Shown here: positions 1-64,000 of the stretch, piece after piece | Layout: each line of letters begins with the position of its first letter | How positions within the stretch are numbered: the first letter of the stretch is position 1 | Source: Pectinatus sottacetonis | GTDB lineage: Bacteria > Bacillota > Negativicutes > Selenomonadales > Selenomonadaceae | DNA: 64,000 nucleotides | Direction: 5' to 3' | Assembly (NCBI RefSeq): GCF_015732155.1 | Contig: NZ_WIQK01000001.1 | Coordinates: 1,498,001-1,562,000 of the forward strand | The notes under the pieces: model-generated | Told to the model about the DNA's origin: nothing | What the model saw: only the letters and a program-made list of their open reading frames with translations | Databases searched by the model: none | Translations under genes and position numbers: made by a program

Positions 1-518
1 AATATTGGATTGCCAAATCCTGATAAGTGTTTTATTACTGTTTGACCTATGCGCCCGGCACCAATAATGCCGATTGTTAGCTTTGGAAATTCCCGTCCTT
101 GCAGGCCGGGAAGAGAGAAATCCTGGATATCAGCACGCTGCAAAATACGTTTCATATTACGAGAAGCCATCATCATAAGCATTATGGCATAATCGGCTAC
201 ACCGTTGGTTGAATATGAGGCATGGCATATGTGCATATTATATTGAGCAGCAGATTTTAGATTTATGTGGTCAAATCCAATAGAACGAGTGGAAACCATT
301 TTTACTCCGCGGTCATGAAGCTCCTTCATTAATACATTGTCAATTGGTGTGGTTATAATACTTATATACCGGCAACCCTTGACTATATCAATGTTTTCGA
401 GTGTCAGGCCGTCGCGGCAAATGATAAGCTCAATATTTAATTCACGGCTTAATTTTTGAAAATATTCAGCTTCATCGAAATCACGATAACTGAAAACGCA
501 TACTTTTTCTTTTGACAT
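1..518 (-). CDS. D-2-hydroxyacid dehydrogenase, VanH/D-lactate dehydrogenase-like (partial)
   Basis: The gene starts with ATG at 518 and runs off the left edge, so only about 172 N-terminal residues are visible. I translated it by hand from the minus strand. It shows the N-terminal catalytic half of the D-isomer-specific 2-hydroxyacid dehydrogenases, a STRSIGFDHIN segment near residue 77 as in VanH and fermentative D-lactate dehydrogenases, and the start of the NAD domain with IGIIGAGRIGQT (a GxGxxG motif). The family reduces 2-oxoacids such as pyruvate to D-2-hydroxyacids with NADH in the cytosol. The catalytic Arg, Glu and His lie outside the window, so the substrate cannot be checked. An AAGGAGCTGAC ribosome-binding site precedes the ATG. 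Nothing visible ties it to vancomycin resistance. Confidence 0.8.
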   Translation of the reverse strand, partial: MSKEKVCVFSYRDFDEAEYFQKLSRELNIELIICRDGLTLENIDIVKGCRYISIITTPIDNVLMKELHDRGVKMVSTRSIGFDHINLKSAAQYNMHICHASYSTNGVADYAIMLMMMASRNMKRILQRADIQDFSLPGLQGREFPKLTIGIIGAGRIGQTVIKHLSGFGNPI

Positions 519-682
519 ATAAGTCAGCTCCTTAAAATTGTATATTATTATATAGGTATTTTGTTACCGGAGAATCAAGGGCGGGTATTAATAATTATTA
601 TATTATCTTTGTATATAATATATCAGTAATTATAGTTCTTAAAGGTTTAAGTGTAAAGCTGGGTGCAGAGTAATGTGCCCTA

Positions 683-691
683 TGTTATAAT
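683..691 (+). promoter_or_regulatory. Extended -10 promoter candidate for pyrF-maf
   Basis: TGTTATAAT is an extended -10 element (TG, one base, TATAAT) about 70 bases before pyrF. No good -35 box lies 17 bases upstream, which fits an extended -10 promoter. The rest of the 519-760 gap is AT-rich and shows no other clear signal. Confidence 0.4.
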
Positions 692-760
692 GAGTAGGAA
701 AATAATTAAGATTTTTGTTAAGATAAAGTTTATTCAATATTATTATAAGGAGATTTTTGG

Positions 761-1477
761 ATGATTGATGATAGACTCATTGCAGCACTTGACGTGGGAA
801 CATTTAATGAAGCAAAGACCTTGATAGAAAAGTTAGAAGATAGCGTAGTCTTTTATAAAGTGGGTATGGAGCTGTTTTATGCTGTTGGACCGCAGATAAT
901 TGTCTATTTAAAAGAAAAAAACAAGAAAATATTTCTTGATTTAAAATTGCATGATATACCCAATACGGTAGCAGAAGGTTTGGTTTCACTGATGAAATTG
1001 GGTGTGGATATTTTTAATGTGCATACGTCAGGCGGCTTTACTATGATGCATAAAGCAGCCGTCCGTATTCATGAGGAAGCAGAAAAAATGGGAATTATTG
1101 CACCCAAGTTGATAGGTGTAACAGTATTGACCAGTATTAATGAAGCAGATTGGCTGGGATTGGGAATGACTGCATCAATAAAAGAACAAGTGGTGCGCTT
1201 GGCCAAATTAGCCCAAAAAGCCGGACTTGATGGTGTGGTGGCTTCTCCCGGGGAGGCAGGATTAATACGTGAAGTTTGCGGGAATGATTTTATGATAGTG
1301 ACACCTGGGGTTCGCCCGGCAGGAACTGCAGCTGATGATCAAAGCCGTATTGCTACACCAGCGCAGGCCTTGAGAAATGGTGCCAGTCAGCTAGTTGTCG
1401 GTCGGCCTATCTATGCCGCTGCTGACCCAAAGGAAGCTGCTGACAATATATTGAAGGAAATTAAAGATATAGGATAA
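761..1477 (+). CDS. pyrF: Orotidine 5'-phosphate decarboxylase
   Basis: The enzyme decarboxylates OMP to UMP, the last step of de novo pyrimidine synthesis, as a cytosolic TIM-barrel dimer. The signature DLKLHDIPNT gives the catalytic Asp60-x-Lys62-x-x-Asp65 array, and TPGVRPAG near residue 182 is the phosphate-binding loop region. The length of 238 residues is normal for the bacterial short form. AAGGAG precedes the ATG. maf follows after 15 bases and probably shares the transcript. pyrE lies 2 kb downstream rather than adjacent, so the pyrimidine genes are split here by a PepSY membrane protein and a transposon scar. Confidence 0.97.
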   Translation: MIDDRLIAALDVGTFNEAKTLIEKLEDSVVFYKVGMELFYAVGPQIIVYLKEKNKKIFLDLKLHDIPNTVAEGLVSLMKLGVDIFNVHTSGGFTMMHKAAVRIHEEAEKMGIIAPKLIGVTVLTSINEADWLGLGMTASIKEQVVRLAKLAQKAGLDGVVASPGEAGLIREVCGNDFMIVTPGVRPAGTAADDQSRIATPAQALRNGASQLVVGRPIYAAADPKEAADNILKEIKDIG

Positions 1478-1492
1478 CAGGAGTAATCTACG

Positions 1493-2050
1493 ATGATTAT
1501 ATTAGCTTCAGGTTCACCACGCCGTAGGGAATTGTTAGAGCAGATAGACTGCAAATTCTGCTGTGAAACAGCGCATGTTGAAGAAGTAAAAGCAGGACTA
1601 CCTGAAAAGGTAGTCCTGAAGAACTCTTTAATAAAGGCACAGGATATAGCAGTCAAGCACAAAGATGCGCTGATAATAGGAGCAGATACTATTGTAGCAG
1701 TCAATGGTGTTATTTATGGCAAACCGCAGGATGAAGATGATGCTTTTAGGATGATTAGAACATTAGCAGGAAAAAAGCATCTTGTTTATACGGGACTGTC
1801 CTTGGTCTGTAATGGTAAAATGTGGCAGGATTTTGTTGTTACTGAAGTAAGTATGGCAGATATGACTGATATGGAAATAAAATCATACATTAAGACAGGT
1901 GAGCCGATGGATAAGGCTGGGGCCTACGCGGTACAAGGTAAGAGTGCGGTTTTTATAAAAGCGATAAATGGATCTTATTCTAATGTAGTGGGATTACCAT
2001 TGCATAAATTGTATGAACTGAGCCAGCAGGCGGGATTTTCTTTGATGTAA
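1493..2050 (+). CDS. maf: Maf-family nucleotide pyrophosphatase
   Basis: Maf/YhdE proteins hydrolyse nucleoside triphosphates, including non-canonical or modified ones, to monophosphates, and have been linked to septum control. The diagnostic ASGSPRRRELL motif is at residues 5-15 and the catalytic-loop Asp is in GADTIVA near residue 65. YAVQGKSAVFIKAINGSYSNVVGLP is split here only to note that the C-terminal QGK and GSYSNVVGLP blocks are intact. The length is 185 residues. An ACAGGAG site lies 8 bases before the ATG. It follows pyrF closely, and its stop codon abuts the omega-RNA-like scar at 2051. Confidence 0.94.
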   Translation: MIILASGSPRRRELLEQIDCKFCCETAHVEEVKAGLPEKVVLKNSLIKAQDIAVKHKDALIIGADTIVAVNGVIYGKPQDEDDAFRMIRTLAGKKHLVYTGLSLVCNGKMWQDFVVTEVSMADMTDMEIKSYIKTGEPMDKAGAYAVQGKSAVFIKAINGSYSNVVGLPLHKLYELSQQAGFSLM

Positions 2051-2120
2051 GATGTGCTTTTGGCGCAACTATCCGCGAAGCAGGAGCCCTGCGACTTTAG
2101 TCGTGGTAGGTTCAGTTATA
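2051..2120 (+). mobile_element. Solo IS200/IS605 right end with omega-RNA-like 3' end (relic)
   Basis: Directly after maf is a sequence with the look of the 3' end of a TnpB omega-RNA: a GAAGCAGGAGCCC block, a GCGAC-TTTA-GTCGT hairpin and a terminal GGTAGGTTCA. No tnpB or tnpA is adjacent. Its first 36 bases from 2054 match 55498-55533 at about 75 percent by eye, and that second site follows a decayed TnpB C-terminus. The element is read on the plus strand. The bases after TTCA would be the guide if any RNA were still made. Assigned by pattern, not by a database search. Confidence 0.6.
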
Positions 2121-2198
2121 GATGAAAGCTGCTGAAAAGATTATAAGGCAGCATGGAAAACTCAATAAATAGTCATCATTTATAAGGAGTGGATATAT

Positions 2199-3521
2199 TT
2201 GGTATATTGGTATAAAATCCATAAATGGATAAGCTGTATTTGTTTGATATTTTTTTTGCTTTTATGTATAACGGGACTACCATTAATATTTAAGAAGGAA
2301 ATACATAATTATAATTTAGGACAGGCTGACTATGCTCATGCGGCAATGACTTATAAAGCTGTTTGGCAGCAGGTACCTGAGGGCGAAAAAATGATAATGA
2401 CACAATATCCTAAGCAGCGTTTAAGATCTGTGTCAGTGCAACCGGAAGATGGCAGGATACTTTACCGGATACAAGGCAGAAACAGCAGGAATAATCCTGA
2501 AGCCCGGTTGAGTATGGGCGGAAACCAGATTTCTTTTTATCCGCAGGATCATACAATTTATCATTGGCATAAGGAAAAGGTAAAATATCCCGCTCTGTCT
2601 GGTTTTATGCATGACATGCATGTACTGCATGTGCGTATGGGGCTGGGACACGATGGGATGATATTTTTGGGAATTATGTGCTTATTAAGTTTAATTTGTA
2701 TAATTTCTGGGATTGTGCTGTACGCGCCTTTTATGAAAAGAACCAATTTTGCGCAAATAGATAAAAGAACTAGTGCTGCCAGTTGGTTCGGCTGGCATAA
2801 GTTTTTGGGTATTGCAACAGCTGTATGGGCGGCGGTATTATGTTTGAGCGGCATAATGATAATAGTATTTACAATGGGATATGGATACTATATTAAGGAT
2901 ACTAAACAGGCTGCGGCTGAGAATATGCCGCATAATTTGCATGCAGCTGTACTTCCTTTACCACAGGCAGTAGATTTTATAGATAAGAAGTATCCACAGA
3001 AAAATATTTTATCAGTGGACATGCCAGATAAATCATTTAATGATAATAAATATGTTTTTTATCTGACGCAGGCAAAAGATAGCAATCATTCTTTTGTAGG
3101 GCAGGTAGTTTTGCTCGGGACTGATAACAATGGAAAAATAAAAGACTTTACACAATCGCTTCCTTCATATCTTTCTTTTGCAGCGTATATAATTGATCTA
3201 CATGTGCATAATCATAATTCACTGGTATTGAAAATGATTTGGGCTACTTTAGATATTGCAACGATAGTCGTTATTTTGTCAGGCTTTATTGCCTGGTGGA
3301 AACGGTCGGCATCTATAATGAATACGGTGAATTTTTCCACGATTTCTATTAATGTTTTATCACAACATGAAATATGGCAGCTGCCGATAGTGATATTTAT
3401 TTTGAGCTTATTGGGAATGGTACTTCCTTTGCTAGGAACTGGGGGAATAGTAGCAGGAAGTGTGGTATGGATAATAATAGTGTTCCTTTGTATATGGCAT
3501 TGGTATAATGGCAACAGATAA
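2199..3521 (+). CDS. PepSY-associated transmembrane protein
   Basis: This is a 440-residue inner-membrane protein of the PepSY-TM family. Hydrophobic helices are visible near residues 10-32, 157-178, 200-226, 340-363, 388-405 and 410-432, with two long extracytoplasmic stretches between them. It has several His residues at helix edges (HKW near the start, HDMHVLHVRMGLGHD before helix 2, GWHK before helix 3), as in relatives proposed to bind haem or to act in ferric-siderophore reduction. That role is family inference only. The start is TTG at 2199, chosen because AAGGAG lies 9 bases upstream. It begins about 80 bases after the IS605-type scar and stands alone between maf and pyrE. Confidence 0.8.
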   Translation: MVYWYKIHKWISCICLIFFLLLCITGLPLIFKKEIHNYNLGQADYAHAAMTYKAVWQQVPEGEKMIMTQYPKQRLRSVSVQPEDGRILYRIQGRNSRNNPEARLSMGGNQISFYPQDHTIYHWHKEKVKYPALSGFMHDMHVLHVRMGLGHDGMIFLGIMCLLSLICIISGIVLYAPFMKRTNFAQIDKRTSAASWFGWHKFLGIATAVWAAVLCLSGIMIIVFTMGYGYYIKDTKQAAAENMPHNLHAAVLPLPQAVDFIDKKYPQKNILSVDMPDKSFNDNKYVFYLTQAKDSNHSFVGQVVLLGTDNNGKIKDFTQSLPSYLSFAAYIIDLHVHNHNSLVLKMIWATLDIATIVVILSGFIAWWKRSASIMNTVNFSTISINVLSQHEIWQLPIVIFILSLLGMVLPLLGTGGIVAGSVVWIIIVFLCIWHWYNGNR

Positions 3522-3535
3522 ATTGGGATTACAGC

Positions 3536-3564
3536 ATGACAAAAATATTGGTGAATGATATAAT
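3536..3564 (+). promoter_or_regulatory. Sigma-70-type promoter for pyrE
   Basis: ATGACA (3536-3541) and TATAAT (3559-3564) are separated by exactly 17 bases, 32 bases before the pyrE start. This indicates that pyrE has its own promoter and is not simply co-transcribed with the PepSY gene. Confidence 0.6.
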
Positions 3565-3595
3565 TTAGAACAAACAATGTGGGGGAGATAAGATA

Positions 3596-4171
3596 ATGAC
3601 TGAGCAGGAAGTAAAAGAATTATTGATAAAAACAAAGGCAATAATGGAAGGGCATTTTTTATTGACGTCTGGTCTGCATAGTCCTATGTATGTGGAAAAA
3701 TTTAATGTATTGCAGCATCCTGAATATACAGAAGCACTGTGCAAAGAATTGGCAAAATATTTTGCTGATAAGAATATTAATACTGTAGTGGGACCAATGA
3801 CAGGTGGTATTTTGCTGGCACATGAAGTGGGAAAAGCTTTGGGAACGCGGGCTATTTTTACTGAACGTGTTGATGGGAAAATGGCTTTTCGCCGTGGTTT
3901 TGCGCTGTCAAAGGGAGAAAGAGTCCTTATAGTGGAAGATATAGTTACCACGGGCGGCTCAGTTAAAGAGGTAGTTGACGTTGTAAAGAGTGAAGGTGCA
4001 ATACCGGTGGGAATAGGCCTGCTTGTTGATAGAAGTGGGGGTAAAGCTGATTTTGGTGAAGTACCACATAAGGCCCTGCTTAGTTTGGATGTAAAAACTT
4101 ATAAACCGGAAGACTGCCCGCTCTGCAAGAATAATGTACCGATGACGAAGCGCGGTCGTACGGGAAAATAA
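3596..4171 (+). CDS. pyrE: Orotate phosphoribosyltransferase
   Basis: The enzyme joins orotate to PRPP to give OMP, the substrate of PyrF encoded 2 kb upstream. The PRPP-binding signature VLIVEDIVTTGGS is at residues 110-122, and the flexible-loop basic region ERVDGKMAFRRGF is at 90-102. At 191 residues it belongs to the shorter Firmicute-type class. The C-terminus carries CPLCKNN, a CxxC pair typical of these PyrE variants. The start is supported by GGGGGAGAT 8 bases before the ATG. The unknown protein at 4196 follows after 24 bases and is probably co-transcribed. Confidence 0.95.
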   Translation: MTEQEVKELLIKTKAIMEGHFLLTSGLHSPMYVEKFNVLQHPEYTEALCKELAKYFADKNINTVVGPMTGGILLAHEVGKALGTRAIFTERVDGKMAFRRGFALSKGERVLIVEDIVTTGGSVKEVVDVVKSEGAIPVGIGLLVDRSGGKADFGEVPHKALLSLDVKTYKPEDCPLCKNNVPMTKRGRTGK

Positions 4172-4195
4172 ATTTAGAGTTATAGCGGTGATAAG

Positions 4196-4879
4196 ATGAA
4201 GAAAGAAATAAAAGACAAAATCACTGCCGAAGTGGAAAATTGGGAATATATGAAGGAACTTCCGGAAGAATGCCATGGATTTAGGCTGGTACGTCTTATG
4301 CGGGAAAAAGGAGATATGTTGGATTTATATCGCTATGAAAATGATGAGGCGCATCGCAGTATAACAATTTATTACCATGAGGAAACGAGTGAATATAAAT
4401 TACGTATGCGTATAGGCCTTACGGAGTTTTGTGTGATTGAATACATATATGCCCGATTAGAGGATTTTCAGAAAATATTAGAAAGCCGTTGTAATAATTT
4501 ATTACTTGACATGGCAGTTTTTAATCCGAAACATATTTCGTCTATTGTACATGACAAGAAAGTTATGCAGTGGGATTACCGAAAAAAGCTGCCAGCTGTG
4601 TCGAAAGGTTTTGAGTTGTTTATAAAACCCAATGAACCGGTACGGGTGATAAATGGCTCGTATATTATCTTTGACTATAGTGATTTCTTAAATAAAAGTA
4701 ATTTTATAATTTATTATAATGTATTTCGTGATGAATTTTTTGGGGAAAGTCGTGTTTTTGACATACCTGAGGTAAGTTATGATTTTGATTCACATGAGTT
4801 GGAAGAATTAATTGATAAGCTGGACATAAAGCTTCTTCCGCACTTAGAAAAGCTGCGCAGAAGAATAGAAGAAAAATAA
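4196..4879 (+). CDS. Hypothetical protein downstream of pyrE
   Basis: I do not recognise this 227-residue protein. It is soluble and charged, with no signal peptide, no membrane helix and few Cys. It looks like two similar-length halves, each rich in aromatic beta-type segments (FRLVRLMREKGDMLDLYRY; YIIFDYSDFLNKSNFIIYY) and each followed by an acidic helix; the C-terminus is a basic helix (LEKLRRRIEEK). It lies 24 bases after pyrE and ends at a shared terminator, so it probably belongs to the pyrE transcript. Codon use looks like that of its neighbours. No function is proposed. Confidence 0.75.
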   Translation: MKKEIKDKITAEVENWEYMKELPEECHGFRLVRLMREKGDMLDLYRYENDEAHRSITIYYHEETSEYKLRMRIGLTEFCVIEYIYARLEDFQKILESRCNNLLLDMAVFNPKHISSIVHDKKVMQWDYRKKLPAVSKGFELFIKPNEPVRVINGSYIIFDYSDFLNKSNFIIYYNVFRDEFFGESRVFDIPEVSYDFDSHELEELIDKLDIKLLPHLEKLRRRIEEK

Positions 4880-4893
4880 ACATAAATATAAAT

Positions 4894-4949
4894 AAAACAC
4901 CTCAAACTTCCTGTCCGTATTAAAACAGTGGGAATTTCGAGGTGTTTTA
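4894..4949. terminator. Bidirectional terminator between convergent genes
   Basis: AAAACACCTC near 4894 pairs with GAGGTGTTTT near 4940, with further pairing of AAACTTCC to GGGAATTT inside. Runs of A and T flank both sides. It serves the pyrE unit on the plus strand and the aminotransferase on the minus strand. Confidence 0.7.
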
Positions 4950-4972
4950 TATTAAGAGAAATTTAACTGATA

Positions 4973-6217
4973 TTATTCTACAGCATTTACAGCATTTAAT
5001 ACTTTTTGAGCCATTCCTTTCATTTTGGTGGTAGGAACGGAACATACGGCAATGCGTACGCCTGCTTTTAACGGAACGGCAAAAATGAGATCGTCATGCA
5101 TTTTATTGCATACAGCAGCAGAATCTTTTGCTGGTATAGATAAGAAAAATCCTGCCTTATAAGGTAAAGCATTCAGTCGGCAGGCATTTGCTTCTTCCAT
5201 GAAGATGGCACCACGGCAGCGAGTCATCTGATAAAGAGCATCCCGTTCTTTTTCAAATTCTTTCTGCAGAGTTTTATCCTTGTTAATAGCGACAAGAAGT
5301 GCCATGGCACCATGATTAATGTTTGACCATGTAGCCCGGCTGCTATATTTATTTATGTTAGCGAATTCAGTAATTATTTCTTTGGAAGAGGATAAGCCGA
5401 TCATTGAGCCGCATCTCTGTCCATATACTGTATAACCTTTTGACATACTAAAAGTAAAAATAGTCAGTATATTATCAGGCAGGTTAGAAAACTGTTCCAT
5501 AAAACGGCGGGTTTCATTTTTTTCACCAGCATAATCAATATAAGCGATATCGACCATAATGGTGATTTTTTTGCCAGTAGTCTTGGCATGTCTTTTACAT
5601 ACAGCAAGAACATTTTCCCAGTCTGTTTCGCTTAGACTGTAGCCGGTTGGATTATGGGCCGGAGTGTTAATTATGATCAGCAGTGAATCCTGCTTGGACA
5701 TAAGATGGTCTACTTTATCGGTAAAACCGGCTATGTTGAAATTTTGTTTTTCATCAAACAGGGGATATGTTACGAGTTTTCTGCCTGCTTCACGGCACAG
5801 CATGTTATATGTTCCCCAGAACCAGTCGGAAGTCAGGACGCTGTCACCTGCTTCTGTATAATTCCAAATGGTATGGTGTATGCCACCTGTCCCGCCTGCT
5901 GTAGCAACTGCTGCAGTATATCCATCAGGCCGATGATCCCCAAAAGAAAGTGCGGTAGTCATATCTAGATATTCCGGGACACCAGAAATGGGAGCATAAG
6001 AGATGAGATCATTTATTGGCAAGGTCCGTAAAACTTTTTCAACGATAGGAATACATGCCAGGTTCCCATTATCATCCATTATTGCTCCAATTGTGGCATT
6101 GGTTACTTTTTCGCTGCCGTATTTGGCAACAGCCTCTTTACAAGCGGCACTTGCGCCGAAAATAACATCTTTTGCTACTTTTCCTACTGAGTGAGAAGCA
6201 GCCATACTTGTAGTCAA
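4973..6217 (-). CDS. Aromatic-type class I/II aminotransferase
   Basis: This PLP-dependent fold-type I aminotransferase resembles aspartate/aromatic aminotransferases. INTPAHNPTGYS is the conserved Asn/Pro substrate-PLP region, and SMSKGYTVYGQRCG carries the internal-aldimine Lys. IMVDIAYIDYAG holds the PLP-contacting Asp and Tyr. R in VRIAVCSVP matches the carboxylate-binding Arg region. The longest frame opens at TTG 6232, but GGGGGT lies 7 bases before the TTG at 6217, so I start there (414 residues); ATG 6205 is a third option. The amino acid substrate cannot be fixed from sequence. A 32-base palindrome at 6389-6420 lies upstream and may regulate it. Confidence 0.85.
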   Translation of the reverse strand: MTTSMAASHSVGKVAKDVIFGASAACKEAVAKYGSEKVTNATIGAIMDDNGNLACIPIVEKVLRTLPINDLISYAPISGVPEYLDMTTALSFGDHRPDGYTAAVATAGGTGGIHHTIWNYTEAGDSVLTSDWFWGTYNMLCREAGRKLVTYPLFDEKQNFNIAGFTDKVDHLMSKQDSLLIIINTPAHNPTGYSLSETDWENVLAVCKRHAKTTGKKITIMVDIAYIDYAGEKNETRRFMEQFSNLPDNILTIFTFSMSKGYTVYGQRCGSMIGLSSSKEIITEFANINKYSSRATWSNINHGAMALLVAINKDKTLQKEFEKERDALYQMTRCRGAIFMEEANACRLNALPYKAGFFLSIPAKDSAAVCNKMHDDLIFAVPLKAGVRIAVCSVPTTKMKGMAQKVLNAVNAVE

Positions 6218-6593
6218 AATAATTACCCCCAAATTTAATAAATATAGTATTAGTTATCATATAAATAATAGATATAACTGCATTAGCATAAACACAATTA
6301 TAATTATAAGCAGTTTTATTTTCAGGATATAGCTCTAAACTAATTGTGAAATTATTAACTTCGGGATATTTCTTTTTATTCCTGCCATTATACAAAGTGT
6401 ATTCATGTATACTTTGTATAATTTATTATAAATCATATATTTACTGTGTTGGTGATGTTATGAAATTCTATTTATATTATGATATAATTAGTAAACTAAG
6501 GGTTGTAATCAGAATAACTTTATAGTAAGGATAATAGTTGTTTTAAGATAAAGCGGCGTTATCTGCAATAAATTTAATAGTGATAGGTGCTTT
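6218..6593. other. Divergent intergenic region between the aminotransferase and tsaE
   Basis: This 376-base AT-rich spacer between two divergent genes holds the palindrome at 6389-6420. A TATAAT at 6483-6488 is a possible -10 for tsaE without a good -35. No gene or RNA is recognised. Confidence 0.5.
6389..6420. promoter_or_regulatory. 32-base palindrome, candidate operator
   Basis: TATACAAAGT at 6389-6398 is repeated in inverted orientation as ACTTTGTATA at 6411-6420, around a near-palindromic centre. There is no T-run and no gene end here, so it looks like a dimeric repressor or activator site and not a terminator. It sits about 170 bases before both divergent genes. Confidence 0.45.
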
Positions 6594-7079
6594 ATGGAAG
6601 AAAAAAATTTTAGTTTATATACGGCTTCAGCAGCACAGACCAAGCAGCTGGGTGCTTTACTGGCAAAAGCGGGACGAAATGGTATTGTCATATGTATGGA
6701 GGGCGATTTAGGAACAGGTAAGACTACTCTTACACAAGGATTGGCAGGTTTTCTGCATATTACTGATGCTGCAAGTCCTACCTTTAATCTTATGAATGTA
6801 TATGAGGGAGATAAAATTATATATCATTTTGATTTGTATCGCTTAAATAGTGAGGAAGATCTTGAGGAAATTGGTTTTTATGAATATACACAGGAAGATG
6901 GGGATATAATAATTATCGAATGGCCGGATAGGTTTTTAACTGCAATGCCCGAAGATAATTTATATATAAAGATATATGCTCAGGAAAATAACAGACGGAA
7001 AATAATAATAACGCTGAATGGGAAAAAGTATTTTACTGCTTATGAGGAGCTGAGAAAATTATGCCAATTCTTGCGATAG
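6594..7079 (+). CDS. tsaE: tRNA t6A synthesis ATPase TsaE
   Basis: TsaE is the small ATPase that works with TsaB and TsaD to make threonylcarbamoyl-adenosine at position 37 of ANN-decoding tRNAs. The Walker A loop GDLGTGKTT is at residues 37-45. SPTFNLMNVY near 65 and the IIEWPDRF block near 113 are family marks. The length of 161 residues is usual. Its last 19 bases overlap tsaB, indicating coupled translation. The typical order tsaE-tsaB-rimI is kept, but tsaD is not in this window. Confidence 0.95.
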   Translation: MEEKNFSLYTASAAQTKQLGALLAKAGRNGIVICMEGDLGTGKTTLTQGLAGFLHITDAASPTFNLMNVYEGDKIIYHFDLYRLNSEEDLEEIGFYEYTQEDGDIIIIEWPDRFLTAMPEDNLYIKIYAQENNRRKIIITLNGKKYFTAYEELRKLCQFLR

Positions 7080-7762
7080 ATGCAGCAACAATGGTGTCAA
7101 GTGCGGCTGTGGCCGTGGAAAACAGATTGTTGTCAGAGGTTACTATGCAGCTGAAAAAACCACAATCGGAAGTATTGATGGGCCATATAATAAGTGCGCT
7201 GAAAATTGCGCATGTAGATAAAACACAATTGACCGCTATTGCTGTGAATGTGGGACCGGGTTCTTTTACAGGACTTAGAATCGGATTAGCAGCGGCGAAA
7301 ATGATGGCTTATACGTTGAAAATCCCGATAATTGGTGTGGATATTGGAGAAGTGCTGGCTTATCATTATCCTGTGGATAATCTGTACAGTGCGGTATTCA
7401 TTGATGCACAGAAGAACAATGTTTATTTCGCTATTTATAATTGGTGTAGCGGAATACTGCAATGTGTAGAAAATATGCAGGTACTTTCTCTGCCTGAAGC
7501 TGTACAAAAGTGCGAAAGCAGAGATAAGCAGGTAATCGCAATGGGAGATATAGTACAAAAAAAACAGGATGTTTTTCTTAATTGTAGTAATACAGTTGTT
7601 GCTCCACCGTATCGTGTGATGCCATGTGCTGCAAATACTGCCTTTGCCGGCTTGGAAAAGCTGAAAAGGGGAGAGGTGAGTAATGTAATGAACATGGAAC
7701 CGCTGTATATAAGACGCTCGGAAGCGGAAGAACTGTGGGAGAAACATCATAGAGAAGAATAA
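7061..7762 (+). CDS. tsaB: tRNA t6A synthesis protein TsaB
   Basis: TsaB (YeaZ) is an ASKHA-fold scaffold protein that pairs with TsaD in t6A synthesis. The N-terminal ILAIDAATMVSSAAV and the NVGPGSFTGLRIGLAAAK segment near residues 65-82 are the family signatures. At 233 residues it has the usual length. It starts inside the end of tsaE, and rimI begins one base after its stop, so the three genes form one tight operon. Confidence 0.94.
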   Translation: MPILAIDAATMVSSAAVAVENRLLSEVTMQLKKPQSEVLMGHIISALKIAHVDKTQLTAIAVNVGPGSFTGLRIGLAAAKMMAYTLKIPIIGVDIGEVLAYHYPVDNLYSAVFIDAQKNNVYFAIYNWCSGILQCVENMQVLSLPEAVQKCESRDKQVIAMGDIVQKKQDVFLNCSNTVVAPPYRVMPCAANTAFAGLEKLKRGEVSNVMNMEPLYIRRSEAEELWEKHHREE

Positions 7763-7763
7763 T

Positions 7764-8225
7764 ATGAACATGATATTCAGGCAAATGCAGCCGTCAGATG
7801 CCGGGGCGGTAGAATTGGTGGAAAAGGCATGTTTTGCAATGCCGTGGTCGCGGAAAGCTTTTTGGGAGGAAGCGGCTAAAAAAGATGCATATTATTTATT
7901 GGCTGTGGACAAGAGTATGGATCGCGAAAAAGTTGTTGGCTATGTGGGTGTCTGGCTTATATTTAATGAGGGACATATAACAAATGTAGCCTTAATACCT
8001 GAGTATAGAGGCAAGGGTATAGCTTCCTTAATGATAAAGAACATTATTTCTGTAGTAAAAAAAAGGGCTATAGACTCTATGACTTTGGAAGTTAGACCTT
8101 CTAATGAAAAAGCAATAAGTTTATATAAAAAGTTTGGTTTTAAAAGTGTGGGACGGCGTCCGCATTATTATCTTAATAATAATGAAGATGCTGAGATTAT
8201 GTGGCTGATTTTCAATGATATTTAA
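7764..8225 (+). CDS. rimI: Ribosomal protein S18-alanine N-acetyltransferase
   Basis: This is a GNAT-fold acetyltransferase of the RimI family, which acetylates the N-terminal Ala of ribosomal protein S18. The acetyl-CoA-binding motif A is VALIPEYRGKGIASLMI (RGKGIA near residue 89), and LEVRPSNEKAISLYKKFGF is the conserved RimI C-terminal block. The length of 153 residues is typical. It directly follows tsaB, the standard arrangement. GNAT substrate cannot be proven from sequence, but position and motifs agree. Confidence 0.9.
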   Translation: MNMIFRQMQPSDAGAVELVEKACFAMPWSRKAFWEEAAKKDAYYLLAVDKSMDREKVVGYVGVWLIFNEGHITNVALIPEYRGKGIASLMIKNIISVVKKRAIDSMTLEVRPSNEKAISLYKKFGFKSVGRRPHYYLNNNEDAEIMWLIFNDI

Positions 8226-8294
8226 TACCATAAGAAGTCTGTACACAATATCAGTAATGAATGTCATTGGAAATATGAATGGAGATGATAATAG

Positions 8295-9122
8295 ATGCAC
8301 CAATATTTATTTTATATTGGCAGCTTTCCGATAAGATCATATGGGTTAGTTTTATCGTTGAGTATAATTCTCGCAGTTGGTGTTGGTTATTTTTTAGCTA
8401 AACAAGATGGCAGATGGCATATGTATATTGTTGATATGGGAATATATTGCGGTCTGGCGGGTATTCTAGGGGCAAGATTATGGGATGTTTTCTTTTTTGA
8501 CTGGGATTATTACGGACATCATATTACACAGATATTTAATGTATGGCAGGGTGGTATGGCAATACAAGGCGGTGTTTTTTTAGGTACTATTGTTGGAATA
8601 TTGTATGCTAAAAAGCATAAAATAGATGTGCTGGCATTAGCTGATATCCTGGCTCCGGCAATAATTTTAGGTCAGGCTATAGGAAGATGTGCCAACCTCT
8701 TAAATGGTGATGCATTTGGAGCGCCTACCGGTACAGGGTTTGGCTTGATTTATCCGGTAACAACATTGGCTCATCAGGTATATGGCAATCAGCCTTTATG
8801 GCCGGCTGAAGTATGGGAAGGGCAGTTGGATATTGTTATTTTTGCGCTGCTTTTGATTTATCGCTCATTCAAACATGGCAGAGGACAAGCATTTACCCTT
8901 TATGTAATGCTTTATTCGGTAGCTAGATTTTTTCTGGAATTCCTTCGTGGTGATTATAGTGAACCTGTTTTTGGATTGTGTACTTCGGCGCAAATGACAA
9001 GCATAATTGCGTTTATAATAGCATTTTTTGCGTATATATATTTTGGTTGGCGGGATAGGAATAAGGGGGCAGAGTCTGAACAGAATAGAAATAATAAATT
9101 TGTTAGACATGGGAAAAAATAG
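8295..9122 (+). CDS. lgt: Prolipoprotein diacylglyceryl transferase
   Basis: Lgt transfers diacylglycerol from phosphatidylglycerol to the lipobox Cys of prolipoproteins, the first step of lipoprotein maturation, in the inner membrane. About seven hydrophobic helices are visible. The signature region GQAIGRCANLLNGDAFGAPT near residues 132-151 carries the essential Arg and Asn-Gly-Asp. RGDYSEP and the His in FPIRSYGL are also conserved. The 275-residue length is normal and GGAGATGAT precedes the ATG. Its clients here include the lipoprotein at 29277. Confidence 0.95.
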   Translation: MHQYLFYIGSFPIRSYGLVLSLSIILAVGVGYFLAKQDGRWHMYIVDMGIYCGLAGILGARLWDVFFFDWDYYGHHITQIFNVWQGGMAIQGGVFLGTIVGILYAKKHKIDVLALADILAPAIILGQAIGRCANLLNGDAFGAPTGTGFGLIYPVTTLAHQVYGNQPLWPAEVWEGQLDIVIFALLLIYRSFKHGRGQAFTLYVMLYSVARFFLEFLRGDYSEPVFGLCTSAQMTSIIAFIIAFFAYIYFGWRDRNKGAESEQNRNNKFVRHGKK

Positions 9123-9202
9123 GTATAATGATGTGATTCAGTAAATACATAGTATAAGAATTAAAAGGTTTTGATGGGGAGTATGATAAAGGGGACTAAA
9201 AC

Positions 9203-10495
9203 ATGGATTATAGAAAATATGTTGTAATGGTGGTGGCTTTTGTGATAACCGCTGCCAGTAGTTTAACAGTATCGGCAGCAGAACCTAATATTCGGGTGGG
9301 AATTTGGATTAACCAATCTAGTGTACTGGTTTCGAATAATGCAGTGTTTACAATAAAAGATCCGGGAACTAATGATGTGTATGGCAAATTTGATGCGGGT
9401 GATAAAGTATTGATCACGCAAAAAAATAATCGTTTATATATCAATAAGCTGCCTGTTAAAAGTATGGTAATTAGTATATCTTCTGTTGAAAAGGAATCCC
9501 GTACGCAGGTTAATGGAAAAACATATCGTGGGATAATTCTAATAAAAAGAGCAGTTAAGGGAATGACAGTGATAAATTATCTACCATTGGAGCAGTATTT
9601 ATATAGTGTAGTACCGCAGGAAATGCCATCTTCCTGGCCAATGGCGGCTTTGAAGGCACAAGCTGTAGCAGCGAGAACATATGCTCTATACAGTATGCAT
9701 CGCCATGAAAATGAAGGCTTTGATGTATGTGCTATGATACATTGCCAGATTTATGGTGGCAGCGGTGTAGAAAATGAAATTGCAAAACAAGCTGTTGATG
9801 AAACAAGAGGAAAAGTTATTTTTTATGAACATAAACCTATTTTCGCAGCTTTTCATGCAAGTTCTGGGGGAAAAACGGAAAGCAGCAGAGATATTTGGGG
9901 GACACCTGTTCCTTATTTAAAGTCAGTTACGGATTATGATCAGAAATCACCTGATTATCATTGGCAAATAAAAATGACACCAGAAAATTTATCAGAAAAA
10001 TTGGCTAGAAACGGTTACGATATAGGCAAAATAAAATCAGTCACTTTGTCTGCTTTTGGCAGTGGGAGTGAAGATAGAAGCCCGGCAGGAGCGGTTAAAA
10101 CTGTAATATTTACCGGAGATAAGGATACTGTTAAATTGACAGGCCGCGAGGTTCGACACCTTTTGGGCTTAAAAAGCAGTAAATTTGCTATATCAGTAAT
10201 AGTGCAGTCACCAAAGAAGTTAAAAGTTACTATTGATAAGTATTCGGGTTATGGTAAGGATATAGCTGTTGCTCTGCCGGACTATCAAGTGCCTAATTCA
10301 ATAACAGGGCCTAAAAGTATTCACCGTATAACAGGCCATGGAGGGGAACTGGTGCTTATTGATGGATATGGTGCGGGTCATCGTGTGGGTATGTCACAGT
10401 GGGGGGCTAAAGCCCTTGCTGATAAAGGATATGATTACCAAAAGATAATATATACTTATTATACAGATGTTTCTATTGGGAATATGTATAAATAA
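9203..10495 (+). CDS. SpoIID/LytB-domain protein
   Basis: The protein has a signal peptide (about residues 1-25, ending near SAAEP), an SH3-like stretch, then a SpoIID domain from about residue 110. LPLEQYLYSVVPQEMPSSWP includes the Glu equivalent to the catalytic residue of SpoIID lytic transglycosylases. AAFHASSGGKTES and the C-terminal GHRVGMSQWGAKALADKGY are diagnostic. SpoIID cleaves denuded peptidoglycan during engulfment; SpoIID-like paralogues also exist in non-sporulating relatives, so sporulation is not proven. It lies 24 bases before queA, as in many Firmicutes. Confidence 0.88.
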   Translation: MDYRKYVVMVVAFVITAASSLTVSAAEPNIRVGIWINQSSVLVSNNAVFTIKDPGTNDVYGKFDAGDKVLITQKNNRLYINKLPVKSMVISISSVEKESRTQVNGKTYRGIILIKRAVKGMTVINYLPLEQYLYSVVPQEMPSSWPMAALKAQAVAARTYALYSMHRHENEGFDVCAMIHCQIYGGSGVENEIAKQAVDETRGKVIFYEHKPIFAAFHASSGGKTESSRDIWGTPVPYLKSVTDYDQKSPDYHWQIKMTPENLSEKLARNGYDIGKIKSVTLSAFGSGSEDRSPAGAVKTVIFTGDKDTVKLTGREVRHLLGLKSSKFAISVIVQSPKKLKVTIDKYSGYGKDIAVALPDYQVPNSITGPKSIHRITGHGGELVLIDGYGAGHRVGMSQWGAKALADKGYDYQKIIYTYYTDVSIGNMYK

Positions 10496-10519
10496 TAAAA
10501 GGAGATTGAAGAGAAATTT

Positions 10520-11542
10520 ATGTTATTGACGGATTTTGATTATGATTTACCAGAAGAGCTTATTGCCCAGACTCCGGCAGAAAAACGTGATCATTCACGT
10601 TTAATGGTATTAAATCGGCAGGAACAATCAATTGGGCATGAACATTTTTTTAATATAAAAAGTTTATTAAAACCAGGAGATACACTAGTTTTTAATAATA
10701 CACGTGTGATACCGGCACGATTGATAGGTCATCGTGCTGAAACCGGCGGAAAGGTGGAAGTCTTTCTATTGCGCCGCCTAAATGGAAATAGATGGGAAAC
10801 ACTTGTAAAACCAGGGAAAAAAGCGCGTATTGGCGATTGTATAAAGTTTGGGGATGAACTTACTTGTACGATAAAGGAACATACAGATTTCGGAGGAAGA
10901 GTAGTAGAGTTTTTCTATAAAGGTATTTGGGAAGAAATTCTTGACCGATTGGGTCAGACACCACTACCACCGTATATACACGAAAAACTCAAGGATAAGG
11001 AACGATATCAGACAGTATATGCTAAAGAAAATGGCTCGGCTGCTGCTCCTACAGCGGGATTGCATTTTACGAAGGAATTGTTGCAGGAACTAAAAGATAG
11101 GGGTGTTAATCTGGAGTTTATTACACTGCATGTGGGACTGGGAACTTTCAGACCGGTAAATGAAAAAAATATTGAAGATCATGTCATGCATACGGAATAT
11201 TTTCATATAGATGAACAGACTGCCCAGCGGATAACAGCGGCTAAGAAACGGGGCAGCAGAATAATTGCTGTCGGGACAACGTCTATACGTACTTTGGAAT
11301 CAGCAGCGTTTGAAGATGGGACTTTACCGGCAAAAAGCGGCGAAACAGGAATTTTTATATATCCTGGATATAAATTTAAGATAGTAGATGGTATTATAAC
11401 AAACTTTCATTTACCGAAGTCCACACTTATTATGCTTATAAGTGCTTTTGCGGGCAGAGAATTTGTTTTGAAGGCGTATAATATTGCTGTACAGGAACGG
11501 TATAGATTTTTTAGTTTTGGTGATGCAATGCTTATTTTGTAA
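10520..11542 (+). CDS. queA: tRNA S-adenosylmethionine ribosyltransferase-isomerase
   Basis: QueA transfers and isomerises the ribosyl part of SAM onto preQ1 in tRNA to give epoxyqueuosine. [25 protein letters not shown] at the N-terminus is the family start (only its first part, [12 protein letters not shown], is needed for recognition), and [13 protein letters not shown] and [12 protein letters not shown] are the core motifs. The length is 340 residues. AAGGAGATTGAAG precedes the ATG. In many Firmicutes tgt, yajC and secDF follow; here transcription ends at once in the stem-loop at 11541-11609, so the tgt partner lies elsewhere. Confidence 0.97.
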
Positions 11543-11609
11543 TAAGGTTAATATAGTAAAAGCCCTGCAATTTAATTAATTGCAGGGCTTTTACTATATT
11601 AACCTTATT
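11541..11609. terminator. Bidirectional terminator with a 32-bp perfect stem
   Basis: The arms 11541-11572 and 11578-11609 are perfectly complementary over 32 bp around a 5-base loop, with a GC core (GCCCTGCAA) and AT-rich flanks. The stop codons of queA (plus) and of the small gene at 11608 (minus) both lie at the foot of the stem, so both convergent genes share it. Confidence 0.85.
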
Positions 11610-11910
11610 AAGCAGTTTTGGGAAATTGCTCCCAAATACGACGAAAGGTGCCTTTTTGTACTTCTGGAGTACGAATGATTTTAGCTTCTAATTCATCCTT
11701 TGTTTTTATTGTGGCTATAGCAGCATATAAATCATCTAATGTTTTAAAATCTTCCATACACAATGAATTCAAATATGCATATTCAGGAATGGCAGCCATT
11801 TCCTTTTGCAGACGTATCCGATAAGCATCAGCATTATCATTATGGACACCATTTACTATTTGAGCAGTTGCCTTTAAGTCAAGCATTTCACGCATAGAAT
11901 CACTCATCAT
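11608..11910 (-). CDS. Small hypothetical protein
   Basis: A 100-residue, soluble, mostly helical protein that I do not recognise. It has no Cys pair, signal peptide or membrane segment. A hydrophobic-acidic central part (SLCMEDFKTLDDLYAAIATI) is followed by a basic C-terminus with an aromatic-basic FRRIWEQFP motif. A well-formed promoter lies just upstream at 11950-11978, and the gene ends in the shared terminator at 11541-11609, which makes it a complete monocistronic unit and supports its being real. The start could be ATG 11910 or the next ATG at 11907; AAGGGA is some 12 bases upstream. Confidence 0.65.
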   Translation of the reverse strand: MMSDSMREMLDLKATAQIVNGVHNDNADAYRIRLQKEMAAIPEYAYLNSLCMEDFKTLDDLYAAIATIKTKDELEAKIIRTPEVQKGTFRRIWEQFPKTA

Positions 11911-11949
11911 AACAATATCAAATCCCTTCGCACTATAAATATAATTTTA

Positions 11950-11978
11950 ATTATACAGCGCAGTCTTGTTATATGCAA
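11950..11978 (-). promoter_or_regulatory. Promoter for the small gene at 11608-11910
   Basis: On the minus strand TTGCAT (11978-11973) and a perfect TATAAT (11955-11950) are separated by 17 bases. It sits 40 bases before the small gene and lies downstream of mtlD, so the small gene is transcribed separately from the mtl genes. Confidence 0.7.
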
Positions 11979-12007
11979 GATGTAGTTAAATTGCTTATTA
12001 TTAGTAG

Positions 12008-13156
12008 TTACTGCATGTTTTTGTAATTTGTTATTATTTTAGCAAATAAAGGGTCATTGGAAGTAATAGCAGAATATTTTTCTACAGCTTTTTCTATGCC
12101 ATTATTTTTAATAAATAATTGTATTTCTACAGCCTGTTCATCTTTTTCATAGTCAAAATGATAACCGGAAGCGATAGCTTTTGCCAGGTAATCATTTTTT
12201 AGACCATATTCTTGTGCTAATACGGCGGGACCTACTAGGCGATCCCTGCGCCCAAGTTTTCTTATAGGAGAGCGGCCAACACGTACTACTTCGTCATGTA
12301 GTTCTTTTAAAGAAATACGTTTTAGAATTTTTTGGATAAATGTTTCTAATTCATCCATAGTGAAGGTGAATTTTTTAGTCATCATAGCAGCTGATTCACG
12401 CATAGTATTTATGACACTGGCATAAATATCTTTGTCATTTAAGGCATCATAAATGGTTGGCAGTTTTTTGTAGTAACCAAGGTAGGCGGCAGTGGCATGG
12501 CCGCAATTAAATACATAGAGTTTTCTTTCAAGATACATTCCCAGATTTTCAGCATATTCAGCACCTTTTATCGGCTGGCTGGCAGGATCTTTGAGCTTAT
12601 TTTTTTCAATGACTAATTCAAATGATGTTTCGATCTGAGGAATGCGGATGCCATCTTGTTCGGTACTTAATGCAATGCGATCAACGGCAACATTGGGAAA
12701 GCAGCCAATAGAGTCAAGTTCTTTTTCTGTAAGAGATGATTTACATTCCATTAAGGCTTTTTTCAGCATATCAGTAGCATAAAATGCATTTTCACAAGAT
12801 AGGATATTTACTTTTTCCTTGTTTTGGGAAAGACGCTGTTTGAGTCCTTTGGCTAAAGTAGAAGCTATTTTGGGCAGATTATCTACACAAACAGATGTTG
12901 TAATTATATCAGCGTTGACGATAGCTTCAATGGCCTTAGGTTCATCGGTTATAGGAGAAACAGCACATACATTGTCAATGAGTTCTTTGCGATAATTATC
13001 ATTTATTATATAAATGGTATAATTGTTATTTTTGTTGATATAATCTACGGTGTGTTTGTCAACTTCGATAAATGTAATTTCAAATCCTGAATTATGCAAT
13101 AATTCACCTATGAATCCACGGCCGATATTACCAGCACCAAAATGTACAGCTTTCAC
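12008..13156 (-). CDS. mtlD: Mannitol-1-phosphate 5-dehydrogenase
   Basis: MtlD oxidises mannitol 1-phosphate, delivered by MtlA, to fructose 6-phosphate with NAD+. The N-terminal KAVHFGAGNIGRGFIG is the Rossmann NAD motif of this family, and VDRIALS near residue 162 and the NCGHATAAYLGY block near 218 are MtlD signatures with the catalytic-region Lys/Asn/His residues. The length of 382 residues is usual. The start is GTG at 13156, preceded by AGGAGGAATTTATA. It is the last gene of the mtlR-mtlA-mtlD series, separated from mtlA by a repeat element. Confidence 0.96.
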   Translation of the reverse strand: MKAVHFGAGNIGRGFIGELLHNSGFEITFIEVDKHTVDYINKNNNYTIYIINDNYRKELIDNVCAVSPITDEPKAIEAIVNADIITTSVCVDNLPKIASTLAKGLKQRLSQNKEKVNILSCENAFYATDMLKKALMECKSSLTEKELDSIGCFPNVAVDRIALSTEQDGIRIPQIETSFELVIEKNKLKDPASQPIKGAEYAENLGMYLERKLYVFNCGHATAAYLGYYKKLPTIYDALNDKDIYASVINTMRESAAMMTKKFTFTMDELETFIQKILKRISLKELHDEVVRVGRSPIRKLGRRDRLVGPAVLAQEYGLKNDYLAKAIASGYHFDYEKDEQAVEIQLFIKNNGIEKAVEKYSAITSNDPLFAKIITNYKNMQ

Positions 13157-13219
13157 TATAAATTCCTCCTAAAATATTAATGCAGATTATTTGTATTATT
13201 ATCTGCTGTTAGCTTAGAT

Positions 13220-13349
13220 GGGACTGCCGCATAAACAGTAGTTTAAGTTGATAAAAATGCAAGGCATATTAATACGCTTTTACCTTTTTAGGATGACAAA
13301 AGGTAAAAATACATATTTATAAATAAAAATGGTTATATACGGCAGCCTC
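13220..13349. repeat. ~130-bp hairpin repeat, copy A
   Basis: The ends GGACTGCCGCATA and TATATACGGCAGCC form an imperfect terminal inverted repeat. Inside is a smaller hairpin, TTTTACCTTTT against AAAAGGTAAAA. The interior resembles copy B at 28001-28133: ATAAAAATGCA, AGGATGACA/AGGATAACA, AGGTAA and ATTTATAAATAAAAATG/ATTTATGAATAAAAATG occur in the same order. It lies between mtlA and mtlD and may act as an mRNA stem-loop or partial terminator there. Confidence 0.55.
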
Positions 13350-13354
13350 GTTGA

Positions 13355-15244
13355 TTATTTTATAAATAAATCGTAAATTTCCTGTGCTGTTTTAGCATTT
13401 TTTAAGATTTCAACAGCATTTTCATTTTCATCAAGCATCGTAGCAATATTTGATAATATAGTTAAGTGTTCATTACCAATACCGGCAATACCGATGAGAA
13501 TATAAGCTGTTTTATCAGCAAATTTTATGCCATCAGGAAATTGCAATATGCACAAGCCAGATGCTTTTATATCACTTTTAGCAGCATTGTCACCATGAGG
13601 GATGGCAACACCTTTGCCAATATAGGTGCTTACCTGCTGTTCACGCCGCAGCATGGCATCTATATAATTTTTATTTACGTAATTACCGTCAACAAGAATT
13701 TGTCCGGCCATTTTTATAGCAGTTTCTTTAGAGATGCTTTTAAGACCAGTTTTGATGTTAGAAATTTTTAGGATATTTTTGTTAAATGTAAAATTAGCTG
13801 GTTCTTCTACTGGAGTATCTAAAATTTTATTATGGGAACTTTTTTTGATGCGTTCAGCTAAAATATCAAAAACATTATTTTGCAAAAAATCTGTAACAAA
13901 AATATGCTCAGCTTGTGGTGATGCTTTTTCAGCACGTTCAGCTAATTTTTCATGTGATACGACGATCTGGGCATCAGCCGGGATATCTTCGATAGCACAA
14001 TTGGTTATAGCAATATTGCTGAAGCCAGCTTTTTTAAATTTATTACGCAGAGCACTGGCTCCCATAGCTGATGATCCCATTCCAGCGTCACAGGCATAGA
14101 TGATTTTTCTTATTTCAGAACCAGATACTACATTACCAGAAGTAGTTTTACCAAGATTTTTCATTGATTTCATATCAGATTGAGCTGCTTTTAGTGATTC
14201 ATCACTATCATCATTTTTGGAAGCTTTTAATATTATAGAAGCTATTACAAAGGAAACAATTGCGGCAATGGTTACAGCGGCAATATTAGCTGCAAAAGCT
14301 CCTTTAGGAGTCATTGCCAATACGGCAAATATACTCCCTGGAGAAGCAGGGGCGATGAGACCGCCATGTAAAAGATGAAGGGTAAATACACCGCACATTC
14401 CAGCGGGAATCAAGGCTAAAAGGAGCAATGGTTTCATTAAAATATATGGAAAATAAATTTCATGTATGCCGCCTAGAAAATGTATGATCACGGCACCGGG
14501 TGCAGAACCCTTGGCAGCACCTTTACCAAATAGACAGAAAGCGAGCAGTACACCGAGTCCTGGGCCAGGATTTGCTTCAATAAGGAAAAACAATGATTTA
14601 CCGAAATGTTGTGATTCTTGGATTCCAATAGGTGTAAATATACCATGATTAATGGCATTATTTAAGAAGAGAATTTTGCCCGGTTCGACGAGTATTGATA
14701 CGAGTGGAATTAAATCGACTTTTACAAGAAATTCAACAGCCGAACGCAGAATGTTATTAAGACCAATAACTACGGGCCCAATGACTACGTAAGCCAGTAC
14801 AGCCAGAATAGCGCCTAAGATACCAGCGGAAAAGTTATTTACCAGCATTTCAAAACCAGCGGGGATACTCTTTTGAAATGCATCATCAAACTTTTTGATA
14901 CACCAGCCGCCAAACGGACCCATTATCATAGCTCCCAGAAACATTGGAATACTAGCACCAGCTATAACACCAGCAGTAGAGATTGCTCCGACAACGCCGC
15001 CGCGGTGCCCATAGACAGCCCGGCCTCCGCTATAGGCTATCAAAAGAGGAATCAGCCATTGAACCATTGGACCGCTAGCTTTAGCTAGATAGGCATTTGG
15101 TAGCCAGCCGGTAGGAATAAATAAGGCGGTTAAAAGCCCCCAGGCAATGAATGCACCTATGTTGGGCATTACCATACCGCTTAGAAAACGACCGAATACC
15201 TGGACTTTTTCCTGAATGTTACTGGCATTTGTGTTTTCATTCAT
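13355..15244 (-). CDS. mtlA: Mannitol-specific PTS enzyme IICBA
   Basis: This is the full-length mannitol phosphotransferase transporter. It has an N-terminal membrane IIC domain (about residues 10-340, with GGRAVYGHRGG and the IHFLGGIHEIYFPYI loop), a IIB domain with the phosphorylated Cys in IIYACDAGMGSS near residue 385, and a C-terminal IIA domain with the phosphorylated His in VAIPHGDN near residue 550. It imports mannitol and phosphorylates it to mannitol 1-phosphate for MtlD. The 629-residue fused CBA form resembles the enterobacterial protein; many Firmicutes have a separate MtlF instead. GGAGGT lies before the ATG. It lies between mtlR and mtlD. Confidence 0.96.
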   Translation of the reverse strand: MNENTNASNIQEKVQVFGRFLSGMVMPNIGAFIAWGLLTALFIPTGWLPNAYLAKASGPMVQWLIPLLIAYSGGRAVYGHRGGVVGAISTAGVIAGASIPMFLGAMIMGPFGGWCIKKFDDAFQKSIPAGFEMLVNNFSAGILGAILAVLAYVVIGPVVIGLNNILRSAVEFLVKVDLIPLVSILVEPGKILFLNNAINHGIFTPIGIQESQHFGKSLFFLIEANPGPGLGVLLAFCLFGKGAAKGSAPGAVIIHFLGGIHEIYFPYILMKPLLLLALIPAGMCGVFTLHLLHGGLIAPASPGSIFAVLAMTPKGAFAANIAAVTIAAIVSFVIASIILKASKNDDSDESLKAAQSDMKSMKNLGKTTSGNVVSGSEIRKIIYACDAGMGSSAMGASALRNKFKKAGFSNIAITNCAIEDIPADAQIVVSHEKLAERAEKASPQAEHIFVTDFLQNNVFDILAERIKKSSHNKILDTPVEEPANFTFNKNILKISNIKTGLKSISKETAIKMAGQILVDGNYVNKNYIDAMLRREQQVSTYIGKGVAIPHGDNAAKSDIKASGLCILQFPDGIKFADKTAYILIGIAGIGNEHLTILSNIATMLDENENAVEILKNAKTAQEIYDLFIK

Positions 15245-15387
15245 AGTGTCGTACCTCCATAAAATTATATAATTATTAAAACTTTCCTGTAAAAACCTGC
15301 AAATTAATTGTAAGAATAGTGATTATAAGATAAATAAAAAGTTTCCCATTAAATACAGTATTCTTCATGATAAACTGAAAATTAATT

Positions 15388-17505
15388 TTAGTTTATCAAT
15401 GTATTAATTTTTTCTTTTAAAAAATTTTTTAGAATATTTTCTAAAGTATATTTTATTTCTGTTTTATTATTGTTGGCTATAGTTGAAGATAATAACCAGT
15501 TTTCAATAAGAGCTTCTGTAATACTACCCATTGTTTCGGGAAGTTCTGGTGTACAATGATGGGGAATTATCATGACTACAGCAGCGATGAATTTAGTGTG
15601 ACAATCAGACTCAAGTTCAAGTGTGCTATCATTGAAACGGATAATAGCAAAATGGGCAGATTCAACACTGCTGCGGCAGTGCAGAAGAATGATTTTTTGT
15701 TTCTGTAAAACAGTATGCCCATAATCTTCTCTTGCAGTAAGATCCTTTGTTATGATATTAGGAGAAGCTTTTACATCATGGATATTTGTGCTTATTACAT
15801 TTATAATGTCATTTATTGAGGTAATATTGTTAATATTTAGGAATATGAAATTATCTAATATGTTTAAGATAGCTTTTTGATAATAAATTAAATGTAAAAG
15901 TTGTTCTTTAAAAGAAAGACTTTTTTTTGCTACTGTGAGTTTCTTTTTGGTTTTTCGCTTGAAATTAGTTAAAAAAGTATTTATCGTTGTAATATCAGTA
16001 TTCTTTAATAAAGGATTAACAGTAATTACTGGGATTTCTGCATTGGGAATGGGAACAGTAGAAATGATGAAATCAATTTGGGTATTAACCTCAGCATTTG
16101 AAGTAAGACGCAATGCTGAAATTATATCAATAATTTGGATATTAGGAAATTCATGTTTTATACGCGAGGCTAAAAGTTTTGAAGAGCCAAGACCAGTGGG
16201 ACAAGCAATTGCTGCATGATATTTATCATTTGGCTTCAGTGTTATATTTTCTAATGCAGCACCCAGATGCATAGCAATATAAGCTATTTCTGACTCTGGG
16301 ATGGGGCCTTTTACTATAGAATGTAAAACATTGCAGCAAATTTTGCTTACGTCCATTAAAGACGCATATTCTTTTTTTATGTCATTTAGAAGAGGATTTC
16401 TTATTTCCATACCCATTTGCAGCCTACTTATGGATGGCCCTAAGTGATTAACAAGACCTATCAATAATTTTTCATTATTATCGAGCAATTGGCCTGTTTC
16501 GATTTGAGCAATTTTTATTATTTTTTTTGCTATCTGTACAAGCTGGAAATTGGGAATAAATGTGGTGCTGCCTGTATAATATTGATTTCGTGTACCCATG
16601 AGATGCATAGCAATATAACCAATTTCGGCATCGGGTATATTGATGTCAAATACTTTTTCAATTTCCTGGGCAAGTTGCTTACTGATAGAAAATTCATGTT
16701 TATTAGAGATTTCTTTGAAAAATTTATCATCAAAAGTAATTTTCTCATTTTGTCGCATTCGTTGAATGGCTAAAGCCAGATGAATTAAAAGTCCAGCATA
16801 AGCATTATCTGATAGTTTAAATCTAGCAGCAGCTTCTACATGATGAATAACAGTTTCCAGTTTGTATATAATTTGAGTATCTACAAGATGCAGCAGCCGC
16901 TGGGAAGACGTGATAAGGGAACTTTTTTCTGTTGGGCCATTGGACAGGGTATCATGTAGAATTTCTATTAAGTCAGTTTCGTTTATATTTTCGTAAATAT
17001 AATGCAAAATGGCTTTGCGGATATTTTTTTCTGAACCGCTTACATAAACACCTAATCCAGGTTTGCGAATGAGTGATAACTCATGGCTTATAAACCATTT
17101 TTCCAATTTATCCAGGTCGGTACTTATTGTGCTTTCTGCAACATTTAGTTCTGAGGCCAGCTCAAATAATTTTATGGGCTGTTGATTTTGCAATAAGCGT
17201 GCTGTCAGAAAAGAGTATCTTTCTTGTGGTTGATAAATAAGCTGCTCTGGTGCAGAGATAAAAGCAGTTTTTATTTTGGCAATAGTTTTTTTGCTGCATT
17301 TTAAAGCTATGCCTACACCCTGTTTTTTATCCAATGCAACGTTATAACTGGATAATAGTTTATCTATTTTCATGAGCTCACGTGTAATTGTTTTTGTACT
17401 TACATTTAATTTTTCGGCAATTTCCCTGATAGTTATAAAACTTTTTTGTTCACATAAAATAAGGATAATATTTTTTATTCGCGAACTTAATATGGTATTA
17501 TTCAA
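15388..17505 (-). CDS. mtlR: PTS-regulated transcriptional activator, MtlR/BglG type
   Basis: A 705-residue multidomain regulator. It has two N-terminal helix-turn-helix domains (about residues 8-65 and 85-145, the first with REIAEKLNVSTKTITREL), two PRD domains (about 190-290 and 305-405, each with conserved His in IAMHLMG or IAMHLGA contexts), a IIB-like domain with CPTGLGSS near 428, and a C-terminal IIA-like domain. Such MtlR proteins activate mtl genes according to HPr- and MtlA-dependent phosphorylation. The start is TTG at 17505, with AGGAGG 6 bases upstream. It is encoded directly before mtlA on the same strand. The IIB-like Cys is present. Regulation of mtlA is inferred from position. 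Confidence 0.92.
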   Translation of the reverse strand: MNNTILSSRIKNIILILCEQKSFITIREIAEKLNVSTKTITRELMKIDKLLSSYNVALDKKQGVGIALKCSKKTIAKIKTAFISAPEQLIYQPQERYSFLTARLLQNQQPIKLFELASELNVAESTISTDLDKLEKWFISHELSLIRKPGLGVYVSGSEKNIRKAILHYIYENINETDLIEILHDTLSNGPTEKSSLITSSQRLLHLVDTQIIYKLETVIHHVEAAARFKLSDNAYAGLLIHLALAIQRMRQNEKITFDDKFFKEISNKHEFSISKQLAQEIEKVFDINIPDAEIGYIAMHLMGTRNQYYTGSTTFIPNFQLVQIAKKIIKIAQIETGQLLDNNEKLLIGLVNHLGPSISRLQMGMEIRNPLLNDIKKEYASLMDVSKICCNVLHSIVKGPIPESEIAYIAMHLGAALENITLKPNDKYHAAIACPTGLGSSKLLASRIKHEFPNIQIIDIISALRLTSNAEVNTQIDFIISTVPIPNAEIPVITVNPLLKNTDITTINTFLTNFKRKTKKKLTVAKKSLSFKEQLLHLIYYQKAILNILDNFIFLNINNITSINDIINVISTNIHDVKASPNIITKDLTAREDYGHTVLQKQKIILLHCRSSVESAHFAIIRFNDSTLELESDCHTKFIAAVVMIIPHHCTPELPETMGSITEALIENWLLSSTIANNNKTEIKYTLENILKNFLKEKINTLIN

Positions 17506-17651
17506 TTTCAGCCTCCTAATGATCAGTTAGAAGCAAATCAATCGTCAACGAATAACTTATAAGTTATTTTTATTATAAGGTATAAGTTGCATAGATACAA
17601 TTGAAAGTCATATAGATAAGTATGTATCTGTTTAGGACAAAACTGAATAAT

Positions 17652-17782
17652 AAAAAAAGACTGTTGTATATAATCCCTTCGCCTTCATAAAGTGCAATGT
17701 TCCACCACTTTTCTTATTTTTTAAGAAAAGTGGTGGAATATGTGCTTATGAAATTAATGTAGGGTGTACAGCAGTCTTTTTA
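17652..17782 (-). terminator. Nested long hairpin (copy C of the repeat) ending the HAD gene
   Basis: The outer arms AAAAAGACTGTTGTA and TGTACAGCAGTCTTTTTA pair. A middle arm, CATAAAGTGCA with TGTGCTTATG, pairs imperfectly. The inner stem 17700-17716 with 17722-17738 is 17 bp perfect with a TTTTT loop. Read on the minus strand it ends in a run of T, so it should terminate the HAD gene and insulate mtlR. The GACTG ends resemble those of copies A (13220) and B (28001). Confidence 0.65.
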
Positions 17783-17795
17783 TTAATAATGTATA

Positions 17796-18434
17796 TTATA
17801 ATTTGTTTATATCAATATCTTGAATATTAGTGACAATCATGTCAGTAATACTTAAATCTTGCTTGCCACTACTGGGATTTTGAAAGCCAATGCATATCAT
17901 GCCGGCGGCTTTTGCAGCAGCAGCACCATTATTAGAATCTTCTAAAACAACACAGTCAGCAGGTTTAAGTGAAAGTCTTTGAGCGGCAGCAATGTATATA
18001 TCAGGAGCTGGTTTACCATGTTTTACCTCATTGCCGCTCAAAAGGAAACTGAAATAATTATTTAAATGAAGGTTGGAAATACTCGCTTTTATAAATTCAA
18101 TGGGAGAAGATGAGGCAACAGCTGCGGGAATATTGGCATTGTACAGATTTATGAGTAATTCTGGAATACCATCTATAGGTTTTAACGGCGTAGTTCGTAT
18201 ACCTTCCAACAAGCGGTTGTCGTAAATTTTGACAGCATCTTTTATAGAGATGTCAAGGGTAAAATCTTGTTTTATTTTAGTAAAAATATTATTTATAGTA
18301 AGTCCGCATAGGGATGCTAAATAGTCATCAGCTGGGTAGATATTATATTTGGCAAGCACTTCTGAAATAATTTTATTATGAAAGGGTTCGCTGTTTATTA
18401 TTACTCCATCCATGTCAAAAATGAAAGCCTTCAT
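17796..18434 (-). CDS. HAD-superfamily phosphatase, beta-phosphoglucomutase subfamily
   Basis: The protein has 212 residues. Motif I FDMDGVI (nucleophile Asp8, acid/base Asp10), motif II ASSS near residue 109, Lys of motif III in KHGKPAPD near 140 and motif IV VLEDSNNGAAAAKAAGM near 163 are all present, with a helical cap between motifs I and II. These enzymes dephosphorylate sugar phosphates or isomerise beta-glucose 1-phosphate. The neighbouring mtl genes suggest a hexose or hexitol phosphate substrate, which is inference. It is separated from mtlR by the long hairpin at 17652-17782, so it is a separate unit. Confidence 0.85.
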   Translation of the reverse strand: MKAFIFDMDGVIINSEPFHNKIISEVLAKYNIYPADDYLASLCGLTINNIFTKIKQDFTLDISIKDAVKIYDNRLLEGIRTTPLKPIDGIPELLINLYNANIPAAVASSSPIEFIKASISNLHLNNYFSFLLSGNEVKHGKPAPDIYIAAAQRLSLKPADCVVLEDSNNGAAAAKAAGMICIGFQNPSSGKQDLSITDMIVTNIQDIDINKL

Positions 18435-18492
18435 ATGAGAATCCTCCTAAAAATTTGGTGTTATGAGCTGAATATATGGGTCAGAACAAGAA

Positions 18493-18520
18493 AAGACTGC
18501 CACAATGGGATGGCAGTCTT
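18493..18520 (-). terminator. glmS terminator
   Basis: AAGACTGCCA and TGGCAGTCTT form a perfect 10-bp stem with an 8-base loop. On the minus strand the stem is followed by TTTTC. It lies 23 bases after the glmS stop. Confidence 0.85.
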
Positions 18521-18542
18521 AACAGATAATCAACAATATTAT

Positions 18543-20372
18543 TTATTCAACTGTTACTGATTTTGCCAGGTTACGAGGTTTATCAACATCACAGCCGCGT
18601 GTTATTGCTGCATAATAAGCTAGCAACTGTAAAGGTACAACAGTTAAAAGTGGAATTAACAATTCATCGGTATAAGGTACTTTTATAACATGATCTACAT
18701 ATTTGATAAGATCATTATCGTTTTCTGAAGTTATGCCGATAACAACAGCGTCACGTGCCTTAATTTCTTTGATGTTGCTAATAGTTTTTTCATAGACGCT
18801 TTTCTGGGTGGCAAGGGCAATTACCGGAACGCCCTTGACAATAAGAGCTAATGTGCCATGCTTCAATTCTCCGGCAGCGTAAGCTTCTGCGTGTATATAG
18901 GAAATTTCTTTTAGTTTTAATGCTCCTTCAAGAGCAACATTATAATCAAGGGAACGACCAATAAAAAATACATCTTCATTGAAACCATATTTTTTGGCAA
19001 AAGTTTTTATTGGTTCAGGGTCTTCAAGGGTGCGGCTGATTTGATCGGGTAGTTCACGTAGCTGAGTTAAAAGTGACTTTGTACGTTCAGCTGAAATACA
19101 TTTTTTTAAATCAGCCATATACATGGCAAGCAGGAACATTGTGACTAGCTGAGTTGTATATGCTTTAGTAGAGGCAACTGCTATTTCTGGACCGGCCCAT
19201 GTATAAATAACTTCATCAGCATCACGGGCAATCGATGAACCTACTACATTGGTAATGGCCAGGGTTTTAGCACCAAGACGCTTGGTTTCTTTTAATGCTG
19301 CCAGTGTATCACTTGTTTCACCTGATTGACTGATTGCTATTACCAATGTATGCTCGTCAACAATAGGTGAACGATAGCGGAATTCAGAGGCAATATCTAC
19401 TTCTACTGATATACGGGCCAGTTTTTCAATATAATACTTACCGACAAGTCCGGCATGATAAGCTGTACCACAGGCTACGATGAAAATTTTATGGAAGGAG
19501 TTAAGATATTCCTTATTCCATTTTAATTCGTCGAGAATAACATGGGAATTATCTTTGGCAATACGTGGTGTAACAGTATCACGGACAGCTTTAGGTTGTT
19601 CATGTATTTCTTTAAGCATAAAATGTTCGTAACCGCCCTTTTCAGCAGCTTCGGCATTCCAGTTTACTTCAAATACTTTTTTAGTTATTGGCAATCCTTC
19701 ATGATTGGTTATCCAGATAGAATCTTTTTTTACAACGGCTATTTCACCGTCATTAATTATATAATTACGACGTGTATAACCGATAATAGCGGGAATATCG
19801 GAAGCAACGAAATTTTCTCCTTCACCCAAACCTATTACTAGAGGATTGTCTTTTTTAGTACAAATGAGTTCATCAGGATCTCTTCTTGACATGAATAAGA
19901 GAGAATAGGACCCTTCAATACGCTTTAGAACTTCGCGCACAGAGCCTTCAAAGTCACCATCGTATAATTCTTCTAGCAGGTGAACAACAACTTCAGTATC
20001 TGTTTCAGACAAAAATTTATGTCCTTTTTTTGTCAGATCTTCTTTCAAGCTCATGTAATTTTCGATAATACCATTATGGACTACAGCAAAATCACCTTTG
20101 CAGTCCATATGGGGATGGGCATTTACATCCGATGGTCTGCCATGAGTAGCCCAGCGTGTATGACCAATGCCGATTGTTCCTTTGGGTTCATGGTTTTTAA
20201 TTTTTTGTTTTAAAGCGTCTAGACGTCCAACGCATTTTTCTAAATTTATTTTATTGCCGTCAAAGACAGCAATACCGGCTGAATCATAACCACGATATTC
20301 AAGTTTGGTAAGCCCATCAATTAAGAATGGTTCAGCCTGTTTATTCCCTACATAACCAACAATACCACACAT
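18543..20372 (-). CDS. glmS: Glucosamine-fructose-6-phosphate aminotransferase
   Basis: GlmS makes glucosamine 6-phosphate from fructose 6-phosphate and glutamine, feeding cell-wall synthesis. The start is set at ATG 20372 and not at the longest frame (20420), because the mature protein must begin with the catalytic Cys2 of MCGIVGYVG and GGAGGT lies just upstream. The glutaminase domain (residues 2 to about 220) contains GIGHTRWATHG. Two SIS sugar isomerase domains follow, with ACGTAYHA and SQSGETSDT, and the C-terminus PRNLAKSVTVE is conserved. The protein has 609 residues. A glmS ribozyme precedes it, giving feedback by its product. Confidence 0.97.
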   Translation of the reverse strand: MCGIVGYVGNKQAEPFLIDGLTKLEYRGYDSAGIAVFDGNKINLEKCVGRLDALKQKIKNHEPKGTIGIGHTRWATHGRPSDVNAHPHMDCKGDFAVVHNGIIENYMSLKEDLTKKGHKFLSETDTEVVVHLLEELYDGDFEGSVREVLKRIEGSYSLLFMSRRDPDELICTKKDNPLVIGLGEGENFVASDIPAIIGYTRRNYIINDGEIAVVKKDSIWITNHEGLPITKKVFEVNWNAEAAEKGGYEHFMLKEIHEQPKAVRDTVTPRIAKDNSHVILDELKWNKEYLNSFHKIFIVACGTAYHAGLVGKYYIEKLARISVEVDIASEFRYRSPIVDEHTLVIAISQSGETSDTLAALKETKRLGAKTLAITNVVGSSIARDADEVIYTWAGPEIAVASTKAYTTQLVTMFLLAMYMADLKKCISAERTKSLLTQLRELPDQISRTLEDPEPIKTFAKKYGFNEDVFFIGRSLDYNVALEGALKLKEISYIHAEAYAAGELKHGTLALIVKGVPVIALATQKSVYEKTISNIKEIKARDAVVIGITSENDNDLIKYVDHVIKVPYTDELLIPLLTVVPLQLLAYYAAITRGCDVDKPRNLAKSVTVE

Positions 20373-20428
20373 ATAAAGATACCTCCAAAATAAGATAGTT
20401 ATTAAAGATGTATCTGCCAATCCGTAAT

Positions 20429-20551
20429 CTTTGTATTGTGCCGCAGGTTACCCGGCGGTTTTGACAAATTTTATCGACTGGATTAGGGCCGAGAGGCATC
20501 CGCTGAATTATCGACAACCTCTTCCTCGTCCTCTTAATAAGAGCCAGCGCT
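20429..20551 (-). ncRNA. glmS ribozyme-riboswitch
   Basis: On the minus strand the 5' end has AGCGCTGG, with the expected self-cleavage site just before GCGC at 20550. It is followed by GACGAGG, GTTGTCGATAATTC, AGCGGATGCC, CTCGGCCC, and the 3' pseudoknot and P4 region AAAACCGC-GGGTAACCTGCGG-CACAATACAAAG. These blocks match the glmS class in order and spacing. Glucosamine 6-phosphate acts as cofactor for cleavage, which destabilises the glmS mRNA. It ends 56 bases before the glmS start. Confidence 0.93.
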
Positions 20552-20677
20552 AAGCAAAAAGCTTTTTAGTAAAATAGAAACTAGCCTCCTTTATTTATCC
20601 ACTCATTGTAGTCATGGCAGATGATGACAAATGAATGTTAATGGATATAAAAAATGATATTTTTCCATATCCATCAT

Positions 20678-20706
20678 ATTCTAATATATACTGCTTGATT
20701 GGTCAA
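20678..20706 (-). promoter_or_regulatory. Promoter for glmS
   Basis: On the minus strand TTGACC (20706-20701) and TAGAAT (20683-20678) are separated by 17 bases. The transcript would carry about 120 bases before the ribozyme. The rest of the 20373-20787 gap holds the ribozyme and no other gene. Confidence 0.6.
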
Positions 20707-20787
20707 GTTTTTATTAATTGATTTTGGAGAAGGAAAATTTTCTAGGGGATAAGGGATATTTATAAAATCCTACTGTTGGTACGAGCA

Positions 20788-21627
20788 TCAATGTTTTGTC
20801 AATAATATTTTTTGTATTAAATTTTCATCATTAAAATTTAGATTTTTATTTATACCAGTTCCTAATTTAATTTTGGGTTTGATTTTCTCGCCATGAAAAT
20901 CACTGCCACCGGTTATTAATAGCGAGTGCTTATGGGCTAGAGATAATGACAGCTCAGTATCTTGTATAGTATTTTCACTATGATAACATTCAAGTCCGGC
21001 CAGTCCTGCTTTTTTTAATATGTCAATAAATGTGTTCAGCTCAGCAAAGGTTTTTCCCTGTCGCATAGGATGTGCCAAGACGGGAATTCCCTGCATTTTT
21101 TTTATCATCTTAACAGCATCTTTTACTGTTGGATGTGGGTCTTTTATTTTGTGGAACTCAGAGTTATCAAGATATTTGTCAAAGGCTTCTTTGGTTGAAC
21201 TGACATATTTGCGGTCAAGCATTGCCCGGGCAAAATGTGGTCGGGCATAAACTTTGTGCTGGGCATATTTATCAATGTCAGACCAATTTAGATTGATACC
21301 GTATTGTTTTAGAAAGGTCAGGATCAGTGCAGCTCTTTTTTGGCGCAGATATTTATTGTGTTTACATATTTTATGGGTAATAATCGATTTATAATTAATA
21401 TTATAGCCTAAAATGTGAATATTTTTGCCGCGGGCATTTATTTCTATGCCCGGAATAAAGAGAATATTTAATTGCTTAGCAGCTTGAACTCCTTCTTCTA
21501 AAGCGTCTATGGTATCATGGTCGGTTATTGATAATACTGAAATCCCCGCTTTTTTTGCGGCATAAACGAGCTGTGTTGGCGTATACTGTCCATCCGATGC
21601 CAGGGTATGGCAATGTAAATCCATCAT
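20788..21627 (-). CDS. PHP-domain phosphoesterase
   Basis: The PHP metal-binding motifs are all present: DLHCHTLASDG at the N-terminus, ITDHDTIDA near residue 36, ARPHFARAM near 130, VLAHPMRQGK near 185 and GGSDFHGE near 240. Members such as E. coli YciV (RNase AM) remove phosphate from nucleoside 3',5'-bisphosphates and trim short RNAs. This one, at 279 residues, fits that group; the exact substrate is inference. I start at ATG 21627, because GAGG is then 8 bases upstream; a GTG at 21636 is the longer option. It stands alone between glmS and thiC. Confidence 0.85.
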   Translation of the reverse strand: MMDLHCHTLASDGQYTPTQLVYAAKKAGISVLSITDHDTIDALEEGVQAAKQLNILFIPGIEINARGKNIHILGYNINYKSIITHKICKHNKYLRQKRAALILTFLKQYGINLNWSDIDKYAQHKVYARPHFARAMLDRKYVSSTKEAFDKYLDNSEFHKIKDPHPTVKDAVKMIKKMQGIPVLAHPMRQGKTFAELNTFIDILKKAGLAGLECYHSENTIQDTELSLSLAHKHSLLITGGSDFHGEKIKPKIKLGTGINKNLNFNDENLIQKILLTKH

Positions 21628-21726
21628 AATTTTCACCTCACTATAACTATTTTTATTGTAACGAAAAAATAATTGTGTAGCAAGAAAAACAAAAGAATTA
21701 GTTTTAAGTGATAGTTTATTATAAAA

Positions 21727-21766
21727 ATAAGCAGCCTCTGCTTTTAGAAGTGCAGAAGCCGCTTAT
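21727..21766 (-). terminator. Terminator downstream of thiC
   Basis: ATAAGCAGCCTCTGC pairs with GCAGAAGCCGCTTAT at 13 of 15 positions around a 10-base loop. On the minus strand it is followed by TTTTTATAAT. It lies about 70 bases past the thiC stop. Confidence 0.7.
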
Positions 21767-21838
21767 ATATGAGCTTTAGTATTATTTATCTGGCAATTTC
21801 TTTGGTACTGTTAAACTCAGGCATAGATATAAAAATTG

Positions 21839-23164
21839 TTATTTATCACAGTTCCTGTTTTCATCGCAAAAAAGAACTTTTTCGCCATCAAGTATTTTGT
21901 TCGTAGTTCTTACGGCACACATTTTGCCGCACATTGAGCAGGTATGGCGTTCTGATGGAGGTGTGCTTTCATAGTATTGTTTTGCCTTTTGAGGATCGAT
22001 GGACTCTTTGAACATGGCATCCCAGTCAAGGTTGTGACGGGCATCAGCCATACGGTTATCCTGGTTTCTTGCTCCGGGAAGTTTGTTAGCTATATCGGCA
22101 GCATGGGCAGCAATTTTAGTGGCAATTATTCCATCACGAACATCATTGAGATCAGGCAGCCTTAAATGTTCAGCAGGAGTTACATAACAAAGAAAATTAG
22201 CACCGTTAGCAGCAGCAATGGCTCCGCCTATGGCAGAGGTTATGTGGTCATATCCAGGGGCAATATCTGTGACTAATGGACCTAATACATAAAATGGGGC
22301 ATTATGGCACAGTCTTTTCTGCAGTTTCATATTAGCAGCAATTTCATCAATGGACATATGTCCAGGACCTTCAACTAAAACCTGTACATCGGCTTTTCTA
22401 GCACGCTCAGTAAGATAGCCTATTTCAATTAATTCACCAATTTGTCCAGCATCAGTGGAGTCATCAAGACAGCCGGGACGTAAAGAGTCGCCAATGGATA
22501 TAGTGACATCATGTTCACGCAGTATTTCAAGAACATTATCATAATGTTCAAAGAAGGGGTTTTCATTGCCGGTCATTTGCATCCAGGCAAATAGAAGAGA
22601 ACCGCCGCGAGATACGATATTCATTCTTCTGCCAGAGCGCTTGAAACCTTCGACAGCTCGGCGATTTATACCGGCGTGAATGGTCATAAAATCTACGCCT
22701 TCTTTAGCATGTGCTTCTAGCACACGGAGAAAATCATCGGCAGTCATTTTTAATAGATCCTTTTCCAGATAGCCTATGGCGTCATACATGGGAACAGTTC
22801 CGATCATGGCTGGAGAATATGCGATCAGTTTTTCGCGAAATTCATGTGTCTTGCCATAATTTGACAGGTCCATGATAGATTCAGCGCCCATTTTAACAGC
22901 CATTTTTACTTTATCCATTTCAAGATCATAATTTTTGGCATCTCCTGATATACCAAGGTTTACATTAATTTTAATTTTTAAGCCGTCACCTATTCCTTCG
23001 GCGGAAAGAGAGCTGTGGTGAATGTTAGCTGGTATAGTTATGGTTCCGTTGGCAACACGTTCTCTAATCCAATCAGCAGTTCGATTTTCTTTTTTGGCAA
23101 CAAGGGCAATTTGGTCGGTAATTATGCCTTGTTTTGCCGCTTCCATTTGAGTTTTATATGACAT
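21839..23164 (-). CDS. thiC: Phosphomethylpyrimidine synthase
   Basis: ThiC is the radical-SAM enzyme that rearranges aminoimidazole ribotide into HMP phosphate, the pyrimidine half of thiamine. The C-terminal cluster motif [11 protein letters not shown] gives the CxxCxxxxC [4Fe-4S] ligands. [25 protein letters not shown] and [14 protein letters not shown] are ThiC blocks. At 441 residues it is the short bacterial form without the long N-terminal extension. ATG 23164 is preferred over 23185, since GAGG lies 6 bases before it and the longer start lacks a site. A TPP riboswitch and terminator precede it, so thiamine pyrophosphate should shut it off. Confidence 0.97.
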
Positions 23165-23211
23165 ATGTATCCTCTTTTCTGCCATTTATGGCATAATTGA
23201 TTTTGGTTAAT

Positions 23212-23245
23212 AAAAAAAGTCTGCTTTATAGAAAAGCAGACTTTT
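23212..23245 (-). terminator. Riboswitch-controlled terminator before thiC
   Basis: AAAGTCTGCTTT and AAAGCAGACTTT form a 12-bp stem. On the minus strand it is followed by a run of seven T. It lies between the TPP aptamer and thiC, the expected place for an expression-platform terminator. Confidence 0.9.
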
Positions 23246-23254
23246 CCTTCTTTT

Positions 23255-23337
23255 ATCAGCTTCCCTACAATGGTATTAACCAACAGGTTCAAAGGGTTGG
23301 GCAAAGCCCTCTCAGCATAAGAGCACCCCTGCAGAAT
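23255..23337 (-). ncRNA. TPP riboswitch (THI element)
   Basis: On the minus strand the sequence carries GGGGTGC, GCTGAGAG, ACCCTTTGAACCTG, TTAATACCAT and GTAGGGAA in order. These are the conserved cores of the TPP aptamer. With the terminator that follows, it should cause premature termination when TPP is bound. Confidence 0.96.
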
Positions 23338-23338
23338 T

Positions 23339-23367
23339 AGTCTAACAAAATATAGTATTAGTGTCAA
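23339..23367 (-). promoter_or_regulatory. Promoter for the TPP riboswitch and thiC
   Basis: On the minus strand a consensus TTGACA (23367-23362) and TAGACT (23344-23339) are 17 bases apart. Transcription would begin within a few bases of the aptamer. The rest of the 23165-23552 gap is AT-rich, with no other feature seen. Confidence 0.75.
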
Positions 23368-23552
23368 GCAGTTGAATCATTCATAAATAATAAAATTATT
23401 TTTTAGTATATATTTTACTTCATGCGAAATAAAAATACAACTTATACAAAGAAAAAATAAAACAAGGAATTTAATGAATTTTATCGAAATATAAAATATA
23501 AAGATTACAAAAATAAAATGTTTTGCTAAATTTTAATAAAGAGGGTGCGGCA

Positions 23553-23984
23553 ATGAATGAATTAAAATCTATCTTAGTACCTATTGACGGTTCCGTTCAT
23601 TCGGAACATGCTATGAGAGAAGCTGCCTATTTAGCAGGATTGAGTAAGGCTAAAGTTGTTGTTTTATATGTTATTGACTTAAATACAGCTGTTTCTGCAT
23701 TCGAACGGCTCAGTCTTAATGCGTATATTCCTGAGGATATAGATCAACAAGGCAAAAAAGTACTGGAAAAAGCTAAACAAACTATTGGTGATGTATCAGG
23801 GACAGAATATATTCTTAAGATTGGTGATCCTGCTAAAATGATTTTAAAATATTCTAAGGAATGTAAAGCTGATTTAATTGTTATGGGCAGTAGAGGCTTG
23901 GGAGCAATTAAGCAGATAATAATGGGAAGTGTGAGCCAATATTTGGTTACACATGCGGACTGCCCTGTGTTGACAGTCAGATAA
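23553..23984 (+). CDS. Universal stress protein (UspA family)
   Basis: A 143-residue single Usp domain. The N-terminal SILVPIDGSVHSEHAMREA carries the conserved Asp, and the C-terminal GSRGLGAIKQIIMGSVSQYLV contains the GxxGx(9)GS ATP-binding motif, so it is probably an ATP-binding type. VLTVR ends the protein as usual. ATG 23553 is chosen over the TTG at 23523, because GAGGGTGCGG precedes it. It is monocistronic, ending at the terminator at 24001. Its cellular role cannot be read from sequence. Confidence 0.9.
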   Translation: MNELKSILVPIDGSVHSEHAMREAAYLAGLSKAKVVVLYVIDLNTAVSAFERLSLNAYIPEDIDQQGKKVLEKAKQTIGDVSGTEYILKIGDPAKMILKYSKECKADLIVMGSRGLGAIKQIIMGSVSQYLVTHADCPVLTVR

Positions 23985-24000
23985 GCAATTTTTTATAAAT

Positions 24001-24046
24001 AAAAAAGATGCGGCAAAATGATTTCTCATTTTGCCGCATCCTTTTT
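24001..24046. terminator. Bidirectional terminator
   Basis: AAAAAAGATGCGGCAAAATGA pairs with its inverted copy around TTTC, giving a GC-rich core with A and T runs on both sides. I describe the arm as 24001-24020. It ends the universal stress gene (plus) and the rpsF-ssb-rpsR operon (minus). Confidence 0.92.
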
Positions 24047-24049
24047 TAT

Positions 24050-24283
24050 TTATTCAGCAGTAAACGGTAGTAATGCAATATTACGAGCACGTTTAATAGC
24101 TAATGTTACCTGACGCTGATGGCGTGCGCAATTACCGGAAATACGACGTGGTAAAATTTTACCACGTTCTGTAATAAAACGACGTAATTTTGCAACATCT
24201 TTATAATCAATAGATTCTACTTTATCTGCGCAGAAACTGCAAACTTTTCTTTTTGGCCTTCTGCCTCTATCACGTTTAACCAA
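24050..24283 (-). CDS. rpsR: 30S ribosomal protein S18
   Basis: S18 binds with S6 to the platform of the 30S subunit. The protein has 77 residues. CSFC near residue 15 and CARH near 52 give a zinc-binding (C+) form. The core [17 protein letters not shown] and [20 protein letters not shown] are conserved. It is the last gene of rpsF-ssb-rpsR, with a 137-base hairpin-rich gap before it. RimI encoded at 7764 is the likely N-terminal acetyltransferase. Confidence 0.97.
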
Positions 24284-24420
24284 TGTAAGTACCTCCTATA
24301 ATGAAATTTTTACCACTTAATAAGCTGCCTTTGTGGCTGTTCCGTGAATTTCACGGTTTTACGATTCATTTCACTACATCTATATTGTTTAAAGACTGTA
24401 GTGAAATGGATAATCCTTAA
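24284..24420 (-). other. Hairpin-rich spacer between ssb and rpsR
   Basis: Two stems are visible: ATTTCACTACA with TGTAGTGAAAT around 18 bases, and CCGTGAAATTCACGG as a near-perfect palindrome. Neither is followed by a T-run, so they look like mRNA structures and not terminators. They may modulate rpsR translation or mRNA stability; that is inference. Confidence 0.45.
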
Positions 24421-24852
24421 CTAAAAGGGGATTTCTTCATCAGGGGGTAATTCCGAACCAAAAGATGCAGCTGAACCTGCATTTGAAGATGGAGCTGATG
24501 GTTTATTGGAAGTATCGATGTTAGTACCAGCACCAGCAGGACGTGAACCCATAAATTCGATATCATTAGCGATTATTTCGGTTACATATCGTTTAGAGCC
24601 GTCTTGTGCATCATAACTGCGTATTTGTAAATGGCCGTCAACAAGTATCTGACTGCCCTTTACTAAATTATTTCCGCATATTTCAGCAAGTTTCTGCCAT
24701 GCGACAATATTGAAGAAGTCAGCAGTATTCTGCTGATCACGAGAAAAACGCTTATTTACAGCCAGACGAAAAGATGCTACTGCTTTTCCAGTCTGGGTAT
24801 AACGTACTTCAGGATCAGTTGCAAGCCGTCCTGCTAAAATAACTTTGTTCAT
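24421..24852 (-). CDS. ssb: Single-stranded DNA-binding protein
   Basis: A 143-residue SSB with an N-terminal OB fold (MNKVILAGRLATDPEVRYTQ is the typical opening; WQKLAEIC and VDGHLQIRSY follow). It has a Gly/Ser/Pro/Asn linker from about residue 108 and the acidic tip PPDEEIPF that recruits replication and repair partners. It protects single-stranded DNA. Its place between rpsF and rpsR is the standard Firmicute arrangement. Confidence 0.97.
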   Translation of the reverse strand: MNKVILAGRLATDPEVRYTQTGKAVASFRLAVNKRFSRDQQNTADFFNIVAWQKLAEICGNNLVKGSQILVDGHLQIRSYDAQDGSKRYVTEIIANDIEFMGSRPAGAGTNIDTSNKPSAPSSNAGSAASFGSELPPDEEIPF

Positions 24853-24873
24853 AGTTTTTCCCCCTGAAATAAA

Positions 24874-25161
24874 TCATTTTTCATCTAATCTGATAATCAT
24901 ATGTTTTAATATTTCATCAGTAATTTTCATTACACGATCAATTTCATCAGCACAGTTAGATTCAGCACTGATATCAAACAAACAATAATATCCGTCCATG
25001 CAGCCTTTTATTTCATAGGCAAGACGCTTTTTGCCCCAGCGATCTTCATTATCGATGGTACCGCCATTATTAGTAACAAGATTAGAAAATTTTTCAATTA
25101 CGGCATTAGTTTGTTCTTCTTCCATTGGTCTTACAATAAATATGACTTCGTATTTTCTCAC
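24874..25161 (-). CDS. rpsF: 30S ribosomal protein S6
   Basis: S6 pairs with S18 on the 30S platform. The 95-residue protein opens with RKYEVIFIVRPMEEEQ and has the conserved KKRLAYEIKGCMDGYYCLFDI core. The start codon follows GGGAGGTGATTTC. It is the first gene of rpsF-ssb-rpsR, with a promoter at 25258-25286 and a structured leader between. Confidence 0.96.
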   Translation of the reverse strand: MRKYEVIFIVRPMEEEQTNAVIEKFSNLVTNNGGTIDNEDRWGKKRLAYEIKGCMDGYYCLFDISAESNCADEIDRVMKITDEILKHMIIRLDEK

Positions 25162-25257
25162 GAAATCACCTCCCTCTCTGGACTATCGGCCCTTTTATAA
25201 GGGCAGGGGATTCAAAAATAAATTTTGAAACCAGTCTAAATTATTATTAACTATAAA
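25162..25257 (-). promoter_or_regulatory. Candidate rpsF leader (S6:S18 autoregulation motif)
   Basis: The minus-strand leader has a stem TTCAAAA/TTTTGAA and then GCCCTT/AAGGGC followed by CGATAG next to the ribosome-binding site. Many rpsF leaders carry a hairpin with a CCG element that binds the S6:S18 complex and represses the operon. GGGCCGATAG here resembles it, but I could not run a covariance model. Confidence 0.4.
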
Positions 25258-25286
25258 ATTATAGCATTAAGCTCAAGATATTACAA
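25258..25286 (-). promoter_or_regulatory. Promoter for rpsF-ssb-rpsR
   Basis: On the minus strand TTGTAA (25286-25281) and a perfect TATAAT (25263-25258) are separated by 17 bases. It lies 97 bases before rpsF. Confidence 0.72.
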
Positions 25287-25293
25287 GAGATTT

Positions 25294-26649
25294 TTAATTA
25301 CTTTTTTTACCACGTGCTATAGAACAAAAAATACCGATACTGCAGATTATGGATAAGATGAAAAGAACCATTTTTATACCTGCTAATAAATTATTATTAT
25401 AGCTTGAAATTAGTGAACCAGTTGTGTAAATAGATAAAAGCAGATTGACTATTGCCATACTAGTAGTTTGTCCAAACATGCGCATTGCTGCCAAAATAGA
25501 AGAGGCTATGCCATAAAAATTTTTACTGACAGAACTCATTATCGCATTGTTATTAGGAGAGGAAAATAAAGCAAAGCCTATCCCAATAAATAGTAATACA
25601 CTTCCTATATAATACAATGAAGAATTATCATTAATAAGTGATAATAAAAATAAACCAAAGGCAGTAATAGACATGCCAATAGATGAGATTACACGTGGCT
25701 CATATTTATCAGATAGGGAACCGGCAATTGGAGATAGAAGAGACATCATTATAGGCTGTAATAATAGTACCATGCCTGTATTTAATGGAGTAAAGTCACG
25801 AATTATTTGCAAGTACAAAGATACAACAAAAGAGATACCAAAAGTGGCACTGTAATTTATGAGGGCAGCAAGATTAGACATGGCAAAAACGGTATTTTTG
25901 AATAGGGAAAGTTTAACTAATGGATATTGAGTGATAGCCTGTCGTCTGATAAAAATTAAACAGATAATTATTCCTCCGAGGAGAAACAATTTTGCTGTTG
26001 GATGATATATATAAGAAGAAAACCCATATAGAATACTTGAAGCTGAAGTAGCATATAAAACAGCGCTAATAATATCAAATTTATCATTTGGATTACCATA
26101 CCAATCTTTATGAACAGGTATTATAATGGCAACGCTGATAGTAAGGCCAATTGCTGTAAAAATAAAAATAGCTCGCCAGCCGAAAAATTCTGTAAAAGCA
26201 CCGCCAATAACCGGACCTAATGACAATCCCATATATACACATGAGGCACAAAACCCGATTGCATGGCCGCGTTTTGTAGCTGGATGACTGGCTATGAGCA
26301 TGGCCATACCTGTGGCAAAGTTCATTGACATGCAAACTCCCTGCATGAAACGAAGCAAGAGTAAAGTGTTTAGTGATGAAGCGAAAATGCAAGTAGTAGT
26401 GGTTATTATTACACCAATACAGCCATATTCATAGACTTTTTTTCTGCCCTTTATGTCAGCATATTTACCCCAGGGAAGCAGAAAGCAAACTGCACCTAAT
26501 AAAAACAGCGTTAGTATCCATGTTAAATTTTCTACATTCAGGCCATATTCTGAAGCCATATAAGGTATGGCAACATTTACGGAACTGGCCATAAAAGGCC
26601 CAAAAAAAGATGTTATCAATACAGAGATGAAAATACGTTTTTCATTCAT
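25294..26649 (-). CDS. MFS drug/solute exporter, DHA2-like
   Basis: A 451-residue polytopic membrane protein with some 14 hydrophobic helices, as in the EmrB/QacA (DHA2) group. The motif-A loop GKYADIKGRKKVY lies between helices 2 and 3, LLRFMQGVCMS is motif B, and GLSLGPVIGGAFTEFFGW fits the antiporter motif C of proton-driven exporters. The substrate is unknown. It ends 8 bases before the rpsF promoter and starts opposite the cysK leader. No EmrA-like partner is adjacent. Confidence 0.88.
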   Translation of the reverse strand: MNEKRIFISVLITSFFGPFMASSVNVAIPYMASEYGLNVENLTWILTLFLLGAVCFLLPWGKYADIKGRKKVYEYGCIGVIITTTTCIFASSLNTLLLLRFMQGVCMSMNFATGMAMLIASHPATKRGHAIGFCASCVYMGLSLGPVIGGAFTEFFGWRAIFIFTAIGLTISVAIIIPVHKDWYGNPNDKFDIISAVLYATSASSILYGFSSYIYHPTAKLFLLGGIIICLIFIRRQAITQYPLVKLSLFKNTVFAMSNLAALINYSATFGISFVVSLYLQIIRDFTPLNTGMVLLLQPIMMSLLSPIAGSLSDKYEPRVISSIGMSITAFGLFLLSLINDNSSLYYIGSVLLFIGIGFALFSSPNNNAIMSSVSKNFYGIASSILAAMRMFGQTTSMAIVNLLLSIYTTGSLISSYNNNLLAGIKMVLFILSIICSIGIFCSIARGKKSN

Positions 26650-26762
26650 AAGATAATAAATGTCCCTTCATTATATTTGAGTAAGTTATTCGACATTGGA
26701 GTATCATATGGCCTTTATTTAAAAAAATTATTAATGAAATATATTATTAAAATAATATGGTA

Positions 26763-26791
26763 TTGACTTTGAATTTAACTGGTGATATAGT
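26763..26791 (+). promoter_or_regulatory. Promoter of the cysK leader
   Basis: TTGACT (26763-26768) and TATAGT (26786-26791) are 17 bases apart on the plus strand. Transcription would start near 26798, about 260 bases before cysK. Confidence 0.65.
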
Positions 26792-26797
26792 GATAGA

Positions 26798-26918
26798 AGA
26801 TAATAGCACGCCATAAGCTTAATAACGGCAGTGGGGCTGTTGTAATGAAACAGTTACAGGCTGATTAGAAATCTAAAGGCTTGAACGAATGGTATACATT
26901 TGTTCAAGCCTTTAATTT
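26798..26918 (+). ncRNA. Candidate short RNA or attenuated leader upstream of cysK
   Basis: The stretch between the promoter at 26763 and the terminator-like hairpin at 26875-26913 forms a ~120-base unit with no ORF. Small stems are possible (GCC/GGC around 26820, CTGT/ACAG and TGTAA/TTACA around 26840). It does not show the T-box core or any riboswitch core I know. It could be an attenuator for cysK or an independent small RNA. Confidence 0.4.
26875..26913 (+). terminator. Terminator/attenuator hairpin upstream of cysK
   Basis: AAAGGCTTGAACGAATG and CATTTGTTCAAGCCTTT pair over 17 bp with one G-U. The hairpin has a 5-base loop and is followed by TAATTTTA, a modest T-rich tail. It lies 150 bases before cysK and after the leader promoter. 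Confidence 0.65.
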
Positions 26919-26935
26919 TAGAAGGGGAAATATAT

Positions 26936-27001
26936 ATGAAAAATAAATATAATAAAATAAGTTGGGTATATTGTATGGCTAACGGGCGATGTTTGTACTG
27001 A
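26936..27001 (+). CDS. Possible 21-codon leader peptide upstream of cysK
   Basis: ATG at 26936 is preceded by GAAGGGG with 8-base spacing and opens a 21-codon frame ending in TGA at 27001. The peptide has a basic N-terminus (MKNKYNK) and a C-terminal WVYCMANGRCLY with two Cys. It lies 55 bases before the cysteine synthase gene, so Cys codons could sense cysteinyl-tRNA supply as in leader-peptide attenuation. It may equally be a real small protein or chance. Conservation was not tested. Confidence 0.35.
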   Translation: MKNKYNKISWVYCMANGRCLY

Positions 27002-27056
27002 TAGATAAGACAAAAATTTATTAAAAATATAATTTTATTTACTGGGAGGATTTATC

Positions 27057-27986
27057 ATGGCTAAAATTTATAATAGTATCACACAATTAATAGGAAATAC
27101 CCCTTTGTTAAGGGCACAAAATTATATAAAGAAATATAATTTGCAGGCAGATATTCTAGCTAAACTGGAATATTTTAATCCGGCTGGTAGTGCCAAAGAT
27201 CGCATTGCAAAATCCATGATAGAAGATGCTGAAGCGAAGGGAATACTAAAGAAAAATTCAGTCATAATTGAACCGACGAGTGGAAATACAGGTATAGGGC
27301 TGGCAGCTATTGCGGCTTCACATGGTTATAAGACGATCATAATAATGCCGGAAACCATGAGTGTAGAGCGGCGTAATTTAATTAAAGCATATGGGGCAGA
27401 AATTATTTTGACTGATGGGGCAGCTGGAATGAAAGGCGCAATTGCAAAAGCTGAAGCGCTGGCTAATGAGATACCAAATTCATTTATTCCATCACAATTT
27501 ACTAATCCGGCAAATCCTAAAGCTCATTTTTTGACTACAGGACCGGAAATATGGAATGATACAGAGGGAAAAGTAGATATATTTCTCGCTGGAGTTGGTA
27601 CTGGTGGAACACTTTCGGGAGCAGGAGAATATCTAAAACAAAAAAATCCATCTATTAAGATTTATGCAGTAGAACCAGAAACTTCACCGGTTTTAAGTGC
27701 AGGGAAATCAGGGCCACATAAGATACAGGGTATTGGGGCTGGATTCGTTCCGGAAACACTTGATACAAAAGTTTATGATGCAGTTATAACTGTGTCAAAT
27801 GAAGATGCGTTTAAATATGGCCGTGCTTTTTCTCAAATTGAAGGAGTCCTCGTGGGGATATCTTCGGGAGCAGCATTTGCAGCAGCTGTTAAGTTAGCAC
27901 AAAAACCAGAAAATGCAGGTAAAATAATTGTAGTTATTATGCCTGATACAGGAGAACGATACTTATCTACGCCACTATTTAATTGA
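27057..27986 (+). CDS. cysK: Cysteine synthase (O-acetylserine sulfhydrylase)
   Basis: CysK condenses O-acetylserine with sulfide to L-cysteine using PLP. The PLP Lys is in [11 protein letters not shown] (Lys47), and the substrate loop PTSGNTG is at 73-79. [14 protein letters not shown] is the PLP phosphate-binding loop, and GIGAGFVP and ISSGAAFAA are conserved. The length of 309 residues is typical of CysK. A GGGAGG site precedes the ATG. No cysE is adjacent. A long leader with a promoter, hairpin and mini-ORF lies upstream. Confidence 0.96.
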
Positions 27987-28000
27987 TTGTGAAAATGAAT

Positions 28001-28133
28001 AAGACTGGTTGTCACATAATACATATTTAATAAAAATGCATAGTCTGCTTTATTTTTCAGGATAACATATAGAGGTAAGTTATTGTATATTTATGAATAA
28101 AAATGATTGTGTGACAGCTGTATAAATAATACT
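28001..28133. repeat. ~130-bp hairpin repeat, copy B
   Basis: The ends GACTGGTTGTCACATAAT and ATTGTGTGACAGCTG form an imperfect terminal inverted repeat. The interior shares ordered blocks with copy A at 13220-13349. It lies 14 bases after the cysK stop and may end or stabilise its mRNA. With the AT-rich stretch to 28336 it fills the gap after cysK. Confidence 0.55.
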
Positions 28134-28266
28134 ATGTTTATTTCAGTTAAAAGAAATTGATAGGAAATAATTTAAAACAAAAAAATAGTAGTAGCTTATC
28201 AATTGTGTACAAATAAGAAAAATGTTTTCTATTATTATGAATTTACTGTAATAAGATGAATTATTA

Positions 28267-28295
28267 TTGCAAATTTTATAACCTTCTATTATAAT
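28267..28295 (+). promoter_or_regulatory. Promoter for the YjfB-like gene
   Basis: TTGCAA (28267-28272) and TATAAT (28290-28295) are 17 bases apart, 41 bases before the start. This is a housekeeping-type promoter; no sigma-28 flagellar promoter was seen. Confidence 0.6.
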
Positions 28296-28336
28296 TAAAG
28301 ACAGATTTATATAAAATGCTGAGAGGATATGTTCAT

Positions 28337-28519
28337 ATGGATATGATGAGTATTGCTGCAATGTCAGTGGGAATGAATCAGGAACAAATTCAGCAAAGTG
28401 TAGGAACCTCTGTTTTGGGAAAGGTTTTTGACGAAATGGAGTCATCGGCAGATATGATTTCTGAAATGACTGTTGGTTCTGATCCGAACGTTGGTGCTAA
28501 TCTTGATATTAGTGTATGA
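28337..28519 (+). CDS. YjfB-family putative motility protein
   Basis: A 60-residue protein with the layout of the YjfB motility family: an N-terminal MSIAAMSVGMNQEQIQQSV segment that keeps the Met-Ser and Gln-rich helix, a middle amphipathic helix and the C-terminal DPNVGANLDISV tail. The family occurs in flagellated Firmicutes and has been linked to motility, with unknown mechanism. ATG 28337 is chosen because AGAGG lies 9 bases upstream; the frame is open from 28316. It is monocistronic. It suggests that the host is motile. Confidence 0.75.
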   Translation: MDMMSIAAMSVGMNQEQIQQSVGTSVLGKVFDEMESSADMISEMTVGSDPNVGANLDISV

Positions 28520-28801
28520 TTATACAGCTTTTCTGTAAATTTTATATAGCCTTATTTTGTTCGGTTTTTTTCATATTATCTGAGATGATAGTAATGTAGG
28601 TGTTTTCTGTTACTTGATATGGGTAGTTAATATATGGTAACTGTGAATGTATTTGTGAGTATTGTTTATTAGGTAGAAAACTTGCAGCCAGTTTTGGCGG
28701 GCAGAAGTTGCTACTGCCACAGAATTCTTTGACTTTAAGTGGATAAAATATGCTAAGTCAGGGTGAATGAATGGGTTTTGGAATGTAAGGAGAATTTACG
28801 G

Positions 28802-29092
28802 ATGGATTATCAAGACAAGACTTTAATATGTAAGGAATGTGGAAAAGAGTTTGTTTTTACTGCGGGTGAACAGGCATTTTATGCAGAAAAGGGGTTTGAA
28901 AATGAGCCGGGACGATGCCATGAATGTCGCGGAGTTAAAAAACGCAGTCGGGGCGCGCAGACTGATCGTAAAATGTATGATGTAATTTGTGCAAAATGTG
29001 GTAAAAAAACACAAGTTCCTTTTGAGCCTAAATTAAATCGTCCTATATATTGTCGTGATTGTTTCAATGCCCTTCGTAATAAATCTGAGTAA
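28802..29092 (+). CDS. Zinc-ribbon domain protein
   Basis: A 96-residue protein with two four-Cys zinc ribbons. The first (about residues 7-40) has CKEC and CHEC around FVFTAGEQAFYAEKGF, the pattern of the zf-trcl family. The second (about 60-90) has CAKCGKKTQVPF and CRDC. A basic linker KKRSRGAQTDRK joins them, suggesting nucleic-acid contact. The function is unknown. ATG 28802 follows AAGGAG; an earlier in-frame start at 28763 lacks a site. It ends at the terminator at 29121. Confidence 0.85.
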   Translation: MDYQDKTLICKECGKEFVFTAGEQAFYAEKGFENEPGRCHECRGVKKRSRGAQTDRKMYDVICAKCGKKTQVPFEPKLNRPIYCRDCFNALRNKSE

Positions 29093-29120
29093 GTAAAATC
29101 TATTGAATTAAAATGCCGGC

Positions 29121-29150
29121 AAAGGAGCACGGATTTCCGTGCTCCTTTTT
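29121..29150 (+). terminator. Terminator of the zinc-ribbon gene
   Basis: AAAGGAGCACGGA and TCCGTGCTCCTTT form a 13-bp perfect stem with a TT loop region and a T5 tail, 28 bases after the stop. Confidence 0.92.
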
Positions 29151-29276
29151 ACATAAAAGAGTATTAATGTTAGTAAAATGAAGCAGGTAAGACTATGTGG
29201 AATTTATAATTATGTGTTAATTTTATTCACTATCCATTGGGTGAAATTAAATTATATTATTAGGGGGATTTCTAAT

Positions 29277-30068
29277 ATGAAAAAAGTTTTATTGTTATGT
29301 ATGGCTGTCTTGGGAGCGCTGCTTATCGTTTCCGGATGTGGAAGTACTGCGAATAAAGATAATGGAACAAGTGATCCTAAAGTGCTGAAAGTTGCAACTA
29401 ATGCTGACTTTGCGCCATTTGAATTTCAAGGTGAGGAAGGCAAGTCTTATCAGGGATTTGACATGGATCTTATAAGAGCTATCGGAAAACAGATGGGGAT
29501 GCAGGTAAAAATAAACAATCTCAGTTTTGATGGTTTGATTCCAGCGCTGCAGACAGGGAATATTGATGCCGTTATTTCTGGAATGTCAATAAATGATGAA
29601 CGTAAAAAGAAAGTGGCTTTTTCAGATCCGTATTATGAATCAGGGCTGACTATTATGGTAAAAGCAGATAATAATGATATAAAATCATTTAAAGATTTAC
29701 AGGGCAAAAGAATTGCTGTTCAGATTGGTACGACTTCAGCCAAAGAAGCTAAAAAAATTCCTAATGCACAAGTAAAAGAATTAAATAGTTCTGCTGACAC
29801 TTTTCTTGAACTTAAAGCAGGTAATGTAGATGCAGTTATCAATGATAAACCAGTAAATGATTATTATAAGGTTAAAAATGGGGATAACAGCGTAAAACGT
29901 GTCGGAGATAAACTTACTTCAGAAAGCTATGGTATAGCAGTAAAGAAAGATAATACAAAATTAGTAAAGAAAATAAATGACGCATTGAAAAAATTGAAAG
30001 AAAACGGGGAATACAACAAACTGTATAAAAAATGGTTTGGTGTAGAACCGACAGCAGATAACAAATAA
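29277..30068 (+). CDS. Polar amino acid ABC transporter, substrate-binding lipoprotein
   Basis: A 263-residue family 3 solute-binding protein. The signal peptide ends in the lipobox LIVSGC with the acylated Cys near residue 20, followed by a short polar linker. FAPFEFQGEEGKSYQGFDMDLI and GLIPALQTGNIDAVISGM are the conserved binding-cleft blocks. Such proteins bind Gln, Arg, His or cystine outside the membrane and feed GlnP/GlnQ-type partners, encoded next. ATG 29277 is selected for its GGGGG site and signal peptide; the frame is open from 29178. The ligand is not determined. Confidence 0.92.
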   Translation: MKKVLLLCMAVLGALLIVSGCGSTANKDNGTSDPKVLKVATNADFAPFEFQGEEGKSYQGFDMDLIRAIGKQMGMQVKINNLSFDGLIPALQTGNIDAVISGMSINDERKKKVAFSDPYYESGLTIMVKADNNDIKSFKDLQGKRIAVQIGTTSAKEAKKIPNAQVKELNSSADTFLELKAGNVDAVINDKPVNDYYKVKNGDNSVKRVGDKLTSESYGIAVKKDNTKLVKKINDALKKLKENGEYNKLYKKWFGVEPTADNK

Positions 30069-30105
30069 TGTGGCATAGTAAAAAAATGTATAGGATGTTG
30101 TCCAA

Positions 30106-30774
30106 ATGAGTTTTGATTTTAATTTAGTCATTGAATCTTTTCCGCTTCTGCTAGCTGGAGCACTGGTGACTGTGAAAATAACAATTATCAGCGTAGCATT
30201 AGGAATATTTATAGGTTTATTTGTTGGAATAGGGCGTGTAGTTAAAGTTAAACCAGTAAAATGGCTGGCGGCTGTATATGTAGATTTTTTACGTGGCACA
30301 CCGCTACTTGTGCAAATATTTATAATTTATTTTGCTCTACCGCTTGTAGTCGATATTCATATGAATCCTTTTGTTGCGGCTATCACAGCATGTAGTATAA
30401 ACAGCGGCGCCTATGTAGCAGAAATCTTCAGAGCCGGTATACAATCTGTTGATGAAGGACAGATGGAAGCAGGGAGATCTTTAGGACTTACATGGGCGCA
30501 GACAATGCGCTATATAATAGTACCACAGGCTTTTAAAAGTGTAATACCGCCTCTCGGTAATGAATTTATCGCATTGCTCAAGGATTCCTCACTGGTTTCA
30601 GTTATAGGATTTGAAGAATTGACGCGGCGTGGACAACTTATAATAGCAAGAACTTATGGATCGTTAGAAATATGGCTCAGTGTGGCATTCCTATATCTTG
30701 TGATGACGCTTACGATATCCCAACTTGTTTCTTATTTAGAACGGAGGTTTGATATAAAAAATGATAGAAATTAA
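30106..30774 (+). CDS. Polar amino acid ABC transporter, permease
   Basis: A 222-residue HisM/GlnP-type permease with about five membrane helices. [19 protein letters not shown] near residue 60 is the family's periplasmic-edge motif. The cytoplasmic EAA loop is [22 protein letters not shown], which contacts the ATPase (described by its core [12 protein letters not shown]). It starts 37 bases after the binding protein and overlaps the ATPase gene by 14 bases. Confidence 0.94.
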
Positions 30775-31477
30775 AGATTTGCATAAATCATTTGCCTCTA
30801 CTGATGTTTTAAAGGGAATAAATCTGACGGTACAGCAAAGTGAAGTGGTCGTTATAATAGGGCCGTCAGGTTCTGGGAAATCAACGCTTTTACGTTGCAT
30901 TAATTATTTGGAAATACCAACACAGGGGCATGTAATAATTGATGGAATGGATTTAGAAAAAACTGATATAAATAAAATCCGTTCAGAAATAGGGATGGTT
31001 TTTCAACGATTTAATTTGTTTCCACATATGACAGTATTAGATAATATTATACTTGCACCAATGAAGGTTCGTTCTCTGAAACGCTGTGAGGCGGAAGCAG
31101 CTGCTTTGGCATTACTTGATAAAGTTGGATTAAAAGATAGAGCTTTGGCATATCCTTCACAGCTTTCAGGTGGACAGCAACAGCGAGTGGCTATTGCCAG
31201 ATCACTGGCAATGAAACCCAAAGTAATGTTGTTTGATGAACCAACTTCTGCTCTTGATCCTGAAATGGTAGGGGAAGTTCTCGATGTAATGCGTAATTTA
31301 GCTAAAGATGGAATGACAATGGTTATTGTTACACATGAAATGGGATTTGCTCGCGAAGTAGGGACAAGGTTACTGTTTGTGGATAATGGGAAAATAATTG
31401 AGCAGGGAAAACCTAAGGCTGTTTTTGAATCGCCGAAGGAAGAACGTACGAGGCTTTTTTTATCAAAGGTTTTGTAA
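30761..31477 (+). CDS. Polar amino acid ABC transporter, ATP-binding protein
   Basis: A 238-residue ABC ATPase of the GlnQ/HisP class. Walker A is GPSGSGKST at residues 34-42, the Q-loop is in [12 protein letters not shown], the signature is LSGGQQQR near 135, Walker B is [14 protein letters not shown] and the switch His is in VTHEM. The order binding protein-permease-ATPase is complete, and the operon ends at the 18-bp hairpin at 31522. There is only one permease gene, so the channel would be a homodimer. Confidence 0.96.
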
Positions 31478-31521
31478 TGAGTTTGCTGCTATATAAGTGT
31501 GATATAAAGCCGGAGCCTTTT

Positions 31522-31570
31522 AAATGAAATTCCCGATAATGAAGAATGTTATCGGGAATTTCATTTTATG
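31522..31570 (+). terminator. Terminator of the amino acid ABC operon
   Basis: AAATGAAATTCCCGATAA (31522-31539) and its inverse (31549-31566) form an 18-bp perfect stem with a 9-base loop, followed by TTTAT-type sequence. It is symmetrical and could also act on minus-strand transcripts. Confidence 0.88.
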
Positions 31571-31628
31571 ATATATAGTATAAGATACACCAGGCAACGT
31601 GTAAATGTAAATACTTATGAAATAAGTG

Positions 31629-31657
31629 TTGACATAGATTTTTATGCATGGTAAAAT
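31629..31657 (+). promoter_or_regulatory. Strong promoter of the str operon (L7Ae-rpsL-rpsG-fusA-tuf)
   Basis: A consensus TTGACA (31629-31634) and TAAAAT (31652-31657) are 17 bases apart, 45 bases before the L7Ae gene. It gives the ribosomal cluster its own start, needed here because rpoBC is not upstream. Confidence 0.8.
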
Positions 31658-31701
31658 ATACGAGTGTCTGAGACTGCGGTAATGTTACAGGAGTGATATT
31701 G

Positions 31702-31947
31702 ATGCTGGAAGAACTGAAAAATGCAAAACGGGTTATTGGAATGAAACAGGTGACAAAGGCTGTTAATAACGGTTTAGCAGAATATGTTTTTTTAGCTATT
31801 GACGCAGATGACAGGGTCCTGAAACCATTAAAGATTTTATGCGAAAGCAGAAAAGTTAAAATTATAACAGGATCTACGATGGCAGAACTTGGCAAAGCCT
31901 GCTCAATAGAAGTCGGCGCTGCAGCAGCAGCTATTATAAACAAGTAA
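31702..31947 (+). CDS. rplGB: L7Ae-family ribosomal protein (YbxF-like)
   Basis: An 81-residue L7Ae/L30e-fold protein that binds K-turn RNA. The core GMKQVTKAVNNGLAEYVFLA and the ELGKACSIEVGAAAAAII C-terminus match the YbxF group, usually encoded between rpoC and rpsL in Firmicutes. ATG 31702 is preferred over GTG 31693, which would overlap the ACAGGAG site. rpsL follows after 51 bases with a short CCCG/CGGG hairpin and AGGAAGGAGG between. Its role on the ribosome is not settled. Confidence 0.9.
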   Translation: MLEELKNAKRVIGMKQVTKAVNNGLAEYVFLAIDADDRVLKPLKILCESRKVKIITGSTMAELGKACSIEVGAAAAAIINK

Positions 31948-31998
31948 TTGCCGATATGCCCGGTTTCGGGTTTTATCTTTTAGGAAGGAGGTGCATGT

Positions 31999-32376
31999 AT
32001 GCCTACAATTAATCAGTTGATCAGAAAAAGCAGACAGAGCATGCAGGAAAAATCTACGGCTCCGGCACTTAAAAACTGCCCGCAGAAACGTGGTGTTTGC
32101 ACCAGGGTTTATACAACAACCCCTAAAAAGCCTAACTCCGCATTGCGTAAAGTTGCCCGTGTCCGTTTAACTAATAGTATTGAAGTAACAGCTTATATTC
32201 CAGGAATTGGACATAATCTTCAGGAACATAGTGTTGTTCTGATTCGCGGCGGTCGTGTAAAGGATTTACCAGGTGTTCGTTATCATATTATCCGCGGTTC
32301 GCTTGATACTGCAGGAGTTCAAGACCGTGCACAGGGAAGAAGCAAATATGGTGCGAAACGCGGTAAGAAAAAATAA
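31999..32376 (+). CDS. rpsL: 30S ribosomal protein S12
   Basis: S12 sits at the decoding centre. The 125-residue protein has the conserved [15 protein letters not shown] (Lys43) and [13 protein letters not shown] (Lys88) loops. Both carry the wild-type residues whose change gives streptomycin resistance, so the sequence predicts a sensitive allele. Asp89 is the residue that RimO modifies in some bacteria. CPQKRGVC holds two Cys. It is second in the str operon. Confidence 0.98.
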
Positions 32377-32414
32377 TTATTTATAAAAATGCTTAATGAC
32401 AAGGAGGGACATAA

Positions 32415-32885
<471 letters not shown>

Positions 32886-32911
32886 TTTAAATAGAACAAG
32901 GAGCGATACAA

Positions 32912-34990
32912 GTGGGCAGAGAGTTTTCTCTTGAAAAAACTCGTAATATCGGTATCATAGCACATATTGATGCTGGCAAAACCACCACAACTGAACGTAT
33001 ACTGTTCTATACTGGAATTGTTCATAAAATCGGGGAAGTTCATGATGGCGCAGCTACTATGGACTGGATGGCTCAGGAACAAGAAAGAGGAATAACAATT
33101 ACCTCTGCGGCAACTACTTGCCATTGGAAAAACCATCGTATTAATATAATAGATACGCCCGGACACGTGGACTTTACAGTAGAAGTTGAACGTTCATTAA
33201 AGGTACTTGATGGTGCGGTAACAGTACTTTCTGGTAAAAGTGGCGTTGAGCCGCAATCAGAAACCGTTTGGCGCCAGGCTGAACGCTACAATGTACCACG
33301 TATGGTTTATGTCAATAAGATGGATATTGTTGGTGCTGATTTTTACAATGTTATTCAAATGATGAAAGATCGCTTACATGCAAATCCCGTGCCTATCCAA
33401 ATTCCTATTGGAGCAGAAGATAACTTCCAGGGTATGGTTGATTTGATAAAAATGGAAGCTATTTTATATGAAGACAAAGAAGGTAAACTGGAAACATTTG
33501 GGCCTATTCCGGATGATTTGAAGGAAAAAGCACAGGAATACCGTCAGAAAATGCTTGATGTTATAGCTGAAACAGATGATGACCTCATGATGAAATATCT
33601 TGAAGGTGAAGAAATCACTGAAGACGAAATCAAAAAAGTTATCAGAAAAGCTACAGTAGAGTGCAAAATCTGTCCGGTTATTTGCGGTTCTTCATATAAG
33701 AACAAGGGCATACAACCTATGCTGGATGCAGTTATTGATTATATGCCTTCACCATTGGATATCCCGGCAATCAAGGGAGTTAATCCGGATACAGGTGAAG
33801 AAGATGAACGTGATGCAAGTGATGAAGAACCATTTGCAGCATTGGCTTTTAAGATTATGGCGGATCCGTTTGTTGGAAAACTAGCATTCTTCCGTGTATA
33901 TTCTGGTACATTATCAGCAGGTTCTTATGTATATAATTCTACTAAAGATAAAAAGGAACGTATTGGACGTATCTTGCAAATGCATGCAAATCATCGTAAG
34001 GAACTTGATGTTGTATACAGCGGTGATATTGCATCGGCTGTTGGACTTAAGTCTACGACAACAGGTGATACACTCTGTGATGAGAAACATCCAATAGTTC
34101 TTGAATCTATGGTATTTCCTGATCCAGTTATTTCGGTAGCTGTTGAACCTAAGACAAAAGCAGATCAGGAAAAAATGGGTATTGCTTTACAGAAACTGGC
34201 AGAAGAAGATCCAACGTTCCGTGTTAAAACTGACCATGAAACAGGGCAGACAATAATTTCAGGTATGGGAGAACTGCATTTAGAAATTATCGTAGATCGT
34301 ATGCTTCGTGAATTCAAGGTTGAATGTAATGTTGGTAAACCTCAGGTTGCTTATAGAGAAACAATCAGGAAAACTGTTAAGGCAGAAGGTAAATTTATTC
34401 GTCAGTCTGGTGGTAAAGGTCAGTATGGTCATTGCTGGTTAGAAATTATGCCGCAAAAACCTGGCGAAGGGTTTTCTTTTGAAAGTAAAATTGTTGGTGG
34501 TGCTATTCCTAAGGAATATATCAACCCAATTGAAAACGGTGTAAAAGAAGCCATGAATAATGGTATTGTTGCTGGTTATCCTATGGTTGATATTAAAGTA
34601 ATTGTTTATGATGGTTCATTCCATGAAGTCGATTCATCAGAAATGGCATTTAAAATTGCCGGCTCCATGGCATTTAAAAATGGTGCGCAAAAAGCAGATC
34701 CAGTTCTTTTGGAACCGTATGTCAAAGTTGAAGTAACTGTTCCTGAAGATTATATGGGTGACGTAATTGGAGATTTGAATTCTCGTCGCGGCCGCATTGA
34801 GGGCATGGAACCACGCAATGGCGTTCAGGTCATTAATGGAATGGTACCCTTGTCTGAAATGTTTGGTTATTCTACTGACTTACGTTCCAGAACTCAGGGT
34901 CGTGGGAACTATTCAATGGAAGTATCTCATTATGAAGAAGTTCCTAAAAATATATCAGATGCTATTGTTACAAAAAACAAAGGTGAATAA
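32912..34990 (+). CDS. fusA: Elongation factor G
   Basis: EF-G is the translocation GTPase. The G1 motif [12 protein letters not shown] starts near residue 17, RGITI near 60 is the switch I threonine region, DTPGHVDF is G3 and NKMD is G4. Domains II-V follow over the normal 692 residues. The start is GTG at 32912 after AAGGAGCG. It is the fourth gene of the str operon, 18 bases before tuf. Confidence 0.98.
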
Positions 34991-35008
34991 GGGAGGAAAT
35001 TACTCACA

Positions 35009-36196
35009 ATGGCTAAACAAAAGTTTGAAAGAACTAAACCACATGTTAATATTGGTACTATTGGTCACGTTGACCATGGTAAAACAACTCTTACTGCTGC
35101 TATCACAAAAGTCCTTTCTAAAAAAGGATATGCACAATTTGAAGATTACAGCATGATTGACAAGGCTCCAGAAGAACGTGAACGTGGTATTACAATTAAT
35201 ACTGCTCATGTTGAATATGAAACAGATAAAAGACATTATGCCCATGTTGACTGCCCGGGCCATGCTGACTATGTAAAGAACATGATTACTGGCGCAGCAC
35301 AAATGGATGGTGCAATTTTAGTTGTTAGTGCTGCTGATGGCCCTATGCCTCAGACACGTGAACATATCCTGCTTGCTCGTCAGGTTGGTGTTCCTGCTAT
35401 GGTTGTTTTCCTTAATAAAGTAGATCAGGTTGATGATCCTGAATTATTAGAACTTGTTGAAATGGAAGTTCGTGAACTTCTTTCTTCTTATGATTTTCCT
35501 GGTGATGATATCCCAGTTATCACAGGTTCAGCTTTAAAAGCACTGGAAGGTGATCCAGAAGCAGAACAAAAGATTCTTGATCTTATGGATGCTGTAGATG
35601 ATTATATTCCTACACCTGTTCGTGATACAGATAAACCATTCTTAATGCCAGTTGAAGATGTATTTACAATTACTGGTCGTGGTACTGTTGCTACAGGCCG
35701 TGTTGAACGTGGTGAATTAAAATTAAATGATGTAGTTGAAATAATTGGTCTTTCAGATGAAAGAAAATCCACAACAGTAACAGGTATTGAAATGTTCCGT
35801 AAGAGTATGGATGCTGCAGTTGCTGGTGATAACATCGGTGCTCTTTTACGTGGTATTGATCGTACTGAAATTGAACGTGGTCAGGTTCTTGCTAAACCTG
35901 GTACAATACATCCGCATACCAAATTCAAAGCTCAGGTTTATGTACTGACTAAAGATGAAGGCGGTCGCCATACTCCATTCTTCTCCAACTACCGTCCTCA
36001 GTTCTATTTCCGTACAACTGATGTTACCGGGGTTGTTACATTACCTGAAGGTACTGAAATGGTTATGCCTGGTGATAACATCGAAATGGATATTGAACTC
36101 ATTACTCCAATCGCTATTGAAAAGGGTTTGCGTTTTGCTATTCGTGAAGGTGGTCACACCGTTGGTGCAGGCCGTGTAATTGAAATCGAAAAATAA
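35009..36196 (+). CDS. tuf: Elongation factor Tu
   Basis: EF-Tu delivers aminoacyl-tRNA to the ribosome. GHVDHGKTT is at residues 19-27, [12 protein letters not shown] carries the switch I Thr, DCPGHADY holds the catalytic His region and NKVD is G4. It is 395 residues. Codon use is strongly biased, as expected for a very highly expressed gene. It ends the str operon at a GC-rich terminator. Confidence 0.98.
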
Positions 36197-36215
36197 TTTC
36201 AAAAAACTATAAAGT

Positions 36216-36258
36216 TTATATAAGGGCGGCAACTGCCGCCCTTATATAAGGCTTTTTT
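36216..36258 (+). terminator. Terminator after tuf
   Basis: TATATAAGGGCGGC and GCCGCCCTTATATA form a 14-bp stem with a short loop, then AGGCTTTTTTTT. It separates the str operon from the S10 operon. Confidence 0.92.
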
Positions 36259-36361
36259 TTGTCCCATGCGATGATGTGTTAGATTGCTCGTGTTTTTACG
36301 AGGTAACTAGTACAGAGAAATGTCTGGATCAGGGAATCTGGGCGATAAGGAGGAAAATATT

Positions 36362-36673
36362 TTGTCCAAACAACAAAAAATACGTATTCGTTTAAAAGCA
36401 TATGATCATAAGGCTCTTGATCAAAGCGCAGTAAAGATAGTTGATACAGCTAAAAGAACCGGTGCAATGGTGTCCGGTCCGATACCTTTACCCACCGAAA
36501 AAAATATCTATACAATTTTAAGATCTCCACATGTAAATAAAGATTCTCGCGAACAGTTCGAAATGAGAACACATAAACGTCTTATTGATATTTTAGAACC
36601 TACATCAAAGACAGTTGATGCTTTGATGCGTTTAGATTTACCGGCTGGCGTGGATATCGAAATTAAATTGTAA
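36362..36673 (+). CDS. rpsJ: 30S ribosomal protein S10
   Basis: S10 (NusE) is a 30S head protein and antitermination partner of NusB. The start is TTG at 36362, because AAGGAGG lies 9 bases before it and the protein then opens [15 protein letters not shown] as in the family (103 residues). The frame is open upstream to 36320, but that part is not ribosomal protein. It is the first gene of the S10 operon; no clear promoter was found in 36259-36361. Confidence 0.97.
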
Positions 36674-36688
36674 TAGGAGGTGGTAAAA

Positions 36689-37333
36689 GTGACAAAAGCA
36701 ATTTTAGGTAAAAAACTTGGCATGACTCAGATTTTTACCGATGAAGGCGGAGTAATACCCGTTACAGTAATTGAATCCGGTAAAAATGTCGTGCTTCAAA
36801 ATAGAACAATGGAAAATGATGGCTATAATGCAGTACAGATTGGTTTTGGCAGCCTCAAAGAAAAGAAGGTAACAAAACCAATGAAGGGTCATTTTTCTAA
36901 AGCGGGCGTAGCTCCGGTAAAGTTTATCCGTGAAATACGTTTAGCTGATACTTCTGAATATAATGTCGGCGATGAAGTCGGCGTTGACATATTTGCTGAA
37001 GGTGAATTGGTAGATGTAGTTGGAGTTTCAAAAGGCAAAGGGTTCGCTGGTGGAATAAAACGCCATAATTTTGCCTGCGGTCCAATGAAACATGGTTCTA
37101 AATCACATCGTGAACCTGGTTCAACTGGTGCAATGATCAGTGGACATGGTGGACGTGTGTTAAAGGGTAAAAAATTACCGGGACATATGGGTACAGATCA
37201 GGTTACTATACAGCGTTTAAGTATTGTCCGGGTTGATAGTGAACGTAATCTTTTACTTATAAAAGGTGCTGTTCCAGGAGCGAAAAACAGCTTTGTAACT
37301 ATAAAAGCAACGGTTAAACCAAATAAAAAATAA
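36689..37333 (+). CDS. rplC: 50S ribosomal protein L3
   Basis: L3 binds near the peptidyl-transferase centre and starts 50S assembly. GTG 36689 lies 8 bases after AGGAGG and gives the family start [15 protein letters not shown] (214 residues); GTG 36680 would overlap the site. The [17 protein letters not shown] loop and MAGHMG-like GHMGTDQVT region are conserved. Second gene of the S10 operon. Confidence 0.97.
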
Positions 37334-37359
37334 TAATTGGAAGGAGGATAATGAGGTAA

Positions 37360-37983
37360 ATGCCTACAGTAGAAGTATTTAACATGACCGGACAAAAAGT
37401 CAGCGATATGCAGCTGAATGAAAATGTGTTCGGTGTTGAAATAAATGAAGGTCTTGTTCATCAGGCTGTAGTTATGCAGCTTGCATCTCAGCGTCTAGGT
37501 ACACATGCTACAAAAACAAGAGGCCTTGTTCGCGGCGGTGGCCGTAAACCATGGCGTCAAAAGGGAACAGGTCGCGCAAGAAGCGGTAGCACTCGTTCTC
37601 CAATATGGGTCGGTGGTGGTACAATCTTTGGACCCCATCCTCGTTCTTATGCGTTTTCAATGCCACGTAAACAGCGTCGTTTAGCAATAAAATGTGCACT
37701 CACTGATAAAGTAAATAGCAAAGATTTCATTGTGCTGGATAATCTTGAATTTGCAGCACCCAAAACAAAAGATGTTGTAAAAATGCTGAGTGATTTCAGT
37801 ATTGATAATAAGACCCTTATTATAACAGCTGATTTTGCTGAAAACGTGGAAAAATCTTCCCGTAATATTCCGGGTGTAAAAGCAATAAATTCTAATGGAT
37901 TGAATGTTTATGATATTTTAAATCATAATAAACTCTTCATCACGAAAGATGCTGTTACCCGTATTGAGGAGGTATTGGCATAA
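37360..37983 (+). CDS. rplD: 50S ribosomal protein L4
   Basis: L4 lines the exit tunnel and in some bacteria autoregulates the S10 operon. The protein has 207 residues. The tunnel loop [19 protein letters not shown] is present near residues 60-78, in the macrolide-sensitive form with Lys and Gly in KGTGRAR. AAGGAGG precedes the ATG. Its stop overlaps the rplW start by one base. Confidence 0.97.
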
Positions 37984-38264
37984 TGGACGTAAGAGATATT
38001 ATTATAAAACCGCTGGTAACTGAAAGAACAACTGATCTTATGGCTCAGGGAAAATATGTTTTTAAAGTTGCTAAGAGAGCAAATAAAATTGAAATCGGTA
38101 AGGCTGTTGAAGAAATATTCAAAGTAAAGGTTACCGATGTAAATACCATTAATGTTACCGGTAAGGTAAAACGTATGGGCCGTACGATGGGTAAACGTCC
38201 CGATTATAAAAAAGCAATTGTAAAACTCGCTGCTGGAGAAACAATAGAATTCTTTGAAGCGTAA
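37983..38264 (+). CDS. rplW: 50S ribosomal protein L23
   Basis: L23 forms the tunnel exit docking site for SRP and trigger factor. The protein has 93 residues; [33 protein letters not shown] and [19 protein letters not shown] are conserved. It overlaps rplD by one base (TAATG), so its translation is coupled. Confidence 0.97.
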
Positions 38265-38287
38265 TTTAAGAAAAGGAGGTAAATAAC

Positions 38288-39127
38288 GTGGCAATAAAAA
38301 AATTCAAACCATATTCCCCAGGAAGAAGATTTATGACTGTTTCTTCTTTTGAGGAAATCACAACTGATAAACCAGAAAAATCTTTGACCGAAAGCTTAAA
38401 GAAAATGGGCGGCCGTAACATGCATGGTCGTATGACAGTAAGACATCAAGGCGGTGGCCATAAACGTCTTTACCGTATAATTGATTTTAAGCGTAATAAG
38501 GATTCTGTACCGGCTCGCGTGGCAACAATAGAATATGATCCTAACCGCAGTGCACGCATAGCTTTACTTAATTATGCTGATGGTGAAAAACGCTATATAT
38601 TAGCTCCTAACGGTTTAAAAGTAGGCGATACAGTAGTATCAGGGCCTGATGCTGATATTAAGACAGGTAATGCTCTGCCGATAATTAATATTCCTGTAGG
38701 ATTAATGATTCATAACATTGAGCTTAAAATTGGCAAAGGTGGACAGTTAGTTCGCTCAGCTGGTGCTGCAGCTCAGCTTATGGCAAAGGAAGGCGATTAT
38801 GCGCTTTTACGTATGCCATCAGGCGAACTGCGCAAAGTACATGTAAATTGCCGTGCAACAATCGGTCAAATTGGTAACCTTGAGCATGAAAATATTTCCA
38901 TTGGTAAAGCAGGTCGTTCCCGCTGGCTTGGTATTCGTCCGGCAAACCGTGGTGTAGCCATGAATCCTAATGACCATCCACATGGTGGTGGGGAAGGAAA
39001 AAGTCCTGTTGGACGTAAACATCCTGTTACTAAATGGGGTAAATGTGCTATGGGTGCTAAAACACGTCGTAAGAAACCATCAGATAAATTTATTGTTAAA
39101 CGCCGCGTAAATCGTCGTCAGAAATAA
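38288..39127 (+). CDS. rplB: 50S ribosomal protein L2
   Basis: L2 is needed for subunit joining and peptidyl transfer. At 279 residues it has the normal length. [16 protein letters not shown] near 220 includes the conserved His of the catalytic-site loop. It opens with GTG 38288 after AAAGGAGG. The fifth gene of the S10 operon. Confidence 0.98.
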
Positions 39128-39165
39128 CATAATCTATAATCAGATGGTTGAAAGGAGGATACATC

Positions 39166-39447
39166 TTGTCAAGATCCATAAAAAAAGGACCTTACGTTCA
39201 TGAAAGTGTCGTAAAGAAAATAGATGCCATGAATGTGGCAAATGAAAAAAAAGTTATAAAAACATGGTCAAGAAGTTCAACTATCCTGCCATCATTTGTA
39301 GGGCATACAATTGCTGTACATGATGGTCGTAAGCATGTGCCGGTATATGTGACTGAAGATATGGTTGGTCATAAATTAGGTGAGTTTGCACCGACCCGTA
39401 CATTTAAAGGCCACGGCGGGGAAGAACGCAAGACTACTTTAAAATAA
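39166..39447 (+). CDS. rpsS: 30S ribosomal protein S19
   Basis: S19 forms the 30S head with S13. TTG 39166 follows AAAGGAGG and gives [13 protein letters not shown], the family start (93 residues); the longer frame from 39148 would translate the ribosome-binding site. [19 protein letters not shown] and the C-terminal TRTFKGHGG are conserved. Confidence 0.97.
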
Positions 39448-39468
39448 TTGCCGAAAGGAGGAACTTTA

Positions 39469-39801
39469 GTGGACGCTAAAGCAGTAGCCAAATATGTTAG
39501 AATTGCTCCGCGCAAAGCTCGTGTTGTCATAGATCTTATCCGTGGTAAAAATGTAGCTGATGCTTTTGCAATTTTAAAATTTACACCGAAAGCGGGAGCT
39601 GATGTAGTAAATAAAGTATTAAAATCGGCCGTAGCAAATGCGGAAAATAACTTTGATATGAATGTGGATGCACTTTATGTAGCAGAAGCATGTGTTGATC
39701 AAGGACCTACATTAAAAAGAATACATCCGCGTTCTCGTGGACAGGCATTCAAAATTTTGAAGCGTACATCGCATGTTACAGTTGTAGTAAAAGAAAGATA
39801 A
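39469..39801 (+). CDS. rplV: 50S ribosomal protein L22
   Basis: L22 lines the exit tunnel. GTG 39469 lies 8 bases after AAAGGAGG; the frame runs open from the rpsS stop but that part is not protein. The 110 residues keep [27 protein letters not shown] and the tunnel hairpin with [10 protein letters not shown]. No macrolide-resistance duplication is seen. Confidence 0.96.
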
Positions 39802-39816
39802 AAGGAGGCAATAGAT

Positions 39817-40488
39817 TTGGGCCAGAAAGTTAATCCGCATGGTATGCGTATTGGCATCGTAAAATCATGGGATGCAAAATGGTATGCCGATAAAGATTAT
39901 GCGGCAAACTTATACGAAGATATAAAAATCCGTGAATTTCTTAAACAGAGCCTTCATCAAGCAGGTGTTTCACGAATTGAAACAGAACGTTCCAAGAATC
40001 GTCTTAAACTTACAATTCATACAGCAAAGCCTGGTATGGTAATTGGTCGTGGTGGTTCTGGAATTGAACAGATTAAAAATAATTTGAAAAAATTCACGAC
40101 GAAACATGTTGATATTAATATTGCAGAAATCAAGCAACCAGATATGGATGCAACACTTGTTGCAGAAAATATTGCATCGCAGCTTGAACGTCGTATTGCA
40201 TTTCGCCGTGCAATGAAACAGTCAGTAGGACGTACTATTCGCATGGGAGCTAAGGGAATAAAAGTTACCGTTGGTGGTCGTCTTGGCGGTGCTGAAATTG
40301 CCAGAAGCGAATCCTATCGTGAAGGGAGTATTCCACTTCATACATTAAGAGCCGATATTGATTATGGTACTGCTGAAGCACATACTACTTATGGTCGTAT
40401 TGGTGTAAAGGTATGGATATTCAAAGGCGAAATCCTTCCAGAAAAAAAACAACCTGTAAAGGTTGCAGCTGAAGGGAGCGAAGCTTAA
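39817..40488 (+). CDS. rpsC: 30S ribosomal protein S3
   Basis: S3 guards the mRNA entry and has helicase activity with S4. It has 223 residues with a KH domain ([15 protein letters not shown] near residue 70) and the C-terminal [12 protein letters not shown] block. It starts with TTG 39817 after AAAGGAGG, giving the conserved [13 protein letters not shown]. It overlaps rplP by one base. Confidence 0.97.
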
Positions 40489-40928
40489 TGTTAATTCCAA
40501 AAAGAACAAAATTCCGTAAACAGTTTCGTGGAAGAATGAAGGGTAAAGCCCATCGTGGTACGACAGTATCTCATGGTGAATATGGTCTTCAAGCACTTGA
40601 AGCGGCATGGATTACCAATCGCCAGATTGAAGCAGCTCGTATTGCTATGACCCGTTACATTAAACGTGGTGGTCAGGTTTGGATTAAAATATTCCCAGAT
40701 AAGCCAGTAACTGCGAAACCTGCTGAAACTCGTATGGGTAAAGGTAAAGGGGCACCTGAATATTGGGTAGCAGTAGTAAAACCCGGTCGTATTTTGTTTG
40801 AAATGGGCGGCGTAACTGAAGAAACTGCTAAAGAAGCTATGCGTCTTGCAGGACATAAACTGCCTATAAGAACAAAATTTATAAAACGTGAAGAACAGCA
40901 AGAAGGCGGTGAAGTAAATGAAGGTTAA
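40488..40928 (+). CDS. rplP: 50S ribosomal protein L16
   Basis: L16 sits near the A site and central protuberance. The protein has 146 residues; [16 protein letters not shown], the loop [14 protein letters not shown] and [15 protein letters not shown] are conserved. The C-terminal tail [12 protein letters not shown] is acidic and a little longer than in E. coli. Its end overlaps rpmC by 11 bases. Confidence 0.97.
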
Positions 40929-41118
40929 AGATATACGTGATATGAGTGACGGCGAACTTAACCAGAAAATTGCTTCACTTAAAGAAGAGCTCTTTAATTT
41001 AAGATTTCAGCTTGCCACAGGGCAACTGGAAAATCCTATGCGTATCAAGGATATAAAGAAAACAATTGCTCGTATAAAAACAATTCAGCGTGAACAAGAA
41101 TTAAAAGTTAATGCCTGA
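40918..41118 (+). CDS. rpmC: 50S ribosomal protein L29
   Basis: L29 is a two-helix protein at the tunnel exit beside L23. The protein has 66 residues with the typical [18 protein letters not shown] core. It starts inside rplP and probably depends on coupled translation. Confidence 0.96.
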
Positions 41119-41151
41119 TGAAAAGATATGCATAAGGAAGGAGGCTCTTTT

Positions 41152-41409
41152 ATGAGTGAAAGAAATGAACGCAAGACTAAAATTGGTAAAGTCGTAAGTG
41201 ATAAAATGGACAAAACTATCGTAGTTGCTGTGGAAGATCTGGAACAGCATCCACTTTACAAGAAACTTGTAAAAAAGACAGTTAAGTTTAAAGCTCATGA
41301 TGAAAACAACGATGCCCATACCGGCGATACCGTTTCTCTCATGGAAACACGCCCGTTATCTAAAGATAAACGTTGGAGAGTCGTTAAAATTCTTGAACGA
41401 GCAAAATAA
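41152..41409 (+). CDS. rpsQ: 30S ribosomal protein S17
   Basis: S17 is a primary 16S rRNA binder. ATG 41152 follows AAGGAGG; the frame is open from 41128, but that part is leader. The 85 residues have [36 protein letters not shown] and [14 protein letters not shown]. Confidence 0.97.
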
Positions 41410-41450
41410 TTTTATTAGGCCCAAGGATTTTAATAAAGGAGGTAAAACAA

Positions 41451-41819
41451 TTGATCCAACAACAGACAATGCTCAATGTTGGCGATAATACTGGTGCAAA
41501 GGAAATCATGTGCATCCGTGTTATGGGTGGTTCTTATCGCAAATATGCCAATGTTGGTGATATTATCGTCGCTGCGGTAAAATCTGCTTCTCCTGGTGGT
41601 ATGGTAAAAAAAGGTGAAGTCGTTAAAGCTGTAGTAGTACGTTCTAAAAAAGGACTCAGAAGAAAAGATGGGTCTTATATCCGTTTTGATGAAAATGCAG
41701 CCGTAATTATAAAAGAAGATAAAACCCCAAAGGGCACTCGTATTTTTGGACCTGTAGCCAGAGAACTGCGTGACAGGGCATTCATGAAGATAATTTCATT
41801 GGCTCCAGAAGTACTCTAA
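41451..41819 (+). CDS. rplN: 50S ribosomal protein L14
   Basis: L14 forms an intersubunit bridge. The 122 residues start [17 protein letters not shown] and keep [20 protein letters not shown] (core DENAAVII). It starts with TTG 41451 after AAAGGAGG. It lies 41 bases after rpsQ, in the usual order. Confidence 0.97.
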
Positions 41820-41837
41820 TGGTGAGGAGGTGCAAAA

Positions 41838-42170
41838 TTGTCACAATATAAATTGAAGGTAAAAAAAGGTGATACAATTGTTGTATTATCTGGCAAAGAT
41901 AAGGGCAAACAGGGTAAAGTTTTGAAAGCAATGCCAAAAAAAGATAAAGTCATAGTTGAAGGAATAAACAAAGTAAAACGCCATACCAAGCCTAACCAGA
42001 ATGTACCAAAAGGCGGTATTATTCCTAAAGAAGCACCTATGCATGCAGCTAAAGTAATGGTTGTATGTCCGGCATGTTCCAAACCAACCCGTGTTGCTAA
42101 AAAAGAAGTAAATGGTAAAATGGTTCGTGTATGCAAAAAATGTGGCGAACTTTTAGACCAGGCAAAATAA
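41838..42170 (+). CDS. rplX: 50S ribosomal protein L24
   Basis: L24 initiates 50S assembly. The 110-residue protein has the KOW motif [19 protein letters not shown] near residues 8-26. A C-terminal zinc ribbon, CPACSKP and CKKC, marks the C+ form and implies a zinc-replete lifestyle or a zinc-free paralogue elsewhere. It starts with TTG 41838 after GAGGAGG. Confidence 0.96.
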
Positions 42171-42191
42171 TAAGGGAAGGAGGCAACATTG

Positions 42192-42731
42192 GTGGATAGA
42201 TTGCAAGAAAGATATTTAAAAGAGATAGTTCCGGCTTTAACTGAAAAATTTGGTTATAAAAATGTTATGCAGCTGCCTAAAGTAGAAAAAATTGTTATCA
42301 ATATGGGTGTTGGTGAGGCTGTCAGCAATTCCAAGGCATTAGATTCAGCTGTTAAGGATTTGACTATAATAGCAGGACAAAGACCAATATTGACAAGAGC
42401 TAAGAAATCATTAGCAGCATGGAAACTTCGCGCAGGAATGCCTATTGGCTGTAAGGTAACTTTACGTGGGACACGTATGTATCAGTTTTTGGATAAATTT
42501 GTAAATATTGCATTACCACGCGTTCGAGATTTTCGTGGTGTCAGCGGAAAAGCATTTGATGGCCGCGGCAATTATTCCGTAGGACTTAAAGAACAATTGA
42601 TTTTTCCGGAAATTGAATATGATCAAATAGACAAGGTTCGTGGAATGAATATTATCGTTGTAACAACGGCTAAAACCGACGAAGAGGCCAAAGAACTTCT
42701 CCGCCTTTTGGGAATGCCGTTTAGTGCATAA
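42192..42731 (+). CDS. rplE: 50S ribosomal protein L5
   Basis: L5 binds 5S rRNA and contacts the P-site tRNA. GTG 42192 is chosen (9 bases after AAGGAGG, giving [15 protein letters not shown]); the TTG just before it at 42189 is equally possible. The 179 residues keep [26 protein letters not shown] and [17 protein letters not shown]. Confidence 0.95.
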
Positions 42732-42751
42732 GAAGTGGAGGTAAGTTTTTA

Positions 42752-42937
42752 ATGGCCAAAAAGGCATTGATTGAAAAATGGAGCAATGAACCAAAGTATA
42801 AAGTTCGTAAATATAATAGATGTAAAATTTGTGGCCGTCCGCACGGTTATATGCGTAAATTTGATATGTGCCGTATTTGTTTTAGAGAACAAGCTTATAA
42901 AGGCGCAATTCCTGGCGTAACAAAAGCCAGCTGGTAA
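42752..42937 (+). CDS. rpsZ: 30S ribosomal protein S14, zinc type
   Basis: A 61-residue S14 of the short zinc-binding type, with [20 protein letters not shown] giving the CxxC-x12-CxxC site. It opens AKKALIEKW and ends with the conserved IPGVTKASW. It lies 20 bases after rplE, the usual place for this form in Firmicutes. Confidence 0.97.
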
Positions 42938-42965
42938 CTTAGAAAGAAAGGAGGATATCGGTTTT

Positions 42966-43364
42966 ATGGGAATGACTGATCCGATTGCAGATATGCTTAC
43001 ACGTTTGCGCAATGCAAACTCTGTCCTACATGATAAAGTTGAAATTCCTGGTTCTAATACGAAAAAAGCTATTGCTGACGTTTTAAAAGAAGAGGGCTTT
43101 ATAAAAGATTATACCTTTACTAAAGATAATAAGCAGGGTGTTATCACAATAAAATTAAAATATGGTCCTGATGATGAACAGGTAATTACTGGTTTAAAAC
43201 GTATTTCTCGTCCCGGACTTCGTACTTATGCGAAAAAAGATCAAGTACCGCGTGTTTTAGGTGGTCTTGGTATCGCTATAATATCTACATCAAAAGGTAT
43301 TATGAGTGATAAAAAAGCTCGCGGTGCAGGTGTTGGCGGCGAAGTATTAGCTTATGTATGGTAA
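42966..43364 (+). CDS. rpsH: 30S ribosomal protein S8
   Basis: S8 binds the 16S central domain and represses the spc operon in E. coli. The 132-residue protein opens [15 protein letters not shown] and has [20 protein letters not shown] with the RNA-binding STSKGIM motif. AAAGGAGG precedes the ATG. Confidence 0.97.
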
Positions 43365-43388
43365 TCTTTAGAACTAGGAGGTGTACAA

Positions 43389-43940
43389 ATGTCAAGAATT
43401 GGTAGAGCACCTATTGAGATTCCTAACGGCGTTACAGTTACTCTTTCAGATAATAATTACGTAGTTGTAAAAGGACCAAAGGGAGAATTATCTCGTACGT
43501 GCCATAAAGATATAAAAATAACAATTGAAGGAAATGTTGTCACTGTACAGCGTCCTTCTGATGATAAAAAACATAGAGCATTACATGGTCTTACACGTAG
43601 CCTTATTCATAATATGATTGTGGGTGTGACAGAAGGTTTTTCTAAAAATCTTGAAATCAATGGTGTTGGTTACAGAGCAACCCAGCAGGGAAAAAATCTT
43701 AATCTTTCATTAGGATTTTCACATCCTGTAATCGTTGAACCACCAACTGGAATTACTCTTACTGCTCCGGCATCTAATAAGATAGTTGTATCCGGTATCG
43801 ATAAAGAAATCGTTGGCGAAGTTGCGGCAAAGATTCGTGGGTATAGAGAACCAGAACCTTATAAAGGTAAAGGTATTAAATACGAAAATGAACACATTCG
43901 TCGTAAAGTTGGTAAGGCCGGCGCTAAAGCGGCTAAATGA
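43389..43940 (+). CDS. rplF: 50S ribosomal protein L6
   Basis: L6 lies near the factor-binding stalk. The 183 residues open [14 protein letters not shown] and contain [10 protein letters not shown] and the C-terminal [19 protein letters not shown] (core KGKGIKY). Spc operon order is kept. Confidence 0.97.
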
Positions 43941-43966
43941 TTTTTTAAGAGAAAGGAGCAATTGAC

Positions 43967-44326
43967 TTGTTTAAAAAACAGGATAAAAATGAAGCTCGTC
44001 AAAAACGTCATCTGCGTGTACGTAATCGGTTGTCCGGCACAAAAGAAAGACCTCGTTTAAATGTATTCCGCAGCCTTAGCAATATTTATGCCCAGGTTAT
44101 TGATGATGTTAATGGCGTTACATTAGCAGCAGCTAGCTCGCAGGATAAAAGTTTTAAGAAATACGGTGGAAATACTGAAGCAGCTAAATTAGTTGGAACA
44201 GCAGTAGCTAAAGCCGCTATAGAAAAAGGCATCACGGAAGTTGTATTTGATCGCAGCGGGTATTTATATCATGGTCGTATTGCAGCTTTGGCTGATGCAG
44301 CTCGTGAAGCAGGACTCAAATTTTAA
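43967..44326 (+). CDS. rplR: 50S ribosomal protein L18
   Basis: L18 binds 5S rRNA with L5. The 119 residues have [20 protein letters not shown] and the C-terminal [20 protein letters not shown] (core GYLYHGR). It starts with TTG 43967; AAAGGAG lies 10 bases upstream. Confidence 0.96.
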
Positions 44327-44349
44327 TTTATGGAACAGGAGGTTAATTA

Positions 44350-44850
44350 ATGTCCAGAATAGATGCTAATGCGCTTGAGTTACAGGAAAAAGTTGTATAT
44401 ATAAACCGTGTTGCTAAAGTCGTAAAAGGCGGTCGCCGTTTTTCATTTAGTGCGTTGGTTGTTGTCGGTGATAAGAACGGTCATGTTGGTTCAGGACTTG
44501 GTAAAGCCAGTGAAGTACCGGAAGCAATCAGAAAAGGTATTGAAGATGCAAAGAAAAATTTGATAGAAGTATCATTGGTTGAAAAAACTATTCCGCATCA
44601 GATTACAGGAATTTTTGGTGCAGGAAAAATGCTTTTAAAACCGGCAGCAAAAGGGACTGGAGTTATTGCTGGCGGTCCTGCCCGTGCAGTACTCGAGTTA
44701 TGTGGTATAGGTGATATTTTAACAAAATCACTTGGTTCTTCTAATCCTAATAACATGGTTCGTGCTACAATTTGTGGTTTGAATCAATTAAAAAAAGCAG
44801 AAACAGTTGCCCAGTTGCGTGGCAAAACTGTTCAGGAACTTTTGGGTTAA
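44350..44850 (+). CDS. rpsE: 30S ribosomal protein S5
   Basis: S5 controls decoding accuracy and mRNA entry. The 166 residues keep [21 protein letters not shown] (spectinomycin-loop region, core VKGGRR) and GIEDAKKNL. The loop looks wild type. CAGGAGG precedes the ATG. Confidence 0.97.
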
Positions 44851-44863
44851 GGAGGTTATTTCA

Positions 44864-45049
44864 ATGGCAAAGCTGAAAGTTACTCTTACCCGCAGCCTTA
44901 TCGGTCATCCACAGGATCAACGTGCAACTGTTAGGGCTTTAGGCTTAAAAAGAATAAATTCCGTGGTGGAAAAAGAAGATAATCCAGCTATTCGCGGTAT
45001 GATTCATAAAATAGAACATCTCGTAACAGTAGAAGAAATTAATGCATAA
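44864..45049 (+). CDS. rpmD: 50S ribosomal protein L30
   Basis: The 61-residue L30 starts at ATG 44864 after TAAGGAGG and opens [15 protein letters not shown]. The [13 protein letters not shown]-terminus is typical. The frame is open further upstream in rpsE, but that part is not protein. Confidence 0.97.
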
Positions 45050-45067
45050 TTGAGAAGGGGGTGCCAG

Positions 45068-45514
45068 TTGACGATGAATTTACATGAATTGGCTCCAGCT
45101 CCGGGATCGAAGAAAACACGTATTCGTGTAGGGCGCGGTCTTGGTTCTGGTTTAGGCAAGACTTCAGGACGTGGTCATAAGGGACAGAATTCCCGCTCCG
45201 GCGGCGGTGTTCGTACCGGTTTTGAAGGTGGGCAGATGCCGATCTATCGTAGATTGCCAAAACGCGGATTTAAAAATATTTTTGCTAAGGAATATGCAGA
45301 AGTTAACGTTTGTATGCTTGAACGTTTTGAAGATGGCAGCGTAGTTGATGCAGTTACTTTAGTAGAATCCGGCATATTAAAAAATGTATGCGACGGTATC
45401 CGTATCCTTGGTAATGGAGAAATAACAAAAAAACTTACTGTGAAAGCGCAGGGGTTCACAAAATCTGCTGAAGAAAAAATTAAAGCAGCAGGCGGACAAA
45501 TTGAGGTGATCTGA
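45068..45514 (+). CDS. rplO: 50S ribosomal protein L15
   Basis: L15 joins late in 50S assembly. TTG 45068 lies 6 bases after GGGGG and is preferred; ATG 45074 is the alternative. About 148 residues, with [13 protein letters not shown], the glycine-rich [23 protein letters not shown] loop (core GHKGQNSR) and [12 protein letters not shown]. Confidence 0.95.
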
Positions 45515-45515
45515 G

Positions 45516-46772
45516 TTGATTTCAGCCCTTGGGAACATATTTAAAATTCCTGAATTACGGCAAAAAATCATCTTCACCTTAATAATGTTTGCAGTGTTCA
45601 GGCTGGGAACTCATATCCCGGTACCTGGAGTTAACCCAAGTGCACTGGAACATCTTTTTAATAGTGGTAATTTATTTGGACTGTTGGATTTATTTTCGGG
45701 AGGAGCTCTTAGTAAGTTTTCTATATTTGCTATGAGTATAACACCGTATATCAATGCTTCTATCATAATGCAGCTGTTAGCTGTAGTTATTCCGACTTTG
45801 GAAGATTGGTCCAAAGAAGGAGAAGAAGGCCAGAAAAAAACGATAAAGGTCACCCGTTATTTAACGGTTGTCCTTGCGTTTTTACAGGCTGTTGGTATGT
45901 CCATAGGATTAAAAGCCGCTATAATAAATCCTAATCCGATATCCATTTTAATTATTGCAATCACATTAACAGCAGGAACAGTTTTTTTAATGTGGGTTGG
46001 TGAACAGATAACAGCCAATGGTATAGGAAATGGTATTTCATTAATTATTTTTGCCGGTATCGTGGCAGCTTTGCCGCGTTCATTGGGCACAATGTATAAA
46101 TATTTACAGGCAGGCACAATAAATTATTTTAATGTAGTGTTATTTATTATAATAGCACTGGCGATGATAGTTTTTGTAATTGCTATCCAAGAGGGGCAGC
46201 GTAGAGTGCCTATCTCTTATACTAAAAGAGTTGTCGGAAATAAAACTTATGGTGGACGATCCTCGCATATACCATTAAAAGTTAATCAGGCAGGAGTTAT
46301 TCCTATTATTTTTGCCTCATCGTTACTGATGTTTCCGGCTACAATTGGCCAGTTTGTAAATATTGGTTGGGTAAAGACAATTGCCTCTTATTTCCAATGG
46401 GGAACACTTACTCATGCAATAACATATACTCTGCTGATAATTTTCTTTACTTATTTTTATACAGCTGTTACACTAAAAATACCTGACTTAGCGGATAATC
46501 TTAAGAAATATGGCGGATTTGTACCAGGAATACGACCTGGACAGGATACGGCCGAATATCTTGATAAAATTATGACGAGAATAACATTAGCTGGGGCAGT
46601 ATTTTTAGCATTTATAGCAATACTTCCTATGGTTATTGCTCATGCCACACATATTCAGGGAATATATTTTGGCGGTACAGCGTTGCTAATCGTAGTAGGG
46701 GTTGCACTTGACACGATGAAGCAAATAGAATCTATGGTGGTTATGCGCCATTATGAAGGTTTTATGAAATAA
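45516..46772 (+). CDS. secY: Preprotein translocase subunit SecY
   Basis: SecY is the pore of the Sec channel in the inner membrane. The 418-residue protein has ten predicted helices. [12 protein letters not shown] follows helix 1, the plug and hydrophobic-ring region has [22 protein letters not shown] (core [11 protein letters not shown]), and the cytoplasmic loop [13 protein letters not shown] is conserved. It starts with TTG 45516 after GAGGTGATC. It sits between rplO and adk, as usual. Confidence 0.97.
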
Positions 46773-46783
46773 GGAGAATTATT

Positions 46784-47428
46784 ATGCATATTTTGTTAAT
46801 GGGGCCCCCTGGTGCGGGCAAAGGCACACAGGCGGCAAAATTGGTAGAAGAATTTAAAATCCCGCATATTTCTACAGGCGATATGTTTAGAGCCGCAGTT
46901 AAAAATCAGACGGAGCTTGGTAAAAAAGCTAAAGCTTGTATGGATCAAGGAAAACTTGTGCCGGATGATGTTACTATAGGTATTGTTAAGGAACGTTTAT
47001 CACAGGATGATTGCCAGAAGGGATTTATTCTTGATGGGTTTCCCCGTACCGTTGAACAGGCAAAAGCACTTGATAAAATAGTAGCTGAATTAGGCTTAAA
47101 ATTGACTGGAGCGCTTAATATAGATGTTCCGGCAAAAGAGCTTATAGAACGGGCTGTAGGACGGCGTATTTGTAAAAAATGTGGAGAAACTTATCATATA
47201 AGGTTTAAAGTACCAGCGAAAGACGGTATTTGTGATATTTGTGGCGGAGAGCTTTATCAGCGTGCTGATGACAGTGAAGAAACTATGAAAAACAGGTTAG
47301 CTGTTTATGATGAGCAGACAAAACCGCTTATCAAATATTATAAGGATGCAGGTATATATAAACAGGTTGACGGCAGACAGTCAATGGACAAGGTGTATAG
47401 TGATGTTGTGGCTGTATTACGCGGCTGA
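46784..47428 (+). CDS. adk: Adenylate kinase
   Basis: Adk interconverts ATP, ADP and AMP. The P-loop GPPGAGKGT is at residues 7-15, the AMP site HISTGDMFR follows and DGFPRTVEQ is the core. The LID domain carries CKKC and CDIC, a zinc site typical of Gram-positive-type long Adk. The protein has 214 residues. map normally follows but is missing; a 146-base gap leads to infA. Confidence 0.98.
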
Positions 47429-47574
47429 TATAATAAAGATAATTGTGCTGAATAGTGAAGAAATGCTACGAGGACAATTCATTGCAATAATGTTGGGCAA
47501 GGATGGTTCCTTAGAAAAAAGGTTGCCTGAAAATACAGAGATAGCCCAACCTTCATTCGAAAGGGAGCAGTTTC
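47429..47574 (+). other. Structured spacer between adk and infA (map absent)
   Basis: GTTGGGC (47492-47498) pairs with GCCCAAC (47544-47550), enclosing a perfect hairpin AAGGA-TGGT-TCCTT (47499-47512) and a smaller AGG/CCT stem. An open frame runs through the spacer into infA, but it has no ribosome-binding site and matches nothing I know. It may be an mRNA leader element for infA. Confidence 0.35.
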
Positions 47575-47793
47575 ATGTCTAAACAAGATGTAATTGAAGT
47601 TGAAGGTAAAGTGCTTGAAGCATTACCAAACGCAATGTTTCAGGTAGAACTGGAAAACGGCCACGTCGTTTTAGCTCATGTGTCCGGTAAAATACGCATG
47701 AATTTTATACGTATACTTCCCGGGGATAAAGTTACAATAGAGCTTACGCCGTATGATCTTACGAGAGGCCGCATTACTTATAGATTTAAATAA
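47575..47793 (+). CDS. infA: Translation initiation factor IF-1
   Basis: A 72-residue OB-fold protein that blocks the A site during initiation. [19 protein letters not shown] and [19 protein letters not shown] are conserved (core [11 protein letters not shown]). GAAAGGGAG precedes the ATG. It is followed by rpmJ. Confidence 0.97.
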
Positions 47794-47840
47794 GCGGCAT
47801 ATTGAAGATTATAGGAATATTGCTGAAAGGAGTAATTGCA

Positions 47841-47954
47841 ATGAAAGTACGACCATCAGTGAAACGTATTTGTGAAAAATGTAAAATAATTAAACGTAAG
47901 GGCCGGGTAATGGTCATTTGCGAAAACCCTAAACATAAACAAAAACAAGGATAA
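47841..47954 (+). CDS. rpmJ: 50S ribosomal protein L36
   Basis: A 37-residue zinc protein, read directly from the sequence. It starts [14 protein letters not shown] and has the CEKC...C...H ligand set, ending in [18 protein letters not shown] precedes the ATG. It lies between infA and rpsM, as usual. Confidence 0.97.
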
Positions 47955-47972
47955 CAGGAGGTGTGTTAACAT

Positions 47973-48347
47973 ATGGCACGTATTGCCGGCGTAGATTTAC
48001 CACGCGATAAACGAATGGAAATCGCTTTAACATATATTTTTGGTATTGGTTTGAAATCTTCCCGTGACATTTTAGCCGCGACAGGAATCAATCCAGATAC
48101 ACGTTCTCGTGATTTAACAGAAGATGAAGTTGCAAAATTGCGTGAGGCTATTGAAAAAAATTATGTAGTTGAAGGTGACCTTCGTCGTGAAGTATCGCTC
48201 AATATTAAACGTTTAGTAGAAATTGGCTGCTATCGTGGCAGACGTCATCGCTTTGGATTGCCCGTACGCGGACAAAATACTAAAAACAATGCACGTACAA
48301 GAAAAGGTCCTAAGAAAACTATTATGGGTAAGAAAAAAGAAGTATAA
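47973..48347 (+). CDS. rpsM: 30S ribosomal protein S13
   Basis: S13 bridges to the 50S subunit and contacts P-site tRNA. The 124 residues start [20 protein letters not shown] and end with a basic tail; [26 protein letters not shown] (core GLPVRGQ) is conserved. ACAGGAGGTG precedes the ATG. Confidence 0.97.
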
Positions 48348-48359
48348 GGAGGGATAGAA

Positions 48360-48749
48360 TTGCCAGCAGGTAAATCTCGCACAAAAAAAAGAGAACGTAA
48401 AAATATCGAATATGGAATCGCCCATATTCGTTCAACTTTTAATAATACAATCGTAACTATTGCTGATAAAAATGGTAATGCACTTTCCTGGGCAAGTGCT
48501 GGTGGACTCGGATTCAGAGGATCACGTAAAAGCACACCTTTTGCTGCACAGATGGCAGCAGAAGTTGCAGCAAAGGCAGCAATGGAACATGGCTTAAAAC
48601 AGGTAGAAGTATACGTAAAAGGGCCTGGTGCAGGACGTGAAGCAGCTATCCGTTCACTCCAGGCTACGGGACTTGAAGTAAATATGATTAAGGATGTAAC
48701 CCCCATTCCGCATAATGGCTGTCGTCCACCAAAACGTAGAAGAGTATAA
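48360..48749 (+). CDS. rpsK: 30S ribosomal protein S11
   Basis: S11 forms the 30S platform by the mRNA exit. The 129 residues keep [20 protein letters not shown] (core NNTIVTI) and the C-terminal [14 protein letters not shown]. It starts with TTG 48360 after GGAGGG. Confidence 0.97.
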
Positions 48750-48769
48750 TAGGAGGGAAGAATAGATAA

Positions 48770-49357
48770 ATGGCAATTGATAGAGTACCATCGCTTAAAA
48801 GATGCCGCGCATTAGGCATTGAAGCTGCTGTTGTCGGTCTTGGCAAGAAATCTAAACGCCAGGTTAACCGCAGAACTCGTAAAGTAAGCGAATACGGTAT
48901 GCAGCTTAAAGAAAAACAAAAGGCAAAATTTATTTATGGCGTATTGGAAAAACAATTTCGTCTTTATTATGATAAAGCAAAAAAAATGCAAGGTGTAACA
49001 GGGGAAAATCTTTTGATTTTACTGGAAAGACGTCTTGATAATGTAGTATTCCGTTTAGGAATTGCCAGTACCCGTCGTCAAGCTCGCCAGATGGTATCAC
49101 ATGGGCATATTACAGTCAATGGTAAACGTCTTGATATTCCTTCAGCATTTGTACATGCTAATGATGTTGTTGGTGTAAAAGAATCAAGCCGTTCCAATGA
49201 ACTGTTTAAAGCTATTGCTGAATCAGGTAATAATTTAAGTGTTCCTGCATGGCTTACTGCTGGTGAATTAGGTGGTACGGTGACAAGGTTTCCTAATCGC
49301 GACGAAATTGATGTTCCGGTAGATGAACAGGCTATCATCGAATTGTACTCCAGATAA
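48770..49357 (+). CDS. rpsD: 30S ribosomal protein S4
   Basis: S4 nucleates 30S assembly. The 195-residue C-minus form lacks the N-terminal zinc Cys set. The S4 RNA-binding domain RRLDNVVFRLGIASTRRQARQMVSHGH (core RRLDNVVFRLG) is intact. It lies between rpsK and rpoA, the alpha-operon order. Confidence 0.97.
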   Translation: MAIDRVPSLKRCRALGIEAAVVGLGKKSKRQVNRRTRKVSEYGMQLKEKQKAKFIYGVLEKQFRLYYDKAKKMQGVTGENLLILLERRLDNVVFRLGIASTRRQARQMVSHGHITVNGKRLDIPSAFVHANDVVGVKESSRSNELFKAIAESGNNLSVPAWLTAGELGGTVTRFPNRDEIDVPVDEQAIIELYSR

Positions 49358-49417
49358 TATGTCATATTGGGCAGTGTTAGCACTTTATGTGCATAGAATA
49401 AAGGAGGGGAACCTTAG

Positions 49418-50377
49418 ATGATCGAAATCGAAAAGCCTAAAATAGAGATTGTGGAAATAGGTGAAGATCAAAAATATGGCAAGTTTGTCTGTGAACCACT
49501 TGAACGCGGGTATGGAACAACTTTAGGAAATTCACTGCGCCGTATACTTTTATCTTCATTGATGGGAGCTGCGATTACATCAATTAAAATTGATGGCGTA
49601 CTTCATGAATTTTCTACAATACCGGGTGTGAGAGATGACGTTACTAATATTATTTTAAATTTGAAGTCGTTATGTCTCAAAATGTATAATGACGAACCAC
49701 ATACTATCAGTATTGATGTTACCGGAGAAAGAGAAGTTACTGCTGCGGACATTAAAACTGACGCTGACATTGAAATATTAAATCCCGATCTGCATATTGC
49801 AACTGTTGACGAAAGTGGCTCACTCAAAATGGAAATGACAGTTGAACGTGGTCGAGGTTATGTTCCTTCTGATAAGAATAAAAAGCCTGATCAGCCTATA
49901 GGTGTCATTCCTATCGACTCGATTTTTTCCCCGATACAAAGAGTAAATTATACTGTATCAGATACCCGTGTAGGAAATGTAACAGATTATGATAAGCTTA
50001 CTATGGAAGTTTGGACTAATGGTTCATTAAGACCAGAAGAAGCTGTGAGTAAATCTGCCAGCATTTTAATAGCGCATTTCAAGCTTTTCCAGAGTATGGC
50101 AGGATGTTCTGAAGAAGAAAATGAATCTGAAAGCACTTTCATGGAAAATGAAGAAGACGATGTAAATAAAGTGATGGAAATGACAATTGAGGATCTCGAT
50201 TTGTCAGTCCGTTCATTTAATTGTTTGAAACGTGCTGAAATAAATACAGTTGCTGATCTTGTTCAAAAATCTGAAGAAGATATGATGAAGGTCAGAAATT
50301 TAGGTAGAAAATCACTTGATGAAGTAAGGAATAAATTGAAAGAATTAGGACTTTCGCTTACTCACAATGACGAATAG
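49418..50377 (+). CDS. rpoA: RNA polymerase subunit alpha
   Basis: Alpha directs polymerase assembly and contacts UP elements and activators. The 319 residues have an N-terminal dimerisation domain with [18 protein letters not shown], an acidic linker and a C-terminal domain with [16 protein letters not shown] near residue 290. AAAGGAGGGG precedes the ATG. Confidence 0.98.
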
Positions 50378-50388
50378 GAGGGAAAAAA

Positions 50389-50730
50389 TTGGTTTATAGA
50401 AAGTTAGGTCGTAATAGTAGTGCACGTCGTGCTCTTTTTCGCAGTGTTTTGACAGCATTGTTCCAACGTGAACGCATTGAAACAACAGAAGCAAAGGCAA
50501 AAGAAATAAGCGGACTTGCTGAAAAAATGATCACTTTGGCTAAACGTGGTGATTTACACGCACGTCGTCAGGTCATTGCTGATTTGCAGGATCAGGCAGC
50601 AGCAGCAAAATTATTTGATGAAATAGCTCCTGCGTATAATGAGCGCCAGGGTGGATATACTCGTATTCTTAAACTAGGACCTCGTCGCGGTGATGCCGCT
50701 CCGATGGTTATCCTTGAATTAGTTAAATAA
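50389..50730 (+). CDS. rplQ: 50S ribosomal protein L17
   Basis: L17 closes the supercluster. The 113 residues start [23 protein letters not shown] and end [13 protein letters not shown]. It starts with TTG 50389 after GGAGGG. In most Firmicutes ecfA1-ecfA2-ecfT-truA follow directly; here a terminator does, and the ECF ATPase gene is at 63624. Confidence 0.97.
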
Positions 50731-50767
50731 TTTATACAGGTAATGCCTGTTATAAATGAGATATGTG

Positions 50768-50802
50768 ATAAGAACTGTCTTATGGCGGTTCTTATTTTTT
50801 TG
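50768..50802 (+). terminator. Terminator of the ribosomal supercluster
   Basis: ATAAGAACTGTC and GGCGGTTCTTAT form a 12-bp stem (two G-U) around TTAT, followed by seven T. It lies 38 bases after rplQ. Confidence 0.9.
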
Positions 50803-50811
50803 TTACAATAT

Positions 50812-50850
50812 AAAGAGAGCATCTCTGTATTTATAATAGATGCTCTCTTT
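50812..50850. terminator. Second hairpin, likely bidirectional terminator
   Basis: AAAGAGAGCATCT and AGATGCTCTCTTT form a 13-bp perfect stem with a 13-base loop. It may back up the rplQ terminator and stop minus-strand transcripts from the transporter gene at 50997. Confidence 0.6.
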
Positions 50851-50996
50851 AAGTGATATATATAATTATCAGCAGTTGAGTGTGAAAGCTATAAAAGCTG
50901 TATTAATTTGATCATAGTTAAGAATTTATCCTTTCTGTTAGCTTTAAATATATATTAATGTGTCACTTCTTATAAAAGGACAATATTTTAGTAAAA

Positions 50997-52094
50997 TTAA
51001 TAATTCTTATTGGTGATTTTTAATTTTACTTCTTTAAATGTCATGAAGCAGACAAACACAATAGCGGAATAACCGGCAAATGGATAAAGAATATTTACTA
51101 ATTCATCAAAAGGAATTATACCGCCAAAAAATACGCCGATGAAAGTGAGTACAGTGGCAATTATATTGAATTTTTTTGTTTTGTCAACGGCAAATTTTCT
51201 GACGACCATTAAGAGAAAAGAAGCCACTGCTGAATAGATCGATACCACTATCAGAATAGAAAATAATAACCCCAAAACAGGTGATATATATCTGGCAATG
51301 GCCAAGGTAGGAACCTGCTGATTTACTATAAGATGATTATAAACTATTTCACCTATTACTAATAAAATAATTGCTATAGTAAAACCTAAGGTTCCGATAA
51401 TACCAGAAATGCGTGCTTCTTTTAAATTATTAGCCGATGCTCCGCAGTTTATTTGAAACGGAATACTGACGATAAGTGCTAAAAAGGCATATAATGTAGC
51501 AGACCATAACCAGCTTGACGAGGCTGCTTTAAAACCTAATACAGGCATTAGAGAAGCTTTACTAAGCAAAAGTGTTGGTTGTCCAGCCAGTGTTTTTAAG
51601 GCAAACAGCCCTATTATCGCTAAAAATACTATTTTTACTGGACCAATTACTCCAATAATATCAATGAGCTTTTCTACACCTAGCAAAGCAGTCCCTAAAG
51701 CTAAAATACCTATTATACCTGTTCCAACATATGTGGTCATACCAAAATACTGATTTATAGTGGCACCTCCACCGGCTAACATAACAACAAATATACAATA
51801 AATTAAAGTAATACTATACCAGATATAAGCTTGTCCTAACAATTTACCACAATAATATTCAAAAATATCATAGGGATTTTTAAATTTATTTATCTGTCCT
51901 CTGCCATATAGAATATAAGTTATAGCACTCATTATAATAAGAAATATGATCCCACCTAAAATGCCATTAATTCCATACACCGCAAAAAACTGTAGTGCCT
52001 CCTGGCCGGTGGCAAAACCAGAACCTATCCAGTAAGCTGATAGGGCTCCTGCCAGGATAATGAGTTTTTTAATACTTATTGAGTCCTTATTCAT
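50997..52094 (-). CDS. YkvI-family membrane transporter
   Basis: A 365-residue membrane protein with about ten helices in the pattern of the YkvI family, which is related to amino acid/sodium symporters of the LeuT fold. ALSAYWIGSGFATGQEALQFF in helix 1 (core GSGFATGQE) is the family signature with an unwound glycine segment. ATG 52094 is chosen, because GAGGAGTG lies 7 bases upstream; the frame is open to 52196. It lies downstream of the UPF0597 and ATC-hydrolase-like genes on the same strand, suggesting uptake of their substrate. That is inference; no YkvI substrate is known to me. Confidence 0.82.
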   Translation of the reverse strand: MNKDSISIKKLIILAGALSAYWIGSGFATGQEALQFFAVYGINGILGGIIFLIIMSAITYILYGRGQINKFKNPYDIFEYYCGKLLGQAYIWYSITLIYCIFVVMLAGGGATINQYFGMTTYVGTGIIGILALGTALLGVEKLIDIIGVIGPVKIVFLAIIGLFALKTLAGQPTLLLSKASLMPVLGFKAASSSWLWSATLYAFLALIVSIPFQINCGASANNLKEARISGIIGTLGFTIAIILLVIGEIVYNHLIVNQQVPTLAIARYISPVLGLLFSILIVVSIYSAVASFLLMVVRKFAVDKTKKFNIIATVLTFIGVFFGGIIPFDELVNILYPFAGYSAIVFVCFMTFKEVKLKITNKNY

Positions 52095-52432
52095 TTTTGT
52101 CACTCCTCGTATAATAAGTTTTGTAAGCAAGACATCCGCCTTACTTACAAAAGGAACTTCTGATGCTAGAATAGATTTTAATGATCTTTGTAGCAAAGGT
52201 TATGTCTTTTCACTTTTTCAGCGCCTTACAGCGACTGCTTGTAGTAATAAAGATTGAAAATTATGAAATTTCTTTTAAATTTATATAGAAAATAGCTGCC
52301 AAAATAAGCATTATTATAAAACTAAAAAAATATACACTTTATTTTAGCAGCTTCATCATTGAAGTTATGTCAGATAAAATTTTCATATAAGATTTTAACC
52401 TGGATTATTAACTAGGAAGGAAAGTTTTATGT
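52095..52432 (-). other. Leader/spacer between the UPF0597 gene and the transporter gene
   Basis: A 338-base gap. It holds the terminator at 52294-52352 and, just before the transporter, a 13-bp hairpin (TTTTGTAAGTAAG with CTTGCTTACAAAA, about 52117-52150) that ends 20 bases before the ribosome-binding site. No riboswitch core was recognised. The hairpin position would suit control of transporter translation. Confidence 0.45.
52294..52352 (-). terminator. Probable terminator of the UPF0597 gene
   Basis: AGCTGCCAAAATAA and TTATTTTAGCAGCT pair with one bulged base around a 31-base AT-rich loop. It lies 80 bases beyond the stop at 52433 on the minus strand. Confidence 0.5.
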
Positions 52433-53698
52433 TCAGTTACCTATCATAATATTAAGAATTTCAATATCAGTTGATTTCATACCATTTTTTCCTACCCGAC
52501 TAATGTTTTGTATGGTTTTTTCATAATCTGTTTCCATAAGACCTTCACCGAACGGGAAGGAAAGTCCGCGTTTGGCAAGCTCATAGCCCATTATTCCAGC
52601 ATCTATGGCACTAGCGATTTTAGCAGCACACGAATCCTTGGCTCCGTCGCAGACTATACCAGCTACATTACCAAGTGCATTGATAAGAGTTTTGCCGATC
52701 ATATCTTCACCGGCACCGTTTAAATAAGCAATACCGCAGGCAGCTGAGGCTCCAGCCGAAACAGCACCACAATATGCAGATAAGTTACCAATAAATCTTT
52801 TTTGATGTATAGATAACAGATTAGCGAGAACTAATGCTCGATATAGGCATTCTTCATTACTGCCCATCTCCGTAGCATATACAAGTACCGGCATTGTGCA
52901 TGTTATGCCTTGATTACCACTGCCGGAATTTATTACTACAGGAAGGGCACAGCCATTCATACGCGCGTCTGAGCCAGCAGCGGCGGCAGCTTTGGCCCTT
53001 ATACGAATGTCATTGCTGTTATAAGCCATTAATGTACGGCCTACTTGTGCCCCCCATTCGTGAGTAAGACCTTCCTGGGAAATAGCACTGTTATATTCGA
53101 TCTGTCGGTGTATAATGTCCTCGATATCAGATAGTTTTACATTGTTGGCAAATTCAAGGATATTTTTTATACTTAAGCTTGATTTGTTACTATTTGATGT
53201 GGTAAGGAGTCCAGATTGTTCAAATAACACGATACCATTTTTTTCTATTTTAGCAATGTGATTATGTTTGCTTCTTATTTCAACAGCTGCGGTATCATTC
53301 CCATATCTTACTTCAGCACGGATAAAAAGATTTTCTTCATTTTCCTCTAGTACACATTTACATATTTTTTGCCTTAGTAATTGGTTGGCGATCCTTAATT
53401 GTTCAGGAATGACTTCACTGATAACTTGTAGTTCTAAATTAGCTTTACCGGCTACAGCACCAAGGACAGCAGCTGCAGCAACACCTTTTTGACCGCCAGA
53501 ATTTGGAACAACTACTCCTTTTACGTTTTTTATAATATTACCACTGCACCGCAATATCATTTTTTCTGGAATATGTCCAAGGATTTCTCTAGCTTTAGCA
53601 GCAGCATATGCTATGGCAATTGGTTCTGTGCATCCCATGGCAGGGAGAAGATCTTCTTTAAGTATTTTTACATAGTTATCATATTGCAGTTTTTCCAT
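52433..53698 (-). CDS. UPF0597/CyuA-type L-cysteine desulfidase or serine dehydratase-alpha-like protein
   Basis: The 421-residue protein belongs to the UPF0597 family, related to the alpha domain of iron-sulfur serine dehydratases and to cysteine desulfidase CyuA, which turns L-cysteine into pyruvate, ammonia and sulfide. LLPAMGCTEPIAIAYAAAKA near residues 17-36 carries the first cluster Cys. Further Cys that fit a [4Fe-4S] site are in AYCGAVSAGASAACG and IVCDGAKDSCAAK. NSGSGNQGITCTMPV is the family core. GGAGGAAAT precedes the ATG. The ATC-hydrolase-like gene is 26 bases upstream on the same strand, so they are co-transcribed. The substrate is likely a sulfur amino acid. Confidence 0.85.
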   Translation of the reverse strand: MEKLQYDNYVKILKEDLLPAMGCTEPIAIAYAAAKAREILGHIPEKMILRCSGNIIKNVKGVVVPNSGGQKGVAAAAVLGAVAGKANLELQVISEVIPEQLRIANQLLRQKICKCVLEENEENLFIRAEVRYGNDTAAVEIRSKHNHIAKIEKNGIVLFEQSGLLTTSNSNKSSLSIKNILEFANNVKLSDIEDIIHRQIEYNSAISQEGLTHEWGAQVGRTLMAYNSNDIRIRAKAAAAAGSDARMNGCALPVVINSGSGNQGITCTMPVLVYATEMGSNEECLYRALVLANLLSIHQKRFIGNLSAYCGAVSAGASAACGIAYLNGAGEDMIGKTLINALGNVAGIVCDGAKDSCAAKIASAIDAGIMGYELAKRGLSFPFGEGLMETDYEKTIQNISRVGKNGMKSTDIEILNIMIGN

Positions 53699-53724
53699 AG
53701 ATTTATTTCCTCCGAATCATAAAA

Positions 53725-54228
53725 TTATTTTTTCTTGGAAAAAGCAATTTTGCATGTTGGATATCCATTAGCAATAGTATCAGTTAACTTAAAATCATAC
53801 CCCATAGATTTAGCAATATTTCTGTCACCATCCATAGCCATATCACAAAGCTTTACGCATGTTTCATCATCGATACCTGCATCTTGCCAGCCTTTTAGTA
53901 ATGGGCAATGATGAAATTCCATTTCCATTTTGTCATTATTTTTTACTTTGAATTCTACTTCAAAAGTTTTTAATGTACTTCCAGTTAAAAAAGTGTCAGC
54001 AAAACATTTTACACTATCAGGATTAGTACATTGTTTTTTAATTTCATTACCTTGCATTTTGCCAGTTTGGGCAATTGCTTCGCGAATAATTTTTTCGACT
54101 TCATTGGCTTTACCAGTTTCCTTGGCCTTTACATAGGTTAGACCAGTCCAAATAGCTCTGTGAGCTATAGCGCTTCTTTGTAAATCAGCCATTGGATCAC
54201 CCTTGATGGAAGTTTTGTTATTAATCAT
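53725..54228 (-). CDS. L-2-amino-thiazoline-4-carboxylate hydrolase-like protein
   Basis: A 167-residue protein with the pattern of the ATC-hydrolase family (named for a Pseudomonas enzyme that opens a cysteine-derived thiazoline ring). RSAIAHRAIWTGLTYVKAKE forms the N-terminal helix. EFHHCPLLKGWQDAGID and CVKLCDMAMDGDRNIA hold His and Cys residues that could bind a metal, and YPTCKIAF ends the protein. Members in anaerobes are widespread and untested, so real activity is unknown. GGAGAGGG precedes the ATG. It begins the operon that continues with the UPF0597 gene and is divergent from the GntR regulator. Confidence 0.75.
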   Translation of the reverse strand: MINNKTSIKGDPMADLQRSAIAHRAIWTGLTYVKAKETGKANEVEKIIREAIAQTGKMQGNEIKKQCTNPDSVKCFADTFLTGSTLKTFEVEFKVKNNDKMEMEFHHCPLLKGWQDAGIDDETCVKLCDMAMDGDRNIAKSMGYDFKLTDTIANGYPTCKIAFSKKK

Positions 54229-54693
54229 GTATATCCCTCTCCTTAATATGATTACAAAATATTAATAAAAATAAGTAATAATAATAGAACATATGTCTTT
54301 TACCTTTAACGTAATCATATCACGGCATAAAAAATAATGCAATAAAAATTTTATATCATTATAATTAAAATTAAAATTTAAAATAGATATGCCTTTAAGC
54401 ATAATAAAATTAGGAAATTATAATAAATTTAATGATAAGATTCTAACCATATACTGATATGATTAAAAAACGTGACTTGCGGATTAATCTAATTATGCTA
54501 TATGTTTTGTACTTATGAAATGATTGCATTATTGTATATATCAGATATAATATATTATAATAGTGTTTTATATTAATATGATCTAATCATGCCCAATTTA
54601 TTGCAAAATATATTGTACTCGTAAATATTTGTATGTGTTGATTTGTAGAATAGTGTATTAATATGAAGCATTTAAATTCCTAACGAGGTAATC
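54229..54693. promoter_or_regulatory. Divergent control region with repeated ATATGATTA boxes
   Basis: This 465-base AT-rich region between divergent genes contains the 9-base box ATATGATTA at 54246-54254 and 54457-54465, its inverse TAATCATAT at 54312-54320, and a palindromic ATATGATCTAATCAT at 54576-54590. Such spacing suits binding sites for the GntR/FCD regulator encoded next to it. No gene was found in it. Confidence 0.45.
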
Positions 54694-55320
54694 ATGAATA
54701 AAAATTTAAGTACGCTAAAAGCACAAATTTATAATGATCTTTTTTCTGATATTATCAGTGGTAAATATAAAATAAATACTATTTTAACAGAAAAATTCTT
54801 AATGGAAAAATATAATGTTAGTAGGGCACCTATTAGAGAAGCACTAACCCAATTAACAGCTACAGCTATTTTATCGAGTATACCACGGCAGGGTTATAAG
54901 ATAGTCGAGCCAAGTCCTAAGCAAATGCGTGATATAGTTAAATTCCGTACTGCTTTAGAACCAGCTTTTCTAGAAATGTATTATTCGTGCATAGCAGATA
55001 AATCAATAGGAGAACTGAAGCAAATTTGTTATTTATATGATAAGTCTCCGGCAACTGATTTTATGACGCGCTGGCAATATAATTGTGAATTTCATTTAAA
55101 GCTATTTTCTAACTATAATAATAATTATTCTTATTCCTTGTTGAATGATGCATTATCAATACAAACAATGTTTTTTGTTCAAACAAAACACTATGCATCT
55201 AATAGCTTACATCTTGCTGTGCTGGATTATATTGAAAAGAAGGAAATAAATATTGCTATAAATATTTTAAAGGCAGATATAGGCGATTTTCTTTTAAATA
55301 CGACAGCTCCATCAGAATAA
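54694..55320 (+). CDS. GntR-family regulator with FCD domain
   Basis: The 208-residue protein has an N-terminal winged helix (TEKFLMEKYNVSRAPIREALTQL near residues 31-53, core VSRAPIREAL) and a helical FCD domain with FRTALEPAF near 93 and NCEFHLKLF near 131, giving candidate metal- or ligand-binding Asp/His residues. FadR/FCD regulators sense small carboxylates or amino acids. It is divergent from the ATC-hydrolase operon and upstream of the tartrate/malate dehydrogenase, so it may control either. Its stop is followed within 2 bases by a dead TnpB fragment, which may have trimmed its original 3' surroundings. Confidence 0.88.
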   Translation: MNKNLSTLKAQIYNDLFSDIISGKYKINTILTEKFLMEKYNVSRAPIREALTQLTATAILSSIPRQGYKIVEPSPKQMRDIVKFRTALEPAFLEMYYSCIADKSIGELKQICYLYDKSPATDFMTRWQYNCEFHLKLFSNYNNNYSYSLLNDALSIQTMFFVQTKHYASNSLHLAVLDYIEKKEINIAINILKADIGDFLLNTTAPSE

Positions 55321-55321
55321 A

Positions 55322-55440
55322 GAAGTTAAAGACCTTGCTATAAAAGTGTGGAAATGCCCTGCATGCAAGGCACATCATGACTGATATATAAATGCAACCA
55401 TAAATATGAAGGATTAAGAATATTGTACGCAATAGCGTAA
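55322..55440 (+). pseudogene. TnpB C-terminal remnant (IS200/IS605 family)
   Basis: Reading from 55322 gives EVKDLAIKVWKCPACKAHHD, then a TGA where CGA (Arg) is expected, then YINATINM, a one-base deletion, and GLRILYAIA. This matches the end of TnpB/OrfB proteins, with the second zinc CxxC, HHDRD-IN motif and NEGLRIL tail. Only about 40 codons remain, with a stop and a frameshift, so it is dead. The upstream part of tnpB is gone. It lies between the GntR gene and the omega-RNA-like segment. Confidence 0.85.
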
Positions 55441-55560
55441 TAACATATATAAGAACCGTAGAAATTACGGGGTTAGCCTGTGGAGATAATTTATGGCGTG
55501 CTTTTAGCGCAGATATCTGTGAAGTAGACTCCCAGGGGTTAGAATATATATTTATGGTGG
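55441..55560 (+). mobile_element. Omega-RNA-like right-end region of the TnpB remnant
   Basis: AGAACCGTAGAAATTACGGGG and the following TTAGCCTGTGG block (described by the hairpin CCGTAGAAATTACGG) are typical of sequence after tnpB. Positions 55498-55533 match the scar at 2054 at about 75 percent. The final hairpin is degenerate compared with 2051-2120. It is probably no longer a working guide RNA. Confidence 0.6.
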
Positions 55561-55694
55561 CGTTTATAAAAAACAACTGTATGTTATTTCGTAATAAATT
55601 ATAAGGAGGTTAATGGGTGAAGATAATATATTGATTTTTCATAATACAAAGTTTAATTTGAATAATGTAATACTAATATAAAGAAGGAATTTAT

Positions 55695-56771
55695 ATGAAA
55701 GAATATAACATAGCGGTCATAGCTGGTGATGGAATAGGAACAGAGGTAACAGCTGAGGGAATAAAAGTATTAAAAATAATTGAAGAATTAGATAAAGATA
55801 TACAGTTTTCTTTTACTTATTTTCCCTGGGGGTGTGAGTATTATAAAAAAACAGGTAAGATTATGGATGATGATGGATTGGAAAAACTGCGAAATTATGA
55901 TGCTGTATATTTAGGGGCTGTAGGAGCTCCGGAGGTACCTGATTATATATCATTACGGGATTTGTTGATAAAAATCAGACAGGGTTTTGACCAGTATGTG
56001 AATTTACGACCAGTAAAATTATTACGGGGAGCTCCATGTCCTTTGATTGGAAAAAGCCAGGCTGATATAGATATGATTGTTGTGCGGGAAAATTCCGAAG
56101 GTGAATATGCAGGAGCAGGTGATTGGCTTTATAAAGATAAACCAGAAGAAGTTGTTTTACAGACAAGTGTGTTTTCTCGTAAGGGAACGGAAAGGATAAT
56201 ACGTTATGCTTATGAACTGGCGCGCAGAGAGCATAAAAGTATTACTAGTGTAAGTAAAGGTAATGCACTAAATTATTCAATGGTGTTTTGGGATAAGATA
56301 TTTGCCGAAGTGGGAAAAGAATATACTGATGTCAAACAGTATAGTTATTTAGTAGATGCGGCAGCAATGTTTTTTGTGAAAGATCCAGCCCGTTTTGAAG
56401 TAGTAGTGACATCAAATTTATTTGGGGATATTTTGACTGATTTGGGAGCAGCAATTGCTGGAGGAATGGGGCTGGCTGCTGGTGCTAACATTAACCCAGA
56501 AAAAGAATATCCGTCAATGTTTGAGCCTATTCATGGTTCAGCACCGGATATTGCCGGTAAAAGTATAGCTAACCCGATGGCTGCTATCTGGTCGGCAGCA
56601 CAAATGATGGAATTCTTTGGCGAGAAAAAGTGGAGTAATAAAATGATAATGGCTATTGAAAAAGTTTTGACAGACAAGAAAGTATTATCAATAGATTTTG
56701 CTGGAACAGCAACAACTAAGGAAGTAGGTGAAGAGATAGGAAAACAGCTAAGGAAAATATATACCATTTAA
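55695..56771 (+). CDS. Tartrate/D-malate dehydrogenase (decarboxylating), IMDH-like
   Basis: A 358-residue NAD-dependent beta-decarboxylating dehydrogenase. IAVIAGDGIGTEV opens the fold. YLGAVGAPEVPDYISLRDLL and RQGFDQYVNLRPVKLL are characteristic of the tartrate/D-malate dehydrogenase branch and distinguish it from LeuB and isocitrate dehydrogenase. The metal Asp residues are in SNLFGDILTDLGAAIAGG. GSAPDIAGKSIANP is the NAD loop. Enzymes of this branch oxidise D-malate to pyruvate and CO2, or act on tartrate. AGAAGGAA precedes the ATG. The FCD regulator upstream may control it. Confidence 0.88.
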   Translation: MKEYNIAVIAGDGIGTEVTAEGIKVLKIIEELDKDIQFSFTYFPWGCEYYKKTGKIMDDDGLEKLRNYDAVYLGAVGAPEVPDYISLRDLLIKIRQGFDQYVNLRPVKLLRGAPCPLIGKSQADIDMIVVRENSEGEYAGAGDWLYKDKPEEVVLQTSVFSRKGTERIIRYAYELARREHKSITSVSKGNALNYSMVFWDKIFAEVGKEYTDVKQYSYLVDAAAMFFVKDPARFEVVVTSNLFGDILTDLGAAIAGGMGLAAGANINPEKEYPSMFEPIHGSAPDIAGKSIANPMAAIWSAAQMMEFFGEKKWSNKMIMAIEKVLTDKKVLSIDFAGTATTKEVGEEIGKQLRKIYTI

Positions 56772-56784
56772 TATAGGAAATTGA

Positions 56785-56834
56785 CAATACTTAGAAGCCC
56801 CGCACATAATTTTGTGCGGGGCTTCTAAGTATTG
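56785..56834. terminator. Bidirectional terminator with 22-bp perfect stem
   Basis: The arms 56785-56806 and 56813-56834 pair perfectly over 22 bp with a GC core AGCCCCGCACA. It lies between the convergent tartrate/malate dehydrogenase and sufU genes and can serve both. Confidence 0.85.
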
Positions 56835-56848
56835 CGTGGGTGATTAAT

Positions 56849-57331
56849 TTATTTGTTTTGTCTTTCTTTAAGCATTTCACTTAGGGTATGCCAGGCGAGG
56901 ACGGCACATTTTACACGGGCGGGCATGTGGGCAACATCTTTTAAGGCAACAGCTTCATCAAGCTGTTCCAGTTTTTTTTCATCAGTTTCTTCACCACGGA
57001 CCATTTTGATAAACAGATCAGTGAGTGCTAATGCTTCTTCTACACTTTTACCAATTACAAGTTCAGCCATAATGTCCGTAGAAGCCTGAGATACAGCACA
57101 TCCCTGTCCGTTAAAGGCAGCATCTTTTATTATATTGTTTTCTACATTTATTTCTAATACTATTTCATCACCGCAGCTGGGATTTATCCCCTTTTTTATT
57201 AAAACTTCATCTTCGCTGCATTGGGGATTAATGGCAACTTTGTAATCACTGGCAGCAGTCAGCTTATGCTTGTGGTCGGGATGCATATTATGGTCCATAA
57301 GAATATCATTATAAATGTTATTGAGCGCCAT
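56849..57331 (-). CDS. sufU: SufU-type iron-sulfur scaffold/sulfur-transfer protein
   Basis: SufU takes persulfide sulfur from SufS in the Firmicute-type Suf system. The 160 residues include NPSCGDEI (Cys53, Asp55), GQGCAVSQAS (Cys78) and RVKCAVLAW (Cys142), the zinc and sulfur-accepting set. An odd feature is the segment INPQCSEDEVLIKKG just before NPSCGDE, which looks like an insertion repeating the INPxC motif and adding Cys38. It overlaps sufS by 14 bases and ends the operon. Confidence 0.93.
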   Translation of the reverse strand: MALNNIYNDILMDHNMHPDHKHKLTAASDYKVAINPQCSEDEVLIKKGINPSCGDEIVLEINVENNIIKDAAFNGQGCAVSQASTDIMAELVIGKSVEEALALTDLFIKMVRGEETDEKKLEQLDEAVALKDVAHMPARVKCAVLAWHTLSEMLKERQNK

Positions 57332-58532
57332 GAAAATAACTCCTTATATATTTTACCCGTTCAACGAGTTTGTTAATATCTTCTTCATCATTATAAAAAG
57401 CCATGCTGGCTCGGCAGCAGAAATTGCATTTTAAGTAGCGCATAAGTGGCTGGGCACAATGATGGCCACCACGGATAGCAACATCTCCGGCGTCCATTAG
57501 TGAGGCAACATCGTGGGGGTGTACACCTTCAATATTAAAAGCGATGACGCCATGATGTTTAGTGTAGTCTTTGTCACCATAGATAGTAACGTATGGAAGT
57601 CTGCTTAGCTGGTTTCCGGCTGATTCACTTAAAGCTGTTTCACGCTTTATAATTGTATCATAACTAATAGACTGCATAAAATCTATGGCAGCAGCTAATC
57701 CTACAGCACCACCTACGTTTTGGGTACCTGCCTCAAATTTATAAGGTAGCTCGGCGAATGTAGCTGTTTGTTCATCTACATAGTCGATCATTTCACCGCC
57801 GGTTAAAAATGGTGGCATTTTTTCTAAGTAAGTTTGTTTGCCATATAAAATACCGATACCCATTGGCGCATACATTTTGTGGCCGGAAAAAGAGTAAAAA
57901 TCACAATCAAGTTTATCTACATCAATTTTAGCATGAGGTATTGCCTGCGCACCATCAACGGAAACAACAGTATTGTTGCTGTGAGCGATAGCTATTAGTT
58001 CTTTTATGTTTTGCATTGTTCCAAGTACATTGGAAACGTGAGTCAAGGATAAAATTTTGGTTTTAGCGGATAATTTGCTTTTTAGTTCATCAGTAGTAAT
58101 GCAGCCATTTTTATCAGGATAAAGATATATCAATTTTGCGTTATGCCGTTTAGCAGCCTGCTGCCATGGGATCATGTTACTGTGGTGTTCCATGATTGAG
58201 ATGAGGATTTCATCATCAGGCTTAAGTAACAGATCAGATAAACAATAAGCAATAATATTAAGAGATTCGGAGGCGTTCCGCGTATAAATAATTTCCTGTT
58301 CTTTGGGGGCATTGATAAAAGCCGCGATTTTCTTGCGGGCATTTTCATAGGCATCAGTAGCTTTTTGCGAAAGTTCATATAGTCCGCGTAGTGGATTGGC
58401 ATTTTTCTGTTTATAGTAATCAGCAATGGCATCTATGACCATATCAGGCTTTTGGGTAGTAGCGGCATTATCCAGATAAGCTAAATTTTTGTTATGGCGC
58501 ATTATAGGAAAATAGTTTTTATATTGATTCAT
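57318..58532 (-). CDS. sufS: Cysteine desulfurase SufS
   Basis: SufS is a class II PLP cysteine desulfurase that provides sulfur for Fe-S assembly. AYLDNAATTQKPD opens the protein, SFSGHKMYAPMGIG contains the PLP Lys and RGGHHCAQPLMRYL carries the catalytic Cys. There are 404 residues from ATG 58532, chosen over 58589 because AAGGATG lies upstream and the start matches relatives. It overlaps sufD by 14 bases and sufU by 14. Confidence 0.96.
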   Translation of the reverse strand: MNQYKNYFPIMRHNKNLAYLDNAATTQKPDMVIDAIADYYKQKNANPLRGLYELSQKATDAYENARKKIAAFINAPKEQEIIYTRNASESLNIIAYCLSDLLLKPDDEILISIMEHHSNMIPWQQAAKRHNAKLIYLYPDKNGCITTDELKSKLSAKTKILSLTHVSNVLGTMQNIKELIAIAHSNNTVVSVDGAQAIPHAKIDVDKLDCDFYSFSGHKMYAPMGIGILYGKQTYLEKMPPFLTGGEMIDYVDEQTATFAELPYKFEAGTQNVGGAVGLAAAIDFMQSISYDTIIKRETALSESAGNQLSRLPYVTIYGDKDYTKHHGVIAFNIEGVHPHDVASLMDAGDVAIRGGHHCAQPLMRYLKCNFCCRASMAFYNDEEDINKLVERVKYIRSYFHGAQ

Positions 58533-59592
58533 TAAAAAGCACATCCTTATTATAGTTATCAAGTTTTGCTGCCAATTTTTCCGGTACAATATTTTTTAAA
58601 CGAGAAACGGCAGAACTGAGAAAAATACGGCGGGCTTCTTCTTCATTGATGCCGCGTGATTTTAGATAAAACATTGGCTCATCATCAAGGGTTCCAATGG
58701 CAGCGCCATGATTACCGGCAACATCATCTTCATCACATAAAATTAAAGGAACGCTTTTATTTTTGGCAGTTTTGCTTAAAATAAGGACATTTTCGCTTTC
58801 ACTACCGGCCGCTCCCTTGCAGCCACGGTGAAAATCGATTGTACCGCGGGCAGTTTTTTTACTGCAGCCTAACAACAGACCAGTCATTTTTATTTCTGAT
58901 AAACTTTTTTTACCATAATGGCGGGCCACATAATTGAGATCTATTTCCTGTTTTTTATGGCCAATATAATTTGAGTAGATCTTTATAGCTGAGTTATATC
59001 CTCGTAGGTCAGCATTTACGGAAGCTAAAGCTGCTCCAGCTCCTAGCGGGATTTGATTGATTTTTACAAGAGAATCTTTATCAAGTTCTGCCGTGATATT
59101 GTTGAAAGCAAGAAAATCCTGTCCTAGCAGCTGCAGACATGTAAGTTTAAGGGAAGAACCAGTTGCAGCTTTTATTCTAATAAGATCGGCGTATTGCCCG
59201 ACAGCGTTAATTTCAGATGACATAGAGAGTATTATTTCAGCAGAACTATTTTCTTCAAGGATAATGTCAAATAAACAAGTAAGTTTGTCGTTTTGCTGCA
59301 TTGTTAAATCAATAATTAGCGGTTCTTTTATCTGAACATTTTTGTTTACAATTATTGATTTTATAAAAGACGCATTGGCTGTAATGTAATCAGTGGTTTT
59401 TTTGTCATTATCGCGTAAAATGCAGCTGTTAAACGTGGGACTATTAAGGAGCCTCATATTTTTATTAACTCCACTTATAACAGGTTCTGTTTTTGTATCA
59501 GGTTTATCAGAAAGTTGTATTTGTTTATAGTTGACGTTAAATCTATTCCATGTAAGAACAGGTAAATTATTTGCGTGTAAGATAGTACCCAT
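58519..59592 (-). CDS. sufD: Fe-S assembly protein SufD
   Basis: SufD is the beta-helix partner of SufB in the SufBC2D scaffold. The 357-residue protein shows a weakly conserved N-terminal half and the SufBD core with FHRGCKGAAGSESENVLILS (core GAAGSESEN), LCDEDDVAGNHGAAIG with the His near the interface, and MFYLKSRGINEEEARRI. Its start overlaps the sufB stop by one base. Confidence 0.94.
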   Translation of the reverse strand: MGTILHANNLPVLTWNRFNVNYKQIQLSDKPDTKTEPVISGVNKNMRLLNSPTFNSCILRDNDKKTTDYITANASFIKSIIVNKNVQIKEPLIIDLTMQQNDKLTCLFDIILEENSSAEIILSMSSEINAVGQYADLIRIKAATGSSLKLTCLQLLGQDFLAFNNITAELDKDSLVKINQIPLGAGAALASVNADLRGYNSAIKIYSNYIGHKKQEIDLNYVARHYGKKSLSEIKMTGLLLGCSKKTARGTIDFHRGCKGAAGSESENVLILSKTAKNKSVPLILCDEDDVAGNHGAAIGTLDDEPMFYLKSRGINEEEARRIFLSSAVSRLKNIVPEKLAAKLDNYNKDVLFNESI

Positions 59593-61010
59593 TATCCGAT
59601 GCTCCCTTCCATTTCCAAACGTATAAGATTATTCATTTCTACAGCATACTCAAGCGGAAGTTCCTTGGAAATAGGATTGGCAAAGCCATTAACAATAAGA
59701 GTTTTAGCTTCGCTTTCACTTAAACCGCGGCTCATCAGGTAAAAAACAGCCTCATCATCGATGCGACCGATAGAAGCTTCATGTCCTACGTTTACATCAT
59801 CGCAGCGGACATCCATCAAGGGAACAGTATCTGAACGGGACTTGTCGTCGAGCATGAGTGATTGGCAGGAAACACTGGCTTTGCTTTTGTGGGCCTTTTC
59901 CGTAAGGGCAACGGCACTTCGAAAAGTACTGATGCCGCCATCTTTTGATAGCGACTTTGTATTTATTACGGAAGATGTATGTGGTGCATTATGCAGTACT
60001 TTAGTTCCAGTATCAAGATTTTGTCCGTTACCAGCAAATGTTATACCAGTAAATTCGCATTTTGCCCGTTCACCATTTAATATTGTCATAGGATATAAAT
60101 AAGATACATGGGAACCAAAGGAACCTGAAACCCATTCCATGACGCCACCTTTTTCTACTTTGGCACGTTTGGTATTGAGATTGTACATATTTTTAGACCA
60201 ATTTTCGATGGTTGAATAACGTAAATGTGCACCTTCACCGACAAATAATTCTACACAGCCGGCATGTAAATTGGCAACGTTGTATTTGGGGGCAGAACAA
60301 CCTTCAATGAAATGCAGGCGGGCACCTTTGTCAACGATTATCAAGGTATGCTCAAATTGACCGGCACCCGGTGAATTAAGGCGGAAATAAGATTGGAGGG
60401 GAATATCTACAGTAGTATAAGGCGGAACATAGACAAAAGAGCCGCCTGACCATACAGCTCCGTGCAAAGCGGCAAATTTATGGTCAGAAGCTGGAACAAG
60501 ATGCATAAAATGTTTTTTTATCATTTCAGCGTAAGGTCCCTTTAAGGCTTCTTCAATACCACTGTATATTACACCCTTCTCAGCAACAGACTTTTGAATG
60601 TTATGGTAAACAAGTTCAGAATCATATTGAGCGCCAACTCCGGCAAGGGAAGTACGTTCTGCTTCAGGAATACCTAGCCGTTCAAATGTGTCTTTTATAT
60701 CGGCGGGAACTTCATCCCATTTAGTGGCCATTTTTGCATTAGGGCGGACATAAGTTACAATATTGTTAATGTTAAGATCATCAATGTCAGGACCCCAATT
60801 AGGAATTTTTAATTCATGGTAGATTTTCAGGGATTTTAAACGATGGATCAGCATCCATTCAGGTTCTTTTTTTTTGGCACTTATTTGTTTGACTATATCT
60901 TCAGTAAGACCGCTGGTTAGTTTTTCTACATCTTTTTCTTCTTTGGCAAAATCGTACATATTGCGGTTTATATCCGCTATTACCGGTGCTTTTGCTAAGA
61001 TGTCAGACAT
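59592..61010 (-). CDS. sufB: Fe-S assembly protein SufB
   Basis: SufB is the scaffold on which clusters form. From ATG 61010 (after CAGGTGATAAAA) it has 472 residues, close to the usual ~465-495. LNTKRAKVEKGGVMEWV, CEFTGITFAGNGQNLDTG and VGHEASIGRIDDEAVFYLMSRGL are SufB hallmarks (cores EWVSGSFGS and EASIGRIDDE). It overlaps sufC by 8 bases. Confidence 0.96.
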   Translation of the reverse strand: MSDILAKAPVIADINRNMYDFAKEEKDVEKLTSGLTEDIVKQISAKKKEPEWMLIHRLKSLKIYHELKIPNWGPDIDDLNINNIVTYVRPNAKMATKWDEVPADIKDTFERLGIPEAERTSLAGVGAQYDSELVYHNIQKSVAEKGVIYSGIEEALKGPYAEMIKKHFMHLVPASDHKFAALHGAVWSGGSFVYVPPYTTVDIPLQSYFRLNSPGAGQFEHTLIIVDKGARLHFIEGCSAPKYNVANLHAGCVELFVGEGAHLRYSTIENWSKNMYNLNTKRAKVEKGGVMEWVSGSFGSHVSYLYPMTILNGERAKCEFTGITFAGNGQNLDTGTKVLHNAPHTSSVINTKSLSKDGGISTFRSAVALTEKAHKSKASVSCQSLMLDDKSRSDTVPLMDVRCDDVNVGHEASIGRIDDEAVFYLMSRGLSESEAKTLIVNGFANPISKELPLEYAVEMNNLIRLEMEGSIG

Positions 61011-61767
61011 TTTTATCACCTGCCTGTGCTTCAAAACGAACAAATCCATTTTCGTTTATTTCTTCAATAAGTTCACTGCCGCCCTCGGCAATTATGTGCC
61101 CTTTGAATAGAATATGGACCTTATCTATTTTTAATTTGTTTAAAATATGCATATTGTGTGAGATTATCAATAATCCTTTGTCTTTATTCTGTTGAAATTC
61201 TTTGATTCCCTTGAGCATGATGTTTACGGCGTCAACATCGAGACCAGAGTCGGTTTCATCTAAAATAGCAAGCTTAGGGGAAAGCATCAAAAGTTGAAGC
61301 ATTTCGACTTTTTTTCGTTCACCGCCGGAAAAACCAACGTTAAGATCACGATCTAAATAATCTTTTTTCAAATCTAAAATACCTAATGTAGTATATAATT
61401 TTTGCCGAAATTCTTTGCCTTTAATTGGCTGGGGTGTATTTTTAACAGCAGCGCGTAAAAAACTATATAAGGAAATTCCTGGAATTTCTACTGGTGACTG
61501 AAAAGATAAAAAAATACCTTTTTTGGCTCTTTTGTCAGTAGGAAGCTCCGTTATATCTTCGTCTTCAAAAAAAATTCTGCCGTTATCGACCTTGTAAGCC
61601 GGATTAGACAAAAGGGATGAACCAAATGTTGATTTACCAGCACCATTGGGCCCCATCAATACATGTGTTTCACCCTTGTTTATCGTAATGTTAAGTGCGT
61701 GCAATATAGGAACATTGTCATTAGATGTGACAGAGTAGTTTTTTACTTCTAGTAGTTTATTGTTCAT
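61003..61767 (-). CDS. sufC: Fe-S assembly ATPase SufC
   Basis: SufC is the ABC-type ATPase that drives conformational change of SufBD. Walker A is GPNGAGKST, the signature is GFSGGERKK and Walker B is LAILDETDSGLDVDA, all typical of SufC. There are 254 residues from ATG 61767, chosen because AGGGAGTG precedes it. It is the first gene of sufCBDSU, with a promoter at 61905-61933. Confidence 0.96.
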   Translation of the reverse strand: MNNKLLEVKNYSVTSNDNVPILHALNITINKGETHVLMGPNGAGKSTFGSSLLSNPAYKVDNGRIFFEDEDITELPTDKRAKKGIFLSFQSPVEIPGISLYSFLRAAVKNTPQPIKGKEFRQKLYTTLGILDLKKDYLDRDLNVGFSGGERKKVEMLQLLMLSPKLAILDETDSGLDVDAVNIMLKGIKEFQQNKDKGLLIISHNMHILNKLKIDKVHILFKGHIIAEGGSELIEEINENGFVRFEAQAGDKNV

Positions 61768-61904
61768 AAGAAAGACACTCCCTAATATCAATAATGTATT
61801 ATTCAATTATATAAAATAGAAATTATTGCTTAATAATTTATTATTACAAAATATTGCTAGATAATCAATTTAATTTGCGCTATCAGCCCTATCTCATTAA
61901 TCAT

Positions 61905-61933
61905 ATTATACTACTATGATAATATATAAACAA
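61905..61933 (-). promoter_or_regulatory. Promoter of the suf operon
   Basis: On the minus strand TTGTTT (61933-61928) and a perfect TATAAT (61910-61905) are 17 bases apart, giving a leader of about 130 bases. No clear IscR/Rrf2 or Fur box was recognised. The 61768-62068 gap holds this promoter and the terminator at 61973. Confidence 0.65.
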
Positions 61934-61972
61934 TAGTTATTTTTTAGTTTTGCTTATTATTAATGTAGTTAT

Positions 61973-62038
61973 AATGAAAATATACATAGATAATGCCTGT
62001 CCAATATTAGACAGGCATTATCTATGTATATTTTCATT
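61973..62038 (-). terminator. Terminator with 29-bp perfect stem after the lactate/malate dehydrogenase gene
   Basis: The arms 61973-62001 and 62010-62038 pair perfectly over 29 bp, with a GC part GCCTGTC next to an 8-base loop. It lies 30 bases beyond the stop of the dehydrogenase gene and separates it from the suf promoter. Confidence 0.85.
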
Positions 62039-62068
62039 TTTACGTTATATTAAATAAAGATGAAATGT

Positions 62069-63019
62069 TTATTTACAACCGGCAATAGCTTTTTTTACGC
62101 TGTCGGCAGAATCCATAAGCATTTTAGTTTCTTCTTTGGTTAATTTAACTTCAAAGGATTTTACAACGCCTTCGCCACAAAGCATACGAGGTATACTAAG
62201 AGCAACATCATGCAAACCGTATTCGCCTTCAAATACGGCAGACATAGGTAAGATAGTATGTTCATCATATAAAATGGCTTTTATAAAACGGCAGGCTACC
62301 ATCGAAATCCCTGTATTCGTCCATCCTTTAAGATTGATTATATCATATGCTACTTGTACAATTTCATCTTCAATAGCCTTGCGGCTGATTTTTTGTGAGA
62401 AATTGAAACACTCATCTAAGTGTTCAAGTGGCATCCCTGCTATATTTACAGTACTCCAGGCAGTAAATGCAGTATTTCCATGTTCGCCTAAGATATAACC
62501 ATGAATATTTTTGGGATCAACACGATAATGATTAGCTAAAGCACGGCGGAAACGGAACGTTTCCAGCATTGTCCCAGTACCGACAATTCTTTCACGCGGA
62601 TAATCAAAATGAGTTGAAATATAATAAGTAGCTACATCAAGCGGATTAGTTATAGCAATTATCATAGCTTCTTTTGTATATTTTGTTATTTCAGACATAA
62701 TACTGCCCATAATTTTAGTGTTGGTCTTTGCTAAAATTAAACGATCAGGCTTTTCGCCAGGTTTTATACTGGGACCTGCTGTAATAATTATAATACCCGC
62801 ATCTTTGCAGTCGGCATATGTACCTGAATGCACATTAATATTTGTGCTGTAGATACATGATGTTGCATGACTAGCGTCAAGTGCTTCACCTTTTGCTTTA
62901 TCTGTATTGATGTCGATTAAAGCAATTTCTGAGGCTAATTGAAAGTCGGTGACTTTGTTCAATATTGCGGAACCTACATTACTGGCTCCAATGATTACGA
63001 TTTTTCCTTTGTTTACCAT
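62069..63019 (-). CDS. Lactate/malate dehydrogenase-family 2-hydroxyacid dehydrogenase
   Basis: The 316-residue protein has the L-lactate/malate dehydrogenase fold. VIIGASNVGSA is the NAD loop (third Gly replaced by Ser), ALIDIN ends with the NAD-selective Asp, AITNPLDVATY is conserved and GYILGEHGNTAF carries the catalytic His. The specificity loop reads AGPSIKPGEKPDRL, with Ile where lactate dehydrogenases have Gln and malate dehydrogenases have Arg. GTGTMLETFRFR has Glu where the catalytic-dyad Asp is usual. A substrate other than lactate or malate, for instance a branched 2-oxoacid, is possible. A cobalamin riboswitch lies directly upstream. GGGAGGAGAA precedes the ATG. Confidence 0.85.
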   Translation of the reverse strand: MVNKGKIVIIGASNVGSAILNKVTDFQLASEIALIDINTDKAKGEALDASHATSCIYSTNINVHSGTYADCKDAGIIIITAGPSIKPGEKPDRLILAKTNTKIMGSIMSEITKYTKEAMIIAITNPLDVATYYISTHFDYPRERIVGTGTMLETFRFRRALANHYRVDPKNIHGYILGEHGNTAFTAWSTVNIAGMPLEHLDECFNFSQKISRKAIEDEIVQVAYDIINLKGWTNTGISMVACRFIKAILYDEHTILPMSAVFEGEYGLHDVALSIPRMLCGEGVVKSFEVKLTKEETKMLMDSADSVKKAIAGCK

Positions 63020-63085
63020 AAAAAAATTCTCCTCCCTATCACTCGTAGGTGCGTCGCATAAATATTTACGACATGGTGATTGCTG

Positions 63086-63255
63086 AACAGGCAGTTCTTC
63101 TGGCTCTGCTTCATTATAAATTACGCCTTCTCAAGACTCACACTATCTCAATGGACAAATGTAATTTACTCTGCATCACAGCTGCGGGACAGCTCCGGTT
63201 TTTAACGGATTCTCTATTAAGTGGATAACACCTGTTCCTTTAACGGTAGATAAAC
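63086..63255 (-). ncRNA. Cobalamin riboswitch upstream of the dehydrogenase gene
   Basis: On the minus strand the conserved cobalamin-aptamer blocks occur in order: AAAGGAACAGGTG, AATCCG, GAGCTGTCCCGCAGCTGTGA, GTCTTGAGAAGGCG and the B12 box AGCCAGAAGAACTGCCTG. GAACAG at the 5' side pairs with CTGTTC at the 3' end as P1. Downstream, ATCAC and GTGAT enclose a GTCG/CGAC hairpin just before the ribosome-binding site, a possible expression platform. It points at the dehydrogenase gene 67 bases away; the divergent ECF gene is on the other strand. Confidence 0.9.
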
Positions 63256-63371
63256 TAAACTTATAGTTTAACCCTTTTAAAATATATTATATTTAATTGC
63301 TGGTCAAATATAAAAATTTCATTTATCATTGTTGCACATAGTGATTAAATTGTCAAGATAGCAGACTAGGC

Positions 63372-63426
63372 ATTACATTGTTATTAGAATAATAAAAATT
63401 ATTTATTATTCTAATAACAATGTAAT
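63372..63426. repeat. 25-bp perfect AT-rich inverted repeat in a divergent region
   Basis: The arms 63372-63396 (ATTACATTGTTATTAGAATA onward) and 63402-63426 pair perfectly over 25 bp around AATTA. It contains almost no G or C and lies upstream of both divergent transcripts, so it is not placed like a terminator. The rest of 63256-63623 is AT-rich without a recognised gene. Confidence 0.55.
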
Positions 63427-63623
63427 AAATATATAAATGTTTTTGTGTAGTGAGATAATTCATAATCATATGTAATTATGTAAAAAATAGTAAGCATAGT
63501 TTATGACAAAATAATTTAAATATTGCTTAAAAAGTAAAAAATGGTGTAGAATAAAAATATCTGTTAAGGAAGCATTTTATAATTGTTTTATATAGTAAAA
63601 TCTATACGGCATGGAGAAAAAAT

Positions 63624-64000
63624 AATGCAAGGAATAGAAGTAAAAAACTTAATATATAGTTATACTGGGGCAGATAACCAGAAGAAAAAAGCTTTGGATA
63701 AGATAAATTTGACTATAAGTAAAGGTGAGTTTATCGCAATTATTGGTATGAATGGCTCAGGAAAATCAACTCTTGCTCGCCAGTTTAATGGGTTGCTACT
63801 TCCAGATGAGGGAAGCTGTATTGTTGATGGGATAAATACAAAAGATGAGAAAACTATTTGGCAGGTAAGGCAAAAGGTAGGAATGGTTTTTCAAAATCCA
63901 GATAATCAGATAATTGCCGCGATTGTTGAGGATGATGTTGCTTTTGGACCGGAGAATTTGGGGATAATGCCTGAGGAAATAAGAAAACGAGTCACTGAAA
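63624..64000 (+). CDS. ecfA: Energy-coupling factor (ECF) transporter ATPase (partial)
   Basis: The first 125 codons are present and the gene runs off the right edge. VKNLIYSYTGAD opens the ABC domain, the Walker A loop is GMNGSGKST and the Q-loop VGMVFQNPDNQIIAAIVEDDVAFGPENL (core FQNPDNQ) is typical of EcfA/CbiO ATPases. These power uptake of vitamins or metals with EcfT and S subunits. GGAG precedes the ATG. In most Firmicutes this gene follows rplQ; here it is 13 kb away. It is next to, but divergent from, the cobalamin riboswitch. Confidence 0.92.

Follow-up and report, generated by a model that had tools for sequence, protein, structure and literature searches.

The window, a stretch of 64,000 nucleotides from Pectinatus sottacetonis, carries three genes on the reverse strand and a regulatory gene diverging from them (Table 1). 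As the first-pass annotation had it, the genes of a PF14196 protein and a UPF0597 protein are 26 bases apart (53699-53724), the transporter gene lies on the same strand and the regulator is divergent; ORF coordinates and strands bear out both statements. A longer gap of 338 bases separates the UPF0597 gene from the transporter gene, which makes their co-transcription less certain. This gap contains an element shared with other genomes, and a hairpin that is a possible attenuator. A search for known riboswitches or T-boxes ahead of the transporter gave no Rfam match above the gathering score, and the four weak hits (E 0.02 to 0.69) were put down to chance. ORF calling was mechanical, with labelled ORFs taken first, or the longest, at a minimum of 80 aa; a number of starts lie too far upstream, and false ORFs may be among the calls. 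The listed transporter ORF, for one, starts farther upstream (TTG, 52196) than the ATG given here. No gene for an SDR, an Fe-ADH or DhaK was found in the window locus. A tartrate dehydrogenase-like gene (55695-56771) was considered as a member of the unit and rejected, as it matched nothing in loci L033-L072 when used as a query.

Table 1. Features of the locus, numbered from the first letter of the window.
Feature	Position	Strand	Basis or remark
Membrane transporter gene	50997..52094	-	365 aa; ATG at 52094, stop ending at 50997
Terminator-like hairpin	52119..52152	-	just ahead of transporter start; conservation not seen
Element in UPF0597-transporter gap, TTCAANGNNGAAGYNGYTARRATAA	52339..52363	-	same place in three other genomes
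UPF0597 [4Fe-4S] desulfidase-like gene	52433..53698	-	421 aa; ORF and Pfam
PF14196 ('ATC hydrolase' family) gene	53725..54228	-	167 aa; ORF and Pfam
Possible third, weak site, TTAATATGATTA	54243..54254	+	2 mismatches to 12-mer
Probable regulator site, GTGATATGATTA	54312..54323	-	sole perfect GTGATATGATYA match in own genome
Probable second site, CTGATATGATTA	54454..54465	+	1 mismatch to 12-mer
GntR-family regulator gene, divergent	54694..55320	+	ORF and Pfam

The divergent protein is a GntR regulator (Pfam, E 3e-15), as first annotated, but the FCD domain also assigned to it is only probable, its match lying below the cut-off (21.7 versus 24.3 bits). The motif TGATATGATYA, with at most one mismatch, is present in 24 of 24 intergenic regions, a count made on the very sequences from which the motif was derived and against a control that shuffled single bases only. 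Over 10 genomes, GTGATATGATYA occurs 25 times and its reversed control pattern 5 times, and the single perfect copy in the P. sottacetonis genome lies at the window locus. Chance alone produces matches at the two-mismatch level of the third site across the window (17 found where 11.1 were expected). Fourteen of the 15 perfect GTGATATGATYA sites outside UPF0597/PF14196 loci were inspected; 12 fall within ORFs and two (L196, L200) at an ORF start, and a wider regulon was therefore rejected. Judged by its sites, the GntR protein looks like a local regulator of the unit. A hydantoinase link in Pelosinus, where sites lie 4-5 kb from TIGR01879 genes, was likewise set aside, these sites sitting inside ORFs.

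The UPF0597 protein (PF03313, E 5.6e-59) matches solved desulfidases over nearly its full length (9he0, E 1.7e-21, residues 10-418). The accessible part of the source on MmCyuA names C23, E25, R223, N239, C287, C329, C336 and K339 as cluster ligands and active-site residues (PMC12647591). Alignment columns provide a counterpart of each in the window protein, which retains the cluster ligands C310, C350 and C357 together with C23, E25, R246, N262 and K360. The initial description of a CyuA-like desulfidase is thus right as to catalytic residues but not as to clade: the protein is 36% identical to E. coli CyuA, which falls in a separate, starred group of seven rows in a tree of 90 UPF0597 proteins (a quick tree, with long branches flagged elsewhere in it). 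Near the active site, 13 positions are constant or nearly so within each group and differ between the two; C250 and C267, each present in 23/23 members of the window clade, are replaced by Ala in the CyuA clade (7/7 and 6/7, respectively). By sequence, the window protein belongs to a subfamily separate from CyuA, and given its low identity and these differences its substrate may not be that of CyuA. The unit as a whole resembles the CyuPA (YhaO/YhaM) operon of E. coli, which likewise combines a transporter, a UPF0597 [4Fe-4S] desulfidase with the same active-site residues and its own regulator. It differs from CyuPA not only in the clade of the desulfidase but also in its transporter, which has no significant similarity to CyuP, in its regulator (GntR instead of CyuR) and in the additional PF14196 gene.

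The PF14196 match is well above the Pfam cut-off (73.3 versus 28.1 bits, E 4.7e-20). The predicted fold is V4R/TRAPP-like: Foldseek returned seven chains at E <= 0.001, all TRAPP, and the closest folds are those of TRAPP subunits and of the V4R domains with which MopR and PoxR sense phenol. VIA Z values for the best 30 rows are 8.2-10.1 over 136-152 residues, a size that can, as the tool warns, reflect merely a common arrangement in helical proteins. C108, C128 and C159 are invariant among 42 aligned relatives and may form a metal site. PF14196 has been related to the V4R and HNOB domains, and three conserved cysteines noted for V4R and PF14196 (PMC5847659). The likeness to V4R/TRAPP-Bet3 proteins (the sensors MopR, PoxR and DmpR; Bet3) lies in the predicted fold and the three cysteines, whereas identity is only 7-12% and the window protein stands alone in a catabolic-type operon, V4R being a sensor domain in those regulators. 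PF14196 is a broad V4R-like family that takes its name from one Pseudomonas enzyme, and the window protein may be non-enzymatic altogether.

No Pfam or NCBIfam model matches the transporter at E 0.001, and neither a family model nor a named YkvI sequence was found in support of the label 'YkvI' initially given to it. Roughly 11 hydrophobic stretches can be counted in it. Its structural model, of medium confidence (pLDDT 67.9), is closest in fold to LeuT/APC-type carriers, which suggests at that same level of confidence that it is LeuT/APC-like. Importers adjoining the PF14196-UPF0597 pair are mutually unrelated and comprise the 'YkvI' type, MFS, an unnamed membrane family and LIV-type ABC, the last named from a binding-protein cluster (L131 3718-4911, PF13458) and not from permease Pfam matches. 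The window transporter is one of these several unrelated types in that position.

The first-pass annotation had made conserved co-occurrence a test of its reading, and the pair held. Across 380 genomes of the class, a same-strand UPF0597 gene lies within 700 bases of at least 23 of 68 PF14196 genes (a lower bound, UPF0597 matches having been picked by eye among the matches listed), and linked genes occur in at least 22 of the 54 genomes that bear PF14196. For the other 45 genes no nearby UPF0597 was seen among the matches listed, and some unlinked ones adjoin aminotransferase or arginase-family genes. Viewed from the desulfidase side, of the 26 closest UPF0597 relatives 20 have PF14196 as a neighbour. 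A second, biased sample of 43 further genomes was assembled by way of PF14196 loci; of its 70 PF14196 genes, 37 have a same-strand UPF0597 within 10 kb (weak or partial matches G766:C31 and G772:C1 excluded, two G782:C17 pieces merged) and 33 do not, some of them at contig ends. One scan was seeded with UPF0597-linked proteins and is biased toward linked loci. The pair is also found among Clostridia and in two metagenome bins of proteobacterial origin, and its adjacency is more than chance. No description of the combination was found in titles and abstract openings, a coverage that takes in few subscription journals.

The PF14196 link has been gained or lost repeatedly, as it changes 15 times on the UPF0597 tree, at least nine of these changes being forced by starred branches (L033 was counted as unpaired although it has the pair; counting it as paired would give about one change fewer). 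This tree left out L112, which is truncated where its locus stops, as well as L129, L130, L133 and L134, whose ORFs start like membrane proteins (hydrophobic stretches were examined for L134 alone); L128, perhaps a chimera, was kept on a long branch, UPF0597 matching in its genome over residues 213-420 only. In P. brassicae the UPF0597 gene of the operon is mostly lost while PF14196 and the transporter are kept, and Clostridium thailandense (L078) has PF14196 and the transporter with no UPF0597 between them. In two lineages, L131 and L059/L097 (one contig), PF14196 has a CyuA-clade gene as its neighbour, a pairing that speaks for cysteine as the intermediate. Many clostridial loci contain genes for an SDR, an Fe-ADH or DhaK/DhaL (references confirmed by Pfam), tallied from BLAST labels at any position and on both strands of a locus and not as members of a single operon. 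The fullest set, in L156, comprises GntR, PF14196, an ABC importer, UPF0597, an SDR, DhaK and DhaL. Such companions suggest a carbonyl co-product, which would not arise from ATC and so disfavours that compound.

With moderate confidence, we read the locus as a small catabolic cassette under local control that acts on a masked cysteine compound, not necessarily ATC. The unit most likely takes up a compound containing cysteine, releases the cysteine and degrades it to sulfide, ammonia and pyruvate. The mask could be a ring, thiazoline or thiazolidine, or some other adduct of cysteine with a carbonyl compound. Once taken up by the transporter, the compound would be opened or unmasked to cysteine by the V4R-like PF14196 protein, possibly at its three-cysteine metal site; UPF0597, with its conserved residues, would then take off sulfide on a [4Fe-4S] cluster, yielding pyruvate, ammonium and H2S. 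The GntR protein would bind the conserved TGATATGATYA sites and control the operon, and nearby SDR, Fe-ADH or DhaK/DhaL enzymes, where present, would process the released carbonyl part. Weighing against this reading are the distance of UPF0597 from CyuA, the PF14196 genes for which no neighbouring UPF0597 was seen, the arrangements in P. brassicae and C. thailandense, and the lack of SDR, Fe-ADH and DhaK genes at the window locus. The initial proposal of uptake, ring opening and desulfuration is thus partly supported, by the conserved unit, the local-looking regulator, the CyuA residues and the pairing with CyuA-clade genes, but ATC itself as the substrate is not.

Three other explanations deserve consideration. 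First, the UPF0597 paralogue could be a C-S lyase, or a dehydratase, whose substrate is a serine-like amino acid or a substituted cysteine such as an S-glyceryl or other S-conjugate, with PF14196 preparing or processing the substrate and free cysteine not an intermediate. We find this unlikely, even though it would accommodate the separate clade with its differences beside the active site (C250 and C267 versus Ala), the DhaK/DhaL and SDR companions, a PepV-like dipeptidase in L134 and L164, and URO-D-family proteins (MtaA/CmuA-like, below NCBIfam cut-offs) adjoining UPF0597 in L057 and L157. Against it, catalytic residues are kept, CyuA-clade genes occupy the same place beside PF14196, and E. 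coli CyuA, in the accessible part of its description, turned over L-cysteine but neither serine, alanine nor D-cysteine (PMC9040844). Second, PF14196 could be a ligand- or metal-binding partner of the desulfidase (a sensor, or a sulfide or cluster carrier) in a unit for plain cysteine uptake and breakdown. The best fold matches and the published tie to V4R and HNOB domains agree with this, but one Pseudomonas member is cited as a characterised hydrolase in the accessible part of that source (PMC5847659), and the many PF14196 genes of the class lying apart from any UPF0597 seen, such as those beside aminotransferase or arginase-family genes, make it quite unlikely.

Finally, the locus could serve ATC utilisation as in Pseudomonas, PF14196 producing N-carbamoyl-cysteine that an amidohydrolase would convert to cysteine for UPF0597. 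Such an L-ATC hydrolase pathway, from ATC through N-carbamoyl-cysteine to cysteine, was reportedly described by Tashima in 2006 for Pseudomonas sp. ON-4a; the likeness here is one of PF14196 family name, not of comparison with the Pseudomonas sequence. M20 hydrolases above the TIGR01879 cut-off occur in 16/16 tested genomes, P. sottacetonis included, and one adjoins the operon in Megasphaera paucivorans. In L061, L062 and L067, others (34-38% identical to the P. sottacetonis one) are encoded at 3-6 kb from PF14196 genes and on the opposite strand. These three loci, which have no labelled UPF0597, make the ATC reading slightly more likely. Such hydrolases are, however, common (a control search matched 11 of 14 genomes, six over the cut-off), and the one operon-adjacent case among 16 genomes is convergent, next to azlC and possibly due to chance. 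A TIGR01879 search of the P. sottacetonis genome found no N-carbamoyl-cysteine amidohydrolase in the window locus: all matches (C1:2031806 and C1:1810848 over the cut-off, C1:400951 below it) lie outside the window (C1:1498001-1562000). ATC as a certain substrate is rejected and its utilisation here is improbable, since the amidohydrolase is absent from the locus, the family name rests on one enzyme of a broad V4R-like family, UPF0597 lies outside the CyuA clade and the DhaK/DhaL and SDR companions are left unexplained.

The masked-cysteine reading can be extended, speculatively and with a low probability in our view, to a modular anaerobic pathway that is present at least in Negativicutes and gut Clostridia and in which cysteine-carbonyl adducts supply carbon and energy; such adducts might be the thiazolidines that cysteine forms with glyceraldehyde, dihydroxyacetone or another aldehyde. 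The ring would be split by a V4R-fold metalloprotein, a second family of [4Fe-4S] desulfidases would ferment the cysteine to H2S, SDR, Fe-ADH or DhaK/DhaL enzymes would salvage the carbonyl half, and importers would be swapped freely. If the masked-cysteine reading is right, it would provide testable functions for PF14196, a widespread family named from one enzyme, and for a UPF0597 subfamily easily taken for CyuA, and would add a source of H2S in gut Clostridia and Pectinatus independent of CyuPA. Pectinatus in beer yields H2S, according to the accessible part of PMC12732517. Elsewhere in the class, CyuA-clade genes do stand next to CyuP relatives (L177, L178 and L185).

A unit made of a PF14196 ('ATC hydrolase' family) gene, a UPF0597 (PF03313, desulfidase-like) gene, a transporter gene and a divergent GntR regulator gene is real and conserved: ORF and Pfam analyses place the four genes where the first-pass annotation had them and confirm that PF14196 and UPF0597 lie 26 bases apart, and the pairing of these two recurs inside and outside the Negativicutes. 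The same genes occur in the congeneric Pectinatus brassicae DSM 24661 (contig NZ_JACHFH010000023.1). In P. brassicae, the operon UPF0597 gene is reduced to matches at codons 1-86 and 387-421 (locus L035, ~7442-7964), and contig C52 carries an unbroken copy, accompanied by a GntR gene and a perfectly matching putative regulator site. As far as literature searches reach, the unit is undescribed; the kind of system to which it would belong, cysteine catabolism, is already known.

Features of the locus and its surroundings (window positions)
Feature	Position	Strand	Remarks
Membrane transporter	50997-52094	minus	No family match in Pfam and NCBIfam
UPF0597-transporter gap	52095-52432	minus	
25-base element	52339-52363	minus	3' of UPF0597 stop
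UPF0597	52433-53698	minus	PF03313 well over Pfam cut-off
PF14196 gene	53725-54228	minus	Pfam PF14196 well over cut-off
Marked possible regulator site	54243-54254	plus	Weak
Marked probable regulator site	54312-54323	minus	
Marked probable regulator site	54454-54465	plus	
Divergent GntR regulator	54694-55320	plus	Pfam GntR well over cut-off; FCD slightly under cut-off
Tartrate dehydrogenase-like gene	55695-56771		Downstream of GntR gene; isocitrate/isopropylmalate dehydrogenase family; above cut-off for TIGR02089 tartrate dehydrogenase and PRK03437, under PRK08194 cut-off

Of 380 Negativicutes genomes surveyed, 54 carry PF14196, with 68 genes in all, and 171 carry UPF0597. For at least 23 of these 68 genes, spread over 22 of the 54 genomes, a UPF0597 gene lies on the same strand no more than 700 bases away, when a rough estimate from gene density predicts well under one such pair; the gap between matched parts is 37 to 51 bases in 21 of the 23 pairs (170 and 605 in the remaining two). 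The co-occurrence in other genomes on which the first-pass reading depended was thereby found. Among the 26 UPF0597 genes closest to that of the window (≥60% identity), 20 have PF14196 adjoining and six do not, including a second copy in the same genome. This copy (L058, G000:C1:1171964-1173220; 72% identical) is flanked by a MocR/EhuR-like regulator gene and an Asp/Glu racemase-family gene, and clusters in the tree with the window copy and one P. brassicae copy. Since 45 of the 68 class PF14196 genes had, among the matches listed, no UPF0597 nearby, the PF14196 family as a whole is not bound to UPF0597.

A search of named genomes, with 12 aligned PF14196 proteins as query, yielded 72 loci, 39 of them with a labelled UPF0597 gene within the retrieved stretch; this and the following out-of-class counts are biased towards linkage, because the query was built from UPF0597-linked proteins (11 of the 12 adjoin UPF0597 and the P. 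brassicae one adjoins its remnant). In the 45 loci taken further as a second set, from 43 genomes, UPF0597 was present in 41 genomes, and 37 of 70 PF14196 genes (29 genomes) had a same-strand UPF0597 within 10 kb. Cultured genera with the pair include Clostridium, Lacrimispora, Lachnotalea and Anaerocolumna; beyond Bacillota the scan showed it only in two metagenome bins, from Rhodoferax (L098) and a proteobacterium (L131). Three Treponema/Flavobacterium loci (L121, L123, L126) have PF14196 without UPF0597 across the stretch retrieved. L097, labelled Acholeplasmataceae, is the contig of genome G082, which is placed in the window's class.

The constant core is PF14196 with UPF0597; importer and side enzymes differ between loci. 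Window-type loci combine GntR, PF14196 and UPF0597 with the window-type transporter (10/72) or an MFS carrier (7/72), other loci having either LIV-type ABC genes (21/72) or a membrane family without a name (7/72), whose one tested member shows about 11 hydrophobic stretches. SDR (7/72), DhaK (10/72) and Fe-ADH (5/72) labels occur in the same loci, largely, not exclusively, in Clostridia. The fullest operon, L156 of a Lachnospiraceae MAG, comprises a divergent GntR gene, then PF14196, a binding protein, two permeases, two ATPases, UPF0597, SDR, DhaK and DhaL; another GntR and another UPF0597 gene come after these. Five loci (L145, L146, L148, L152, L153) hold UPF0597, the ABC set, DhaK, DhaL, PF14196 and a sigma-54 activator-like gene; L187 has the ABC set, PF14196, a distant UPF0597 (32%), DhaK and DhaL; and L164 includes a PepV-like dipeptidase. 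PF14196 also occurs with LIV-type ABC and DhaK/DhaL genes in L190 and others. These loci and L187 point to a possible link between PF14196 and DhaK/DhaL that does not depend on UPF0597, which L190 lacks. In a Flavonifractor MAG, a 669-aa ORF (L144:6336-8345), of which residues 445-584 form a PF14196 domain, is flanked by one PF14196 and one UPF0597 gene; L143 has a similar ORF.

The first-pass annotation called the UPF0597 protein CyuA-like; its identity with CyuA is not established. All eight residues that PMC12647591 assigns to the cluster or active site of CyuA are present in the window protein, but identity to E. coli CyuA is only 36%, 13 near-active-site positions separate 23 window-type from seven CyuA-type proteins, and a quick tree of 90 UPF0597 proteins, subject to a long-branch warning, places the two in different groups. 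Proteins 52-56% identical to E. coli CyuA adjoin CyuP relatives in L177, L178 and L185. The specificity of E. coli CyuA for L-cysteine, as reported in PMC9040844, is not simply transferable. In favour of cysteine, PF14196 also has CyuA-clade neighbours in L059/L097 (59% identical to the E. coli protein) and L131 (64%). On the 90-protein tree the PF14196 link needs 15 changes versus 25.1 in shuffles, at least nine being forced by starred branches; it is therefore clustered, yet was gained or lost several times.

The structure predicted with high confidence for PF14196 (pLDDT 97.1) finds its matches in TRAPP Bet3 and in MopR and PoxR, which are phenol sensors of V4R type, at scores that call for some caution. 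C108, C128 and C159 are invariant among 42 PF14196 sequences; PMC5847659 had earlier tied the family to V4R and HNOB domains and pointed out three conserved cysteines, and it cites an enzyme of Pseudomonas (Tashima 2006) as the ATC hydrolase. M20 hydrolases of the type needed for a Pseudomonas-like use of ATC, by PF14196, an amidohydrolase and then UPF0597, are encoded in all 16 tested genomes, but only in Megasphaera paucivorans does one adjoin the operon, and we consider this route improbable. The product of ATC hydrolase is N-carbamoyl-cysteine, hence the amidohydrolase. In L061, L062 and L067, loci without labelled UPF0597, M20 hydrolase genes stand 3-6 kb away from PF14196, so some proteins of this family may well serve an ATC-type pathway. 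The M. paucivorans gene (L207, 3985-5217) scores above the N-carbamoyl amino acid hydrolase cut-off and adjoins the GntR-transporter-UPF0597-PF14196 operon; azlC and a gene of MocR type are neighbours too.

The general sense of the first-pass annotation, cysteine catabolism, is plausible, whereas ATC as substrate is not established. What the analysis establishes is gene content, conservation, residues, a predicted fold and sites; in the proposed mechanism, whose substrates and reactions are all inferred, the transporter would import a masked cysteine, PF14196 would unmask it and UPF0597 would take off sulfide, under the likely control of GntR. Where DhaK/DhaL, SDR or Fe-ADH genes are present, they suggest a small carbonyl as the other product, and because of these companions a carbonyl adduct of cysteine is preferred over ATC. 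The window locus itself offers no direct hint of a carbonyl co-product. As DhaK is encoded somewhere in 15 of 16 tested genomes, that of P. sottacetonis included, this step could be supplied from elsewhere in the genome; DhaK genes also have other uses.

TGATATGATYA, a motif derived from the same 24 deduplicated regions adjoining the GntR gene in which it was counted, occurs with at most one mismatch in all 24 (55 sites; without mismatch in 21 regions), compared with a mean of 1.2 and a maximum of six in single-base shuffles. The sole perfect GTGATATGATYA of the genome is the minus-strand site of the window. In the ten genomes scanned, the locus contains a perfect site in all eight that have the GntR gene at this place, but not in the Pelosinus-type G029 and G108, which lack that gene there. 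Two-mismatch matches in the window (17 versus a shuffle mean of 11.1, with 6 of 100 shuffles reaching 17) do not exceed what shuffles often produce, which leaves just two of the three marked sites as credible. The pattern of the 25-base element, drawn from P. sottacetonis, P. brassicae, G025 and G162, is absent from every other of 379 class genomes. The gap between UPF0597 and the transporter is predicted to fold more stably than shuffled versions of it (z -4.4) and finishes with a terminator-like hairpin immediately before the transporter gene; it is possibly an attenuator.
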